Source of the DNA: Granulosicoccaceae bacterium
GTDB lineage: Bacteria; Pseudomonadota; Gammaproteobacteria; Granulosicoccales; Granulosicoccaceae
Assembly (NCBI GenBank): GCA_020629835.1
Contig: JAHDCO010000011.1
Coordinates: 1 to 64,000 of the forward strand
DNA length: 64,000 nt
Direction of reading: 5' to 3'
Shown here: piece by piece, positions 1-64,000 of the stretch
How the letters are laid out: the number at the start of each line of letters is the position of its first letter
How positions within the stretch are numbered: the first letter of the stretch is position 1
The notes under the pieces: model-generated
Databases searched by the model: none
What the model was told of the DNA's origin: nothing
The model's input: only the letters and a program-made list of their open reading frames with translations
Program-made: the position numbers and the translations under genes

Positions 1-270
1 CAGCACCAGCAACCGGTCGGGTTCGGCGTCGTTGAGTTTCCGGCAGCGTTGTCCAGATCAGCACAAAGTCTGCGTGGCTTACATGATTGGAGAAGTAGAT
101 TCGCTGGGTACTGCTTGGTGCACAACCGAACCAGCGACCGCGCACGGCGGTAATCAGGTGGGCAAGGATAACAATCGCTTGTGCGACAACAAACGCGGCT
201 AAGCGCTTACCGAGAGATGTCGCTGCGACAAACCCTCGGTTCGTCGCAGCGTTGGGTGTTGATGGTTGCC
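1..270 (-). CDS. PlsC-like lysophospholipid acyltransferase, N-terminal part, truncated by window edge
   Basis: Minus-strand translation gives ...GKRLAAFVVAQAIVILAHLITAVRGRWFGCAPSSTQRIYFSNHVSHADFVLIWTTLPETQRRRTRPVAGA; NHxxHxD acyltransferase motif. Start codon not resolved. Confidence 0.6.
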
Positions 271-291
271 GTGAAGCGATGCGGTGGTGAC

Positions 292-1422
292 CTAGCGGGC
301 GGCTAGGGTGTCTGCCAAAGATCGCATGGTGGTGACGGTGGTTTCCCAGTTGATGCATGCATCGGTAATGGATACGCCGTACTGCAGATTAGCGCGATCA
401 CCCAACTTCTGATTACCCGCGTGCAGGTGCGATTCCAGCATCACGCCCACAATGGATTGGTTACCGTTGGCCAGCTGCTCAGCAACGTTTTGCGCGACCA
501 GTGGCTGACGCTCATGGTCTTTACTGGAGTTACCGTGCGAGCAGTCGATCATAATCCGTGGCGGCAAACCCGCTTTTTCCAACGCAGCTTCGGCCATGGC
601 TACATTCACAGAATCGTAGTTAGGCGTTTTACCGCCGCGTAAAATGATGTGCCCGTATGGGTTACCACGCGTTTGCATGACCGAGACTTTTCCCTTGGTA
701 TCAATTCCCAGGAACTGATGGCCGCTGGCAGCTGATTCCAACGCATTTACTGCAACCGCGAGGTTTCCGTCGGTGCCGTTCTTGAAACCTACTGCGGTGG
801 ACAAACCCGAAGACATCTCACGATGAGTCTGACTTTCGGTGGTACGCGCGCCAATGGCTGACCAACTGAAAAGATCTGACAGGTACTGCGGGCTAATCGG
901 GTCTAACGCTTCGGTGCCGGTTGGCATGCCGAGTTCAGCCAGCCAAACCAACAGTTCCCGCGCAGTACCCAGCCCCGTTTCAATGTCGAACGAATCGTTC
1001 AGATGAGGATCGTTAATGAGTCCTTTCCAGCCCACGGTGGTTCGAGGCTTCTCGAAATACACACGCATAACAATCGCAATGTGCTCTTTGAGCTCTTCTC
1101 GAAGTGTCATCAGCCGCTCGGCGTACTCTTTTGCTGACGCCACATCGTGTACAGAGCAGGGTCCTACAACGGCCAGTAAACGATCATCTTTTCGGTCTAG
1201 TATCGCTTCGACTTCAGCACGTCCGACTTCAACCGTGGCGGAGGCAAATTCGGAACGCGGATACTGAGCGCGCAGCTCATCGGGAGTAATCAAGGCCGTA
1301 GCTGAGACAATGTTGGTGTTCGATAACGGGCGGTTCAGCGTTTCTGCTGCAGAGTCTGAAGTAGTCATGCGCGTAGACTGCACAAAGATTGACCGGTGTG
1401 CAACCTCTGTGGCGCTATTCAC
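292..1422 (-). CDS. aroG: 3-deoxy-7-phosphoheptulonate synthase (type I DAHP synthase)
   Basis: LLAVVGPCSVHD, MRVYFEKPRTTVGWKGLINDP, GARTTESQTHREMSSGLS, IMIDCSHGNSSKDH motifs; paralogue (aroF/G/H) uncertain. Confidence 0.93.
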   Translation of the reverse strand: MNSATEVAHRSIFVQSTRMTTSDSAAETLNRPLSNTNIVSATALITPDELRAQYPRSEFASATVEVGRAEVEAILDRKDDRLLAVVGPCSVHDVASAKEYAERLMTLREELKEHIAIVMRVYFEKPRTTVGWKGLINDPHLNDSFDIETGLGTARELLVWLAELGMPTGTEALDPISPQYLSDLFSWSAIGARTTESQTHREMSSGLSTAVGFKNGTDGNLAVAVNALESAASGHQFLGIDTKGKVSVMQTRGNPYGHIILRGGKTPNYDSVNVAMAEAALEKAGLPPRIMIDCSHGNSSKDHERQPLVAQNVAEQLANGNQSIVGVMLESHLHAGNQKLGDRANLQYGVSITDACINWETTVTTMRSLADTLAAR

Positions 1423-1478
1423 AGCCCCGTTGACGCGGACGACTGAAAGCGGGGCGCGTGTGCAACGCAGTCGCGCGG

Positions 1479-2639
1479 TTAATGTGTGACGAGCTTAATA
1501 CCGTTTTGAGTCGCTTGAACGCTGGCGGTACCGTCTAGCAGCGCTTCAAGGTCATCGCCAATCAACCGATCCCGCCAACCCTCCAACGCACTACGCCCGT
1601 CTCCACACACCATTTTCTCCAGTGTTTTCTGTGGGGTGAGGGTGGTCGCGGCAATGGACAAATCGCCCGCGCGTTGATGTACCCAGGCATTCAGCAGTTG
1701 GACCGTGGCTGCCCGTTGCGGGGTGAGTTTGGTTTTTTTAACAAACGCTGGCAAGGGTTCTGGTGGTTGGCTTTTCGCAGTGGCGATTTGCTCCAGTAAT
1801 TCCCCGCCAAATCGATCTTTGGTTTTTCGATCAAGCCCACGGATGTGCGCTAAGTCTTTCACGGATTCTGGTTTCTGCTGCGCCAATGTGCACAACACGT
1901 CGTCTTTCATTAACCAATTTCTGGGTTGATTGATTTCGCGGGCTTTGAGCTCTCGCCACGTGGCCAGTGTTTGAATGATCGAAAGCGTTGACCCTTTATA
2001 ACGCTGAATGTTTCTGACCTTACGCCAGCGCAGTTTGGCAGGCTGCAGATATTTTTCAGGATCTTCGGCGGCGTTGAAGTCCTCGTCCAACCAACTCAGG
2101 CGACCCGCTTCGTCAAGCTCGTCTTTCATTGTGAGATAGAGCTTTTCTAAATGAATAACATCATCTAAAGCGTAAGCCACTTGCGATTCACTCAACGGGC
2201 GTCGTGTCCAATCGGCGCGCGTTTGAGATTTACTGAGTTCGATGTGTAAACGCTCTTGGACTAGATTCGCGTAACCGATCTGTTCTGGATGCCCGAGCAG
2301 AGGTGCGGCCACTTGCGTATCGAACAAAGGGCCGGGAACCTTTTTAGATTCAAGGTAGAAAATTTCTAAATCTTGTGAGGCGGCGTGAAAGACTTTTTCA
2401 ATACCGCGATCGTGCAGCAAGTTGTAGAACGGGGTGAGGTCTTTAATCGCAATGGCGTCGATACAGGCTAAAACCTCTTGATACTTAACCTGGATTAAAC
2501 ACAGCTCGGGTCGATACGTTCGTTCTCTGAGAAATTCGGTGTCTAGTATGAGATAAGGCGCATCGGCTAAGGACTGACATAAAACGCTTAAACCGTCTTC
2601 AGTATCAACCCAACTGTGTTCGGGCAAGTCATGTGGCAT
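1479..2639 (-). CDS. rnd: Ribonuclease D
   Basis: DEDD exonuclease motifs (LILDTEFLRERTY, DTQVAAPLLG, YALDDVIHLEKLY) and HRDC-like C-terminus. Confidence 0.93.
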   Translation of the reverse strand: MPHDLPEHSWVDTEDGLSVLCQSLADAPYLILDTEFLRERTYRPELCLIQVKYQEVLACIDAIAIKDLTPFYNLLHDRGIEKVFHAASQDLEIFYLESKKVPGPLFDTQVAAPLLGHPEQIGYANLVQERLHIELSKSQTRADWTRRPLSESQVAYALDDVIHLEKLYLTMKDELDEAGRLSWLDEDFNAAEDPEKYLQPAKLRWRKVRNIQRYKGSTLSIIQTLATWRELKAREINQPRNWLMKDDVLCTLAQQKPESVKDLAHIRGLDRKTKDRFGGELLEQIATAKSQPPEPLPAFVKKTKLTPQRAATVQLLNAWVHQRAGDLSIAATTLTPQKTLEKMVCGDGRSALEGWRDRLIGDDLEALLDGTASVQATQNGIKLVTH

Positions 2640-2662
2640 AGAAGCCCTTTGGTTGGTTCGGC

Positions 2663-5600
2663 TTAGAACGAAAAGGAATAAAACAAATCGACGGCGCGTT
2701 CAACCCCGTCTGCTGCCTCAAGATACAGTTGCCGAGTGATATCGTATCGCAGATATAACGTACTGCCTGGCGTGAACACACTGCGCCCGTAGCGTAACAG
2801 TAATTTGTCATTTAATCGCCCACTAACCACCACTTCGGTGTCGTCGCCACGTCCGCGGGCATCGAGTGTGAATTCAGAAATACCGAACGCTTCTGCTAAT
2901 TCTGTGGCTTTACCTCGGCCACCTCGCAGCGTCAGCGCCAATGCGGCGGAGGCCAGCAGATTTTGCTCCTGATCAGACGCGGTGTTGATATCTCGCCCCA
3001 ACAAAATGTACGACAGTATGGAATCCTGCGACTTATCGGCGGGGTCTGTAAACAGCGTGACCTGAGGTTCCGCTAACGGGCCACTAACCCGTAGCCCGGC
3101 AACACGATCTTCGCCTTCGATCTCGCGTACTGCGTCCATATCCAAACGCGTGTTATCGATGGGCCCCACAAATAACACCTGTCCGTCGGTGACAGTCAAG
3201 TTTTGCCCGTACTGTTTAAAAATACCTTCCACAATACGCACCTCACCGCCTAGTTCAGGCGGGCGAGGAGGGCTGACCGCAACCGTCATATCGCCCACGA
3301 GTTGGGCTTTCAATCCAAACGCTTCCAGGCGTACATCGTCACCCAGTGATACGTTCATTTTGACGTCGATGTTGGTTTCGCTGGCAGCCGCTTGTGCTTG
3401 TTCTTCAGACTCGGCTATTTCGTCTTCAATGATGATGACATCATCGGATAGAGCGGTTGCTCCCTGGGCAACTTCGGCCACCTCAATAAACGCCATGGGG
3501 ACAGACACATCGCCACTGATTCTGACATCGCCGGGTTTTAGCGCGATGCGTATATCGGTATCGACCGAGCTTCGAACCAGCGGGTCAGCCTGTACGTTAA
3601 GGTTGTCACTGGCGACAATGACATCGGCTCGCCACGCGTCCAGTTGAGTCCAATCGGCGTTACCCGAAACGTTCACTTCACCTTCGCCGCTGGCAAGATT
3701 GCCAGAGATGCGGGCGCGTTTGCCTTCAACCTGAACATCTACACGGCCACCATCAATCGATACCGGTAAGGACTCGGCTTGCACGACGGGATCGTTAAGC
3801 ACGACCAGGCCATCAAAACGTGGGTCGGAAACGCTACCTGACAGGGTTCCGTTGGTGTTGATCTCACCGCCGATTTCATCAAAGTTCGGCATAAACGCTT
3901 TAAGAAAAGCGATGTCGAACCCTTGCAGCGATATTTCCCCGCCAATAGGGCGTTGCTCCTGGGTGGGGTCTAGCGTTACGTTGATGTCCGCGTTGCCTAA
4001 GGTGTCGGAACGTAGTGTGCTGTTTGCAGCTACCGCGTTACCGTTTGCGTTGGCGTCTAGCGTGAAGGTGTCGTAGGTGAAGTTCAGTTCGTCAAAGATG
4101 TCATCAACAACTTTGATGCCTCCCTGAGCAATGGTGGCATCCAGGGTGGCGTCGTAACCGCCTGGGTGTGATTCTCCCCATTGCACCACTGCACCGGCTT
4201 CAAGATTGCCTTGCAGTTCAGAACCTGCCGGCAGAAAGGGGTTGAGCCGAGCCAGAGGGTACTGTGATAACGAGACGTTCGCGGTACCTGTGGGTTCTGC
4301 CAACACTTCGTTTTCAAGACACAGCCGAGTATCTTCGGTTGCCCAACAATGCGCACCGATGCGGGCTTTCTTGATTGAATTGTCCCAACCAAGCTCAAAG
4401 CTATCAGCCAGGCTTACATTGTGAGCGGGCAATTCGATTAACGCCGTTTGCAGTTCGCCTAGCCAGTCGAAGGTATCGGTTAGTCCGCCCGCTGCGTTTA
4501 AGTCCACGGCAGTGGCTTGTGGGCCATCAGCGAAGAACTTAATCGTGTGTTCTTGTCGGGTACCGTCCAGCGCAAGCGATATGTTCTGCGACAGTTGTTC
4601 ACCGCTTTGAACTTTGTCCACGTTTAAATCGAGTGCACTGGGTTTTAACGCACCTTCTGCCACATCGGCATCCAGACGCAACCCGGTGACCAAAATCTCG
4701 TTGTACTTCAGTACATCAGAACGCAACTGAAGATCAATCGATGGCGTTAACGGCTGGCCCTGGATGTTGACCTTACCGGTGAACCCGCCCGCTAATCCCG
4801 GGACAAAGTTCTGCAATTGAGTGAGATTGACATCCGCGGTGAAGTCGAGTTTTTCACCGTAGTCGCCTCGCGCGTTAACTCGGTTTTCACCGTTATCGAG
4901 TAACAGCCTTTGAACACGCCACTGATCCTCGTAGGATTTGGATAAAACGGCGTCTGCGCTAAATGGGATATTTTTAATTTCACCGCTTAACTCGGCTTGT
5001 TTCAGATTCATCATCCACTTGCCCTGGTGTACGCCACCATCGGCTCGGATCACCCCGTTAAGTAGCCCTTTGGCTTCGGGTGCAATACCTTCTGGGTTGA
5101 TGTCTTTGATAATGAGTTCACTGACCCAGGCGATTTGCTCACCAAGGGTAGCTGCAGCACTTCCTGTTGCGAATCCGTCCAGTGTTTTTACCGTGATGTC
5201 CGGCACCAACACGCGGCTTGGGTTAGCAATAGCACGGATGTTCACGGTGGATTCTGGAATTTGTTCCCCGCTGACATCCGTACTTAGGTTGACGTTGAAG
5301 TCATCCAAATTGCCCTGGATTTGTAGCGCAACATCATTCGCCTTCGCAATCTGCATGCTATCCAATGGCCATCCGGCCTCTTTGGAGGCAATCGATAAAT
5401 CAACCGGTAACTTCGGGTCCAGCGCTTGAATTTCACCGTTGAATGTCACGTCAGCGATGCCCGTGATATTCCCGTCAAGTGCCAGGTTCTGTAAGGAATT
5501 CGATGCGTTCAGTGAGATGTTGGCATCGTAGTCTTCAAACACGTCGGTAGCCGCGGTGGTGAGCTGCAAGTCCAACGGGTAGTTATCTTCCAGGGTAATG

Positions 5601-6286
5601 GTGCCCTGAACATCGGCATCAAAATTTTGATAAACCGCTGAGAGCTGGCTCAACTGGATTTCCGAGCCGTTGTTTGTCGCCTGTAAACGAATATCTTTAA
5701 CCGTCTGCGCCGGCACGTCTCCGTACGGCTGAAACTCCAGTTCTTTAATCCAGACATTATCGATACTGACATCCAACGGGATATCGATCGTGGGAAGCAC
5801 CAAGTCATCGGTACGGGGTTCGCTGCTTGTCTCGGCGGGTGGTTGCAGCATGGCCACGGTGACTTTATCGATTACCAGGTCATCGAAACAAAATTCGCGA
5901 TTCAGTAAGCATGACGTTCGCCACGAGCTGTCCATGCCGTTAACGTTTACATCGATCGTATCGTTGGCGAAAGTAACCGCGTTCGCCCCGATGCCGGAGT
6001 TTAAGTTACCCGACGGAGTATCAATGGCGAGCCCGGGAACTCGCTTGGTGGCCTCGTTTACTGCTAAATCAAACCCTTTATCAGTGCCGGCCAAAAACCA
6101 GACGATGCCAAGTATCAATAGCACCAGTAGCAGCACGATGAATAACAGCCAGCCAAACACTTTTAGAATGCGGCGCCACCACGACTTCTTTACCTTTTTG
6201 GCTTTCACCTTCTTAGCTTTTTGGGGTGGCTGATGGTTAGCGTCAGCGCCCGGCGCAGTATCGCTGTGCGGAATGGATGCACTCAT
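2663..6286 (-). CDS. tamB: Translocation and assembly module protein TamB
   Basis: 1207 aa, N-terminal TM, long beta-repetitive body, conserved C-terminus (LRVSGPLAEPQVTLFTDPADKSQDSILSYILLGRD); adjacent to tamA. Confidence 0.93.
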   Translation of the reverse strand: MSASIPHSDTAPGADANHQPPQKAKKVKAKKVKKSWWRRILKVFGWLLFIVLLLVLLILGIVWFLAGTDKGFDLAVNEATKRVPGLAIDTPSGNLNSGIGANAVTFANDTIDVNVNGMDSSWRTSCLLNREFCFDDLVIDKVTVAMLQPPAETSSEPRTDDLVLPTIDIPLDVSIDNVWIKELEFQPYGDVPAQTVKDIRLQATNNGSEIQLSQLSAVYQNFDADVQGTITLEDNYPLDLQLTTAATDVFEDYDANISLNASNSLQNLALDGNITGIADVTFNGEIQALDPKLPVDLSIASKEAGWPLDSMQIAKANDVALQIQGNLDDFNVNLSTDVSGEQIPESTVNIRAIANPSRVLVPDITVKTLDGFATGSAAATLGEQIAWVSELIIKDINPEGIAPEAKGLLNGVIRADGGVHQGKWMMNLKQAELSGEIKNIPFSADAVLSKSYEDQWRVQRLLLDNGENRVNARGDYGEKLDFTADVNLTQLQNFVPGLAGGFTGKVNIQGQPLTPSIDLQLRSDVLKYNEILVTGLRLDADVAEGALKPSALDLNVDKVQSGEQLSQNISLALDGTRQEHTIKFFADGPQATAVDLNAAGGLTDTFDWLGELQTALIELPAHNVSLADSFELGWDNSIKKARIGAHCWATEDTRLCLENEVLAEPTGTANVSLSQYPLARLNPFLPAGSELQGNLEAGAVVQWGESHPGGYDATLDATIAQGGIKVVDDIFDELNFTYDTFTLDANANGNAVAANSTLRSDTLGNADINVTLDPTQEQRPIGGEISLQGFDIAFLKAFMPNFDEIGGEINTNGTLSGSVSDPRFDGLVVLNDPVVQAESLPVSIDGGRVDVQVEGKRARISGNLASGEGEVNVSGNADWTQLDAWRADVIVASDNLNVQADPLVRSSVDTDIRIALKPGDVRISGDVSVPMAFIEVAEVAQGATALSDDVIIIEDEIAESEEQAQAAASETNIDVKMNVSLGDDVRLEAFGLKAQLVGDMTVAVSPPRPPELGGEVRIVEGIFKQYGQNLTVTDGQVLFVGPIDNTRLDMDAVREIEGEDRVAGLRVSGPLAEPQVTLFTDPADKSQDSILSYILLGRDINTASDQEQNLLASAALALTLRGGRGKATELAEAFGISEFTLDARGRGDDTEVVVSGRLNDKLLLRYGRSVFTPGSTLYLRYDITRQLYLEAADGVERAVDLFYSFSF

Positions 6287-8085
6287 AAATCTGGCCCCAG
6301 CGATAAATGAATACGTACCTGCCGATCTTCGACATTCTCATTAACGGGCATGGCAACGTCTAGACGAAAAGGGCCAACCGGTGATTGCCAGCGAATACCA
6401 ACGCCTGCACCCACACTGTAGGGTTCATCGAAATTATTGAACGCGCGCCCGCCATCAATAAACACCGCCGAGCTCCACTGATCGCGAAATCGATAGTTGT
6501 GTTCAAGGCTTAGCACTTCTAAGTAGCGTCCACCTACCGCTACGCCGTCGTCGTTGCGTGGCGAGACGTCTAAATATTTGAAGCCTCGAATGCTGTTGTC
6601 ACCGCCAGCAAAGAAGCGTTGTGAAACCGGTACGCGAGCAAAATCGTTACTGCTGATGGCGCCATACTGTGCAGCCGTGATTAGCGTATTGCGCTCGCTG
6701 ACGGCTCGAATGTATTTGAAGTTTATTTTCGTTTTGTACAAATCAACGGTTGAGAACAGTTTTCGCGAGCCGTACAGCAGCTGTATGGTGCTGCTTTGCC
6801 CCCATTGTAAAAACGGACTGCCTTTGGAGCGCGTGCGCGACCAAGACACACCGGGTAACCATAAGTCGGTGATGACCGGGTCTTCGTCACCAATGGTGTA
6901 GCGCTCTCGTTCCCAACGCAGAAACAACGATTCTTGCCAACTGGAACTCAAGCGCCTGACACGCTGAAAACTCAATGTTGATAAGAAGCTTTTGTTTTCA
7001 GCGGTGGGTTCATTCTTTAATCCGTACTCAATAGCGAAGTAGTTAAAGAGTGGTTGGTTGCGTCGTGGGATGGTGTAGGAAACCGACGCCGTTTGCCTAA
7101 CGCGCGATAACTCCAACTGCACTTCTGCTGAGTGCCCAAAGCGATTTAACAGTGGGCGGCCCCACGTGAGTTTGGTGCGCAGTTTGGTGTCTGTTGCGTA
7201 GCCAAGCCCTAAGCCAATTAAATTGTTGTCTTTTTTCGCCAGTTCAATTCTGACAGGTACGGTTCTGCCGTAACGAGGGTCGCGCTGGGGCAGCACTCGC
7301 ACCGAATCAAAGTACCCAGACGACTGCAAATTTTGAACAGCTTCTGCGATAAGACTCGACTCGTAGGGTTCACCTTCGCGAAACGGCATCCAACGTTCTA
7401 AAAATTCTTCGTTAAAGATCGTTTGATCGTAGCGAATGACACCAAAGGTGTAACGCTCTCCGCTGTTGGCAACGATGGTGACATCGGCGGTTAAGTTACG
7501 ACGGCTGACACGCACCTCGTTGGTAATAAAATCGAATCCAAAATACCCAAGGTCTTGCGCTGCGTCGATAAGCTGTGCTTTTGCCGCCTCGTAGTCGGTT
7601 GAGACAAACACAGCGTTTTTTTGCAATGGGATGTCGACCAGGCTGCGCATGAATTCCGGATCATCTTTCGCAGGGCCTTGAATGGAGACGGTAATGCTAT
7701 TTATCAGCGTCGGATCGTTCAGGGTGACGCGAACATCAATGAAGTCACCGTCGCGAGAGGTTGAACGGTTGGCTTTGACTTCTGCGCTGTAGTAACCCAA
7801 GGCGGCCAGCGATCGCTGCGTGGTCTCAGGTAGATCTTCAATAAATCGTCGCGTCGCGCGATCAGAATCGTGGCTGGGCTCGCCAACAAACAGCCGAATT
7901 TGTGTCTCGATTTCCTCGTCTACACCGAAGACACGCAGCTCCGGCGCCGCCATTGCCACATGGGCAAACAGGCAGCCTCCCAGCACGATAACGAGCTGCA
8001 TGGCGCGGTGAAAAGCAAGACGATTCATTAAGTACAGACTATGCAAGTTATATGACGTAAAAGATCGGGTGGTTATACCGTGCAA
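6283..8085 (-). CDS. tamA: Autotransporter assembly factor TamA (Omp85 family)
   Basis: POTRA-like N-terminus, C-terminal barrel with RFFAGGDNSIRGFKY and VGAGVGIRWQSPVGPFRLDVA; overlaps tamB by 4 nt. Confidence 0.93.
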   Translation of the reverse strand: MHGITTRSFTSYNLHSLYLMNRLAFHRAMQLVIVLGGCLFAHVAMAAPELRVFGVDEEIETQIRLFVGEPSHDSDRATRRFIEDLPETTQRSLAALGYYSAEVKANRSTSRDGDFIDVRVTLNDPTLINSITVSIQGPAKDDPEFMRSLVDIPLQKNAVFVSTDYEAAKAQLIDAAQDLGYFGFDFITNEVRVSRRNLTADVTIVANSGERYTFGVIRYDQTIFNEEFLERWMPFREGEPYESSLIAEAVQNLQSSGYFDSVRVLPQRDPRYGRTVPVRIELAKKDNNLIGLGLGYATDTKLRTKLTWGRPLLNRFGHSAEVQLELSRVRQTASVSYTIPRRNQPLFNYFAIEYGLKNEPTAENKSFLSTLSFQRVRRLSSSWQESLFLRWERERYTIGDEDPVITDLWLPGVSWSRTRSKGSPFLQWGQSSTIQLLYGSRKLFSTVDLYKTKINFKYIRAVSERNTLITAAQYGAISSNDFARVPVSQRFFAGGDNSIRGFKYLDVSPRNDDGVAVGGRYLEVLSLEHNYRFRDQWSSAVFIDGGRAFNNFDEPYSVGAGVGIRWQSPVGPFRLDVAMPVNENVEDRQVRIHLSLGPDL

Positions 8086-8328
8086 GCGGCAGTAGTGGGG
8101 TAACAGACTATTTCAGCCGCCGCCCTGGCTAATTACGGCTGTGTACGCACCGCGGGCGGCACAGAAATCTCACCATTTGGAAACTAATTCCACAGTTTGC
8201 TGTCATAGGACGGTCACAGGATGGCCGGTATGCCTGACTGAAAGAATAACAAATGTTTATAAAGTACCCGCTGTCATGGGCGCGTTTTGTGCCCTTGATC
8301 CACTAATTGACTCTCTTACGGCTTCACA

Positions 8329-8844
8329 GTGATGATTAGACAAACGCTGAGCACTTTTTTGCTACTCATGGCAACTTTTACATTTTCGCCCACATTCGCA
8401 GACGAATCGGGTGAGCCGAAGTTGTTTCCGGATCTGATTACTGTGGACGGGGAGGCAACACCGATTCACCCGAGTATTGGCGAGGGAAAATGGACACTGG
8501 TCATGCTGTGGGCCACCAGTTGTCATATCTGCGAGATCGATAAGCCACTGTTCTCAGCGTTCCACGATAAGCACAAAGACGGCGATATCACGGTTTTTGG
8601 CGTCTCAATCGATGGTCACGACCGCGTTCAGGAAGTGCGGGAATACCTGGAATCGCGCGATGTGCGTTTTCCGAATAGCGTGGGGGAATTTGTCACGGTG
8701 AGCACCAGTATGGTCAACGTCGCAGAAGAGTCATTACGCGGCACACCCACCTACCTGTTGTTTAACCCGGCGGGTGAGATCTCCGGTGTTCACGCCGGCC
8801 ACCTGCAGCCAAAGAAAGTTGAGGACTTCATCGCGGCTAAATAG
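8329..8844 (+). CDS. TlpA-family thiol:disulfide/thioredoxin-like periplasmic protein
   Basis: Signal peptide, LVMLWATSCHICEIDKP (CxxC) and thioredoxin-fold C-terminus TPTYLLFNPAGEI. Confidence 0.8.
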   Translation: MMIRQTLSTFLLLMATFTFSPTFADESGEPKLFPDLITVDGEATPIHPSIGEGKWTLVMLWATSCHICEIDKPLFSAFHDKHKDGDITVFGVSIDGHDRVQEVREYLESRDVRFPNSVGEFVTVSTSMVNVAEESLRGTPTYLLFNPAGEISGVHAGHLQPKKVEDFIAAK

Positions 8845-9166
8845 CTCCAGATTCCACATCGTCTGGAAACTTGGCGTTCCACACCTCGAAGCCGCCGTCC
8901 AAACTGTAAACTTCTGAAAACCCCTGTTCGGCGAGGAATTGAGCGGCATTCTGACTGGAATTTCCGTGGTAGCAACACACCACGACCGGCGTATCTTTGG
9001 CGGTGGCTTCAATGAAGCTTGCCGCTGTTTCATTGGTTAAATGCGCAGCACCCTCCATACGACCCGCGGCAAAGCTATCGGGGTCACGAATATCGATGAT
9101 GGCCACCTCTCGGTCATCGATGAGGTCGCGAGCGTCGTCGGCGCTGATACGAACAAACTGGTTCAT
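8837..9166 (-). CDS. glpE: GlpE-type thiosulfate sulfurtransferase (rhodanese)
   Basis: Single rhodanese domain, active site VVCCYHGNSS, length 109 aa. Confidence 0.85.
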   Translation of the reverse strand: MNQFVRISADDARDLIDDREVAIIDIRDPDSFAAGRMEGAAHLTNETAASFIEATAKDTPVVVCCYHGNSSQNAAQFLAEQGFSEVYSLDGGFEVWNAKFPDDVESGAI

Positions 9167-9237
9167 GGTTCTGGGGCCTGATCACGTAGAAGATAAAAGT
9201 ATAATGAACATCCACCGGTCGCGTGGCGCCACAGTGA

Positions 9238-10392
9238 ATGTCCTTGTCAGCACCTGATGCCCGACCCGATGCCGAGGCAGATGTCCAAGCAGATGTCCAA
9301 CCGGATGCCCTGGCAAATGCCTCGCGGATAACCGTACCTGACGTACGCGCAGCTCATGGTCCGCCACTGTTCACTGCCGGTTTTAAAGTTCAACCGGCCG
9401 ATTTTCAAGTGGACGAAGTTCTGCCATTTTCTTTTACCGGTGACGGTGAACATCTTTACTTGCGTTTGACGAAAACAGATCGCAACACCGGTGATGTGAT
9501 TAAAGCGTTAAAACGTTGTTACCAGGTTGCGCAAAAAGACATCGGTGCTGCCGGCCTAAAGGATCGTCACGCGGTAACCACGCAATGGTTCAGTGTTCGA
9601 ACACCGCAGGATGCAACTCCATTAACGCAGTGGTTAGCCTCGCCTGATGCGCCACCGTTTGAATTGGCCGAAGCGCATCGACATCAAAAAAAGCTTCGTA
9701 CCGGGGCACACAGTGCCAATAGATTTGTGATTACTTTACGTGATGTGTCGATGCTCGATTCGAGTGCGGCAGAGTTTGAAAACAGAATACAAACCCTTAT
9801 TAACAACGGCTTTCCGAACTACTATGGGCCACAACGCTTTGGACGTCATGGTGCCAATTTAACGCAGGCTTACCAATGGCTTTGTGCCGGTAAAAAACCT
9901 GGCTCATTGGCGCGTGATAAGCGCAGTTTGTATTTGTCTGCGGTTCGAAGTGCTGCGTTTAACCGGGTTGTGGCGTCGCGAGTTGAGTGCGGCAGTTGGA
10001 ATGAGCTGCGCGCAGGGGAGGCGTGTTCGTTAAACGGTTCTAACAGTGTCTTTACGCTGCAGCCTGCTGATCGTGAAGGCGCGATGAAGCGTCTTGACGA
10101 CCACGACATACACCCGACAGCACCGCTCATTGGCTATGGGGAATGGGTATCTGTTGGCGATGCGCGTGCGCAGGATGAAACGGTCTTACTTCAGGATTCG
10201 TACTACCCCGAATTGCTCCGCTCACTTAAGTTACTTAAGGTGGAAGCATCGCAACGAGCAACACGCGCGCTATGCACGGACTTAACGTTTGATTGGCAGG
10301 ACAACAGTACGGTAAAGCTCTGCGTTACGCTTGCGCCTGGTGTGTTTGCAACTACCTTGTTAAACGAACTGTTTCAGGAGGATAACCAATGA
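9238..10392 (+). CDS. truD: tRNA pseudouridine(13) synthase TruD
   Basis: FQVDEVLPF, GAAGLKDRHAVTTQWFSV, NYYGPQRFGRHGANL motifs; about 40-aa low-complexity N-terminal extension. Confidence 0.93.
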   Translation: MSLSAPDARPDAEADVQADVQPDALANASRITVPDVRAAHGPPLFTAGFKVQPADFQVDEVLPFSFTGDGEHLYLRLTKTDRNTGDVIKALKRCYQVAQKDIGAAGLKDRHAVTTQWFSVRTPQDATPLTQWLASPDAPPFELAEAHRHQKKLRTGAHSANRFVITLRDVSMLDSSAAEFENRIQTLINNGFPNYYGPQRFGRHGANLTQAYQWLCAGKKPGSLARDKRSLYLSAVRSAAFNRVVASRVECGSWNELRAGEACSLNGSNSVFTLQPADREGAMKRLDDHDIHPTAPLIGYGEWVSVGDARAQDETVLLQDSYYPELLRSLKLLKVEASQRATRALCTDLTFDWQDNSTVKLCVTLAPGVFATTLLNELFQEDNQ

Positions 10393-11279
10393 TTTGGGGG
10401 AAACTGCTGGGCGGGGTGTTCGGCTTTATGGTCGGGGGGCCGCTGGGTGCAGCCATTGGAGCAGCCTTAGGTCATCAATTTGATAAGGGGTTGGTTGCTG
10501 CGGCCTTACCTGCGCCTGATACCTGGCAAGAAGAGTCCATGGCGCCCGGTGATGCCGATCGAGTCAAACTCGGTTTTTTCAGTTCTGCGTTTGCGGTGAT
10601 GGGCCATGTTGCCAAAGCCGATGGCCGGGTGGACCCATCAGAAATCGCGCTGGCTGAAAACGTTATGGCGTCGATGGAATTAACACCCGAGCTTCGCGAT
10701 GCCGCGATCAAGTTATTTAATCAAGGTAAGCAACCCGAGTTTGAGTTGCGCCCGATTGTTTTGCAGTTCCGACAAGAGTGTCAACGGCGAACAAACTTGT
10801 ATCGCTTGTTTATGGAGATACAAATTCAAGCGGCGCTCGCCGATGGGGTAATCCGAAAAGAAGAACACGCAGTGCTACTTGAAATTGCACACGTTCTAGG
10901 GTTCCCGGCGCATATCTTTGATCAGCTTGTCTCGTTGGTCAGTGCCAGTATGGGGATTCCCCCGTCGCACGCCTATGAGGAAACCGATGGCGTTAACCCC
11001 CGGCAACGGCACCAGCGGCGCCAAGGACATCAGCGACAACGCACACGCACTCAAGAGTCGAACACAATCTCGGTGAGTGACGCTGAAAAAGTGCTGGGCG
11101 TGACAGCCGCTGACGATATGGCGACTGTTAAACGCGCTTACCGACGGTTAATGAGTCAGCATCATCCGGATAAGCTGATTGCGAAGGGCTTACCTGAAGA
11201 GATGATTCGTGTGGCGACCGATAAGTCGCAGAACATTCGAAAAGCGTACGACACGATCAAAGCGGCTCGCGGTAGCTAG
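10389..11279 (+). CDS. djlA: DjlA-type co-chaperone (TerB-like + DnaJ domain)
   Basis: Glycine-rich N-terminal membrane segment, TerB-like helices, J domain with HHPDKL; ATGA overlap with truD. Confidence 0.88.
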   Translation: MIWGKLLGGVFGFMVGGPLGAAIGAALGHQFDKGLVAAALPAPDTWQEESMAPGDADRVKLGFFSSAFAVMGHVAKADGRVDPSEIALAENVMASMELTPELRDAAIKLFNQGKQPEFELRPIVLQFRQECQRRTNLYRLFMEIQIQAALADGVIRKEEHAVLLEIAHVLGFPAHIFDQLVSLVSASMGIPPSHAYEETDGVNPRQRHQRRQGHQRQRTRTQESNTISVSDAEKVLGVTAADDMATVKRAYRRLMSQHHPDKLIAKGLPEEMIRVATDKSQNIRKAYDTIKAARGS

Positions 11280-13091
11280 CGCTTTTCGTCGTAGGCCAAC
11301 AATCGCCGCACTTAATAGCATCAGTAGCAACGGGTCTTTACCCACCTGGTGCGCGTGCGCGGGGACAACTGTACAACCCAGCGGGGTGTTTGCAATACCG
11401 GACACATCGTCGTTCAACGAACCGGCAAGTTCAGGCTCTGAACCGACCGAATCGTTGAACGCTTCGGTTTGATCTCTGGTGGCTGGCACTTCATAGGCAA
11501 CGGCGGTTCGTACCGCGTGATGTGTGTTTAACATGCCAGCACCACAGGTGGTGGTATCGCACGGGGCGGCAAAGCGAACTTCCCAATCGTGTGGGAAAGG
11601 CGCGGCGCTGGTTAGCAACAATTCTGTCAGCTGTTGAGCGCTAAGGCCTGGCTGCACGCTACGCATCAACGCTAAGGTACCGCTGACCAACGGTGCGGCC
11701 ACACTGGTTCCGGATACGGTTTTCCATGTGTTGATTCCGATGTCATCTATAGCGCCAGAGTGGGTGGCCACATCAACCCCAAACGCACTGGGGAATCGCG
11801 TGCCGCCAGGTGCAGCGATGTCGGCATCCTGACCGTAGTTACTGTAGCCGGCTAGATAACCTGCCTCATCGGTGGCTGCTACCCCGAGCACGTTATGGCA
11901 TTGCGCAGGGGATGAGGGGTAGTCGCGCGTGTTTCTGCCTTGATTACCCACGGCAGACACAACGATGGCACCGGCGCTTACCGCATCATTGATGGCGGCT
12001 TGATCCATGGCGCTGCATGTGTCGTTCATACCCAGGCTCAAATTGATGATGTGAGCAGGGTGAGGATTGTCAGGCAAAGCCGGGTCCTGCACACCGGCTG
12101 CCCAGCGAATGGCATCGAGTAAATCTGAGCGATGACCACCGCAGCGCCCGATGGCGCGCACCGGCAGAATGCTCGCTTGCCAATCGATCCCTGCCAGGCC
12201 AACGCCATCATTCGCATTGGCAGCAATCAATGAGGCAACACCTGTCCCGTGCCAGGTGCTGCTGCTGCTCGCGCATGGGATATTCAAAGCCGTTAGTTGT
12301 TCGGCCAGTTCAGCACTGGCACCATCACCCGGGTCGGTAGGGTCTGGATCACGGCCATCGCCGTCATTACTTCTGGCAAACACCAAATCCAAAGGCACCT
12401 GGTGGTTGATATGGCCGCTGGTGGCATCGTGGAAGCCTGAAACAAAATCGTACCCCGGCAACAGCCGACCGGTAAGGTCAGGGTGGTCCGGTCGTACGCC
12501 TGTGTCGATGACGGCAATCACGGTATCTTGCGAGCCATGGGTAATTTGCCAGGCACCGACCGCGTCAATCGAAGCAGCGTGGGTGATGTCATCGTGCAGC
12601 TGCCACTGTTGGTGGAACATGGGGTCGTCGGGATTACTGGGCTCATCCGCCAATGGCGCAAGTAGCGCAGGCGCTAATGAATCGGTACGGCCCGTTGAGC
12701 TCTGACTGACAGAGACCCAGCTATCGGATTCGAAGTGCTGGATAACACCTTGCGCTTTTAACCGAGCCAGAGCATTCGATGTTTCCTGTGCTGAGGCCTG
12801 TGATTCCAAAACCCAGGCGTTGCCGGACATGCGGCGGATCCAACGAACGTTTGGCGGTAATTTGGCGGTGATTTGTTCGGTTAGTGTAGATTCCTCAATG
12901 GATTCGGCTGGGCCTAACGACACGATGTAACGCGTGGGGGATTGGAATGATGAATCGTACGGTGAATCGTGGAGCGGCAGGTGAAACAGCGCCTGCGGCA
13001 TCAACGTGAAGTAGGTAGCCACGCAAAGCGTACCCAGCTTCTGGGTTACTGAAGACGTTGCTCTGAATTGCGGTGGTACGGCGGGTAACAC
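11190..13091 (-). CDS. S8 (subtilisin-like) serine peptidase with C-terminal sorting-like segment
   Basis: Catalytic motifs VIAVIDTGVRPDHPDL, HGTGVASLIAA, GTSVAAPLVSGTLAL; hydrophobic tail GCTVVPAHAHQVGKDPLLLMLLSAAIVGLRRK. Confidence 0.9.
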   Translation of the reverse strand: MLPAVPPQFRATSSVTQKLGTLCVATYFTLMPQALFHLPLHDSPYDSSFQSPTRYIVSLGPAESIEESTLTEQITAKLPPNVRWIRRMSGNAWVLESQASAQETSNALARLKAQGVIQHFESDSWVSVSQSSTGRTDSLAPALLAPLADEPSNPDDPMFHQQWQLHDDITHAASIDAVGAWQITHGSQDTVIAVIDTGVRPDHPDLTGRLLPGYDFVSGFHDATSGHINHQVPLDLVFARSNDGDGRDPDPTDPGDGASAELAEQLTALNIPCASSSSTWHGTGVASLIAANANDGVGLAGIDWQASILPVRAIGRCGGHRSDLLDAIRWAAGVQDPALPDNPHPAHIINLSLGMNDTCSAMDQAAINDAVSAGAIVVSAVGNQGRNTRDYPSSPAQCHNVLGVAATDEAGYLAGYSNYGQDADIAAPGGTRFPSAFGVDVATHSGAIDDIGINTWKTVSGTSVAAPLVSGTLALMRSVQPGLSAQQLTELLLTSAAPFPHDWEVRFAAPCDTTTCGAGMLNTHHAVRTAVAYEVPATRDQTEAFNDSVGSEPELAGSLNDDVSGIANTPLGCTVVPAHAHQVGKDPLLLMLLSAAIVGLRRKALATASRFDRVVRFSNVLRLIGRHTNHLFR

Positions 13092-13235
13092 GCTGGGGGC
13101 CTGGCGTTTTGTGTACCGAGGTCAATGCAATTCCCAACCCAAACTGCGTCTCCAGCGTGCCTGCGTTTCGCTTTTTAGCATTACAACCTCCGTGTCAACG
13201 ACGGACACGGGGGTTCACGCTTGGGCTTTTATCGT

Positions 13236-13751
13236 TTACTCGATTAAGCGGGGCATCAATTGCACCAGATTGCATGGCTTTGTTCTGGCATCCAGTTGTT
13301 CTGATATGAGCTTCTCCCACGCCATGCGGCAAGCGCCCGCGGAGCCCGGTAGCACGAACACAAACGTACGGTTAGCTACGCCGGCTAAGGTTCTGGATTG
13401 CAAGGTGGAAGTTTTGATGTCGTCGTAAGACAACACGCGGAACATCTCGCCGAAGCCGTCGATGATTTTATCGAGCAGAGGCGTGACCGCTTCAGGCGTA
13501 CCATCGCGGCCGGTGATGCCGGTTCCCCCGGTGGTTAGGACCACGTCAACCAGAGGGTCTGCGATCCACCGAGACACCACCGCGCGAATGGCGTAGATAT
13601 CGTCTTTGACCAACGCTTTTTCCACATTTTGGTGGCCCGCCTGGGTTAAGGCCTCGACCAGTCGTTTGCCCGATACGTCTTCGGCCTCGGTGCGGGTGTC
13701 AGAAATCGTCAATACGGCGATATTGAGTGGCTTGAATTCGGCGTCGGCCAT
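13236..13751 (-). CDS. moaB: Molybdenum cofactor biosynthesis protein B
   Basis: [43 protein letters not shown] motifs. Confidence 0.92.
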
Positions 13752-13811
13752 AACAGTTCTTCTCTTGGGTTACCTGATTGTGAGAGCCAGTTGCAGTAGT
13801 ATGCGCCGCCT

Positions 13812-14621
13812 ATGGCTGAACGTTTACAAAAAATTCTTGCGAATACCGGTTTGGGCTCACGACGTCAGTTGGAAGCCCTGATTGCCGCCGGTGGGGTTCG
13901 CCTAAATGGTGTTACGGCTAAATTAGGCGACCGAGCCAATGCGGACGACGATTTGGTGGTTGATGGGCGTTTCTACCGAGTGGTATCGGATGAAAAGTCC
14001 ACGCGTCGAGTTATTGCCTACCACAAGCCCGTCGGTGAGGTGACCTCCCGCAAAGACCCCGAAGGACGAAAGACGGTCTTTGATCGATTACCAAACCTGC
14101 ATAACAATCGGTGGGTGAGCATCGGTCGCCTCGATATCAATACGTTAGGTTTGTTGCTTCTGACCAACGATGGTCAGTTGGCCAATGCCTTTATGCACCC
14201 TTCGAGTGAAATCATTCGTGAGTACGCCGTGCGCATCAACGGCAACGTGTCCGATGAAATGCTGGAACGGTTACGAAACGGCGTTGAATTGGACGATGGC
14301 TTAGCTAAATTTGACCGCTTGGCCGACGAGGGTGGTGAAGGGGTGAACCGTTGGTTTCGAGTGACGGTAAAGGAAGGTCGAAATCGACTGGTACGCCGAC
14401 TGTGGGAATCGCAAGACGTTCAGGTCAGTCGGTTAATTCGTACCCGCTATGGACCGGTGGCGTTACCGAAGTGGTTGCCCCGAGGCAAGGTGCATGAGTT
14501 AACCCCCAAGGATGTTGAAGAGTTGGCGAAAGTCGCCAAGTTGCCTTCGAAACCTACAGATAATCTGCGTGCGGTACCCGTTCATCCCCGGCACCGACGT
14601 AAATCGCGCAAGCGACGCTAG
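13812..14621 (+). CDS. rluB: 23S rRNA pseudouridine synthase, RluB-type
   Basis: S4 domain MAERLQKILANTGLGSRRQLEALI, GRLDINTLGLLLLTNDG catalytic motif, basic tail. Confidence 0.9.
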   Translation: MAERLQKILANTGLGSRRQLEALIAAGGVRLNGVTAKLGDRANADDDLVVDGRFYRVVSDEKSTRRVIAYHKPVGEVTSRKDPEGRKTVFDRLPNLHNNRWVSIGRLDINTLGLLLLTNDGQLANAFMHPSSEIIREYAVRINGNVSDEMLERLRNGVELDDGLAKFDRLADEGGEGVNRWFRVTVKEGRNRLVRRLWESQDVQVSRLIRTRYGPVALPKWLPRGKVHELTPKDVEELAKVAKLPSKPTDNLRAVPVHPRHRRKSRKRR

Positions 14622-14640
14622 TGATTGGAATAGCCCATTT

Positions 14641-14979
14641 ATGAGTCAGGATCATTTGTACCGAGTACGCTTCATCAATCAGGATAAGGTGTACGAAATC
14701 TACGCAAAGTCTGTTTTTCAAGGCGAGCTGTACGGCTTTGTGATCATCGAAGAGCTGGTGTTCGATACCAAAACAACAGTAGTTGTTGACCCATCTGAGG
14801 AAAAACTGAAATCAGAATTTGAAGGCGTGCAGCAGACGATCCTGCCGATGCACTCTATCGTTCGAATCGATGCCGTGGAGCAGCGCGGCACAGCCCGTAT
14901 TACTGAATTCGATGGCAGTAAAGTCACGCCATTTCCGTCGACGATTTACACGCCATCCGGTGGCGATGGAAAAGGCTAA
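14641..14979 (+). CDS. DUF1820-family protein
   Basis: MSQDHLYRVRFINQDKVYEIYAKSVFQGELYGFVIIEELVF...; start chosen at 14641 inside the longer ORF 14512-14979. Confidence 0.75.
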   Translation: MSQDHLYRVRFINQDKVYEIYAKSVFQGELYGFVIIEELVFDTKTTVVVDPSEEKLKSEFEGVQQTILPMHSIVRIDAVEQRGTARITEFDGSKVTPFPSTIYTPSGGDGKG

Positions 14980-15096
14980 ATTCCGTCAGCATATGCGGCA
15001 CCGTTGGCCGGTACGCGAAGAAAAGTAATCGCAGCAGCTAACTTTCTTGATTCTGGCGCACCGGTAAGGCCGCAGATTAGATAAACTAGCGCACAC

Positions 15097-15188
15097 GGAG
15101 AGGTGGCCGAGTGGTCGAAGGCGCCAGCCTGGAAAGTTGGTATACGGGGTAACTCGTATCGAGGGTTCGAATCCCTCTCTCTCCGCCA
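15097..15188 (+). tRNA. tRNA-Ser (anticodon GGA)
   Basis: GGAGAGG...TCTCTCC acceptor stem, D-arm GCCGAGTGGTCGAAGGC, anticodon arm CCAGC-CTGGAAA-GTTGG, long variable arm, GGTTCGAATCC T-arm, encoded CCA. Confidence 0.97.
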
Positions 15189-15486
15189 TTTCTACACTTC
15201 CTCGTCACTAAGCCGTGCAACACCTCAACGGGATACGCTAGATCAGAAGTCTAGAGTCCCGCCAGCAGCGGCATCTTGGGCGCTACTCGCCGGAGAATGT
15301 CAATCTGGTTCTTTGCCGAAGAATCCCACCAAAAATTTATAGGCTTTGAGGCTTGTGGGAAACAGCGCCGTGAGTCTAATCATGTCGTGAAGATCTCCTG
15401 CTACACGCCGGCGCTTTGAATACCCCATGTTTCGTCATAACAAACCAATGCGTTTTGTTACGTTGAAAAAAATCCGGTCCAGATAT

Positions 15487-15921
15487 TTATAACGGTCCAC
15501 AGTCAAATATCTCTGCACTCGATGCAGGTGGATAAGAGGGTATTTCCGCCGAATGACATGAGTAAGTTGTTATCGGTGATCTATTACTCGAGTTGAGTAC
15601 GTTCTGACTGTAAGTGTAATAATGTACGTTGCTCTGGCGTACAGTGTAGCTAAACCATAAAATGGAATTTGTATTGACAAATTCGAATAGGTAATGACCA
15701 AACGCCGAACCACTATTTGCCAGTGCATTGTGCAGACAGGTTGTCGTTTCCGGATTTGATTGTGATTCGAAACCTTTGGTGATATCGGATTGTCCACATG
15801 ATAAAGAATCGGTGCCAATGCGCTTTTCTATATGAGTCCTGTATTCGCTCATAGTGACTAGATTGCTTTCATCGGGCGTATAACATCCAAATACAAATGC
15901 ACATAGAACCGATGTGGGAAC
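15487..15921 (-). CDS. Hypothetical lipoprotein
   Basis: Likely start at MKLKSSILLV...; lipobox-like AFVFGC; four further cysteines; no family recognised. Confidence 0.55.
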   Translation of the reverse strand, partial: VPTSVLCAFVFGCYTPDESNLVTMSEYRTHIEKRIGTDSLSCGQSDITKGFESQSNPETTTCLHNALANSGSAFGHYLFEFVNTNSILWFSYTVRQSNVHYYTYSQNVLNSSNRSPITTYSCHSAEIPSYPPASSAEIFDCGPL

Positions 15922-16323
15922 TAGAAGTATACTGCTCTTCAGTTTCATTGATATAACCCGTGTGCTCATCCATCTGAACGGAATTTAAACAATGAACTTT
16001 AGGCTGACTAACCAAAAGCCCAGTCTGCCTCCTTTTTTTGTTTTTTGCATTAACGATCTGCCAAAAGCGGTTTTCTTATAGTGGGCAGAAACTTTTAATG
16101 CTGCAATTGTTGGCTGTCGAAACCTTATAAATGAGTCATTAGACCTCACCAACGTCAAATGCATTGATAAGCTGATAAAAGAGGATCAATTTTAAGATGG
16201 TATGGCGAATTCGCTGTCATTGTATTGTCAACATTTCGGCTACCAACTGCGTAATTTTTTCAGTTGGAGACGGCTGAGTGCAAGTAAGTTTCAATCGACG
16301 CTTTTCCTAGACGGTACTTCTCA

Positions 16324-17256
16324 ATGAAATTCCTCACATGTTTTATGGTGGTAGGTTCGTTGTGTTTGTCTGGTTGTACCTCTGGAGATTCAGTACAACC
16401 CACTGATATGGACGAAGCGGTTGGTTTAATACAAGCACAACAGTACGGTAAATTAATTCATGGCTCTTGGACAATCGCGTCTTACTCAACAGCTAACGGT
16501 GAATTTGTTGAGGTAACCCCAGATAGCGAGTTCAATTTTATGATCAATTTTCCAAACGAATTTACAGGTAAGGCCAGCGGAAAATTGAATTGCGGCTATT
16601 TCTCAGGTGATTATTCGACGGAAGAAAATGTACTCACGATTGACTTGAAACCCGTTAAGGGAGCATCGTGTACACAACCCCAAAACGATCTAAGCGCCAT
16701 CGTGGAATCGTTACTATTAGCTAGCGACTCCAGTTTGTTAGTTTTATCAAGCGAAAACTTGAATACGCTATCGCTAGCGAACGGACATAATCAATCGATT
16801 ATTCTTCGCAAAGCTTACGGTGAGTCTGCAACTCGGAATATAGATTTCAGCTTATTGTTGACCGGCAGCTTATATGCCCACAGTGAAAACAGTAATAGTG
16901 AAAGCCGTTATTTAATCATTCAAAACCAAGCCGAACTACTCCAACTCTATGATTCGACGCTTAACTGCGAACTGTGTGTGTATGGATCTCCACCGCCGGT
17001 AAATTTCACAGAGATGAGCGTGGTTTTTTTAGCATCAGCACGGCAAGGGGGTGTGGAGGCTGGGATTGAAATTGCTAATGTCATAATGGACAAAGAAGAA
17101 AACCGTGTGATTGTGGATGTTCTGAGACCCACAGTATCAGCAGAATGCCCCGTAGCCGGTGCGGAATTCCAACCCTTTGCCATTTATCAAGTTAGAACGA
17201 GAGCGGATGTCTTTAATTTTATTGAAAGAACTGAAATCTATGATTGTTGGCCGTAG
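16324..17256 (+). CDS. Lipoprotein with META-like domain and possible PrcB-like C-terminal domain
   Basis: Lipobox LCLSGC; GSWTIASYSTANGEF...GKASGKLNCGYFSGDYS resembles META domain; VVFLASARQGGVEAGIEI resembles the PrcB C-terminal fold. Confidence 0.65.
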   Translation: MKFLTCFMVVGSLCLSGCTSGDSVQPTDMDEAVGLIQAQQYGKLIHGSWTIASYSTANGEFVEVTPDSEFNFMINFPNEFTGKASGKLNCGYFSGDYSTEENVLTIDLKPVKGASCTQPQNDLSAIVESLLLASDSSLLVLSSENLNTLSLANGHNQSIILRKAYGESATRNIDFSLLLTGSLYAHSENSNSESRYLIIQNQAELLQLYDSTLNCELCVYGSPPPVNFTEMSVVFLASARQGGVEAGIEIANVIMDKEENRVIVDVLRPTVSAECPVAGAEFQPFAIYQVRTRADVFNFIERTEIYDCWP

Positions 17257-17336
17257 AATATTAGTAGGAGTTACCACCAAAGCTTATGCGTTTTTTTGGA
17301 TAACTAGGTTGAACTATTGTTAACGGATAATCGTCG

Positions 17337-18560
17337 CTAAGCGCTCATCACGGTACCTACGCATTCTCCAAACCCCACGCGGTAACCATCACCCTCGGCA
17401 GCACCTCGAAGGGTTACCGTGTCACCGTCTTCAAGAAAGCTTCTAGCTTCCCCCGAATCCAGTGTGAAGGGTTCTTTACCACCCCAGCTAATCTCTAATA
17501 GCGATCCACGATTGTCTTTACCAGGTCCTGAAATCGTTCCCGACCCGAGCAAGTCCCCCACACGCATCGGACAACCGCTGGTGGTGTGGTGCGCCAATTG
17601 TTGCGCGGCGGAGTAGTACATTTCGCGATAGTTCGTTCGGCAGATAATGTTCTCGTTACCACCGTTTGGCGTTAGTGCCACTTCCAGCGCTATGTCGTAC
17701 AGCATGGGCCCCGGCTCGTTTAAATAATTGAGCTGTGGCCGCTCGCGCTTTGGTGTTGAAACGCGAAAAGGCTCTAACGCTGCTGCCGTGACTATCCACG
17801 GGCTGATGCTGGTGGCCGTTGCCTTAGCTTGAAACGGTCCTAGCGGTTGGTATTCCCAAGCTTGGATGTCGCGCGCTGACCAATCGTTTAACAGCACGTA
17901 TCCAAACAGGTTGTCGTACGCTTCTGCAACGGTGATGGGCCCTTGCGAAGCGGTACCCACGATCGCCCCCATCTCCAATTCGATATCAAAACGCGATGAT
18001 GGCGCAAAGTGAGGGAGCTCGTCATTCGGTCCTTTAAGCTGACCATGAGGACGCTTAATCGGTGTGCCTGAAACAACCACTGAGGATGCGCGGCCGTTGT
18101 ATCCAATTGGAATAGACAGCCAGTTTGGTGGTAGCGCGTTTTCTGCCCCCCGGAACATGGTGCCTACATTCGTAGCGTGGTGTTTACCGGCGTAGAAATC
18201 GGTAAATTCACTGACGGCGAACGGCATGTGCAAGGCGGCATCTGCCATCGCAACAAGGTACGCCGGTTGGGGCTCAGAACCCTCGACCAAAAAAGTGGAG
18301 AGTTCCTCGCGCAAACGAGCCCATTCTTGTTTGCCGAGTGCCATGAATGCGTTCCAGCTTCCTGTGCACAAGCTGCCATCAAAGTTAATACGCCCTGATG
18401 CTTCCAGCGCCGATAGATTTAAGATCTTGTCGCCAATGGCTGCACCACAGCTTGCTTTGCCACCATCAATTGAAAAGACGCCATACGGAAGGTTATTTAA
18501 TGGGAAGTCGGTATCCGGGGTGTTGGCAGTTTCAACCCAGGAACGAAGTAAGTCAGTCAT
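17337..18560 (-). CDS. fahA: Fumarylacetoacetase
   Basis: TDFYAGKHHATNVGTMFRG, LNDWSARDIQAWEYQPLGPF, LLGSGTISGPGKDNRGSLLEISWGG motifs. Confidence 0.95.
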   Translation of the reverse strand: MTDLLRSWVETANTPDTDFPLNNLPYGVFSIDGGKASCGAAIGDKILNLSALEASGRINFDGSLCTGSWNAFMALGKQEWARLREELSTFLVEGSEPQPAYLVAMADAALHMPFAVSEFTDFYAGKHHATNVGTMFRGAENALPPNWLSIPIGYNGRASSVVVSGTPIKRPHGQLKGPNDELPHFAPSSRFDIELEMGAIVGTASQGPITVAEAYDNLFGYVLLNDWSARDIQAWEYQPLGPFQAKATATSISPWIVTAAALEPFRVSTPKRERPQLNYLNEPGPMLYDIALEVALTPNGGNENIICRTNYREMYYSAAQQLAHHTTSGCPMRVGDLLGSGTISGPGKDNRGSLLEISWGGKEPFTLDSGEARSFLEDGDTVTLRGAAEGDGYRVGFGECVGTVMSA

Positions 18561-18602
18561 AGCGATTCCCGTTGACACTCACTAAACGCCGATAACAAAA
18601 CG

Positions 18603-19970
18603 TCACCACTTACCTTCCGGTGTGCCATCGAAATGCAACGTCATGTCGGACCACACATCAACATAATTTTCCTGAAGCGGTGCCTCTTTCGCAGCGAATT
18701 CTGTCAAGTGCTGAGGGAAGCGGGTCTCGAACATGAATGACATGGTGTTGTCCAATTTGCTGGGTTTAAGGTCGGCACTGGATGCACCATCGAAGGCTTG
18801 CTTATCCGGTCCGTGCGGTAACATCATGTTGTGTAGGCTGATGCCACCCGGGCTAAATCCTTCCGGTTTTGCATCGTATTGCCCGTAAATGTTTCCCATT
18901 AACTCAGACATGATGTTCTTGTGATACCAGGGTGGGCGAAACGTATTCTCTGCCACCATCCAACGTTCGCGAAACAATACAAAGTCAATGTTGGCTGTGC
19001 CTTGCACATGCGAGGGTGCAGTAAGTACGGTAAAGATCGACGGATCCGGATGATCAAATAAAACCGAACCGACCGGACAGTAAGTGCGCAGATCGTATTT
19101 GTAAGGCGCGTAGTTACCGTGCCAGGCAACAACATCCAGCGGGCTTTGGTCAATATGGGTTTGGTGAAACTGACCGCACCATTTAATGGTTACCGTAGAG
19201 GGTTTTTCCCGGTGTTCGAATGCTGCAACAGGTGCTTTGAAATCGCGCGGGTTGGCCAAACAGTTGGCTCCGATCGGGCCACGTTCGGGTAATGCAAACT
19301 TTTCCCCATAGTTCTCGCACACAAAACCCCGCGCGGGACCCTCTAACAACTCCACTCGATACACCAACCCTCTCGGGATGATGGCAATCTCTTTGGGTTC
19401 TATGTCCAGGATGCCCAGTTCAGTATGGAATCGGATATGCCCTTGCTGGGGTACTACTAACAGCTCGCTGTCAGCAGAATAAAAGTAGTCATCCACCATG
19501 CTTTCAGTCACTAAGTAGACGTGGCTTGCCATACCGACTTGCGTGTTCACATCGCCTGCGGTTGTGATGGTACGCATGCCGCTAACCCACGTCAGGTGGG
19601 TATCTGTGACTTCGATTGGATTCCAACGATACTGCCCAAGACTGGTTACGTTGTCTAAAACATGTGGCGCACTTTTCCAGTAGGGCACATCGATTCGGGT
19701 ATAACGTGCTGAGTGCTTAACTGAAGGTCGTAAGCGATAACACCAGGTGCGTTCAGGTGGATGTTTGGTAAACGCGCTGCCAGACAGTTGCTCCGCGTAA
19801 AGACCATAAGGGCAACGCTGCGGGCTGTTCATTCCCTGTGGCAACGCTCCGGGTAATGCTTCGGTTTCGTGGTTGTTAGTAAAGCCTGGCATCAACCCTG
19901 GCTCATTGTCTTTCCCCGTACTCGTTGAAGACGTTGCTTTTGTTATCTGTCGTGTGTGTTCCGTATCCAT
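18603..19970 (-). CDS. hmgA: Homogentisate 1,2-dioxygenase
   Basis: [55 protein letters not shown] motifs; ATG overlaps the stop of the upstream gene. Confidence 0.96.
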
Positions 19971-21457
19971 TAAATTTTCATCCACACCGATTTTAAGTTC
20001 ACGTACTTATCGAACGCGTGGAGGGATTTATCAATCCCATTACCGGACTGTTTCATTCCGCCCATCGGGATCGTTACATCCGAACCACCGTAGGTGTTGA
20101 CATGCAACATGCCTGAGTGAATACCCATAGTGACTCGATGAGCGGTTGAAAGGTTCGATGTCCACACCGCACCGGACAAGCCAAACTCGGTGGCGTTGGC
20201 AAGTTGAATGGCTTCATCCATCGTGTCAAAAGGCGTTACTGAAAGTACGGGTCCAAATACCTCTTTGCGAAAAATCGTGGATTCGGCTGTGACGTTATCA
20301 AGCACCGTAGGTGACATGTAAGTACCACCGGTGTCTTGCAGAACCCGCTCACCGCCCGTTAACCGTGTTGCGCCTTCCGCCTCGGCCTTGGCAACAAACT
20401 CGAGGTTTTGCGCTAATTGCATTTCACTATGCACGGCACCGATTTCTGTATTGATCTGCAGCGGATCACCGATCGTCAATGAGTTTGCAATTTCAACAAC
20501 TCGCTCGGTAAAGGCTTTATGGATTGAGCGCTCTACGATTAGGCGCGATCCTGCGATGCAGACCTGTCCAGAATTGCGAAAGATTCCGTTCGCCGTGGCT
20601 TGCGCCGCAACTTCCAAATCGGGTGCGTCTGCAAACACAACATTCGGTGACTTGCCACCAAGCTCCAGGTAGCAACGTTTTAAGTTTGATCGCGCAGAAT
20701 ATTCCAACAGTCTTCTGCCGGTAGCTCCCGATCCGGTGAATGCCAACACATCGACATCCATGTGAAGTCCTAACGCTTCTCCCACAACTTGGCCTGTGCC
20801 CGTGACGACGTTTAAAACGCCATCGGGTAATCCGGCTTCTTTGGCGAGAGATGCCATTTTCAACAGAGCTAACGATGCGCTTTCGGGTGGCTTCATAACC
20901 ACCGAATTTCCCGCGGCGAGTGCGGGGGCAATTTTCCAGGCAGCGATCATGACGGGAAAATTCCACGGCACGATGACACCAACAACACCGACGGGGTCAC
21001 GATGCACTAACGCTAAGGTCCCATCGGGTGTGGGTGCGATTTCGCCTGCGAGTTTGTCGACAGCCTCAGCGTAAAAACGCAAAGTTTGCGCAGCCGACCC
21101 AGGCTCCGCTTTGATTGCCATGCCAATTTCGGTGCCGTTATCCCTCACGCCAAGCACCGCAAGTTCCAGCGCGTTCTCGGCAATCAAATCCGCAAAACGA
21201 CACAAGATTTTCTTTCGCTGCACTGGCGGCATGCGTGACCACCGCCCATCAGCAAATGCTTGCCGTGCAGCGGCGACGGCGGTATCCACATCATGGGCTG
21301 TTCCGGCTGCAATACGGCTTAAATGCGACCCATCGATGGGGCTGTGCACATCCAAGGTTTGACCATCGGAAGCGTCTTGCCACGTGCCGTTAATCAGGTG
21401 TTGTTGGGACGGTACGGCCTCGAGACGCAGGGCGTCGATCCGTGTTTGGTCAAGCAT
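19970..21457 (-). CDS. NAD(P)-dependent aldehyde dehydrogenase (PuuC/BetB-like)
   Basis: [52 protein letters not shown] motifs. Confidence 0.92.
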
Positions 21458-21596
21458 GCTTAAAAACCCTTCCCATCGGTGGCTGCGTTTCAACTATTGA
21501 ACCGATGGTTGAAATGTTGCATCATCCCAGCGAAGTCGTCAAGGTCGCTATGGTGCACATCGATGGTCTGTAAGACAACATTGGGGATGGTTTGAA

Positions 21597-22391
21597 GTGT
21601 CTGACGGTCCGAGCACAGTACACAAGGCGTTGTCTTTGCTGGATTTATTCAGCATGCGGCGACCCAGCATTGGGCTTAGCGAAATCGCAAAACTGTCTGG
21701 CTACAACAAAGCGACCGCGCTTAGATTTCTGAATGCGCTGGAATCAAAAGGCTTTGTTGAGCAGGATCCTGAGACTCGCACCTATAAGCTGGGTCTTGCT
21801 TTCATGCGTTTTGCCCAGTTGCGAGAAAGTAGTTTCCCGTGGGCAGACGCGGTTAATTTGGTGCTTCGCGAACTGAATGCAGAAACCGATGAAACAGCGC
21901 TTGCGTCGGTGATTTCCGGAGATTCCCTGGTCAACATTGGTGTGGTTGAATCAACGCGATTAAATCGCGTTTTAATCGAACCCGGTATCGTCTTGCCGTT
22001 TCACGCCACCGCATCGGGCCTTGCGTACCTTGCCTTTGCCAAACCAGATCGCGTGGAAGCGGCGCTTTATCGAGAGCTTGAAACACACACACCAAACACG
22101 CTCACGAATGCTGCGAAGATCAGCGAAAAACTGAACGGTATTCGCCAGGCTGGAATCGCGCATGTCTCGGGCTCTTTCGACGAAGGGGTTATGGCCATCG
22201 CGGCACCGTATTTTGGCCCTAACGGTGAAAGTTGCGGCGCGGTTGCCATCGGGATGCCAACCGTTCGAGGCACGCCAGAGCACAATTCGCGCATTGAACG
22301 GGCGGTTTGTACTGCTGCGCGAAAGCTTACGACGTTGCGCGGCGGGGACTATCCCGCTGACTTTTGCCACGATGGTCTTACCGGGCAATAA
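21597..22391 (+). CDS. IclR-family transcriptional regulator
   Basis: N-terminal wHTH (ALSLLDLFSMRRPSIGLSEIAKLSGYNKATALRFLNALESKGFVEQ) and IclR effector domain; divergent from the homogentisate cluster. Confidence 0.92.
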   Translation: MSDGPSTVHKALSLLDLFSMRRPSIGLSEIAKLSGYNKATALRFLNALESKGFVEQDPETRTYKLGLAFMRFAQLRESSFPWADAVNLVLRELNAETDETALASVISGDSLVNIGVVESTRLNRVLIEPGIVLPFHATASGLAYLAFAKPDRVEAALYRELETHTPNTLTNAAKISEKLNGIRQAGIAHVSGSFDEGVMAIAAPYFGPNGESCGAVAIGMPTVRGTPEHNSRIERAVCTAARKLTTLRGGDYPADFCHDGLTGQ

Positions 22392-22538
22392 ACCCTACTA
22401 TCAGGCGCTTAGTAAAAGGGCATACCGCAGCCAACTTATGTAATAAGGGGGTAACACAAAGCGAATATGATTAGAGGTTTGACCGTTCGTTTTTTTCCCA
22501 AGAACACCTAATCGCACACATTCGCTTAACACACGTTT

Positions 22539-23537
22539 ATGACTACCTACGCACTTAACGGCCTGGGCCGTATTGGAAAACTTGCATTAAAGCCCTTACT
22601 TGAACGAAACGCAAACATCGCCTGGATAAACGATGCGGTAGGGGACGCGGCTATGCATGCCCATTTGCTGGAGTTTGATTCTATTCATGGCAGGTGGCCT
22701 GCGAGTTTCTCGGCTGGTGATCAATCGGTAAGCGTGGATGGGGCCACCTTGCCGTTCATTGGTACGGCAAATCTCAACGAGCTGCCACTGTCAGACGTGG
22801 ATGTCGTGATTGATTGCACGGGGAAATTTAAGACTGAGGCGGCTCTTGCACCGTATTTTGAGGCGGGTGTGAAAAAGGTTGTGGTGTCGGCTCCGGTAAA
22901 AGAACCTGAAGTGGCTAACCTGGTGTATGGCGTCAATCACGATGTTTACGATGCTCAGAAACATCGGATTGTTACCGCGGCAAGCTGCACCACAAATTGT
23001 CTTGCACCGGTGGTTAAGGTGATTCATGAAAACCTGACCATCAAACATGGCTCAATAACCACCATCCATGATGTCACCAACACACAAACGCTGGTGGACA
23101 GACCGGCAAGTGATCTGCGCCGGGCACGGTCGGCGTTGAATTCTTTAATACCCACCACCACCGGTAGTGCGACTGCAATAACATTGATTTACCCGGAACT
23201 CACCGGGCGTTTGAATGGTCATGCGGTGCGCGTACCGCTACTGAATGCATCGTTAACCGATTGCGTATTTGAAGTGGAAACACCCACCGACGCCGCAGCG
23301 GTGAATACTCTGTTTAATACCGCAGCCGCGGGTGAATTGGCTGGCATATTGGGATACGAAGATCGTCCCTTGGTATCCAGTGACTACACGAACGATACAC
23401 GCTCCAGCATTGTCGATGGTCTGTCAACGATGGTCGTGAACAACACGCAAGTCAAAGTGTACGCGTGGTATGACAACGAAATGGGCTATGCGCATCGCTT
23501 AGTGGATGTTGCGATGTTGGTGGGCGCGTCAGTTTGA
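22539..23537 (+). CDS. Glyceraldehyde-3-phosphate dehydrogenase, ArsJ-associated type
   Basis: [40 protein letters not shown]; immediately followed by arsJ-like MFS gene with TTGA overlap. Confidence 0.9.
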
Positions 23538-24829
23538 AAAAGCCGGCACGTAGCGATGCGCTAACCGCCTACTTGTTGGTTACCGCAGCCTACTGGGCAT
23601 TCATGTTGACCGATGGTGCGCTGCGAATGCTCGTATTGCTGCACTTTCATACGTTGGGGTTTTCGCCCGTACAGCTTGCCTACTTGTTCGTCTTATATGA
23701 AGTGGCCGGCATAGTTACCAATGCCACAGCCGGTTGGCTTGCTGCGCGGTATGGACTCAACAGCACACTGTTCTCTGGCTTATTGCTGCAAGTCGCAGCC
23801 TTGGTTGCGTTAGCTCAACTCGATAGCAGTTGGACAACGGTTCAATCCGTCGTGTTTGTCATGACGGTACAGGGCTTAAGTGGGGTAGCGAAAGACCTGA
23901 CTAAAATGTCGGCTAAATCGGCAATTAAACAATTGGCCCCTGATCAGAATCAGGGTTTATTTCGTTGGGTGGCGTTACTGACTGGAAGCAAAAATGCCGT
24001 TAAAGGCTTAGGTTTCTTAGTTGGTGCAGCGCTCTTGGCGTTGGTTGGTTTCGCATCGTCGGTTTACTTTTTAGCAACTGCGTTAGCGTGCGTATTGGTG
24101 GCGTTATGGATCACCATGCCAGCAGGGCTTTCAGTGGTACGAAAATCTGCCCGTTTCTCTGAAGTGATGTCTCAATCGACGAAGATCAATACCTTGTCGC
24201 TAGCTCGTGTATTTCTGTTCGGGGCTCGCGATGTCTGGTTCGTCGTCGGGGTGCCCATCTACTTTTATTCTGTTCTCTCAGATGGTTCAGTGGATGGTAA
24301 CCGTACGGCGTTTTTCATGATTGGCACTTTCATGGCGCTTTGGATCATTGTGTACGGTGCTGTGCAAGCGGCTGCCCCCGGGTTGCTAAAGGCAAACGAT
24401 AAAACACAAGTGCATTGGGCCAACGAAGCAACGCGCTGGGCTTGGCGACTGGCCGCGGTACCTACCGTGTTAACCGTAGCGGCAGTGCTTATCACTCTAA
24501 CCAGCAGTGCATTGGCAGCACCACCGATGTGGTTCACCATCGTATTGGTGATCGGACTCTGGGTTTTTGGTGCACTGTTTGCGATTAACTCCGCGTTGCA
24601 TTCGTACCTGATTCTCGCGTTTAGCGAATCTGACCGAGTGACAACGTCTGTAGGTTTTTATTACATGGCGAATGCCGGTGGACGATTGCTTGGCACAGTT
24701 TTATCTGGGTTGAGCTACCAACTGGGTGGGCTGGCGCTGATGTTAGCCACGGCCACTACGATGGTGGTACTTGCGGCGACGGTAACCGGCCGGTTGCAGG
24801 CAACTGAGTTACCGCAGCAATCACACTAA
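23534..24829 (+). CDS. arsJ: Organoarsenical efflux MFS transporter ArsJ
   Basis: 12-TM MFS with [38 protein letters not shown] and [16 protein letters not shown]; pairing with GAPDH. Confidence 0.88.
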
Positions 24830-24911
24830 GTTATGATCTTCGGCCCAGATGTTGTACTGCTTATTAATGGATCGCTCGGACCAGTAGATTACGTAGTGCA
24901 ACCGGCATAAC

Positions 24912-25244
24912 TTAGAACTTGGTGCCACAACGTTTGCAGTGACTGTTCTCATCAACCCAACGTCGCTTGCGAACCTCCATCATCGAACAGTTCTTGCAAA
25001 AACGCGTGGTTACACAAAGAATGATTGCCAAGGTCATTACGCCGCCTGCCATCGCCAAACTTTGACTACTATTATCGGTGCCGCCGTTCAGGTGATAAAA
25101 CACTACGCTAAGAAGTAATCCCGACGACAGTGTTAAAGGCACCCAAATTTTCCGTATTGTCTCCGCATCCACTGACCAGCGAAATACCTTGAAGATGAAC
25201 AGGTACACGACGAGCCCTAGGACAAAAACGGCGGGGTACATCAT
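24912..25244 (-). CDS. Small membrane protein with C-terminal zinc-ribbon-like Cys motifs
   Basis: Three hydrophobic segments then FCKNCSMMEVRKRRWVDENSHCKRCGTKF. Confidence 0.55.
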   Translation of the reverse strand: MMYPAVFVLGLVVYLFIFKVFRWSVDAETIRKIWVPLTLSSGLLLSVVFYHLNGGTDNSSQSLAMAGGVMTLAIILCVTTRFCKNCSMMEVRKRRWVDENSHCKRCGTKF

Positions 25245-25598
25245 GCCGAGTTACCTAGTCGTGGAACTTCCCCATCGAATTGCATAACTAACTTACGGGT
25301 AAACCAGGCGCAGAAGGCCTTAGGATTGGGGCGCAAACATGGAATGCCGGTCATATTCACCTGCCGTTCAGTTTGGTCTGTGTAAACTAATCTATCTGGT
25401 AAAGACAGTAGATCGGTGGCTGGGCAGCACGTGTAGTGGGGTGTAACGGCTAGTCCTCAATAGCATTGATTTTCCGAGCTCTCTAGGGTGAAAAGCTGTG
25501 AGCGCAACCACGCTTTACGCCATTTCTGAGAGATTGTGTCGCGGCAGTTCACGCAACCGGTTCACGGTCTGAATTTTGTGGAGATTTTCCCGATATCC

Positions 25599-27275
25599 AT
25601 GGTTATGCATAATAAGAATACGTTAGGCGCTGTCGCCGCTTGTGCGATGGGTATGTTCGGTTTAACCAGTGCCTTGGCGCAGGAGTCCACAACGCCATCG
25701 TTTGATGAATGGAACGAGGTCACGGCCGTTATTGGTGGGCAGCCATCGCCCGGTGGCACTTACCCATCAACTGTTGCGATCTTGAGAGTATCGAACACCT
25801 TAACGCTGTACGAGCGTCAGTTCTGTGGTGGTACAGCGATCTCTGATAACTACGTATTAACCGCTGCGCACTGCATGTTCACCGGTTTTTCCACATTGGA
25901 TGCCGATGAGATTGTGGTCGCGGGTAATTTTCAAAGCCTGGATAACGACAGCCCGGCTGAGATTCCTGTGGCGCAAATTTTCATTCACCCGTACTACGAT
26001 GACGATGATGAATTCGCGTTACACGATGTGGCCCTGTTGCGCACTAGCGTCCCGCATAACATTCCTGTCGTACCGCTCTTTGGTGGTGATGCCAGAAAGC
26101 TGACGAACCTGACTGCCACTGTGGTCGGTTGGGGTGCTACACAAATCGATCCGCAAGTTATTTATCCGTCGGATCGCTATGAGGCCGATGTACCCATCAC
26201 GGACTTTTCAACCTGCAACAACGTATACCAACGCGGATTGGGTAACGAACATCTTTGTGCAGGATTTCCGCAGGGTGGGGTAGATGCGTGTCAGGGTGAC
26301 AGTGGCGGCCCGCTGTTCGTTACCGAGGATAACCAAACGTACCAAGTGGGTGTGACCAGTTTTGGTGATGGATGTGCGCAGCCTAACGCCTATGGTGTCT
26401 ATGCGAACGTGGAACACTATGAGTCATGGATAAGTCGCATCGTACCCGACCCATCCAGTGGCGAGTCGCTGTACAAAACACCGAGTAACCTTGCGGACAG
26501 TGCCAGTTCATCCTCCAGTAGCGGCGGTGGCCTGGGTGCAGCAAGCCACTTGGGTTTATTGGCGTTGTTGGGTATGGTGTGGCATCGTCGGCGGGGCAAG
26601 CACACAACGTTATGTGCGGCAGCATTTGCCGTTTTATTGACCGGTTGTGCGACTCCGTTTTATCCGCAAAATGCGGTTGCAACCACACTTGATAATGAGT
26701 CTGAACGACAGGAAGCAAACGCCATAAACACGCCAATCACCGTCACCGCATCAGAAGATCACAACGGCTTACCGCAGTTTCTCTCCATAGCGTTATCCGC
26801 TAAGCGAGAGGATGCGCTCGCTATGGCCACCGAACAGTTGGGCGTTGAACCCGCGTGCTCGGGTAAGAAGGTTGCGCCTAAGAACTCTCGTCGTGCCGAC
26901 TATTACGAGCGCTGCGAATTCTCGCCGGTATCCAAGGCATTTAAAGATGGAGAAGTCACCAGCGTGACGCTACATTTGATGAGTGCTCGCGTAGTTCAAA
27001 TCGATGCAGAGATTCAATCAGCGGCCATTGCGGTAGCACCGTTATCCAACTCCCTAGATGACATGCTGGGTGATTCAGAATTTGTATCAGCTAGTATTGA
27101 AGGCACCACCACGTCGGATTTGCCTCAGGCGGTTTACCACTGGACACAAGCCACTAAAGTGGCCTTTGCTCGATTACAGACGCTAGGTGGTGCGGATGTC
27201 GAGGCCTTCCAGTTTAGCCTGCAGCATCCTAAGTTTAGCGGGGTGATCGACGAACTTCCGCCGCTAAGGTTATAG
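25599..27275 (+). CDS. Trypsin-like (S1) serine protease with internal GlyGly-CTERM-like segment fused to a lipoprotein-like domain
   Basis: LTAAHC, DVALL, CQGDSGGPL catalytic motifs; SSSSSSGGGLGAASHLGLLALLGMVWHRRRGKHTTLCAAAFAVLLTGCATPF junction. ORF opens at GTG 25536, probable signal-peptide start at 25599. Confidence 0.85.
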   Translation: MVMHNKNTLGAVAACAMGMFGLTSALAQESTTPSFDEWNEVTAVIGGQPSPGGTYPSTVAILRVSNTLTLYERQFCGGTAISDNYVLTAAHCMFTGFSTLDADEIVVAGNFQSLDNDSPAEIPVAQIFIHPYYDDDDEFALHDVALLRTSVPHNIPVVPLFGGDARKLTNLTATVVGWGATQIDPQVIYPSDRYEADVPITDFSTCNNVYQRGLGNEHLCAGFPQGGVDACQGDSGGPLFVTEDNQTYQVGVTSFGDGCAQPNAYGVYANVEHYESWISRIVPDPSSGESLYKTPSNLADSASSSSSSGGGLGAASHLGLLALLGMVWHRRRGKHTTLCAAAFAVLLTGCATPFYPQNAVATTLDNESERQEANAINTPITVTASEDHNGLPQFLSIALSAKREDALAMATEQLGVEPACSGKKVAPKNSRRADYYERCEFSPVSKAFKDGEVTSVTLHLMSARVVQIDAEIQSAAIAVAPLSNSLDDMLGDSEFVSASIEGTTTSDLPQAVYHWTQATKVAFARLQTLGGADVEAFQFSLQHPKFSGVIDELPPLRL

Positions 27276-27329
27276 ATTAACGATTCAGAATCTTGGTGCC
27301 TTAAGCCGCAAATCAACAGTAGAACCTGA

Positions 27330-28196
27330 CTAAGGCAGAAAGTTTTCGCGAAGTTCCGCGTGGTGTTTTAACAATGAAGCCACTTTGCCGGCCGGTGTAT
27401 CGTGCAAAGCGGCTTTATCCAAGGCGCTTTTAATAGCCGAGGATGAGTCAACCCACCGTTTGAGTGCATCCAGTGTTTCATTGCTTGGATAGGCGCTTTG
27501 ATATACCGCTAACGCCTCATCGAGCAACTCATCCACATGATCCAGCCGTTTTAAGTTATCCGCCCCGATACGATTGGGTGTCTTGAACGCCACGTGCAAG
27601 TGAGTAGGACGTTCGGCAAGCGAACAGCCGTCAACCAGGACGGCAATTTCCTCATCAGTCTTATCATTTAACCAGCTGATAAACGCAGGTGAATCTTCAA
27701 TGGATTCCCGATGTTCCTGCGTGTTTTGATGCTCGGGTATTTTTGCTAGGTGAACTGTCTCGCCGATATGGGCACGTACTGCATAAATGGGTGTGTTTGA
27801 CGCCCGAATATGCTCGATCTTACGGTACAGCTGCTGACTTGCTGATAAGTACACAAGCGTGGTAGTGAGTAGTAGCTCCGGATCATTGTGCGGTTGTGCA
27901 TCAAGAAACGTGGGCGACATCTCGTGTGCGTGCGCCAACAAACAGCGTTCAATACGTGAACCGATGAATTGGTGATGCACGTAAGCGCCTTGGTCTTCGT
28001 CGTACACCACGAAGCCTACCGTCTCTTCATTGAGTAAGACATACGCCACCCATAGGGTGCCGTAATCTTGTAAGCGGATTTTGCGTTCATGGCCCAAGGA
28101 CGGCGAGCCATGCAACGCGTTCAGTGCAGCGTTTCCCAACCGGCTTGATGGCGACACCACCACCGACGGCCCTAAATAAAGGGTATTCAGAGCCAC
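27330..28196 (-). CDS. Hypothetical protein
   Basis: 288-aa ORF with codon-like composition; no family recognised. Confidence 0.55.
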   Translation of the reverse strand: MALNTLYLGPSVVVSPSSRLGNAALNALHGSPSLGHERKIRLQDYGTLWVAYVLLNEETVGFVVYDEDQGAYVHHQFIGSRIERCLLAHAHEMSPTFLDAQPHNDPELLLTTTLVYLSASQQLYRKIEHIRASNTPIYAVRAHIGETVHLAKIPEHQNTQEHRESIEDSPAFISWLNDKTDEEIAVLVDGCSLAERPTHLHVAFKTPNRIGADNLKRLDHVDELLDEALAVYQSAYPSNETLDALKRWVDSSSAIKSALDKAALHDTPAGKVASLLKHHAELRENFLP

Positions 28197-28257
28197 GCGT
28201 TAGCGATTCGGTTTGATGGGTGGGTACCTATTGGCTGTCCTCTTTGAAACCAGCGAG

Positions 28258-28980
28258 TCAGGCGTTGGTTTGGCCGTCTTCGGCACCTGCTTCACCAATA
28301 TTGGTATGGCGAATATCACGGCCCTTAACCAAATACACCACGTATTCGCAGATGTTTACCGAGTGATCACCGATGCGTTCCAGTGCACGTGCGCACCACG
28401 TGATCATCAGTAACTCGGTTACCCGTCGAGGGTCTTCCATTAAGTGAGTAGTGAGTAATCGCGATAAATTATCGTATTCAAGATCGATGTCGTCGTCTCG
28501 TTGTGCAACCTTCAAGGCCATATCCGCATCAAGGCGCGCAAACGCATCCAATGAATCGTGCAACATAGACTGCACGAGTCCGCCTAAATGGCGAAGCTCG
28601 CGTCGGTATTCCAACGTACGGTTGCTACCGGACAGTTCAGCAGCAAAGCGCCCCAGTTTTTCCGCTTCATCACCGATACGCTCTAAATCGGTTATCGCTT
28701 TGATGACCGCAACGATTAATCGTAAGTCACTCGCGGTTGGGGCGCGACGTGCCAGCACTTGTATGCATTCTTCGTCAATTTCCACTTCCATGGCGTTGAC
28801 CTGATAATCGGCTTCAGACACCTGAGTGGCTAAATCACCGTCGTTTTCCACCAGTGCGGTAAGCCCGTTGGTGACCTGACGTTCTACCAGCCCGCCCATG
28901 GCGAGTACCTGGTTGCGAATGTCTTCCAGCTCTTGGTTAAATTGCTGGGAGATGTGTTGGTCGAGATGCAGTTTGTCCAT
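28258..28980 (-). CDS. phoU: Phosphate signalling protein PhoU
   Basis: Two PhoU helical repeats (LGRFAAELSG, ARALERIGDHSVNICEYVVYLVKG); next to pstB. Confidence 0.95.
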   Translation of the reverse strand: MDKLHLDQHISQQFNQELEDIRNQVLAMGGLVERQVTNGLTALVENDGDLATQVSEADYQVNAMEVEIDEECIQVLARRAPTASDLRLIVAVIKAITDLERIGDEAEKLGRFAAELSGSNRTLEYRRELRHLGGLVQSMLHDSLDAFARLDADMALKVAQRDDDIDLEYDNLSRLLTTHLMEDPRRVTELLMITWCARALERIGDHSVNICEYVVYLVKGRDIRHTNIGEAGAEDGQTNA

Positions 28981-28985
28981 AGTGA

Positions 28986-29807
28986 TTACCCGAATCGTCC
29001 TGTGATGTAGTTTTCGGTCAGTTCGTGGGTGGGATTGGTAAAGATGGTTTTCGTTTCTCCCACTTCAACCAACTTGCCTAAATGGAAATACGCGGTACGT
29101 TGCGACACGCGAGCCGCCTGTTGCATAGAGTGAGTCACGATAGCAATTGCATAGTTTTCGCGCAATTCGTCAATAAGTTCTTCAATTCGCGCTGTGGCGA
29201 TGGGGTCGAGCGCAGAGCAGGGCTCATCCATCAGTATGACTTCCGGGTTTACCGCAATGGTTCGAGCGATGCACAGCCGCTGTTGTTGGCCACCGGATAA
29301 GCTGGTACCCGGTGCATTCAGCCGGTCTTTCACTTCATCAAACAGACCGGCGCGCTGTAAGCTGGATTCGACAATATCGTCCAGTTCGGCTCGATTGTTG
29401 GCCAAACCGTGAATGCGCGGACCGTAGGCTACATTGTCGTAAATGCTCTTGGCAAACGGGTTGGGTTTTTGGAACACCATACCGACGCGCGCCCGAAGCA
29501 TTACGGGGTCTACCGAACTGCTGTACAGGCTATCGCCTTCCAACAGGATGTCCCCGCCGACGCGGCAGCTGGGGATGGTGTCGTTCATGCGATTCATGCA
29601 ACGTAAAAATGTTGATTTGCCACAGCCAGATGGCCCGATCATGGCGATAACTTCGTTTTTACCGATGTCACAAGTGACGTCAAAAATGGCCTGCTTATCG
29701 CCGTAGAACACATCGACGTTCTTAGCTTGCATCTTTGGGTTGTCCACCGTCACACGGCCGACGGTTTCCTTTAATTCTTCGAATGCTTTTTCTGCTGCGC
29801 TAGACAC
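28986..29807 (-). CDS. pstB: Phosphate ABC transporter ATP-binding protein
   Basis: Walker [10 protein letters not shown], signature LSGGQQQRL, Walker B VILMDEP, FQKPNPF. Confidence 0.97.
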
Positions 29808-29879
29808 GAATCTGGTTTTCCTAACTGACGCAAAACGCGCGTCATTTACTTAAAAAGGTTTGGTGAGCTAACAACGTGC

Positions 29880-31193
29880 TTACCAACGACGTTCGAACTT
29901 CTTCCGCAGTAAAACAGCGGTTAAATTCATAACAACTAAAAAGGCCAGCAGCACCAGGATGGCGCCTGAGGTACGTTCAGTAAACGCCCGCTCTGGTGCA
30001 TCGGCCCATAAAAAGACTTGAACCGGTAATACGGTGGCGGGGTCAGTGACGCTGTTCGGAATATCAACAATGAAGGCCACCATACCAATCATCAGAAGCG
30101 GAGCTGTTTCACCCAGCGCTTGTGCCAAGCCGATGATGGTGCCCGTTAAAATGCCAGGCATGGCAAGCGGCAGTACATGATGAGTAACGACTTGTACTGG
30201 CGATGCCCCTAAACCGCGCGCGGCCTCACGTATCGACGGTGGCACCGCTTTCAGCGCAGCACGACTCGAAATGATGATGGTGGGTAGGGTCATCAAACTC
30301 AGCACGATGCCACCGACTACCGGTGCAGAACGCGGTAGCTGCAGATAATTAATAAACACGGCAAGGCCGAGCAATCCAAACACGATGGAGGGGACGGCGG
30401 CCAGGTTATTGATGTTGACTTCAACAATATCGGTGAATTTATTTTGAGGCGCGAATTCTTCTAAGTAAATGGCCGCAGCCACCGCGATCGGGAACGACAA
30501 GACGAACGTGATGAGCAAGGTGTAGGCCGAGCCAATTAATGCGGCGCGAATACCCGCTTGTTCTGCTTCGCGTGAATCCCCGTTGGTGAAGAAAGTGCTG
30601 GCTAAGCGAACATCGGTTTCGCCTGCCTCTTTGAAAGATTGCAGCCAACCCAATTGATCAGTGTTGAGCCGAGTGATTAACGCATCTTTGTTTTTTGCGT
30701 TCTCGCCGGTACGGATGGGTTTGGTCAAATCTTTGTTGCGTTTAAGCAGTGCGTCCGCCTCGTCGTCAGCCAGTAGCCATAACGAGTGGGTTTGACCGAA
30801 GCGACTACGATCTTCCATCATGAAATCGGACAAGGCGTATTCAGCGCCGCTACTGATCAAGCGATACAGATTTCGTTTGTCGCCTCGCTTCGTGACTTCA
30901 GGAAATCGTTCACGCAGGGCCGTTCGGATAGCGCCTAAATAGTTGGCGCGTCTTAATTCGCTGTCTTCTGCATCGGCACTAACGTCCAGCGTTTCTTCGG
31001 TCAGCGTGACGTCCAGTTGTATGTAACTGGCTTTAAATGCCGGGTAGCCTTTGTAAATAATGCTGCCAAGTAGTACGACCAAAAAACTTAAACTGGCAAC
31101 AATGGCAACCACACCGATGCTACGAAACACTTTCTCTTTAAAGTAGCGTTTTTGCAGTGAAGCACGAACTTTTTCGGTGGTGTTGTTACTCAT
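29880..31193 (-). CDS. pstA: Phosphate ABC transporter permease PstA (long N-terminus)
   Basis: Permease core AARGLGASPVQVVTHHVLPLAMPGILTGTIIGLAQALGETAPL; operon context. Confidence 0.95.
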   Translation of the reverse strand: MSNNTTEKVRASLQKRYFKEKVFRSIGVVAIVASLSFLVVLLGSIIYKGYPAFKASYIQLDVTLTEETLDVSADAEDSELRRANYLGAIRTALRERFPEVTKRGDKRNLYRLISSGAEYALSDFMMEDRSRFGQTHSLWLLADDEADALLKRNKDLTKPIRTGENAKNKDALITRLNTDQLGWLQSFKEAGETDVRLASTFFTNGDSREAEQAGIRAALIGSAYTLLITFVLSFPIAVAAAIYLEEFAPQNKFTDIVEVNINNLAAVPSIVFGLLGLAVFINYLQLPRSAPVVGGIVLSLMTLPTIIISSRAALKAVPPSIREAARGLGASPVQVVTHHVLPLAMPGILTGTIIGLAQALGETAPLLMIGMVAFIVDIPNSVTDPATVLPVQVFLWADAPERAFTERTSGAILVLLAFLVVMNLTAVLLRKKFERRW

Positions 31194-32578
31194 TCGTACT
31201 GCTCCCGATAACGCCTGACCACATACAGCGCGATCACATTTAACACCAAGGTAATTACGAACAACATCAAACCTAACGCGAACGCGGCTAACGTCTTGGT
31301 GCTGTCAAACTCCTGGTCACCCGTTAACAACGTGACGATCTGCACCGTGACGGTAGTAACCGCTTCTAAAGGATTCGCGGTTAAATTGGCGGCAAGCCCT
31401 GCGGCCATTACCACGATCATGGTTTCACCAATCGCTCTTGAAACCGCTAACAGTATGCCGCCAACAATGCCGGGTAGTGCCGCGGGGATAACGACTTTAC
31501 GAATGGTTTCAGAATGCGTAGCGCCTAATCCAAACGATCCATCTCGCATGCTTTGCGGTACGGCAGTGATGACATCATCGGATAACGAGGATACGAACGG
31601 GATGATCATGATGCCCATGACCAGCCCTGCCGCCAGTGCGCTTTCTGAAGCGACAGACAAGCCAACCGCTGATCCGATATCTTTGATCAAAGGAGCAACC
31701 GTGAGCGCAGCGAACACCCCGTACACGACGGTCGGTATGCCCGCTAGCATCTCTAATAACGGCTTCACTATTGCTCGTACACGAGGTGTTGCGTATTCAG
31801 CTAAGTAGATGGCCGACATCAAGCCGAAGGGTACAGCCACCAACATGGCAATAAACGATATGAGTAGGGTACCGGTAAACAGCGGTATGGCCCCGAACGC
31901 ACCGGTTGAGCCTACCTGGTCAGCGCGGATAGCGGTTTGCGGGCTCCAGTTCAAACCGGTGACAAAGTCGATGAGATTAACCTGACTGAAGAACCTCAGA
32001 GATTCAAACAGCACCGAGAGCACAATCCCGACGGTAGTCAGTATGGCAATCGTTGCCGATATAAACAGGAACGATCGAACCACGCTCTCGACACGGTGAC
32101 GCGCGGTCATGTCAGGTGTAATTCGTTTCAGCGCAAACACACCGAGCGCTATCACTGTGCATAGCACCAGGACAAACAAGCCCAGCATGGCGGAGTTTTG
32201 CAAGGAGGCCAATCGCGTGGCAGTTGCTTGCTTGACCGGATCGGTCAAGGACGCGATGTTGTTCGAATCTACCGCGTTGTTGATTTCATTGCGGTATAGG
32301 GCAACGGATTTCTCGCCCAGTTCATGAACTGAATCCGGGATACTGCTGGCCAGCATGCTATCGATAACGGTGGGCTCGAACAGCTTCCAACCCACAATGA
32401 TGGCTAGTGCGGGTAAGGCGCACCAAACAGCGACATAGGCACCGTAGTGCGAGGGCAGGGAATGCATGCCCTGCAGGCCGCCACTCGTCTTCGCAACCGC
32501 AAACGCTTTTTGGCGACCAAACACAAAATACAGAAAAGTCAGCAACAGCGTGACGAGGATGAGATTGGTAACTGACAT
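31190..32578 (-). CDS. pstC: Phosphate ABC transporter permease PstC
   Basis: IYLAEYATPRVRAIVKPLLEMLAGIPTVVYGVFA, SFGLGATHSETIRKVVIPAALPGIVGGILLAVSRAIGETM; operon context. Confidence 0.95.
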   Translation of the reverse strand: MSVTNLILVTLLLTFLYFVFGRQKAFAVAKTSGGLQGMHSLPSHYGAYVAVWCALPALAIIVGWKLFEPTVIDSMLASSIPDSVHELGEKSVALYRNEINNAVDSNNIASLTDPVKQATATRLASLQNSAMLGLFVLVLCTVIALGVFALKRITPDMTARHRVESVVRSFLFISATIAILTTVGIVLSVLFESLRFFSQVNLIDFVTGLNWSPQTAIRADQVGSTGAFGAIPLFTGTLLISFIAMLVAVPFGLMSAIYLAEYATPRVRAIVKPLLEMLAGIPTVVYGVFAALTVAPLIKDIGSAVGLSVASESALAAGLVMGIMIIPFVSSLSDDVITAVPQSMRDGSFGLGATHSETIRKVVIPAALPGIVGGILLAVSRAIGETMIVVMAAGLAANLTANPLEAVTTVTVQIVTLLTGDQEFDSTKTLAAFALGLMLFVITLVLNVIALYVVRRYREQYE

Positions 32579-32641
32579 AGGCTAATGGGCGCGAGAAACA
32601 GTGCTGCTCAACTATACCGATCCAACAGCAAATAATGTAAA

Positions 32642-32672
32642 AGCCGGCCAGAGTTTTAAACCCTGACCGGCT
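32642..32672 (-). terminator. Stem-loop between pstS and pstC (possible attenuator)
   Basis: Minus strand AGCCGGTCAG-GGTTTAAAACT-CTGGCCGGCT followed by TTTT. Confidence 0.6.
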
Positions 32673-32737
32673 GAGTTGAACACAAGTTGATCCACCGAGG
32701 TTGCGCCTATGGTGGATCTATTGTTGTGTCAAAACCT

Positions 32738-33772
32738 TTAGTTGATACCCGCTAAGGTTGTCATCGCGTTGACCGCTGCAGCCGCTTCAACACGAGCTTC
32801 CTCGCCCAGTGGAATCATGCCTTTGTCGGCGAGGTAACCGTCATCACCCCAGGTTCTCTCTGCAGTGAATTCAGCGACGTACTCGGCGATGCCAGGTACC
32901 GTTCCAACGTGCTGCTTCTTAACGTAGAAGTACAAAGGACGTGAAATGGGGTAATCGCCATCAGCGATCGCATCGAATTCTGCCGCGACACCGTCAACCA
33001 TTGAGCTTTGCACCAAATCGCTGTTCTGCTCCAGGAAGCTGTATCCGAAGATGCCCAGTGCGTCAGGATTTGCTTGTAGCTTTTGAACGATTAAGTTGTC
33101 ATTCTCACCGGCTTCAACGTAGCGACCGTCTTCACGCATGGTGTGGCAAGCGGCCTGGAAGTCTTTCTTTTCCATCGAATCGATGAAACCGAAGGTGCTG
33201 CAACCGCCTTCCATAGCAAGCTCTGCGAACGCATCACGTGTACCGGATGTTGGCGGTGGGCCCAGCACTTCAATTTCAATTGCAGGCAGCTCTGGGTTGA
33301 CTTCTGACCACATGGAGTACGGGTTAGCAACCAACGTTTCACTGCCATCCGGGTTAGGAACGTCTTTAGCCAATGCTAAGTAGATGTCAGTCAGCGACAC
33401 ATCCATCTGCTGCGCTTCAACCGAGTTTGCGAAGGCGATGCCGTCGAAACCGATCAACACTTCAACAACGTCAGTAACACCATTTTCCTGACACATCTCG
33501 AATTCACTCGCTTTCATACGGCGAGAAGAGTTGGTGATATCAGGTGTGTCTACACCGATGCCGGTGCAAAATAATTTCATGCCACCACCTGAACCCGTGG
33601 ATTCAATGGTAGGCGTTGAGAAATCGGTGCTTTTTCCGAACTTTTCAGCAACGACAGTTGCGAACGGAAAAACCGTTGAGCTACCAACAATGCTGATGTA
33701 GTCACGAGCTTGAGCCGCTTGTGACACAGTCAGTGCCAGTACAGACGCAGTTAACAAAATACGCTTAGACAT
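32738..33772 (-). CDS. pstS: Phosphate ABC transporter substrate-binding protein
   Basis: Signal peptide, IVGSSTVFPFATVVAE, STGSGGGMKLFC; operon context. Confidence 0.95.
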   Translation of the reverse strand: MSKRILLTASVLALTVSQAAQARDYISIVGSSTVFPFATVVAEKFGKSTDFSTPTIESTGSGGGMKLFCTGIGVDTPDITNSSRRMKASEFEMCQENGVTDVVEVLIGFDGIAFANSVEAQQMDVSLTDIYLALAKDVPNPDGSETLVANPYSMWSEVNPELPAIEIEVLGPPPTSGTRDAFAELAMEGGCSTFGFIDSMEKKDFQAACHTMREDGRYVEAGENDNLIVQKLQANPDALGIFGYSFLEQNSDLVQSSMVDGVAAEFDAIADGDYPISRPLYFYVKKQHVGTVPGIAEYVAEFTAERTWGDDGYLADKGMIPLGEEARVEAAAAVNAMTTLAGIN

Positions 33773-33824
33773 GTAGGAAAAATCCGTAGTGATTGATTAC
33801 GTGGGCGCATTATCGGAGCCGAAT

Positions 33825-33841
33825 ATGACACGAACGTTACA
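33825..33841 (-). promoter_or_regulatory. Candidate Pho box upstream of pstS
   Basis: Minus strand TGTAAC-GTTCG-TGTCAT: two hexamers with 11-bp period, about 53 bp upstream of the pstS start. Confidence 0.6.
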
Positions 33842-33884
33842 CAACGAACCTTTTCTTCCAAGCGTTGAATTTACGTGAGGCGCT

Positions 33885-35252
33885 TCAGAAACTGACAGCT
33901 TCTTTGCTCAAAAATTCAACACGTTGCGGTGGGAAACGCACGGTGAAAACAGAGCCTTCACCGGGTACGCTGTCAATAAGCAGAAGCCCACCATGACGTT
34001 GTGCGATATGTTTCACAATCGCTAAGCCCAAACCGGTGCCTCCGCTTTCCCGGGCTCTGGCTCGGTCCACGCGATAAAACCGTTCACTGAGTCGCGGTAA
34101 ATGCCGTGCTTCAATGCCAATGCCGTTATCACTCACCGATAGATACCCACCTGCGAGCTCAACGCCGGCTGCACCGGCGCCCAGATTGGCCGTATCGTCA
34201 AACAACGATTCCTGTTGCCACACCACCGTGATAACCGCGCCTTCGCCTGAATATTTAACCGCGTTTTGCAACAGGTTCTGCACCACGCTGTAGAGGTCGT
34301 CGTAATGACCTCGCAAGGCGAGTGTTTCGTCCACATGCAATTGCCAATCGTGCGGCTGAATGGCCGTTTTACTGAGGTCGGTAACCAAATTCTGGATAAG
34401 CTCCGACATATTCACCAGCTCACCGTCGTTCGGGTCGAGTGGGTTGCTTTCCAATCGGGACAGTTGCAGCAGTTTTTCGACGATGTGCATCATGCGATCG
34501 CTTTGTTCGTCGATTTTCGTTAACGAGTTTTTGTGCGAGGCGCTCAGCGTGGGGTCGTCGAGCAAAATTTCTGTGTAACCGTGTATGACCGTCAGCGGCG
34601 TTCGAAGCTCGTGGCTGACGTCATCCACAAAGTCTTTACGCATTTCCCTAAGTCGGATGCGTTGGGTGACATCGCGCGCCACCAGCACACTCATGCCTCG
34701 CCCGGAAGGTACTCGGCGAAACGCCAGCATGAGCTTGGGATCTTTAGGCGCGGTCAATTCGATCTCCGCGCCTGAGTCATTGGCTTGAAGGAAGGCCAAA
34801 AAATCTGGGTCGCGAATCAAGTTGTCGATTCGATTGCCACGATCCCGTTCACTGTGAATATCCAAGAGCTTTCTGGCGGCGACGTTGGCCCAGCGAATAA
34901 CGTTGTTTTTGTCGATAACCACCGTGGCATCGGGCAGCTCAGACGCTAAGTTATTAAATTGGGCAAGCGTGCGCTTGTAGCGATTCTTTTGCTTACGGCT
35001 GTAGGTTTTTTCGCGGTGCGTCAGCCGAACAATATCGTCCATCAGGCCAACGGTAGGGGGCGCCGATCGTTTCGCGCCGCCGTCTTCTAACCAGCTGACG
35101 ATTTTGGCGATTCGGGCGAGTAGCCAGGCAATGTAGACCACAGCGCTCAACAGCAGAATCTGTAACGGATAACCCAGCAACCAACCCGCTGCACCGACAA
35201 GCAGGGCACCGGTAATCAGCCACCAAATTTCTTCGCGCCAGGAATCAGGCAT
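33885..35252 (-). CDS. phoR: Phosphate regulon sensor histidine kinase PhoR
   Basis: PAS region, H-box DVSHELRTPLTVIHGYTEIL, N/G boxes; adjacent to phoB. Confidence 0.94.
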   Translation of the reverse strand: MPDSWREEIWWLITGALLVGAAGWLLGYPLQILLLSAVVYIAWLLARIAKIVSWLEDGGAKRSAPPTVGLMDDIVRLTHREKTYSRKQKNRYKRTLAQFNNLASELPDATVVIDKNNVIRWANVAARKLLDIHSERDRGNRIDNLIRDPDFLAFLQANDSGAEIELTAPKDPKLMLAFRRVPSGRGMSVLVARDVTQRIRLREMRKDFVDDVSHELRTPLTVIHGYTEILLDDPTLSASHKNSLTKIDEQSDRMMHIVEKLLQLSRLESNPLDPNDGELVNMSELIQNLVTDLSKTAIQPHDWQLHVDETLALRGHYDDLYSVVQNLLQNAVKYSGEGAVITVVWQQESLFDDTANLGAGAAGVELAGGYLSVSDNGIGIEARHLPRLSERFYRVDRARARESGGTGLGLAIVKHIAQRHGGLLLIDSVPGEGSVFTVRFPPQRVEFLSKEAVSF

Positions 35253-35311
35253 GCGATCGGAGCACCCACTAAAGACCGCGACATGATAACGAAGTTGTAA
35301 GCTGGAAGGTG

Positions 35312-36001
35312 TTAGACCTTCGGCATTCTGTAGCCCGCGCCGCGCACAGTTTCGATGGCATTTTCCAAGTCAGCAGATTTCAACGCCTTGCGCAGCCGCA
35401 GGATATGCACGTCAACGGTCCGTTCCTCAACGAAGGTGCCTGGCCCCCAGACGCTGTCCAGTAGCTGAGCTCGGCTGTAGACCCGATCAACATTGGACAT
35501 AAAATGCCGAAGTAGCTTGAATTCGGTGTGATTCATTTCCACAACCGTGTCGTCAACCATGACTCGGTGCGATTGCGGGCTGAGGGAGAGAGACCCATTG
35601 CGCAGCGGCTTGTCGGTATCAGCTTTCACCGTCCGGCGCAGTAATGCCCGAATACGACTTTGCACTTCGCGCGGTGAAAAGGGTTTGGTGATGTAGTCGT
35701 CAGCGCCGGCGTCCAGGCCTGAAGTGATATCGGTTTCGCTGGTTCGGGCCGTCACCATAATGATGGCCATGTCTCTCAGTTGCTCGTCTTTGCGGATGGT
35801 TCTGACTAACTCTAATCCGCTGCCGCCGGGCAACATCCAATCCACTAACGCAAGGTCAACCTCGTGTTGTGTGAGGGCTGCCCGGGCTGCCAGGCTGCTG
35901 GAGACAACCAGCGGGTTGTAGCCGGCTTGTGTCAAGCTCAGGCTAAGCATGTCTGCAATAGCCGACTCGTCTTCCACGATAAGTACGTTGGATTCGCTCA
36001 T
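35312..36001 (-). CDS. phoB: Phosphate regulon response regulator PhoB
   Basis: Receiver MSESNVLIVEDESAIADML..., OmpR wHTH FVEERTVDVHILRLRKAL; start chosen at 36001. Confidence 0.94.
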   Translation of the reverse strand: MSESNVLIVEDESAIADMLSLSLTQAGYNPLVVSSSLAARAALTQHEVDLALVDWMLPGGSGLELVRTIRKDEQLRDMAIIMVTARTSETDITSGLDAGADDYITKPFSPREVQSRIRALLRRTVKADTDKPLRNGSLSLSPQSHRVMVDDTVVEMNHTEFKLLRHFMSNVDRVYSRAQLLDSVWGPGTFVEERTVDVHILRLRKALKSADLENAIETVRGAGYRMPKV

Positions 36002-36097
36002 AATCTTTTTGAAACAATATCTGTTGCGTAGAAATTGGGTTATCGCGTCAGAATCGGTTGCGTGAAAATAAGTAAGCAGACACAATATACCTTCAAT

Positions 36098-36212
36098 GGT
36101 GCTTTGCATCGGCGTTCTCGCGACGAGAAACTGTTAACCCCGTCAGGCCCGGAAGGGAGCAGCGGCAGCAGTGGAATCGGGTGCCGGGTTATTGCTGGTG
36201 TGAAGCGCCTTC
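36098..36212 (+). ncRNA. ffs: Bacterial small SRP RNA (4.5S RNA)
   Basis: Conserved apical core GTCAGGCCCGGAAGGGAGCAGCGGCAGCAG, closing stem GGTGCTT/GAAGCGCC, position just upstream of dnaX. Confidence 0.92.
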
Positions 36213-36238
36213 CCCCATTTCTCTAGTCGATCCAATCG

Positions 36239-38401
36239 ATGAGCTACCAAGTCCTAGCGCGAAAGTGGCGGCCGCAGCGATTCGGCGACATGATCGGGCA
36301 AGAGCATGTACTCAAAGCTCTGGTCAACGCGCTAAACACTGACCGGCTGCACCATGCCTACCTGTTTACGGGCATGCGTGGTGTGGGCAAAACCACCATT
36401 GCGCGTATTTTTGCCAAGTGCCTTAACTGTGAGCGCGCGGACGGTGTTACGTCCGAGCCGTGTGGTGAGTGCGCCACCTGCAAAGATATTGAAGCCGGGC
36501 GCTTTTTTGATTTGATCGAAGTGGATGCGGCCTCGCGAACCAAGGTGGACGAGACGCGCGAGTTGTTAGAGAACGTACCTTACGCACCCACGTCTGGGCG
36601 ATTCAAGGTGTACCTGATTGATGAGGTACACATGTTCTCTACACACAGTTTCAATGCGTTATTGAAAACCTTGGAAGAACCTCCGGAGCACGTTAAGTTT
36701 CTGCTGGCAACCACCGACCCGCAGAAAGTGCCGGTAACGGTTTTGTCGCGCTGCTTACAATTTAATTTAAAGCGCATGGTGCCGGCACGCTTAGCTGACT
36801 ATCTGGAGAAAATTCTGGATGAAGAATCGATAACGCATGAGCGCGGGGCGTTGGACCTGATCGCCCGGGCGGCCGATGGCAGCGTGCGCGATTCATTGAG
36901 CTTGGTGGAGCAAGCTGCCGCCTACGGCGAAGGCGCGGTGCGGGTGCTGGATGTCGAATCAATGCTGGGTCGGGTGTCGGTGGCCCGCTTGCTGGCGGTT
37001 CTCGAAGCGCTGGCTGATGCGGATACGTCGACCGTTTTTTCCCGAGTCAATGAGCTCGCGCAGTACGCGCCGGACTACCATGAATTGCTGGGTGAATTAC
37101 TTAGCTTAATCCATCGAATTGCGTTGCTGCAGTCCGTGCCTGAAAGCGTGGAATCGGATGCCACCGAGCGCGATACCCTAGAGGCGTTGGCAGCTCGCGT
37201 CACCGCAGAAGAAACTCAGCTGTGGTACCAGATAGGCATGCACGCCAGACGGGATATGCCGTTTGCCCCTGATCCTCGCGAAGCGTTTGATATGGCGATG
37301 CTGCGTATGTTGGCGTTCAAGCCTCAAGGGCCGTCCGGCAACGGTGGCGGTGCGCTTGCACCCGCGCTTGCACCCGCACCTGTCGTAACGCAAACGACCC
37401 CACAGGCCAAAAACGGTGGCGTGGCAGCTGCGGGTACATCAAGTAGTGCAAACACACCCACCAGCGCTATGGATGCATCAAACGTTGCAAAGACCCGCGC
37501 TGATGCTGCGGCTGAACCACTGGATGTGAAACAGGCGGCTGCCCCGTCTTCGCTGTCAAGCAATGAGGTAACGCCCGCTCCGGTTGCTGTCGCACCCCAA
37601 TCGCAACCCAACCCGCAACCTGACTCGCAACCTGACTCGCAAGCCGACCCGCAAAATGAGTCCGCCGCCCCTTCCGCGACAGCGAGCCTGAGTTCAGTCG
37701 AAGATCGCATGGCGCAGCTGGATGCGGCCCTCGGGCGAGCGCCAAAAAAAAAAGTAACGACTGAGCAGCCTCAGCCAGCGCAGAGCCACCGTGTTGAACA
37801 ACCGAACATTGAGCCTGTCAGCCATTCTCACGTCGACAAAAAACAAGCCGCCCCAGTTGACGATGCAGGTGATGATGCGGGCAGTGCAATGTCTCATTCA
37901 ACAGCGAGCGCTGCACCGAGTACACCGCTCAGTACACCGCCCAGCACACCACCTAGTACTCCTGAAGAGACTGTCTTAGAACTTACCAATGATCAGTGGC
38001 CCAGTATCATCCGTAAAACCGAGTTGTCCGGGCTAACCTTACAGCTAGCCATGAACTCAGCGGTGAAATCTTATGAAGCGGGCGTGCTCAGCATTGAATT
38101 GCCGATGGCTGCGCAGCATTTGCAAAAACCTGCCACGATTCAGGCATTGGGTGAGCAGCTAAGCGCGGTGATGGGCGAAACCTTGAAAGTTAAGGTGTCG
38201 GCAACCAAGTCACCCATCGTGACGCCCACGCTTCTTGCGGAGCAAGCGGCACAGGAAGCGCAGAAACAGGCTGAACGATCGATTGAAAACGACCCGCTTC
38301 TGGCTGAATTACTCAACCGGGTGGATGGCGAAGTAACGAAAAACAGTGTTCGACCGGTCAACAAGCCTGTGGAACTAACCAGTGATAACGGAGAGACTTA
38401 A
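36239..38401 (+). CDS. dnaX: DNA polymerase III subunit gamma/tau
   Basis: [22 protein letters not shown], four-Cys zinc module, [41 protein letters not shown]. Confidence 0.97.
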
Positions 38402-38724
38402 TGAAAGGTGCCATGGGCAACTTAATGAAGCAAGCGCAGCAGATGCAGGAAGATATGCAAAAAGCGCAAGCGGAAATTGCGGCGATGGAAGTGGAAGGTA
38501 AGGCCGGTGGCGGGTTAGTCACGGTTACCATGACCGGCTCACACGAGTGCCGCCGTGTACAAATTGACGACTCCTTAGTCGGTGATGACAAGGATATGTT
38601 GGAAGATCTCGTGGCTGCCGCCATAAACGATGCGTCAAAGAAAGTTACTGCCACTACCCAAGAGAAGATGGGCAGCTTAACCGCGGGTATGAATTTACCT
38701 GGCGGAATGAAACTGCCGTTCTGA
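38401..38724 (+). CDS. ybaB: YbaB/EbfC nucleoid-associated protein
   Basis: [19 protein letters not shown]..., [18 protein letters not shown]; dnaX-ybaB-recR order. Confidence 0.95.
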
Positions 38725-38737
38725 TGAGATGTCGTGC

Positions 38738-39334
38738 ATGAGCAGCGCACTGCTGGATGAGCTGATTGAAGGGCTTCGATGCCTTCCAGGTGTCGGACCG
38801 AAGTCTGCACAGCGGATGGCGCTGCACTTGCTGCAACGTGATCGGGTAGGTGCAAAGCATCTTGGCAGCTTGCTTGTTCAGGCCATGGATACGGTACAGC
38901 ACTGCGGGCAATGTCGAATCTTCACCGAAAGTCCACTTTGCCGGTGGTGCTCAGACCCCACCAGAAACGCTGGTCATGTATGCGTTGTGGAAAGTCCGGC
39001 AGATGTTCTGGCCATCGATAAAGCGGCTGATTACCGCGGCCGATTTTTCTTATTGCTGGGTCACCTTTCTCCACTGGACGGCGTTGGCCCCAAAGACCTC
39101 GGCATGGATCTACTCGAGCAGCAGCTGGCCAACGGCAGCATCGAGGAGCTGACGCTGGCTATCAACCCCACGCTGGAAGGCCAGGTGACCGCTCGTTACA
39201 TTATTGATTTAGCCAACAAATACACGGTGCCGGTGCTGCAGATCGCTCGCGGTGTGCCGCTCGGCAGTGAACTCGAATTCGCCGACAGCACCACCTTATC
39301 GGTGGCCTTTGCCGAACGCTCGCGGCTGAATTAA
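38738..39334 (+). CDS. recR: Recombination mediator RecR
   Basis: LPGVGPKSAQRMALHLL, four-Cys zinc finger, Toprim VCVVESPADVLAIDK. Confidence 0.96.
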   Translation: MSSALLDELIEGLRCLPGVGPKSAQRMALHLLQRDRVGAKHLGSLLVQAMDTVQHCGQCRIFTESPLCRWCSDPTRNAGHVCVVESPADVLAIDKAADYRGRFFLLLGHLSPLDGVGPKDLGMDLLEQQLANGSIEELTLAINPTLEGQVTARYIIDLANKYTVPVLQIARGVPLGSELEFADSTTLSVAFAERSRLN

Positions 39335-40287
39335 GCGCACACCATTTCGTCGTGCTCCCAGCGGTGAATGCGCACAGGCGCATCGTCGCTGAGTTGATCG
39401 CGTGTGTCTTCCCACATTTGCCGCCAGACATGTGCACTACGAAGCTCTGTCTCTGGCGCACTGCGACTGCGTGCGACAAATGATGGAAAAAACGTGCGAC
39501 CTGTGGAGTCCCCGGTCACGTTGTACCGTAAATCAAAGCTCCAACGCACTTCGTCGGACGTGTTGTCCAACGAGCGATGAATGGTGTGAGGATGAAACAA
39601 AATAGCGCCACCGGCGGGGATCGGCAGGGCAACTGCCTGAGATTCATCGAATTCTGAGTCTGGAATTCGCAGCTGTCCGGCGGATGGGCAGTGCGCCAGC
39701 ATGTCGTTTTTATGGCTTCCGGGGATGACTTGTAAGCACCCGTTACGCTCGGTGGCATCGGTCACAGCCAGCCAAACGGTGATCATGCGCGACTCATCGG
39801 CATCCTCCAGTGTGACGCCGCGATCCTGATGCCACTCGGTGCGAACGATATGAGGCCGGCTCTCACTGCCGGCTAAGTCTTTGCGGGGTGGCTTAAGACG
39901 CACGTGCTGAATGGGGTTTGAGGTGAGCTCTGGCCCAAGCAGGCTTTCAATTTTGTCCAGCAACGGCTCATAGGTCATTAGGCTGAACACCGCCGGGCCG
40001 GCGTGAAATGGGGTGTGTGACTGAATAGCGCCTGGTGGTAGAGAGATGTCCAGGGGCTGGAAGTAGTCCAGTCCGGCATCGACGGCCGATGACACCATTT
40101 GGTGGAAGTCGCCGCTGGCCGCTGCCAAGGGGATACGCTTATCGTGGGCCCAACGGCGGCATAGAGTGCGCAGTTTGTCGGTGTATTCGGCACGGATGGG
40201 GTCTAGTACCGTTTGATCGTCCACCAACTGTTCAATGACTAGGTACCCATCGCGATTAAAATCGCTTATTTGCTGTTGCGTCAACAT
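39331..40287 (-). CDS. Phytanoyl-CoA dioxygenase family protein
   Basis: EWHQDRGVT (HxD), LQVIPGSHKND, GGAILFHPHTIHRSLDN motifs. Confidence 0.88.
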   Translation of the reverse strand: MLTQQQISDFNRDGYLVIEQLVDDQTVLDPIRAEYTDKLRTLCRRWAHDKRIPLAAASGDFHQMVSSAVDAGLDYFQPLDISLPPGAIQSHTPFHAGPAVFSLMTYEPLLDKIESLLGPELTSNPIQHVRLKPPRKDLAGSESRPHIVRTEWHQDRGVTLEDADESRMITVWLAVTDATERNGCLQVIPGSHKNDMLAHCPSAGQLRIPDSEFDESQAVALPIPAGGAILFHPHTIHRSLDNTSDEVRWSFDLRYNVTGDSTGRTFFPSFVARSRSAPETELRSAHVWRQMWEDTRDQLSDDAPVRIHRWEHDEMVCA

Positions 40288-40395
40288 CTTAGAGCCTCCC
40301 CCATTATTTTTTAGATTTTCTACAGCACCCCAGACAATAACTTGTGCCGGTGCATTTCGCTACCCTTTAAGTTTCCATTGATACGATGGAGGGCT

Positions 40396-41220
40396 ATGTC
40401 TGGACATCTCCCATTGCGCTTCACTCTGCTTGGAACCGGGTCGTCCGGTGGCGTACCGAGAGTGACAGGCGATTGGGGCGCTTGTGATCCAAATGAGCCC
40501 AAAAACCGCCGTAGGCGGTGTTCTGCGCTGGTCGAGCGATTTGATGCGACAGGCAAGCAGGCCACGACGGTACTAATTGATACTGGGGCAGACTGTCGCG
40601 AGCAACTGCTTTCTGCCAATGTGCACTCGTTAGATGGTGTGCTAATTACCCACCCGCATGCGGATCATATTTTCGGCATGGACGATCTGCGGCAAATGGC
40701 GCTCACGCTTCGAAGGCCCATTGATGTGTTCATGGACGACAACACGCGACAAACGGTGATGGGCGGATTCCACTACTGCTTCAACCAGGCAGAAGGTTCA
40801 AGTTACCCGAGCTTTTGCGTGGCAAAACCTATCGTTCACACTGAATCGGTTGATGTGGATGGCCCTGCAGGGCCTCTAAGATTTCGACCGTTTTCGGTGG
40901 AACACGGGGACATCCACGCGCTGGGTTTTCGAATTGGCGATATTGCTTACGTGCCGGATATGAAGCGCCTGTCAAATGAACACAGCGAGCGTGTGTTGGC
41001 CGGGGTCGATACGCTGGTCGTGGACGCGTTACGGCGCAAACCCCATCCAAGTCACATGCACCTGGAAGACACGCTGGACTTCATCAGCCGGCTGAACCCC
41101 AGACGTGCGGTACTGACCAATATGTATTGTGATTTGGACTACGACACTTTGTGTGGCGAATTACCTGATGGTGTCGAACCCGGTTACGACGGCATGGTGA
41201 TCGATTCCCTGATGGCTTAA
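40396..41220 (+). CDS. MBL-fold metallo-hydrolase (PhnP-like)
   Basis: LLGTGSSGGVPRVTGDWGACDP, THPHADHIFGMDDLR, HPSHMHLEDTLDFI; start moved to MSGHLP. Confidence 0.87.
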   Translation: MSGHLPLRFTLLGTGSSGGVPRVTGDWGACDPNEPKNRRRRCSALVERFDATGKQATTVLIDTGADCREQLLSANVHSLDGVLITHPHADHIFGMDDLRQMALTLRRPIDVFMDDNTRQTVMGGFHYCFNQAEGSSYPSFCVAKPIVHTESVDVDGPAGPLRFRPFSVEHGDIHALGFRIGDIAYVPDMKRLSNEHSERVLAGVDTLVVDALRRKPHPSHMHLEDTLDFISRLNPRRAVLTNMYCDLDYDTLCGELPDGVEPGYDGMVIDSLMA

Positions 41221-41267
41221 AGACTCAAAACACGTTTTCGCGTTCTTACATCAACAAACAACACTGA

Positions 41268-43520
<2,253 letters not shown>

Positions 43521-43535
43521 CGCCGGCAACGACGT

Positions 43536-43570
43536 GCGAGCACGTGTTTAAATTTTAAACACGTGCTCGC
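43536..43570. terminator. Perfect inverted repeat between convergent icd and orn
   Basis: GCGAGCACGTGTTTAAA-t-TTTAAACACGTGCTCGC, 17-nt arms, 1-nt centre; no long U-tract. Confidence 0.55.
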
Positions 43571-44093
43571 GGTAGTAAACCAGTTCTGCAATCGATTCGC
43601 GTATGTCGTCCAGCGCTAAGTGGGTGCTGGATTTACTGAACCCGCGCATCACGGCCGCATCCCATCGACGCGTGAGTTCTTTAATGCTACTGACATCAAT
43701 ATTGCGGTAGTGAAAATAGGCCTCCAGGGTGGGCATGTGTTTCACCATAAACCGCCTATCCTGGCAGATGCTGTTGCCACACATCGGTGATTTACCCTCG
43801 GGTACCCAGTCTTTGAGAAAGGCCACGGTCTCATCCGCCGCCTGCTGCAGGGTGTATGTACTCGCTCTAACCCTGTCGACCAAGCCTGACGCCGTATGGT
43901 GACTGGTGTTCCAATCGTCCATCGCCGCCAATCGTTCATCGCTCTGGTGTATGGCAATGACTGGGCCCTCGGCCAGCATATTGAGCTGCGCATCCGTCAC
44001 GATGGTAGCGATTTCTATCACGGTATCGGTCTCTGGGTCTAATCCCGTCATTTCGAGGTCGACCCAAATTAAGTGGCTGCTGTTGGAAGGCAT
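43548..44093 (-). CDS. orn: Oligoribonuclease
   Basis: [49 protein letters not shown]. Confidence 0.97.
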
Positions 44094-44150
44094 AGCGTGC
44101 TTACGTTCGGTTTAAGGGTAGTATTCAAGCACATCCTTGCGTGAACTGCC

Positions 44151-45083
44151 GTGAATCTCACTCGACAACCTGCTCGCGTCGTAGCGAACTTTGGTGCTGC
44201 GCTAGCCGTTAGCCCCGAAACTTCATCCAATTCATCTGGCATCGATCCGCTGTCGGTGGAGCAAGCGGTACCGTTGAAAAAGCTTCCTTTATTGGTGGCC
44301 GGGGATTTGGTGGAGCTAGAGCGGGATGAAAAGCTGGGCAGCTGCCGCATCATTAAGTTGCTAAAACGCGCGTCCGTCCTGGAGCGTAATGACGGGCGCC
44401 GCGGTATGAAAGCGTTAGCGGCAAATCTCACCCACCTGGCTATCGTATCGGCCGCACCGCCTGGCATCGACACCTTGTTGATTGACCAGTTTTGCTTAGC
44501 CGCGCACCGTGCTGGCATTGACGCCTTAATCGTCATTAACAAAGCCGATGCGCTCAGCGAGCAAGAACGTGCAGAAGCTGATGAGATTTTAGATGTGTAT
44601 CGAGCCATGGGTTACGCAGCCGTATTGGTCAGCACGAAAACCGAGCCCGGAATCGATGCCTTGTTGAGTGAGTTATCCAATAGAGCGGTGACGTTTGTGG
44701 GTGCCTCGGGCGTCGGGAAATCATCGATTATCGGTAAGTTGTTGCCCGACCTTGATGTCCGCACCGGCGCTATTTCTGCCGCCACGGGGCAGGGCTCACA
44801 TACGACGACCGTAACGTGCTGGTATGACTTTGAGCATCAAGGCGAGGTGGGCGCGCTGATCGATTCACCGGGTGTTCGTCAGTACTCTGTAGCGCATTTA
44901 GAACCCGCCGATGTCAGAGCTGGTTACCGAGACATTCGCGATGCCGCGCAGTCCTGCCGGTTTGCGAATTGTTCCCACCGGGTTGAACCGGGTTGTGAAG
45001 TGAGCGTACAAGTGGCGTCGGGTGAAATTGCCCGATGGCGATACGAAAACTACTGCAAGTTGCTAGACGCCGAAGACTTGTAG
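44151..45083 (+). CDS. rsgA: Ribosome small subunit-dependent GTPase A
   Basis: Circularly permuted GTPase: NKAD, GASGVGKSSI, DSPGVRQYS, zinc motif CRFANCSHRVEPGCEV. Confidence 0.96.
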   Translation: MNLTRQPARVVANFGAALAVSPETSSNSSGIDPLSVEQAVPLKKLPLLVAGDLVELERDEKLGSCRIIKLLKRASVLERNDGRRGMKALAANLTHLAIVSAAPPGIDTLLIDQFCLAAHRAGIDALIVINKADALSEQERAEADEILDVYRAMGYAAVLVSTKTEPGIDALLSELSNRAVTFVGASGVGKSSIIGKLLPDLDVRTGAISAATGQGSHTTTVTCWYDFEHQGEVGALIDSPGVRQYSVAHLEPADVRAGYRDIRDAAQSCRFANCSHRVEPGCEVSVQVASGEIARWRYENYCKLLDAEDL

Positions 45084-45135
45084 CGAAACATCAATAGCTA
45101 ACCGTGCGAATAAAACAGGACACTGGAATCAAAGC

Positions 45136-45597
45136 ATGACGAGTACGGATTCCCCATCAGTTAAACCGAAGAGCATCGTTGTATGGAATTACGAAATTCT
45201 GCTGGTGCTGACCGGGCTGTTTTCGTTGTGGAACTACGGCTCGATTAGCCTGGGCACAATGAACGTGCCAGACAAAACTGAAGCATCATCTGCTGCCTCA
45301 GCTGAAGGGTCTTCTGACTCGGGTGTGGTGGACAGCATTGTGGGAGAAGGTGCCGGTGCGGGTGCAAGTGCGGGTGCAAGTGCGGGTGCAAGTACAAATG
45401 GGGATGTGTTTCTATTTACCGTGTTAGCCACTGCCGCAGCGATAACTGTCTTGGCATTAATACGGCTGATTTTTCGTCAGCATTTTTCGAAAAAAATGCT
45501 TCATTCGCCGTGGCTACTCGTGGTTTTTTCCATACCTATTTCGATACTGCTGACGTTCGCTACTGTATTGTTGGCAATTGGTGCGATCAGTTTTTAA
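45136..45597 (+). CDS. Hypothetical membrane protein with Gly/Ala/Ser repeat linker
   Basis: Three hydrophobic segments, repeat [15 protein letters not shown]. Confidence 0.5.
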   Translation: MTSTDSPSVKPKSIVVWNYEILLVLTGLFSLWNYGSISLGTMNVPDKTEASSAASAEGSSDSGVVDSIVGEGAGAGASAGASAGASTNGDVFLFTVLATAAAITVLALIRLIFRQHFSKKMLHSPWLLVVFSIPISILLTFATVLLAIGAISF

Positions 45598-45714
45598 CGC
45601 TTTGAGTCGCTAGCTCAGGCATCGTCACAGTCATTATTTCTGTACGTTTTCAGCCCGAGGGAACGGGGTGTTCGAGCCAAAGGTACGTGATTCCTGGCAT
45701 CGCAAGTGAAGTTA

Positions 45715-46164
45715 CTAAGCGGTTTGTTCAATAAGCTCCTTAAGCTTTCGGATTTGCCGCTCGTGATCAGCTTGCATTTTTTTATTTGAGCTGAAAAACA
45801 TCATGATTTTCATAATCCAACCGAGCCGAACAAAATCAGCTGTCGCCAGCAGTTTTGTTTGATCTTCAGAAACCGCTTCATACGTATTCTCGATATTCAT
45901 ATCGAACCAGTCAGACGTCATAAATAGTTTTATGTAATGTGGCGGGTTGTACTCGGTGATGGTCTCCTGCATCGTAAACTCTTTACCGTTCTGGCTGTAC
46001 GTATGTTTTGAGGTGTCACCCACCTTCGGAGCGTTCTGGTCGCCGCTGACATGTTCATATCGAACAAAGTCGTTTAGCCACAGAGGCAGGTTGTCCGGAT
46101 CATTGACATAGTCCCACACGGTTTGAAGGGGCTTGTTGATAGTGACTTCGCAAGACAACGTCAT
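45715..46164 (-). CDS. SRPBCC-family protein
   Basis: MTLSCEVTINKPLQTVWDYVNDPDNLPLWLNDF... polyketide-cyclase/SRPBCC-type fold; start chosen at 46164. Confidence 0.75.
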   Translation of the reverse strand: MTLSCEVTINKPLQTVWDYVNDPDNLPLWLNDFVRYEHVSGDQNAPKVGDTSKHTYSQNGKEFTMQETITEYNPPHYIKLFMTSDWFDMNIENTYEAVSEDQTKLLATADFVRLGWIMKIMMFFSSNKKMQADHERQIRKLKELIEQTA

Positions 46165-46478
46165 AGTGGTTTCGCCAGAGTGAGCCTGCGTACAAGCTAC
46201 CGTAAGAGGTGCCACACAGCAATCTGGTACAGAAAATTCTGATAGGAATCGTGGTCAATCTAAGCCAGATTCTGACCCACTCATGACTGAATCTGAGACT
46301 TTTCTGATTCTGTGAGAAAGGGTTTGTAGTTATCGATCGAAGGCTTGGACAAAAGTCGGAATACCCCATAACTTAGGCATCAGATTTTCAACAACCGGCT
46401 CCGAAAGGTTTTGCAGAACCAAGACGGAATGGAAGCTGAGAGTCCACCAAGGAAGAATCCGCCGCGAAGGAGAGCACA

Positions 46479-48839
46479 ATGGCAACAAGCCGGTTTATTG
46501 GCCTGCCATTGGCGTCTAAAGGACAACGGCGTGTGCTGGCACGGAAAGCCGGCACCGCGTTGTTTCTTTCGGTCTTAGTAAATTGCCTTCTGTGTTATGG
46601 CAGCGCCAACGCTGGCACTCAGTGCGGGCCCGAGCCGGGTGCCGCCAACTGCGGAGATACCCCTGTTGACTTGGGTTCAGCTCCCACACCAGCAGGAAGT
46701 AGGCACTACATCGGAAACCCCATCGATGTCATCACCGGTAATAAGTATCAACCCGGGTATGACTTCGCAGCCTTTGCTTCACCGCTAGTCAGAACTCGCC
46801 ACTACAACACCGCGTTAGCACATCAGAACATTGGTTATGGTGCTGGTTGGCGTGATACCTATAGCTTGCGCTTGTATAAGACCAGTCATGGTTATCAGCT
46901 GATTCAGAGTGATGGCCGAGCCATTACATTTGAGCGCTCTGATGAAAAGCCAACACAGTACGCAACTCAGTATGCAACCGATGGCATCTTGAGCACTCAA
47001 GGTTCAATAACGTGGCAACTTCCCGATGGCCGAACCTGGACGTTTGTGGGTAGCTATCCAACCCAGTTAGCGCTTTCGGATGGAACCTGGCTAAAGCTGA
47101 CTTACAAAGACAAGCGCTTACATACCGTTACTGACGACTTGGGGGATTCTTTGCAGTATTTCTATTCAGCAGGTCCCGTGGGATTAAAGCGGTATTCAAA
47201 CGAAGCCAACGGTACGCAACCTGGGCATTTACGTTGTGTGCAATTGCCTGACGGTAGCGGGGTTCATTATGGCTACGATGCGAAATCTAACTTGGTTAGT
47301 GTGCAGCACAGGGATGGTTACAACTGGGAGTATGGGTATGAGGATGAGAGGTTTGAGGGGTTTTTGACTAGTGCCCGAGCATTAGAAGTGGTAGCCATTA
47401 AAAACAGTAAAGATTGGCTGGGCTGTTTCTCACCGGTCTCATCGAGTGCCGGGATAAAATCTGAGCCGTATATCTTTAATAACAATCAATCTGTATTTTC
47501 AAAATGGGGTTACGATCAGCAAGGACGCGCAGTTTCTATGTCTGTACCTTACGACAAATTTGATCTAGAACTAAATTATGGTGTGGGATATACAGACATC
47601 AGAAAAACTGACAGAGGCACAGACTCATCTGAGGTACCTTTAAAGTCCGATCGGTCTGTTTATTACAGATTTCATTGGAAAATAGCGGAATTCGGAGCTA
47701 GCAATATACAGCTGAAAACCTGCCGGACCTGTAGTTTTCAAAATCTAATCCCTGTTCTAAAACGGAGCTGGCATGGACATACAGGGGTAGTCCGAAACTA
47801 CGGAGAAGCTAATGGTTTTCCAAAATCTCGAGTCGAAAACACAAAATCAGCCTTCAAAGGACTTGCAAACGGAAAGTTTCAGCCGAGAACTGGTGGTACT
47901 CCATCCGGAAATACGCGTTTGTACTCGAATACTGATTTATACGGTTTGCACGATCTAGCATGCAATAACAAGAAATTATCATCTCAAGAAATCGAAAGTG
48001 AAAAAGAGTTAGCTTGTTCATTTGCAAAGCATCGGGTCGTAGCACTTGAACTTCAGCCACAAAGGCAGCGTCCATATAAAACGCGCTATGGTAGCAGTAG
48101 ATTTATTCCAGTACATCTATTCAAACCTAAACACTGCCCTCTACCCGAAGGTATGACGTGTGCCGATATTGACGAAGCTATATTATTCGCGTCACTCGCC
48201 GCTTGCGCGTACGACCCTGCTGATTGCCGAACTGACTGGATCCAAGTCGACGGTAAAACGTTATCTATTCCGGGCCACCTATTTGAGTTGGGCGCCTACA
48301 GAGCCGTGTTGCTTTTTAATGAAGCGAGAAATGAATATGTGATTGCTTTTAAAGGTACGTCTCTTCTAAGCTTAAAAGACTGGAAGACAAACGTCAGTAA
48401 TCATCTAGGTTTGGGAGATCCGATCCATTACGAATTGGCGGTCGAATTAGCCCGCCGGTTAGTACGATCACTAGAGGAATCGAACAGCACTGCTACTTTA
48501 GTATTCACCGGGCACTCGCTAGGTGGTGGGTTAGCGTCCATCGCTGCTTTAGCTACTGGAGATAAAGCCACTGTGTTCAATACAGCTGCTGTTAGCCAAA
48601 ATACACTGTATGAAAATTTGATCGATTTGCAGGCTGATAGCTCTCATATTGAAGTTATCAACACAACTGGTGATGTAGTCTCTGATTTCCAAAATCTAAC
48701 GGGATCAGTTGCTCCTGGGCAACATACCTATATCGGCAACCCGAGCGCGTTAACCTCAGTTAATGCACACTTTCTGTCTTCCGCACAGAAGGAGCTTAAC
48801 AAGCTAAATGCTACCTACTGCAATGGAGCCTCCAAATGA
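46479..48839 (+). CDS. Exported RHS/DUF6531-type protein with C-terminal class-3 lipase (Mbeg1-like) domain; candidate phospholipase toxin
   Basis: Sec-like signal; AGSRHYIGNPIDVITGNKYQ, GYGAGWRDTYSLRLY, GWGYDQQGRA-type RHS segments; YVIAFKGTS..DWKTNVSNHLG and GHSLGGGLASIAAL lipase motifs. Confidence 0.82.
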   Translation: MATSRFIGLPLASKGQRRVLARKAGTALFLSVLVNCLLCYGSANAGTQCGPEPGAANCGDTPVDLGSAPTPAGSRHYIGNPIDVITGNKYQPGYDFAAFASPLVRTRHYNTALAHQNIGYGAGWRDTYSLRLYKTSHGYQLIQSDGRAITFERSDEKPTQYATQYATDGILSTQGSITWQLPDGRTWTFVGSYPTQLALSDGTWLKLTYKDKRLHTVTDDLGDSLQYFYSAGPVGLKRYSNEANGTQPGHLRCVQLPDGSGVHYGYDAKSNLVSVQHRDGYNWEYGYEDERFEGFLTSARALEVVAIKNSKDWLGCFSPVSSSAGIKSEPYIFNNNQSVFSKWGYDQQGRAVSMSVPYDKFDLELNYGVGYTDIRKTDRGTDSSEVPLKSDRSVYYRFHWKIAEFGASNIQLKTCRTCSFQNLIPVLKRSWHGHTGVVRNYGEANGFPKSRVENTKSAFKGLANGKFQPRTGGTPSGNTRLYSNTDLYGLHDLACNNKKLSSQEIESEKELACSFAKHRVVALELQPQRQRPYKTRYGSSRFIPVHLFKPKHCPLPEGMTCADIDEAILFASLAACAYDPADCRTDWIQVDGKTLSIPGHLFELGAYRAVLLFNEARNEYVIAFKGTSLLSLKDWKTNVSNHLGLGDPIHYELAVELARRLVRSLEESNSTATLVFTGHSLGGGLASIAALATGDKATVFNTAAVSQNTLYENLIDLQADSSHIEVINTTGDVVSDFQNLTGSVAPGQHTYIGNPSALTSVNAHFLSSAQKELNKLNATYCNGASK

Positions 48840-49468
48840 AAATTGCGCAATTACTTTTACTAGTATCTCTTTTTAGTGTTCATTCATTGACTATCGTTCG
48901 TTCGGACAACAGTGACGACAAGTTGCTTGAAGCGATGCAATCCTCAGATGTAGCATTATTTAGAGAGTTACTCGCAATTGGCGAAGATCCGAACACTTCA
49001 GCATCCAATGAATGGTTTCGATTTACGAGTTCTTGCGAATCGACTAAAAAAGGAAATAATGAATTTTTTGAAGCGATCGTTGAGTCGGGCGCTCCCTTGG
49101 ACTTAGTATCACCACTCGGTGGATTCACAGGGAGCATGATCGCATGTGCGATCTTCTATAACAATTTTGAGACCTATCAGCGTTTGCTAGACTTGGATGT
49201 CGACATTAATACAGTACAGAATCCTGCGGCGCATGATTCACGCCTCTTTATGACACCGATTGATATAGCTGTCATGGCCAATCGATTCAGAATTACGATG
49301 GACATACTAGAGAGGATTGAGCCTACAGAATCGCAGATAAGAACCTTAGTAAGAACCGTAAACCAAACGCCTGGTATCAAGGGTCACCCTGAGCAACCTT
49401 ACAGGGATCAGCTTGCGGATTGGCTGAAGTCCAAAGGTTACAACAATCGAGGCATACAAGCTAAATAA
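48836..49468 (+). CDS. Secreted ankyrin-repeat protein, candidate immunity protein
   Basis: Signal peptide MKIAQLLLLVSLFSVHS; ankyrin-like helices (LLEAMQSSDVALFRELLAIGEDPN, YQRLLDLDVDINT); ATGA overlap with upstream lipase gene. Confidence 0.72.
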   Translation: MKIAQLLLLVSLFSVHSLTIVRSDNSDDKLLEAMQSSDVALFRELLAIGEDPNTSASNEWFRFTSSCESTKKGNNEFFEAIVESGAPLDLVSPLGGFTGSMIACAIFYNNFETYQRLLDLDVDINTVQNPAAHDSRLFMTPIDIAVMANRFRITMDILERIEPTESQIRTLVRTVNQTPGIKGHPEQPYRDQLADWLKSKGYNNRGIQAK

Positions 49469-49763
49469 AAGGTCTAGCGTTTATAAGCTTGTTCTGAAAA
49501 TAGTGAGGCAATCCTTACGTGAATTTTCAAAGTGATTCAACGATCGTGCGTAGAGAATATGCGGTGGCACGATGACAGGCTAGTGTCTTGATCACACTAA
49601 ACTGTATCAACGTCGACAGTTTGCCAAACCGATGACCTTGGAATAGTGTTTTTGCGTAGCTAAGGAGGGTGTTCAGTGCTATTCCGACGAAACGGTTTTT
49701 GGCGCGCCGGGCGAGTTAATCCAATTAGAGAGATCATTCCAAAAAATATGAAAATGAATGATG

Positions 49764-50399
49764 TCAACCCCGCAACGCCCAAACCCCATCAACAACCAAC
49801 TTACCGCCCAAAGCCCCGAACGTAACACCCAAACACGCCTCTATCCAACGAGCGAATTTTGTGTAGAACCGGTTCGCTGGTCCGCTGGAGAACAGCACAG
49901 CGTAACCACCGTAAATAAGAAAACCAGTCACCGCGGCTACGGGCCCAAACAGTACAACTTGCAGGGTCTGCAATTGCGCACCGAACAGCACGGTGCCTAC
50001 AGCTGACCACATCAATGCGGCTTTGGGATTGGTGAGTACTACGAACACGCCACGCTGCCAACATTGTCGGTACGTTAACGTATTGGTATCGCTCTTAATG
50101 CTTGAGGGACTGTTTGTGAAAAACGATTTGATCGCTTTGGCGGCCAGCCACGATAAGTAGGCGCCGCCTATAAATTTTAAGCCCACGAGTGTAATTGGGT
50201 AAGCGGTAAATAACGCGCCCAAACCCATCGCTATGCCCATCGCCCATATGCACATGCCGGTGCAAACACCTAACGTCAAATACACACCATGAGCTCAGCC
50301 TTGGCCCATGGCCGCAGAAGCGACCGCGAATAGGTTTGGTCCGGGCGCAGCCTGAGCAGCTATTACACCTAGTAGGGTCACAAAGTATGCTTCGATCAT
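49764..50399 (-). pseudogene. LysE/RhtB-family translocator interrupted by in-frame TGA at codon 35
   Basis: Minus strand from ATG at 50399: MIEAYFVTLLGVIAAQAAPGPNLFAVASAAMGQG*AHGVYLTLGVCTGMCIW...; stop at 50295-50297, same frame continues to 49764. Confidence 0.8.
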
Positions 50400-50440
50400 T
50401 GTCTTAACCTCGTGACCCTACCAAACCTGCGTATTCACGC

Positions 50441-53400
50441 CTACGGCGTGGGATCGCAGGCGTCTCCAATTCCATCGCTATCCCCGTCTAACTGCATTGG
50501 ATTTGCAATAGCGGGGCAGTTGTCGGTGTCATCAAACACACCGTCACTGTCGCCGTCGTCACATACATCCCCAACGCCATCACTGTCTTGGTCGTCTTGT
50601 GTGGTGTTGGGGGTTGCAGGACAGTTGTCTACGTCATCAAAGATGGTGTCACTGTCGCTGTCATCACATACATCCCCAACGCCATCGCTATCTTGATCGT
50701 CTTGTGTGGTGTTAGGAGTTGCAGGACAGTTGTCTACGTCATCAAGGATGGTGTCGTTGTCGCTGTCATCACATGCGTCACCCGTACCGTCACTGTCCTG
50801 ATCCGCTTGTGTTGAGTTTGCAACCGCTGGGCAGTTGTCTGCACTGTCGGATATGCCGTCACTATCCGAGTCTGTACACGCATCACCCACACCATCGGAA
50901 TCGCTATCGGTTTGTGCAGGGTTAGCTACCGCTGGACAATTGTCGACGTCATCAAGGATAGTGTCGTTGTCGCTGTCATCACATGCGTCACCCGTACCGT
51001 CACTGTCCTGATCCGCTTGTGTTGGGTTGGCAACCGCTGGGCAGTTGTCGGCACTGTCGGATATGCCGTCACTATCTGAGTCAGTACACGCATCACCGAC
51101 ACCATCTGAATCGCTGTCGGTTTGCGCAGGGTTAGCTACCGCCGGGCAGTTATCGACATCATCGAGGATGGTGTCGTTGTCACTGTCATCACACGCATCT
51201 CCAGTGCCATCCGAATCTTGATCGGCTTGGGTAGGATTGGCAACCGCTGGGCAGTTGTCGGCTCCGTCAGATATACCGTCGCTGTCTGAATCGGTGCATG
51301 CGTCACCCACACCATCGGAATCGCTGTCAGTTTGCGCTGGATTAGCAACGGCGGGGCAATTATCTACGTTGTCGAACACCCCGTCGCTGTCACTATCATC
51401 GCAAGCATCACCGGTGCCGTCGCTGTCCTGGTCTGCCTGAGTTGGGTTAGCCGTAGCAGGGCAGTTGTCGGTATCGTCAGACACGCCATCAGAATCAGTA
51501 TCCGCTTCGCAAGCGTTACCAATGCCATCGCTGTCACTGTCTACTTGCGTGGCGTTCGCCACCGCTGGGCAGTTATCAACATCATCGTTAACGCCATCGT
51601 TGTCGCTGTCATCACAGGCGTCGCCTAAGCCATCGCTGTCCTGGTCGGCTTGGCCCGGGTTACCAACCGTTGGGCAGTTGTCCGTGTTGTCCGCAACGCC
51701 ATCACTGTCGCTGTCGTTTACCAAGTCACAGGCATCGCCGAGACCATCTGAATCGGTATCGGTTTGAGTAGGGTTAGCATCGGCAGGGCAGTTATCCACG
51801 CTATCACCAACGCCATCGCCATCAGAATCAATCAACGAATCGCAGGCATCACCAATCTGATCGTTGTCCACATCGGTTTGGTTGGGGTTGGATACGGTCG
51901 GACAGTTATCTTGATTGTCGGGTATTCCGTCACCATCCCCGTCCAAAGTCGATTGGCAGGCGGTGTTGTTGGTCGCGGGAACACAGGCGTTGGAATTCGC
52001 CGCATCGTCCTCGTCAGACACGCCGTCACCGTCAGCGTCGTTCAGACTCGATTCCTGATAGTCAGGTATGCCATCACCGTCAGAGTCTGCGGTTAGTGTT
52101 TCAACAATATCTAAGTCACCATCACCATCGGTATCGCGTGTTTGATCAGCACAGGCGTTGTTGTTGGTAGACGGTACGCAAGCGTCACTGTCGTCTGAAT
52201 CAAACTCGTCAAAGGTTCCGTCGGAATCGGCATCCAATATGGACGACTCAAGATAATCCAACTTGCCGTCTTGATCGGTGTCGGCCGTTAGCGTTTCGCT
52301 TTGGTCTGTTTCACCGTCATTGTCGCTGTCTCGGATTTGATCGGCGCAAGCAGTGTTGTTTTGCGATGGTATGCACGGATCAGTGTCATCTCGGTCGTTC
52401 TCTTCCGACAACGAATCGGCATCGGCATCGATTAAGCTGCTTTCCAGGTAATCGGGCCTGCCATCGTCATCTGCATCGGCACTTCCACCTTCGACACTAT
52501 CGGGTTCACCATCATCGTCGCTATCAATTTCGCAGCCTGTGTTGAACTGCGATAACTCGCAAGGATCGCGCGGCGGACTATCCGGGTCGAGCGGGTCATT
52601 ACCGTCGTTAAATTCCTGGATGTTGTTAAAGCCATCGTTATCGTCGTCAAGCTCTACGGTGTAATCGGTATTAACCACTTCAATCGTGGTTCCGTTGCCA
52701 ACATTCTCACTGCGTTGCACCACCGCTAAGCTGACGCTGGGCTGAGAATCACCGGTAAATCGAACCGTTAAAAAGGCATCGCTATTTTGTACGGCCGTAC
52801 CGATGCCCACCCACGCCTGGCCGTCGAATGACAACGCGACGGGCTCATCGTTGAGTTCTGCAAATGGTGTGCTGGTGGGAGAGGCAGGATCATTTAGGGG
52901 GTTGCTTAACTCAGTCGGGTTTTGCACGCGCAACCCGACGTTCACTCGCACGACCGGGTCACCCGGGTCGGCAGCGTTTAGTGGGTCGGTGTTTGAGTTG
53001 CGTTCAGCCAGGTTCGAGATACCGTCACGGTCATCATCGAAAGTGCTGTTGTAGATGTTTGATGGAAACGAAATTTCCAGTTCAGAAATATTGAACGGCA
53101 CGGGTACCACGCGGGTAGCCTGCGCAAGGGGTAGTACGCGGCTTTCAAAGTTTTCTGCCCAGGCAACATTGACCGATATGGTGGTACCGGTTGGGATCAA
53201 CGCGGTGCCGGTCCAACGCCCGGTCACCGGGTCCCGCTGGGCGTCCAATGTCTGGCTTTCGCCTGCTTCGTCGGTGAGTGTGATGGTCAGTGCCAGCGCA
53301 TCAGGCGGTATGGCCCGTGGCGTCACGAGCTGCACAGGTGGGGTGAGCCCGAGCGATGCGTTGTTTTCGCCCGCTTCCACTTGATCCATGCCTTGGATTT

Positions 53401-53485
53401 GCGACGCCTCGTCCTCAATGGTGCAGGACACGAGCGCGAAGGCGGCCAGAATCAAGGCTAATATTGAACGCTGCAAACCGATCAT
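50441..53485 (-). CDS. Thrombospondin type-3 repeat lipoprotein (Ca2+-binding repeats)
   Basis: Lipobox FALVSC; many DSDGDGVxDxxDNCPxxxNPxQxDxDxDGxGDACD repeats. Confidence 0.88.
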   Translation of the reverse strand: MIGLQRSILALILAAFALVSCTIEDEASQIQGMDQVEAGENNASLGLTPPVQLVTPRAIPPDALALTITLTDEAGESQTLDAQRDPVTGRWTGTALIPTGTTISVNVAWAENFESRVLPLAQATRVVPVPFNISELEISFPSNIYNSTFDDDRDGISNLAERNSNTDPLNAADPGDPVVRVNVGLRVQNPTELSNPLNDPASPTSTPFAELNDEPVALSFDGQAWVGIGTAVQNSDAFLTVRFTGDSQPSVSLAVVQRSENVGNGTTIEVVNTDYTVELDDDNDGFNNIQEFNDGNDPLDPDSPPRDPCELSQFNTGCEIDSDDDGEPDSVEGGSADADDDGRPDYLESSLIDADADSLSEENDRDDTDPCIPSQNNTACADQIRDSDNDGETDQSETLTADTDQDGKLDYLESSILDADSDGTFDEFDSDDSDACVPSTNNNACADQTRDTDGDGDLDIVETLTADSDGDGIPDYQESSLNDADGDGVSDEDDAANSNACVPATNNTACQSTLDGDGDGIPDNQDNCPTVSNPNQTDVDNDQIGDACDSLIDSDGDGVGDSVDNCPADANPTQTDTDSDGLGDACDLVNDSDSDGVADNTDNCPTVGNPGQADQDSDGLGDACDDSDNDGVNDDVDNCPAVANATQVDSDSDGIGNACEADTDSDGVSDDTDNCPATANPTQADQDSDGTGDACDDSDSDGVFDNVDNCPAVANPAQTDSDSDGVGDACTDSDSDGISDGADNCPAVANPTQADQDSDGTGDACDDSDNDTILDDVDNCPAVANPAQTDSDSDGVGDACTDSDSDGISDSADNCPAVANPTQADQDSDGTGDACDDSDNDTILDDVDNCPAVANPAQTDSDSDGVGDACTDSDSDGISDSADNCPAVANSTQADQDSDGTGDACDDSDNDTILDDVDNCPATPNTTQDDQDSDGVGDVCDDSDSDTIFDDVDNCPATPNTTQDDQDSDGVGDVCDDGDSDGVFDDTDNCPAIANPMQLDGDSDGIGDACDPTP
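50750..51440. repeat. Tandem repeat of about 210 bp (70 codons) within the TSP3 gene
   Basis: Anchor cagttgtc(t/g)gcactgtcggatatgccgtcac near 50831 and 51041 with a diverged copy near 51251, spacing 210 bp. Confidence 0.8.
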
Positions 53486-53643
53486 TGCGATTTTCACAGC
53501 TCGCCAGCGGCACCTCTGGGCGAAGCCCGTTGCCACGACGCACTGCGTGTAGTGAATAAGGCGTCCAGTTTACTCGGCTTGGGGGTATGAAAACCAGTAA
53601 TATGCCCTTGCCGTCAATATGTTAACGCTTGTTAAGTAAACGG

Positions 53644-54696
53644 TTACAGCACGATGGGTTCAATTTCGAGTGTTACGTCAAAGTTGGCCTGAATCAGCGT
53701 GATCACGCGCTGCGCTAATGCCATCAGATCCTGTCCTGAGCCCTCCCCGAAGTGCACCAGCACCAGTGCCTGGTCTTTATGCACACCCACCGGTCCTGCA
53801 ACGGTGCCGCGTAGCCCGGATTCATCAATCAACCATCCGGCAGCCAACTTTTCACGCCCATCAGGTTGTGGGTAGCTAACGAGACTGGGGTACCGGACTC
53901 GCAGCCGGCTTGCGTGGTCAGAGCTCACCACCGGATTTTTAAAAAAGCTGCCAGCGTTTCCGAGAACCGCCGGGTCGGGCAATTTGGATTGCCGAATGCC
54001 AATGACGGTTTGGCTGATTAGCTTCGCTTGCTGAACTGGTGTCATTTGCGCGTTCGTTGGCGATGTAGAAACGGCCTCCAATAACGCCTTCTCTAAGCCA
54101 CCGTAATGAGTAACCGGCGCGATGTGGTCGTTCAGTTCAAACATCACACGTGTAATGAAGTAGTGCCCGGGGTTGCGTTTGAAAATGCTGTCTCGGTAGC
54201 CAAACGCACAGTCACTTGGATTTAGGGTTTGCCATGTGGCACTTGGCCGATGATAGGCGCGTACCGAGTGCAACCGACTTTCGAGTTCCACGCCATAAGC
54301 ACCGATGTTTTGCACGGGTGCCGCGCCAGTACTACCTGGTATCAAGCTAAGGTTTTCAAGCCCTGTCAGATCGTGATCCAGGGTTTCCAATACGAGTTCA
54401 TGCCAGGGTTTACCGGCACCCACGCTAATGAGTGTGTTGCCGTTTGGCATTGACTCGTACTGCGCGCTGGTATCGGTGATTTGTATAACCAGGCCTGTTA
54501 GGTTTTGTGTCAGTACAACGTTACTGCCGCCACCCAGCAAAAAAACGGTCCAGTCATTTTCATCGGCGAGAGCGATGGCCTGTTCCAGTTCACTCTCATC
54601 GGCAACGGCCACGAAGTGCTCGGCGTTCACGGCAAAGCCGAGCGTGTTGTGAGCTTTTAAGCAAACGTCGTGTTGTACGGTTAAGGCAGTCGTCAT
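53644..54696 (-). CDS. murB: UDP-N-acetylenolpyruvoylglucosamine reductase
   Basis: FLLGGGSNVVLT, LSLIPGSTGAAPVQNIGAYGVE, GNAGSFFKNPVV. Confidence 0.96.
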   Translation of the reverse strand: MTTALTVQHDVCLKAHNTLGFAVNAEHFVAVADESELEQAIALADENDWTVFLLGGGSNVVLTQNLTGLVIQITDTSAQYESMPNGNTLISVGAGKPWHELVLETLDHDLTGLENLSLIPGSTGAAPVQNIGAYGVELESRLHSVRAYHRPSATWQTLNPSDCAFGYRDSIFKRNPGHYFITRVMFELNDHIAPVTHYGGLEKALLEAVSTSPTNAQMTPVQQAKLISQTVIGIRQSKLPDPAVLGNAGSFFKNPVVSSDHASRLRVRYPSLVSYPQPDGREKLAAGWLIDESGLRGTVAGPVGVHKDQALVLVHFGEGSGQDLMALAQRVITLIQANFDVTLEIEPIVL

Positions 54697-56009
54697 GATA
54701 GTGGAGCTTCAGCAGCTTTGAAAATACGGGGTAACCAGACTCCCAGGGTCACAGCACGAGCGATCATCAGAATAGAGTAGGACAACCACAAACCATGGTT
54801 ACCCCACAGTGGTACCAGCAGTTCTGCCGCTACAACAAACGTAATTACTGATAGCACCATACCGTTACGCATTTCTTTCGTGTGCGTTGTGCCTGCAAAA
54901 ATACCATCGAGTAAGAAGCTCCACACACCAATCAATGGAGCAATGATTATCCAAATAAGATACTCAGAGGCTAAGTCACGTACCTCGTTAAGTGTTGTCA
55001 TCGCGTTAACGATCGCTTGTCCTGCCACGCTATAAATTGCAACCATAATGACTGCAAGGCCCAAAGCGCCCAAGGTACACGCTAAGACATCGTCGGTAAG
55101 CGCCTTTCTGTCACGCTTACCCAATGCGTGCCCGGCCAGGGCTTCCGCTGCGATGGTGAAACCGTCCAAAGCGTAGGACGTAAAAAACACGATATGCATC
55201 AGGATGGTGTTTAGCGCAAGAGTGGTATCACCTAAACGACTGCCTAAAACAGTGATCCAATAGAAGGCAAACGTCAGCCCCAAAGTGCGAATAAATAAAT
55301 CCCTTCCAATCGACACAAAGGCTAAAAATGCGGGTGTGTTTTTAAGCGCATTGATCCATGTTTGAGCGGAGGTGAACCATAGTTTTCTGAGCCACCATAA
55401 GCCGACGGCCATAGCGACAAATTCACTGATGATCGTGGCGAATGCCACACCTTTTACATGCCAGTCGGTGAACGTAAAAAATACGATGTTTAAAATGATG
55501 TTTAGTACGTTGAGTAACAGTTGCTGCCAGAAAACGGCGCGCATACTTTGTTGCCCAATCAACGCACCGGTAATGGTGTAAAGCAGTAACGTGGCGGGTG
55601 CGCCCCATAAGCGCACAAAGAAATAATCCCGGGTAAGTTCATGTAGCTCGTTGGAACCCCCCATGGCATACAAGCCAACGGCCAGTAAGGGTGAGCCCAG
55701 CGCCATCAAACACACAGCAAGCGTTAACGAGATAGCCAGGCTGCGCATAAAAACTTGTTGCATCTCGGCAGCGTCGCTTCGGCCCATGGCCTGCGCGACT
55801 AGGCCGCCGGTGCCCATCTTTAAAAAGCCAAACACCCAGAAAATGCTGGAGAATAAAATTGCACCTACTGCAACCGCTGACAGATAGGCAGGGCTACCCA
55901 TGCGCCCCATTACGGCGGTATCCACAATACCCACCAGAGGCACCGTCGCATTTGACAGCATGATAGGCAACGCCAAGGCATACACCTTGCGCTGTTGGGC
56001 GAGGTTCAT
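54693..56009 (-). CDS. MATE-family efflux transporter (DinF-like)
   Basis: 12-TM; LALPIMLSNATVPLVGIVDTAVMGRMGSPAYLSAVAVG. Confidence 0.9.
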   Translation of the reverse strand: MNLAQQRKVYALALPIMLSNATVPLVGIVDTAVMGRMGSPAYLSAVAVGAILFSSIFWVFGFLKMGTGGLVAQAMGRSDAAEMQQVFMRSLAISLTLAVCLMALGSPLLAVGLYAMGGSNELHELTRDYFFVRLWGAPATLLLYTITGALIGQQSMRAVFWQQLLLNVLNIILNIVFFTFTDWHVKGVAFATIISEFVAMAVGLWWLRKLWFTSAQTWINALKNTPAFLAFVSIGRDLFIRTLGLTFAFYWITVLGSRLGDTTLALNTILMHIVFFTSYALDGFTIAAEALAGHALGKRDRKALTDDVLACTLGALGLAVIMVAIYSVAGQAIVNAMTTLNEVRDLASEYLIWIIIAPLIGVWSFLLDGIFAGTTHTKEMRNGMVLSVITFVVAAELLVPLWGNHGLWLSYSILMIARAVTLGVWLPRIFKAAEAPLS

Positions 56010-56018
56010 CGGCGCGTA

Positions 56019-56885
56019 TTACTGCTCGATAGGTGTGTTGGGGTCATTACCCCAGCTTGACCACGCACCGTCCAGTGCTGCGATATCGTCAAACCCCAGA
56101 TGCTTCAAAACAACGTAAGTCATGGCTGAACGCTGATGTGTTTGGCAGTACACCACGGTGGGTGATTCTGGGCTTACGTCTCGTGTGTTCAGCGCGGTGC
56201 GTAACTCATCATCGGGTTTTAATTGACCATCTGCGGCCAGCATATCGCGCCAATCAAAATGCACAGCGCCTGGCATGTGGCCACCACGCTCGCTGCGTTT
56301 ATCGGTACCGGCGTACTCTTCAGCACTTCGTGCGTCAATGGGTAGTCGTTGAACGTTATCGCTGGACGCTTGTGAAAACTGACTCATCAACGCTTCGTTA
56401 TTTAGCACCATGGCAGGGTTGGCCGTGAGTATTGCCGCCTTTGCAGGAACCGGCGCAGCCACCGCCTCAGTTGTTATGCCATAACCCGCTGCCTGCCAGG
56501 CACTCAAACCGCCGTTCAACCAGGCAACATTTTGAAAACCGTAGGTGTGCAATACCCATAGGGCTCTGGCTGCGGCAGTTGCCTTGCCCGCGTCGTACAC
56601 CACCAACGGAGTGTTGGGTGTGATACCCAGCTGACTTGTCCAGGCCTGTACGTCTTCGGCTTTTGGCAACAGACCGCCCACCGGTGGCTCTGATCGATTG
56701 ATGGCCGATGGGGCTAGATGATGTGCACCGGCAATGTGACCCGCAGCGTATTCCTCGGCAGATCTGACATCCAATAATCGGATGGAGACTTCATTTTCCT
56801 GATCGCCGCTTTTGTTGCTTTGCGGCTGATTCAGGTGCGTGGCGAGCGAATTTGCGTCAATGACAATGGGAAGATTGGCGGCCAT
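56019..56885 (-). CDS. Two-domain sulfurtransferase (rhodanese/3-mercaptopyruvate sulfurtransferase-like)
   Basis: Two rhodanese domains, active-site VVYCQTHQRSAM; start chosen at MAANLPIVID. Confidence 0.9.
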   Translation of the reverse strand: MAANLPIVIDANSLATHLNQPQSNKSGDQENEVSIRLLDVRSAEEYAAGHIAGAHHLAPSAINRSEPPVGGLLPKAEDVQAWTSQLGITPNTPLVVYDAGKATAAARALWVLHTYGFQNVAWLNGGLSAWQAAGYGITTEAVAAPVPAKAAILTANPAMVLNNEALMSQFSQASSDNVQRLPIDARSAEEYAGTDKRSERGGHMPGAVHFDWRDMLAADGQLKPDDELRTALNTRDVSPESPTVVYCQTHQRSAMTYVVLKHLGFDDIAALDGAWSSWGNDPNTPIEQ

Positions 56886-57052
56886 AGGGGCATTTTTTGT
56901 GAATTGCTGGGTGTCAGGTTGAACTATACGCTTCCCCGGTGTCATACGTAGGCATGAAACAGGTAACCAGAATCCATGGGGTAAGCGCCACAAACTCCAA
57001 CGCACAAGTTGCTATCATCGCCGCGCGGACACAATCCGCAGGAGCGAAGCCG

Positions 57053-57640
57053 TTGAGTGATAGACAAATTGACCAAGCGTTGGTGGAACGTGTGCAACGG
57101 GGCGATAAAGCCGCATACGATCTATTGGTGCTGAAATACCAGCACAAGATTGGTCATCTGATTTCAAGGTATGTGCACGATTCACATGAAGCGCAGGATG
57201 TGGCTCAGGAAGCTTTCATAAAAGCGTACCGAGGACTTGCCAAGTTTCGTGGGGATAGTGCGTTCTACACCTGGCTCTACCGCATTGCGATCAATACGGC
57301 GAAAAATCATCTGGTGACGATGGGTCGTAAGATTTCCGACACAGGCATTGATGCGGCAGACGCCGAACAGTTTGAAGGCGGCAGCGCATTACGAGAGTAC
57401 GCCACGCCTGACCGGGAATTGGTCAAGGACCAAATCGTGGCGGTAGTGAAGCAAGCGATTGCCGACTTACCTGAGGATTTACGCACAGCGATTACGCTGC
57501 GAGAGTTTGAAGGTTTGTCTTATGAAGAAATAGCCGAAGCTATGGACTGCCCCATAGGCACGGTTCGATCACGAATTTTTAGGGCTCGAGAAGCGATTGA
57601 TACCAACCTCGAGCCGTTACTTGAAGAGAAGAGAAGGTAA
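57053..57640 (+). CDS. rpoE: RNA polymerase sigma factor RpoE
   Basis: LSDRQIDQALVERVQRGDKAAYDLLVLKYQHKI, DVAQEAFIKAYRGL, GLSYEEIAEAMDCPIGTVRSRIFRAREAI; TTG start with GGAG upstream. Confidence 0.95.
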   Translation: MSDRQIDQALVERVQRGDKAAYDLLVLKYQHKIGHLISRYVHDSHEAQDVAQEAFIKAYRGLAKFRGDSAFYTWLYRIAINTAKNHLVTMGRKISDTGIDAADAEQFEGGSALREYATPDRELVKDQIVAVVKQAIADLPEDLRTAITLREFEGLSYEEIAEAMDCPIGTVRSRIFRAREAIDTNLEPLLEEKRR

Positions 57641-57647
57641 ACAGACC

Positions 57648-58373
57648 ATGAGCGATAATCAGGACGATGTTCTGTCGCGTCTAATGGACGGTGAAATGGC
57701 TGATATGCAGCCGTCTCGTTGTCTGGCGGATGTGTGCCAGTCTGAAGAGCAAAAGCAGAAATGGGCACGCTACCATTTGGCTAGAGACGCCATACGCGGT
57801 GAGGCTGTTGATCAAACATTTTCCATTGCGTCAGCGGTTTCTGCTGCACTGGAGCACGAGCCAACGTATTCAAACGTAACGTCCCTTAGCCAGCACAGCG
57901 AGACCGGGGCAGCCGCCGCGGACCAACAGAGCCGGGTTGAACAGACAGCTTCTGGCAAAGCGCGCTCGCGCTGGGGTCTCGGCGCAGCAGGCTTAGGCGT
58001 TGCGGCCAGTGCGGCCTTAGCCACAGTGATAGGGTTGGACTATTTTCAGAATACCGGGCCAACCGCTGCGCCGAACACGGTCGTGGCGGGTTCACCCACA
58101 TTAACCCTGCCGTCAAATTCAGTCGTGAATTCTGCAACGGTTTCGGTTCCGGGGTTGACTGGCATCGGTACGCAGCAAGCGCCGGTAGACCTGGTGTCTA
58201 ACCGCGGGTCTTATTGGGTATCGGGTCAAAATGGTCAGCGTGTTGGTGCTGAAATGCGACTTAATCAGCTGCTCGGCGATCACATTGAGCATTCGCCCAA
58301 CGCCGATTGGCGTGGAATGTTGCCATACTCTAGGCTAGTTGGTTACGACGCCTCGGCAGGGGCAGAACAGTAA
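57648..58373 (+). CDS. rseA: Sigma-E anti-sigma factor RseA
   Basis: MSDNQDDVLSRLMDGEM..., single TM, position after rpoE. Confidence 0.9.
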   Translation: MSDNQDDVLSRLMDGEMADMQPSRCLADVCQSEEQKQKWARYHLARDAIRGEAVDQTFSIASAVSAALEHEPTYSNVTSLSQHSETGAAAADQQSRVEQTASGKARSRWGLGAAGLGVAASAALATVIGLDYFQNTGPTAAPNTVVAGSPTLTLPSNSVVNSATVSVPGLTGIGTQQAPVDLVSNRGSYWVSGQNGQRVGAEMRLNQLLGDHIEHSPNADWRGMLPYSRLVGYDASAGAEQ

Positions 58374-58383
58374 GGAACAAACA

Positions 58384-59370
58384 ATGCGGCAGTTGAAGAC
58401 CAGCTTACGCGGTTGGGTGTTTGCGGCAGTGAGTACTTCACTGCCGTTATCCGTTGCGGCGGATGAAATGGACGCAGCGATGCTGTTGTCCACCATGTCT
58501 ACGGCTATGCAAACCCTGAATTACGAAGGCACGTTTGTCCATATCCAGAATGGGCACGCTGACCTGATGCACATCCTGCACGCGAACGATGAAAACGGTG
58601 AAAGCGAGCGCATGCGATCGCTGAACGGTGAAGCGCGGGAAGTCATACGTAACAACTCTCTCGTCACCTGCATTTGGCCGGGCAGTAATGACGTGATCGT
58701 CAATAAGTCAAAGCCGAGGACACTGATCAAACCAGTGGACAGTGCGTTAACCGACAGCGATATGTACCTGATTACGACGCAGGGCAAGGACCGAGTAGCG
58801 GGCTTGGCAGCGAACGTGGTGAGTGTGGTTCCAAAAGATGATTATCGCTACGGCTACCGTTTTTGGGTGGATACTGACACAGGCATGATGCTTCGTTCCA
58901 TGGTGTTGGACGCTCGGCAAAATCCGGTTGAAGAGTTAATGTTCACCTCCATCACTTATTTGGACTCGGTGGACCCGCAGCGGTTTGTGATTGATCCGAA
59001 TGAACCACAGGCCCAATGGACTGAAAACGCAGAGAATGAGGAAAATTCAATACGGCGTGTCGTGGATAAAGTGCGCTTTGATGCTTTGCCTAACGGTTTT
59101 GAGGAGCGCTCTGAAACGCTGCGCATGATGGCGGTTAGAAAAGACAGCCCTGTGAGTCATGTGGTGGTGTCCGACGGTATCGCTACCGTCTCGGTGTACG
59201 TCGAGTATGTTGCGCGGGCTCAACATGATCCGTCGGCCCTCGGGTCTACGCATATGGGTGCCATCAACGCCTATGGATTAAGTCTACCCACCGCTCTGGT
59301 TACCGTAGTGGGTGAAGCGCCGGGTAAAGCGGTTGAATCCATCGCTCGCGCGACGCGTCTTGTCAACTGA
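58384..59370 (+). CDS. rseB: Sigma-E regulatory protein RseB/MucB
   Basis: LNYEGTFVHIQNGHADLMHILHANDENGESERMRSLNGEAREVIRNN; synteny. Confidence 0.93.
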   Translation: MRQLKTSLRGWVFAAVSTSLPLSVAADEMDAAMLLSTMSTAMQTLNYEGTFVHIQNGHADLMHILHANDENGESERMRSLNGEAREVIRNNSLVTCIWPGSNDVIVNKSKPRTLIKPVDSALTDSDMYLITTQGKDRVAGLAANVVSVVPKDDYRYGYRFWVDTDTGMMLRSMVLDARQNPVEELMFTSITYLDSVDPQRFVIDPNEPQAQWTENAENEENSIRRVVDKVRFDALPNGFEERSETLRMMAVRKDSPVSHVVVSDGIATVSVYVEYVARAQHDPSALGSTHMGAINAYGLSLPTALVTVVGEAPGKAVESIARATRLVN

Positions 59371-59917
59371 TAGCCAAACCGATGTAACCGCTAAACAGTG
59401 GCGGCGTGGTGAAGTCACGCGCATTGAAAACGACTGGGTAAGCGTTGCGCTGTTACCGCAGCTCGGATGCGCTGGCTGTCAAAAAGCTCAGAAGATGGGT
59501 ACGGGACCTGGCCACTGCGGCATCGATTTATTGGGGTTGGCCAAAACGTCGCAGCCTGTGGTGGTTCGGGTATCACTCAGTGAATCCCATCAAGCCATCA
59601 GCTCTTCAGATGCGAACCGGCAGAACGCTCTGAAAGTTGGCGACCCGGTGGATGTACAGATAAATGCCGCATCGGACGCCTGGGTTGCGCTCGTGCTGCG
59701 GGTTTATGGCGTTCCAACTGCCGGTCTTTTAGCAGGCGCAGCCCTTGGCGGTGCGTTTAACGAATTCGGATCTTTATTGCTTGGTTTGCTAGGCTTGTGC
59801 GCCGGTTTGTGGTTTAGCCGTCGATCCGTCCATATTCCCACATCATTGCTGACGCTTACCGGCCCACATCAGCCGACCTTGCGTATAGTGAATAGAGTGA
59901 TCGATACCAGGAGCTGA
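59360..59917 (+). CDS. rseC: RseC/MucC-family protein
   Basis: Cys-rich N-terminus GCAGCQKAQKMGTGPGHCGID, two TMs; synteny. Start uncertain within 59312-59917. Confidence 0.85.
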   Translation: MSTDSQTDVTAKQWRRGEVTRIENDWVSVALLPQLGCAGCQKAQKMGTGPGHCGIDLLGLAKTSQPVVVRVSLSESHQAISSSDANRQNALKVGDPVDVQINAASDAWVALVLRVYGVPTAGLLAGAALGGAFNEFGSLLLGLLGLCAGLWFSRRSVHIPTSLLTLTGPHQPTLRIVNRVIDTRS

Positions 59918-59919
59918 AC

Positions 59920-61323
59920 TTGCGTTTACTACAAAGCCTTGCGCTGTTGCTGATTACCCTAGCGGTTATCCCTTCGGCCATAGCCCGCAACGGGTTGCCG
60001 GACTTTACGGGTTTGGTAAAGCAGAATCACCAGGCGGTGGTAAACATCAGCACGCGTCAAGCGTTTAGCGCCGGAGACATGGACGGCAGCCCCGATATCC
60101 GCGAGCGCATGGAAGAGTTCCTGAGGGAACGCGAACGCCGTGGCGACGGTGATGAGCCAAACCCGTTTGATTCACAAGGTGTGGGCTCGGGCTTCATCAT
60201 CTCTAACGATGGCTACATCGTGACCAATAACCATGTGGTAGACGGAGCTGATCAACTCATCGTTCGATTACATGATCGCCGTCAACTGATCGCTGAGGTG
60301 GTCGGTACCGACGAACGTTCGGACATCGCCGTTTTGAAGGTTGAAGCCTCTAACCTTCCTGTGGTCACAATCGGTGACAGCAACGCGTTGGAAGTTGGTG
60401 AGTGGGTGTTGGCCATCGGATCTCCATTTGGTTTTGATTTCACCGTTACCGCGGGCATCGTCAGTGCTATCGGGCGTTCACTCCCGACCGAAAGCTATGT
60501 CCCATTTATCCAGACGGATGTGGCCATCAACCCGGGTAACTCAGGCGGGCCGCTGTTCAATCTGGATGGGGACGTCGTTGGCGTGAATGCGCAAATCTAC
60601 AGTCGTACTGGCAGCTTTATGGGTTTGTCTTTCGCCATCCCGATTGAGTTGGTCATGAACGTTGTCAATCAGCTTAGAAATAAAGGGCGAGTGTCTCGCG
60701 GCTGGTTGGGTGTCACCATCAATGAAGTGTCATTGGCTCGCGCGCAACGTCTTGGAATGGAGCGAGCCCACGGTGCCTTGGTGCGATCGATCCTACCTAA
60801 CAGCCCCGCAGAGAACAGCGAGTTGCGTGAGGGCGATGTGATCACGCACTTTAATAATCAATACGTGGTGAGTTCCTCGTCGTTACCGCCGCTGGTAGGT
60901 CGTATCCCGTCTAATTCAGATGCGCGAGTGCGTGTAAATCGAGATGGCGAGGTGTTGGAGCTGATCGTAAATATCGGCGAATTGCCGAGTAACGATGATG
61001 TGCAGTCTCGATTTGTAGAACGTCGCTTGGCGTCAACGGTTCCATTTGGCTTATCCGTATCACCACTGGAAGACGCATCTCGGGATGAACTGTCCATCGA
61101 TACGGGCGGCGTGCGGGTGGATGCCGTTGCAGAGGGCAGTCCCGCGGATAGAGCGGGCATCAAACCTGGCGATGCATTGCTGACGATTGGCAACAAGCCA
61201 GTAGATTCCGCCGAAGACCTGTCTCGCGTTGCTGATGAATTGTCCACCGAAGATTCGGTGGGTGCGCTGGTGGTTCGCGAAAGCGGGCGAGCTTTCGTTT
61301 TGATGAAGCCGGCACCGCAATAA
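59920..61323 (+). CDS. mucD: Periplasmic Do/DegP-family serine endoprotease (MucD-like)
   Basis: Trypsin-like triad with GNSGGPL, two PDZ domains; sigma-E operon context. Confidence 0.93.
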   Translation: MRLLQSLALLLITLAVIPSAIARNGLPDFTGLVKQNHQAVVNISTRQAFSAGDMDGSPDIRERMEEFLRERERRGDGDEPNPFDSQGVGSGFIISNDGYIVTNNHVVDGADQLIVRLHDRRQLIAEVVGTDERSDIAVLKVEASNLPVVTIGDSNALEVGEWVLAIGSPFGFDFTVTAGIVSAIGRSLPTESYVPFIQTDVAINPGNSGGPLFNLDGDVVGVNAQIYSRTGSFMGLSFAIPIELVMNVVNQLRNKGRVSRGWLGVTINEVSLARAQRLGMERAHGALVRSILPNSPAENSELREGDVITHFNNQYVVSSSSLPPLVGRIPSNSDARVRVNRDGEVLELIVNIGELPSNDDVQSRFVERRLASTVPFGLSVSPLEDASRDELSIDTGGVRVDAVAEGSPADRAGIKPGDALLTIGNKPVDSAEDLSRVADELSTEDSVGALVVRESGRAFVLMKPAPQ

Positions 61324-61340
61324 AGACCTGGAACGGCATC

Positions 61341-61673
61341 ATGCAAGATGGTGAGCCAGCCAGTGGGCCGGACGGTTCGCCTGCGTCGGCGGCTGCGCCG
61401 CTGCGTGCGCCACTTACCTTGTACTGGCGCGATGGCTGCCATCTATGCGAGGACCTGGAGCAGACGCTGGTCGAATTGGTAGACGCCAAGCTGTATACCT
61501 TGACACGTGTGGACATTGATCAGGATCAGGCGCTTCGGCAACGCTATAACGCGGACGTTCCGGTCTTGTGTTTGCATGATGAAGAGCTTTGCCGGCACTT
61601 TCTGGATCTGGCGGCCGTGGAAGCGGCGCTGGCAAGCTACAATACACAGGATACCCACCATCCCGGTGGCTGA
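61341..61673 (+). CDS. Glutaredoxin-family (DUF836-type) protein
   Basis: LTLYWRDGCHLCEDLEQTL, VPVLCLHDEEL. Confidence 0.85.
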   Translation: MQDGEPASGPDGSPASAAAPLRAPLTLYWRDGCHLCEDLEQTLVELVDAKLYTLTRVDIDQDQALRQRYNADVPVLCLHDEELCRHFLDLAAVEAALASYNTQDTHHPGG

Positions 61674-61697
61674 TTCCGCCCATTCGGCGGTGGCTAA

Positions 61698-63494
61698 ATG
61701 CAACAAAACATTCGTAATTTCTCCATTATCGCCCACATCGATCATGGCAAATCAACGCTGGCGGACCGGTTCATTCAACTGTGTGGCGGCCTGTCTGAAC
61801 GTGAGATGTCGGCTCAAGTCCTCGATTCAATGGATATCGAGCAAGAACGCGGTATTACCATCAAGGCCCAGGCGGTTTCGTTGGATTACAAAGCGCTCAA
61901 TGGCACCACCTACCATCTGAATTTTATCGACACGCCCGGCCACGTCGATTTCTCGTACGAGGTCTCCCGATCACTGTCGGCCTGTGAGGGCGCTTTGTTG
62001 GTGGTGGATGCGTCTCAGGGAGTTGAAGCACAAAGTGTGGCCAACTGTTACACAGCCATCGATCAAGACCTGGAAGTGCTGCCGGTTCTAAACAAAATTG
62101 ACTTGCCGGCTGCTGACCCCGACCGTGTGGTTGAAGAGATTGAAGAGGTCATTGGTCTTGATGCCACCAATGCGGTTCACGTTAGTGCAAAAACCGGTGT
62201 TGGCATTCAGGAAGTGCTGGAGCAGCTCGTGGCTGAAGTCCCGCCACCTGAGGGCGACCCGGACAAACCGTTGCAGGCGCTCATCATTGATTCCTGGTTC
62301 GATAACTTCGTCGGGGTTATCACGTTGGTGCGTATCATGGAAGGCACGCTGCGTAAGCGCGACAAAATTAAGATCATGTCTACCGGGCGTGTTTTCCAGG
62401 CGGACAACGTAGGCGTGTTTACCCCGAAGCGCACGGAACGAGATGAACTGTCGGTGGGTCAGGTTGGCTTCATCATCGCCGGTATTAAAGAGATTGAAGC
62501 CGCGCGAGTGGGTGACACCATCACACTAAACCACAACCCTGCTGAGGAAGCGCTGCCAGGCTTCAAAGAAGTACAGCCCCGGGTATTCGCAGGCATGTAT
62601 CCCGTAGATAGTGATGACTATGAAACGCTGCGGGAGGCGCTGCAAAAACTGCGCTTAAATGATGCGGCGCTGCACTTTGAGCCAGAAACATCGTCGGCTT
62701 TGGGGTTTGGTTTTCGTTGCGGCTTCTTAGGGATGCTGCACATGGAAATTGTGCAAGAGCGCTTGGAACGGGAATACAACTTAGACCTGATCTCCACAGC
62801 CCCCACGGTTATCTATGAAATTGTTGATACCAAGGGCGAAATTACCTACATCCACAACCCGTCTCAGTTACCACCGGTGAATGAGTTATCCGAAATTCGT
62901 GAGCCCATCATTCGCGCCAATATTCTGTTACCTCAGGATTATGTGGGTGAGGTGATCAAGCTCTGTATTGAAAAGCGTGGTGTGCAAAATAACATGCAGT
63001 ACATGGGGCGCCAGGTATCCATGACCTATGAGATACCCATGTCTGAAGTTGTGCTGGATTTCTTTGATCGGTTGAAGTCCTGCAGTCGAGGGTATGCCTC
63101 ATTTGATTATGAATTCGTGCGTTTCCAACCTGCGAATCTAGTCAAAGTTGACTTACTCATTAATGGCGATAAGGTGGATGCGCTGGCTAGTATTGTTCAC
63201 AAGGATCGCTCAACCAGCCGCGGTCGTGAGTTGGCAGAGAGAATGAAAGAAATCATTCCTCGGCAGATGTTTGAAGTGGCCGTACAGGCAGCCATTGGTA
63301 CGCACATCATCGCGCGTACCTCCATTAAAGCGCTGCGTAAGAACGTTACCGCTAAATGCTACGGTGGCGACATCACGCGTAAGCGCAAGCTGTTGGAAAA
63401 GCAAAAAGCCGGTAAACGCCGCATGAAGCAGGTGGGCAAAGTTGAGATACCGCAGGAAGCCTTTTTGGCGGTATTGCAGGTGGATAGGGGCTAG
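61698..63494 (+). CDS. lepA: Elongation factor 4 (LepA)
   Basis: [44 protein letters not shown]-terminal [33 protein letters not shown]. Confidence 0.98.
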
Positions 63495-63518
63495 GGGCTT
63501 TTGCGCGAAAAGATTTTT

Positions 63519-64000
63519 ATGAACTTTCCTCTGATATTAGTCATTCTGACCGCAGTCACCGGCCTCATCTGGTTGCTGGATCATTTTCTGTTTCGTCCCC
63601 GTCGACTTCGCCGGCGTAAAGATGGTCAGGACCCGTTGCTGGTGGACTACGCGAAATCGTTTTTTCCGGTACTGCTTATCGTGCTGGTGCTGCGTTCATT
63701 CATTTTCGAACCATTCCGTATTCCCAGTGGCTCGATGATTCCTACCTTACTGATTGGGGATTTCATTTTGGTCAGCAAATTCAGTTACGGCCTGCGTCTG
63801 CCGGTCGTGCACACCAAAATCCTTGAAACCGGTGAGCCGAAACGTGGAGACGTTGCGGTATTTCGTTATCCCCGAAACCCCAAGCAGGATTACATCAAGC
63901 GCGTTGTGGGGTTGCCGGGCGACACGATCGCCTACAAGAGCAAAACCCTCTATGTGAATGGTGAGGAAGTCGTCATTTCTGACGGTGAGACTTATAAACG
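63519..64000 (+). CDS. lepB: Signal peptidase I, truncated by window edge
   Basis: MNFPLILVILTAVTGLIWLLDHFLF..., SFIFEPFRIPSGSMIPTLLIGDFILVSKFSYGLRLPV, YIKRVVGLPGD. Confidence 0.95.
   Translation, partial: MNFPLILVILTAVTGLIWLLDHFLFRPRRLRRRKDGQDPLLVDYAKSFFPVLLIVLVLRSFIFEPFRIPSGSMIPTLLIGDFILVSKFSYGLRLPVVHTKILETGEPKRGDVAVFRYPRNPKQDYIKRVVGLPGDTIAYKSKTLYVNGEEVVISDGETYK

What the first reader, a model, noticed from the sequence alone, without database searches (positions are those of the whole stretch)
46479..49468. Candidate exported RHS-lipase toxin with overlapping secreted ankyrin immunity gene
Seen in sequence: an exported protein with DUF6531/RHS-like N-terminal segments ends in a class-3 lipase domain (GHSLGGG nucleophile elbow at about 48504-48530, plausible Asp in NTTGDVVSDF and His in GQHTY or VNAHF). 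The next gene starts inside its stop codon (ATGA, 48836-48839) and encodes a signal-peptide ankyrin-repeat protein. Established knowledge: RHS N-termini deliver variable C-terminal toxins, and phospholipase effectors acting in the periplasm usually pair with exported immunity proteins. Inference: this is a toxin/immunity pair. It is unusual in carrying its own Sec-type signal and only a short RHS part with no obvious DPxGxxxG autoproteolysis motif or linked T6SS genes, so the delivery route is unclear.
Basis: partly seen in the sequence, partly recalled or inferred. Interest (0 to 1): 0.82.

Follow-up and report, generated by a model that had tools for sequence, protein, structure and literature searches.

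The report
Secreted RHS lipase with ankyrin partner
A marine Granulosicoccus bacterium carries a two-gene unit, conserved across its family, that most likely makes an exported membrane-cutting enzyme and the ankyrin protein that restrains it; it looks like a known type VI secretion toxin/antidote pair re-mounted on a short RHS carrier and sent out by the ordinary export pathway.

Summary
A 786-aa gene (46479-48839) and a 210-aa gene (48836-49468) overlap by ATGA. The first has a signal-peptide-like N-terminus, DUF6531/RHS, a disordered linker and a class-3 lipase domain; the second is an exported ankyrin protein. This is a family-wide system in Granulosicoccaceae: 20 aligned homologues keep Ser680, Asp/Glu732, His764 and an extra set of cysteines, and an ankyrin gene follows in 18 of 22 loci with assembled downstream sequence. 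The four exceptions are one clade at one site. The lipase domain's best solved match is the E. cloacae T6SS phospholipase Tle ('Tle6', 7UBZ/9CYS), whose immunity protein is an ankyrin repeat protein. Distant lipases are also flanked by ankyrin genes (43 of 134 neighbours against 5 of 473 other genes). The pair evolves much faster than syntenic neighbours. The genome lacks the T6SS sheath gene TssC but has T2SS GspD. Best reading: a Sec-exported toxin/immunity pair of Tle6/Tli6 type on a truncated RHS carrier, secreted by T2SS or held at the surface. Toxicity, binding and route are untested; the ankyrin-less clade is the main evidence against an obligatory antidote.

The parts
46467..46472 (+). 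AAGGAG ribosome-binding site of the RHS-lipase gene
   Evidence: sequence
46479..48839 (+). RHS-lipase gene, 786 aa
   Evidence: ORF and translation; Pfam; homologues across the family
46479..46613 (+). Sec-type signal peptide: basic N-region, hydrophobic core, ANA|G cleavage site (residues 1-45, inferred)
   Evidence: sequence; hydrophobic N-terminal segment in all 20 aligned homologues; AF2 helix 14-39. No dedicated signal-peptide predictor was available
46713..46931 (+). DUF6531 domain
   Evidence: PF20148 E 2e-14
46716..47723 (+). Short RHS beta-sheet part (residues 80-415), about a third of a full RHS shell, no autoproteolysis motif
   Evidence: AF2 pLDDT mostly about 90 up to residue 300, lower after; Foldseek to T6SS Rhs shells 7pq5, 7q97
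47733..48137 (+). Low-confidence, fast-evolving linker (residues 419-553)
   Evidence: pLDDT below 50; mean identity 19% for residues 300-545 against 39% (N part) and 36% (lipase)
48144..48827 (+). Class-3 lipase domain, Tle6-like (residues 556-783)
   Evidence: Lipase_3; 7ubz_B E 9e-27 by profile, 2e-8 single sequence; 9cys_A by fold, E 1e-9
48516..48518 (+). Catalytic Ser680 in GHSLGGG
   Evidence: invariant
48672..48674 (+). Catalytic acid Asp732, aligned with the Glu of the GELLTKIQ motif of the E. cloacae Tle chain
   Evidence: D or E in 20 of 20; alignment; triad in PMC11470151
48768..48770 (+). Catalytic His764
   Evidence: invariant
48825..48828 (+). GGAG ribosome-binding site of the ankyrin gene, inside the lipase gene
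   Evidence: sequence
48836..49468 (+). Exported ankyrin-repeat protein, 210 aa, candidate immunity/chaperone partner
   Evidence: ORF; Ank_4; AF2 mean pLDDT 83.6; Foldseek to ankyrins/DARPins; family profile A2 in 16 genomes of the order below E 1e-10

Best explanation
The two genes encode an exported antibacterial phospholipase-type toxin and its exported ankyrin-repeat immunity protein, a relative of the Tle6-Tli6 pair of T6SS effectors that has been joined to a short, Sec-exported RHS carrier. Shown: domain content, gene overlap, family-wide pairing, conserved catalytic triad, closest solved relative, absence of the T6SS sheath gene, presence of a T2SS secretin. Inferred: both proteins cross the inner membrane by Sec and meet in the periplasm; there the ankyrin protein binds the lipase domain, probably at its lid as Tli does, keeping it inactive during transit and protecting against toxin from kin; the lipase then leaves through the type II system or is held at the surface; the RHS beta-sheet presumably serves in folding, surface display or target binding; in a competitor lacking the ankyrin the lipase damages membranes. 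Conserved cysteines around the lipase domain probably form disulfides that stabilise it outside the cytoplasm.
For: Lipase domain best matches 7ubz/9cys, a T6SS lipase effector solved with its immunity protein; that immunity protein is an ankyrin repeat protein which both neutralises and activates the lipase, and Tle6 lipases are reported to be invariably encoded with ankyrin immunity genes (PMC11470151; PMC10294624). The ankyrin gene follows the RHS-lipase in 18 of 22 family loci with assembled downstream sequence. Lipase and ankyrin distances correlate (r 0.93, Mantel p 0.0002, n 13). Distant lipases in other taxa: 43 ankyrin genes among 134 adjacent genes against 5 among 473 others, including three large RHS-type proteins with an ankyrin gene overlapping their 3' end (L093, L094, L101). 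Fast evolution: RHS-lipase 40-46% and ankyrin 31-41% identical between three syntenic species, against 71-90% for most neighbours. Signal-like N-termini on both proteins throughout; lipoprotein-type ankyrins in L048, L049, L051. No TssC in the genome; GspD present in all 48 genomes of the order.
Against: Four species (L045, L050, L052, L054), one clade, keep an intact lipase with no family ankyrin anywhere, so the ankyrin is not indispensable there. The loci are syntenic and vertically inherited, with no exchange of C-terminal domains within the family, unlike typical polymorphic toxins. Only one possible immunity duplicate was seen (L053). No toxicity, binding, activity or secretion data exist. 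The ankyrin proteins are too divergent for homology with Tli to be told apart from general ankyrin similarity.
Confidence: 0.68

Rival explanations
1. An ordinary secreted lipase used for nutrition on algal surfaces, with the ankyrin protein as a dedicated periplasmic folding helper (steric chaperone) rather than an immunity protein.
For: Vertical, syntenic inheritance; no C-terminal swapping within the family; T2SS in all genomes; an ankyrin-less clade whose downstream neighbour is an apparently secreted galactose-oxidase/PA14 protein; Tli itself has a chaperone-like activating role.
Against: RHS carrier and Tle6-like lipase are both toxin-associated; the fast divergence of both genes is more typical of conflict genes than of nutrition enzymes; a required chaperone should not be dispensable in the ankyrin-less clade either.
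Confidence: 0.2
2. T6SS effector-immunity pair of Tle6 type that merely has an RHS N-terminus, delivered by a T6SS.
For: Lipase and ankyrin are closest to a T6SS pair; some pair-bearing genomes have TssC (G029, G043, G045).
Against: No TssC in the window's genome or in most pair-bearing genomes; signal-peptide-like N-terminus on the lipase in all homologues; no PAAR domain found by Pfam; short RHS part without the closed cage or autoproteolysis motif.
Confidence: 0.05
3. Toxin aimed at eukaryotes (algal host or grazers), with the ankyrin protecting the producer's own membranes.
For: By my own knowledge Granulosicoccus is often found with seaweeds; lipases of this fold also act on eukaryotic lipids.
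Against: No eukaryote-specific domain was found; the nearest studied relative is antibacterial; an antidote is most useful against kin attack.
Confidence: 0.05
4. Decayed remnant: a truncated former RHS toxin whose parts persist without function.
For: RHS part is about a third of full length; one relative (L051) is split in two frames.
Against: Catalytic residues, cysteines and length are conserved in 20 aligned full-length homologues from two genera.
Confidence: 0.02

Closest known systems
Tle-Tli (Tle6-Tli6) of Enterobacter cloacae, PDB 7UBZ/9CYS, PMC11470151
   Same: Class-3 lipase fold, GHSLGGGLA elbow, catalytic acid six residues before a conserved Gln, catalytic His; adjacent exported ankyrin-repeat protein; expected periplasmic site of inhibition
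   Different: Here the lipase is fused to a signal peptide plus DUF6531/RHS part and a long linker; five conserved cysteines around the lipase domain; the genome has no TssC; Tle needs cytoplasmic Tli and a methylglyoxal crosslink, which a Sec-exported enzyme could hardly use in the same way
T6SS Rhs effectors (RhsP 8h8a, RhsA 7q97, Tre23 7pq5)
   Same: DUF6531 and RHS/YD beta-sheet at the N-terminus, toxin domain at the C-terminus, immunity gene downstream
   Different: No PAAR found, only about 330 RHS residues, no DPxGxxxG, lipase on a disordered linker instead of inside a closed cage, signal peptide
Sec/T2SS-dependent polymorphic toxins with RHS repeats (class in Zhang et al. 2012, PMC3482391)
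   Same: Signal peptide, RHS repeats, C-terminal enzymatic domain, downstream partner gene; ankyrin immunity (Imm-ank) is listed there
   Different: In that table Imm-ank is linked with Tox-AHH nucleases, not lipases; no swapping of C-termini seen in this family
Long RHS proteins (1500-1800 aa) of the same Granulosicoccaceae
   Same: Same signal peptide-DUF6531-RHS start (32-38% identical to the window's)
   Different: Full RHS length, RHS core domain (PF03527), mostly DPxGxxxG, diverse C-termini, no lipase; separate clade in the N-domain tree

Membership tests
Tle6-Tli6 T6SS lipase effectors | Class-3 lipase domain closest to E. cloacae Tle with Ser-acid-His triad | tested here: met
   triad of Tle from PMC11470151
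Tle6-Tli6 T6SS lipase effectors | Adjacent exported ankyrin-repeat immunity gene | tested here: met
   18 of 22 family loci; absent in one clade of 4
Tle6-Tli6 T6SS lipase effectors | Delivered by a T6SS encoded in the genome | tested here: not met
   no TssC/VipB in the 97%-complete genome; signal-peptide-like N-terminus
Tle6-Tli6 T6SS lipase effectors | Ankyrin protein inhibits (and activates) the lipase | not testable with these tools
RHS polymorphic toxin (cage type) | DUF6531/RHS N-terminus | tested here: met
RHS polymorphic toxin (cage type) | Complete RHS shell with DPxGxxxG core boundary | tested here: not met
RHS polymorphic toxin (cage type) | Variable C-terminal toxin on conserved N-terminus | tested here: not met
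   short proteins all carry the same lipase; long ones with other C-termini form their own clade
Sec/T2SS-dependent toxin-immunity system | Signal peptide on toxin and T2SS in genome | tested here: met
   actual secretion not tested
Sec/T2SS-dependent toxin-immunity system | Toxicity relieved by the partner | not testable with these tools
   experiment proposed

The most novel reading that the evidence does not exclude
A T6SS-type phospholipase/antidote module has been rebuilt for general (Sec/type II) export in Granulosicoccaceae: a short RHS sheet replaces the delivery machine, conserved disulfides replace the methylglyoxal crosslink that Tle6 needs for activity, and the ankyrin protein acts as a purely periplasmic chaperone-inhibitor; one lineage has since freed itself of the antidote.
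Probability: 0.2. Interest if true: 0.75.

Novelty: new variant of a known kind. Interest (0 to 1): 0.55.

Why it matters
It shows a well-studied contact-injected toxin type in genomes without the T6SS sheath gene, carried by the ordinary export route on a truncated RHS scaffold, in marine bacteria. It gives a direct way to ask how Tle6-type lipases become active without cytoplasmic Tli and methylglyoxal crosslinking, what a partial RHS shell is for, and, through the ankyrin-less clade, whether an ankyrin partner is an antidote, a chaperone or both.

Tried and rejected
A single-protein scan of genome contigs with the window protein found nothing; the profile scan worked. NCBIfam (SA1320 family, far below cut-off) and PADLOC (weak PDC-M72A hit over the ankyrin repeats, E 2e-4) gave no useful assignment. 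Delivery by T6SS was rejected for lack of TssC. Delivery by a phage-tail-like device was considered because four paralogues lie a few kb from a sheath-like gene, but no such gene is in the window's neighbourhood and the protein has a signal peptide. The lipase-domain tree with distant relatives was too poorly resolved to prove one origin of the fusion. Promoter and terminator scans gave no more than shuffled sequence. In one search the printed DP positions for the window protein refer to a gapped copy and are disregarded; the other results of that call are not affected.

Full report
Observation. The window encodes a 786-aa protein at 46479-48839 and a 210-aa protein at 48836-49468 on the same strand, overlapping by ATGA, each with a GGAG-type ribosome-binding site. 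Pfam finds DUF6531 and Lipase_3 in the first and ankyrin repeats in the second, each over the curated cut-off. The AlphaFold model of the first protein, built on 20 homologues, shows an N-terminal hydrophobic helix (14-39), an RHS beta-sheet (about 80-415), a low-confidence linker (419-553) and a well-modelled lipase domain (about 556-783). The second is a well-modelled ankyrin solenoid behind a hydrophobic N-terminus.

Where it comes from. Named contigs whose lengths equal those of the relatives' contigs (for instance 3284 and 864863 bases) are Granulosicoccus. In 48 genomes of the order, 28 have a match to the protein, and RHS-lipase genes of about 800 aa were read at some 20 loci besides the window's. 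In a sample of 369 genomes of the class, no genome outside the order showed both halves in one short gene, although that search scored only the two best candidates per genome.

Conservation. Over 20 aligned full-length homologues the following do not vary: Ser680 in GHSLGGG, His764, Gln738, and cysteines 49, 58, 553, 561, 576 and 781; Cys583 is in 19; position 732 is Asp in 15 and Glu in 5. In 75 distant lipases the Ser is invariant and the acid is D or E in 73, while none of those with an aligned residue has Cys at 576 or 583. The extra cysteines are therefore a feature of the RHS-fused, exported form.

Closest solved relative. A profile of the family finds 7ubz/9cys, the E. cloacae T6SS lipase effector solved with its immunity protein, as the best hit of all (E 9e-27), and the window's lipase domain alone finds only that entry (E 2e-8). 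Foldseek gives the same entry as the best lipase match and T6SS Rhs shells for the N-terminal part. In E. cloacae, Tli is an ankyrin repeat protein; [quoted passage not shown] PMC10294624). The alignment puts window Asp732 opposite the Glu of GELLTKIQ.

Pairing. Counting loci with sequence beyond the stop codon, 18 of 22 have the ankyrin gene directly downstream, overlapping or within about 35 bases. The four without it (L045, L050, L052, L054) form one clade (100/99) and share one genomic site, where a convergent galactose-oxidase/PA14 gene ends right behind the lipase gene; L047 sits next to some of the same neighbour genes with its ankyrin. No family ankyrin lies elsewhere in those four genomes; the weak hits there are in 617-639-aa proteins. 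Ankyrins of this family below E 1e-10 occur only in genomes that also have the RHS-lipase gene or a fragment of it. In distant taxa the same lipase domain, mostly as stand-alone proteins, is flanked by ankyrin genes (43 of 134 adjacent genes against 5 of 473 other genes in the same loci), and in three cases ends a large SpvB/FG-GAP/RHS, TcdB-like/RHS or DUF6443/RHS protein followed at once by an ankyrin gene. The distant set was chosen by similarity to the query, not by neighbours, so this is not circular; its members are not fully independent of each other.

Evolution. In syntenic loci the RHS-lipase (40-46%) and ankyrin (31-41%) diverge far more than neighbours such as RsgA, isocitrate dehydrogenase and oligoribonuclease (75-90%). 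Lipase and ankyrin distances correlate strongly, as expected of partners inherited together. N- and C-halves co-diverge (r 0.74), and the long RHS proteins of the family, with other C-termini, form a separate clade. So the short RHS-lipase is an old, stable architecture, not a recent swap.

Delivery. TssC is absent from the window's genome and from most pair-bearing genomes, while matches to the type II secretin GspD are in all 48 genomes. Hydrophobic signal-like segments occur in the 20 lipase and 14 ankyrin sequences of the family, whereas only 8 of 75 distant lipases pass a hydropathy threshold of 2.2 (a simple measure, not a trained predictor, and some family members fall under that threshold too). 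Sec export of both is therefore likely; passage over the outer membrane by type II secretion, or surface display, is inference.

Interpretation. The most likely function is a secreted or surface-held phospholipase toxin with an exported ankyrin immunity protein that may also help it fold. The toxin step, the inhibition step and the route have not been shown. The main competing view is a secreted enzyme with a dedicated periplasmic chaperone. The ankyrin-less clade weighs against a strict antidote role and offers a natural test.

Membership. It works like Tle6-Tli6 and its lipase domain belongs with that group, but it is not filed as a T6SS effector because the delivery feature was tested and not met. 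It is not a standard RHS cage toxin because the full shell and the autoproteolysis motif are missing. It fits the broad class of Sec/T2SS-dependent toxin systems with RHS repeats described in PMC3482391. None of the titles and abstracts returned by six searches of the open library describes an RHS-fused, signal-peptide-bearing lipase with an ankyrin partner; subscription papers are mostly outside that library.

Noticed in passing
L051:5999-8560 (G045): A relative's RHS-lipase is split into two reading frames while its ankyrin gene stays open; could be a broken toxin with retained immunity or an assembly error.
   Followed up: no
L053:9322-10769: Two ankyrin genes in a row behind one RHS-lipase; the second is shorter (166 aa).
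   Followed up: partly
L039, L040, L041, L043: Another paralogue group lies a few kb from a phage-tail-sheath-like gene, and in L039 from a caspase-domain gene.
   Followed up: partly
L045:8842-13047 and matching genes in L050, L052, L054: A convergent galactose-oxidase/Kelch plus PA14 lipoprotein-like gene occupies the place of the ankyrin gene in the ankyrin-less clade.
   Followed up: partly
L089, L112, L116, L118, L120, L144 (Luteimonas/Lysobacter): Repeated lipase-ankyrin-lipase-ankyrin arrays of stand-alone relatives.
   Followed up: no
window 50441-53536 (-): 1031-aa lipoprotein-like protein made of many thrombospondin type 3 repeats (15 stretches).
   Followed up: no
L146:5623-6774 / L166:4193-5344: A secreted-looking 383-aa lipase of the same kind without RHS part and without a detected adjacent ankyrin gene, among the nearest non-Granulosicoccus rows to the window's lipase in a weak tree.
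   Followed up: no
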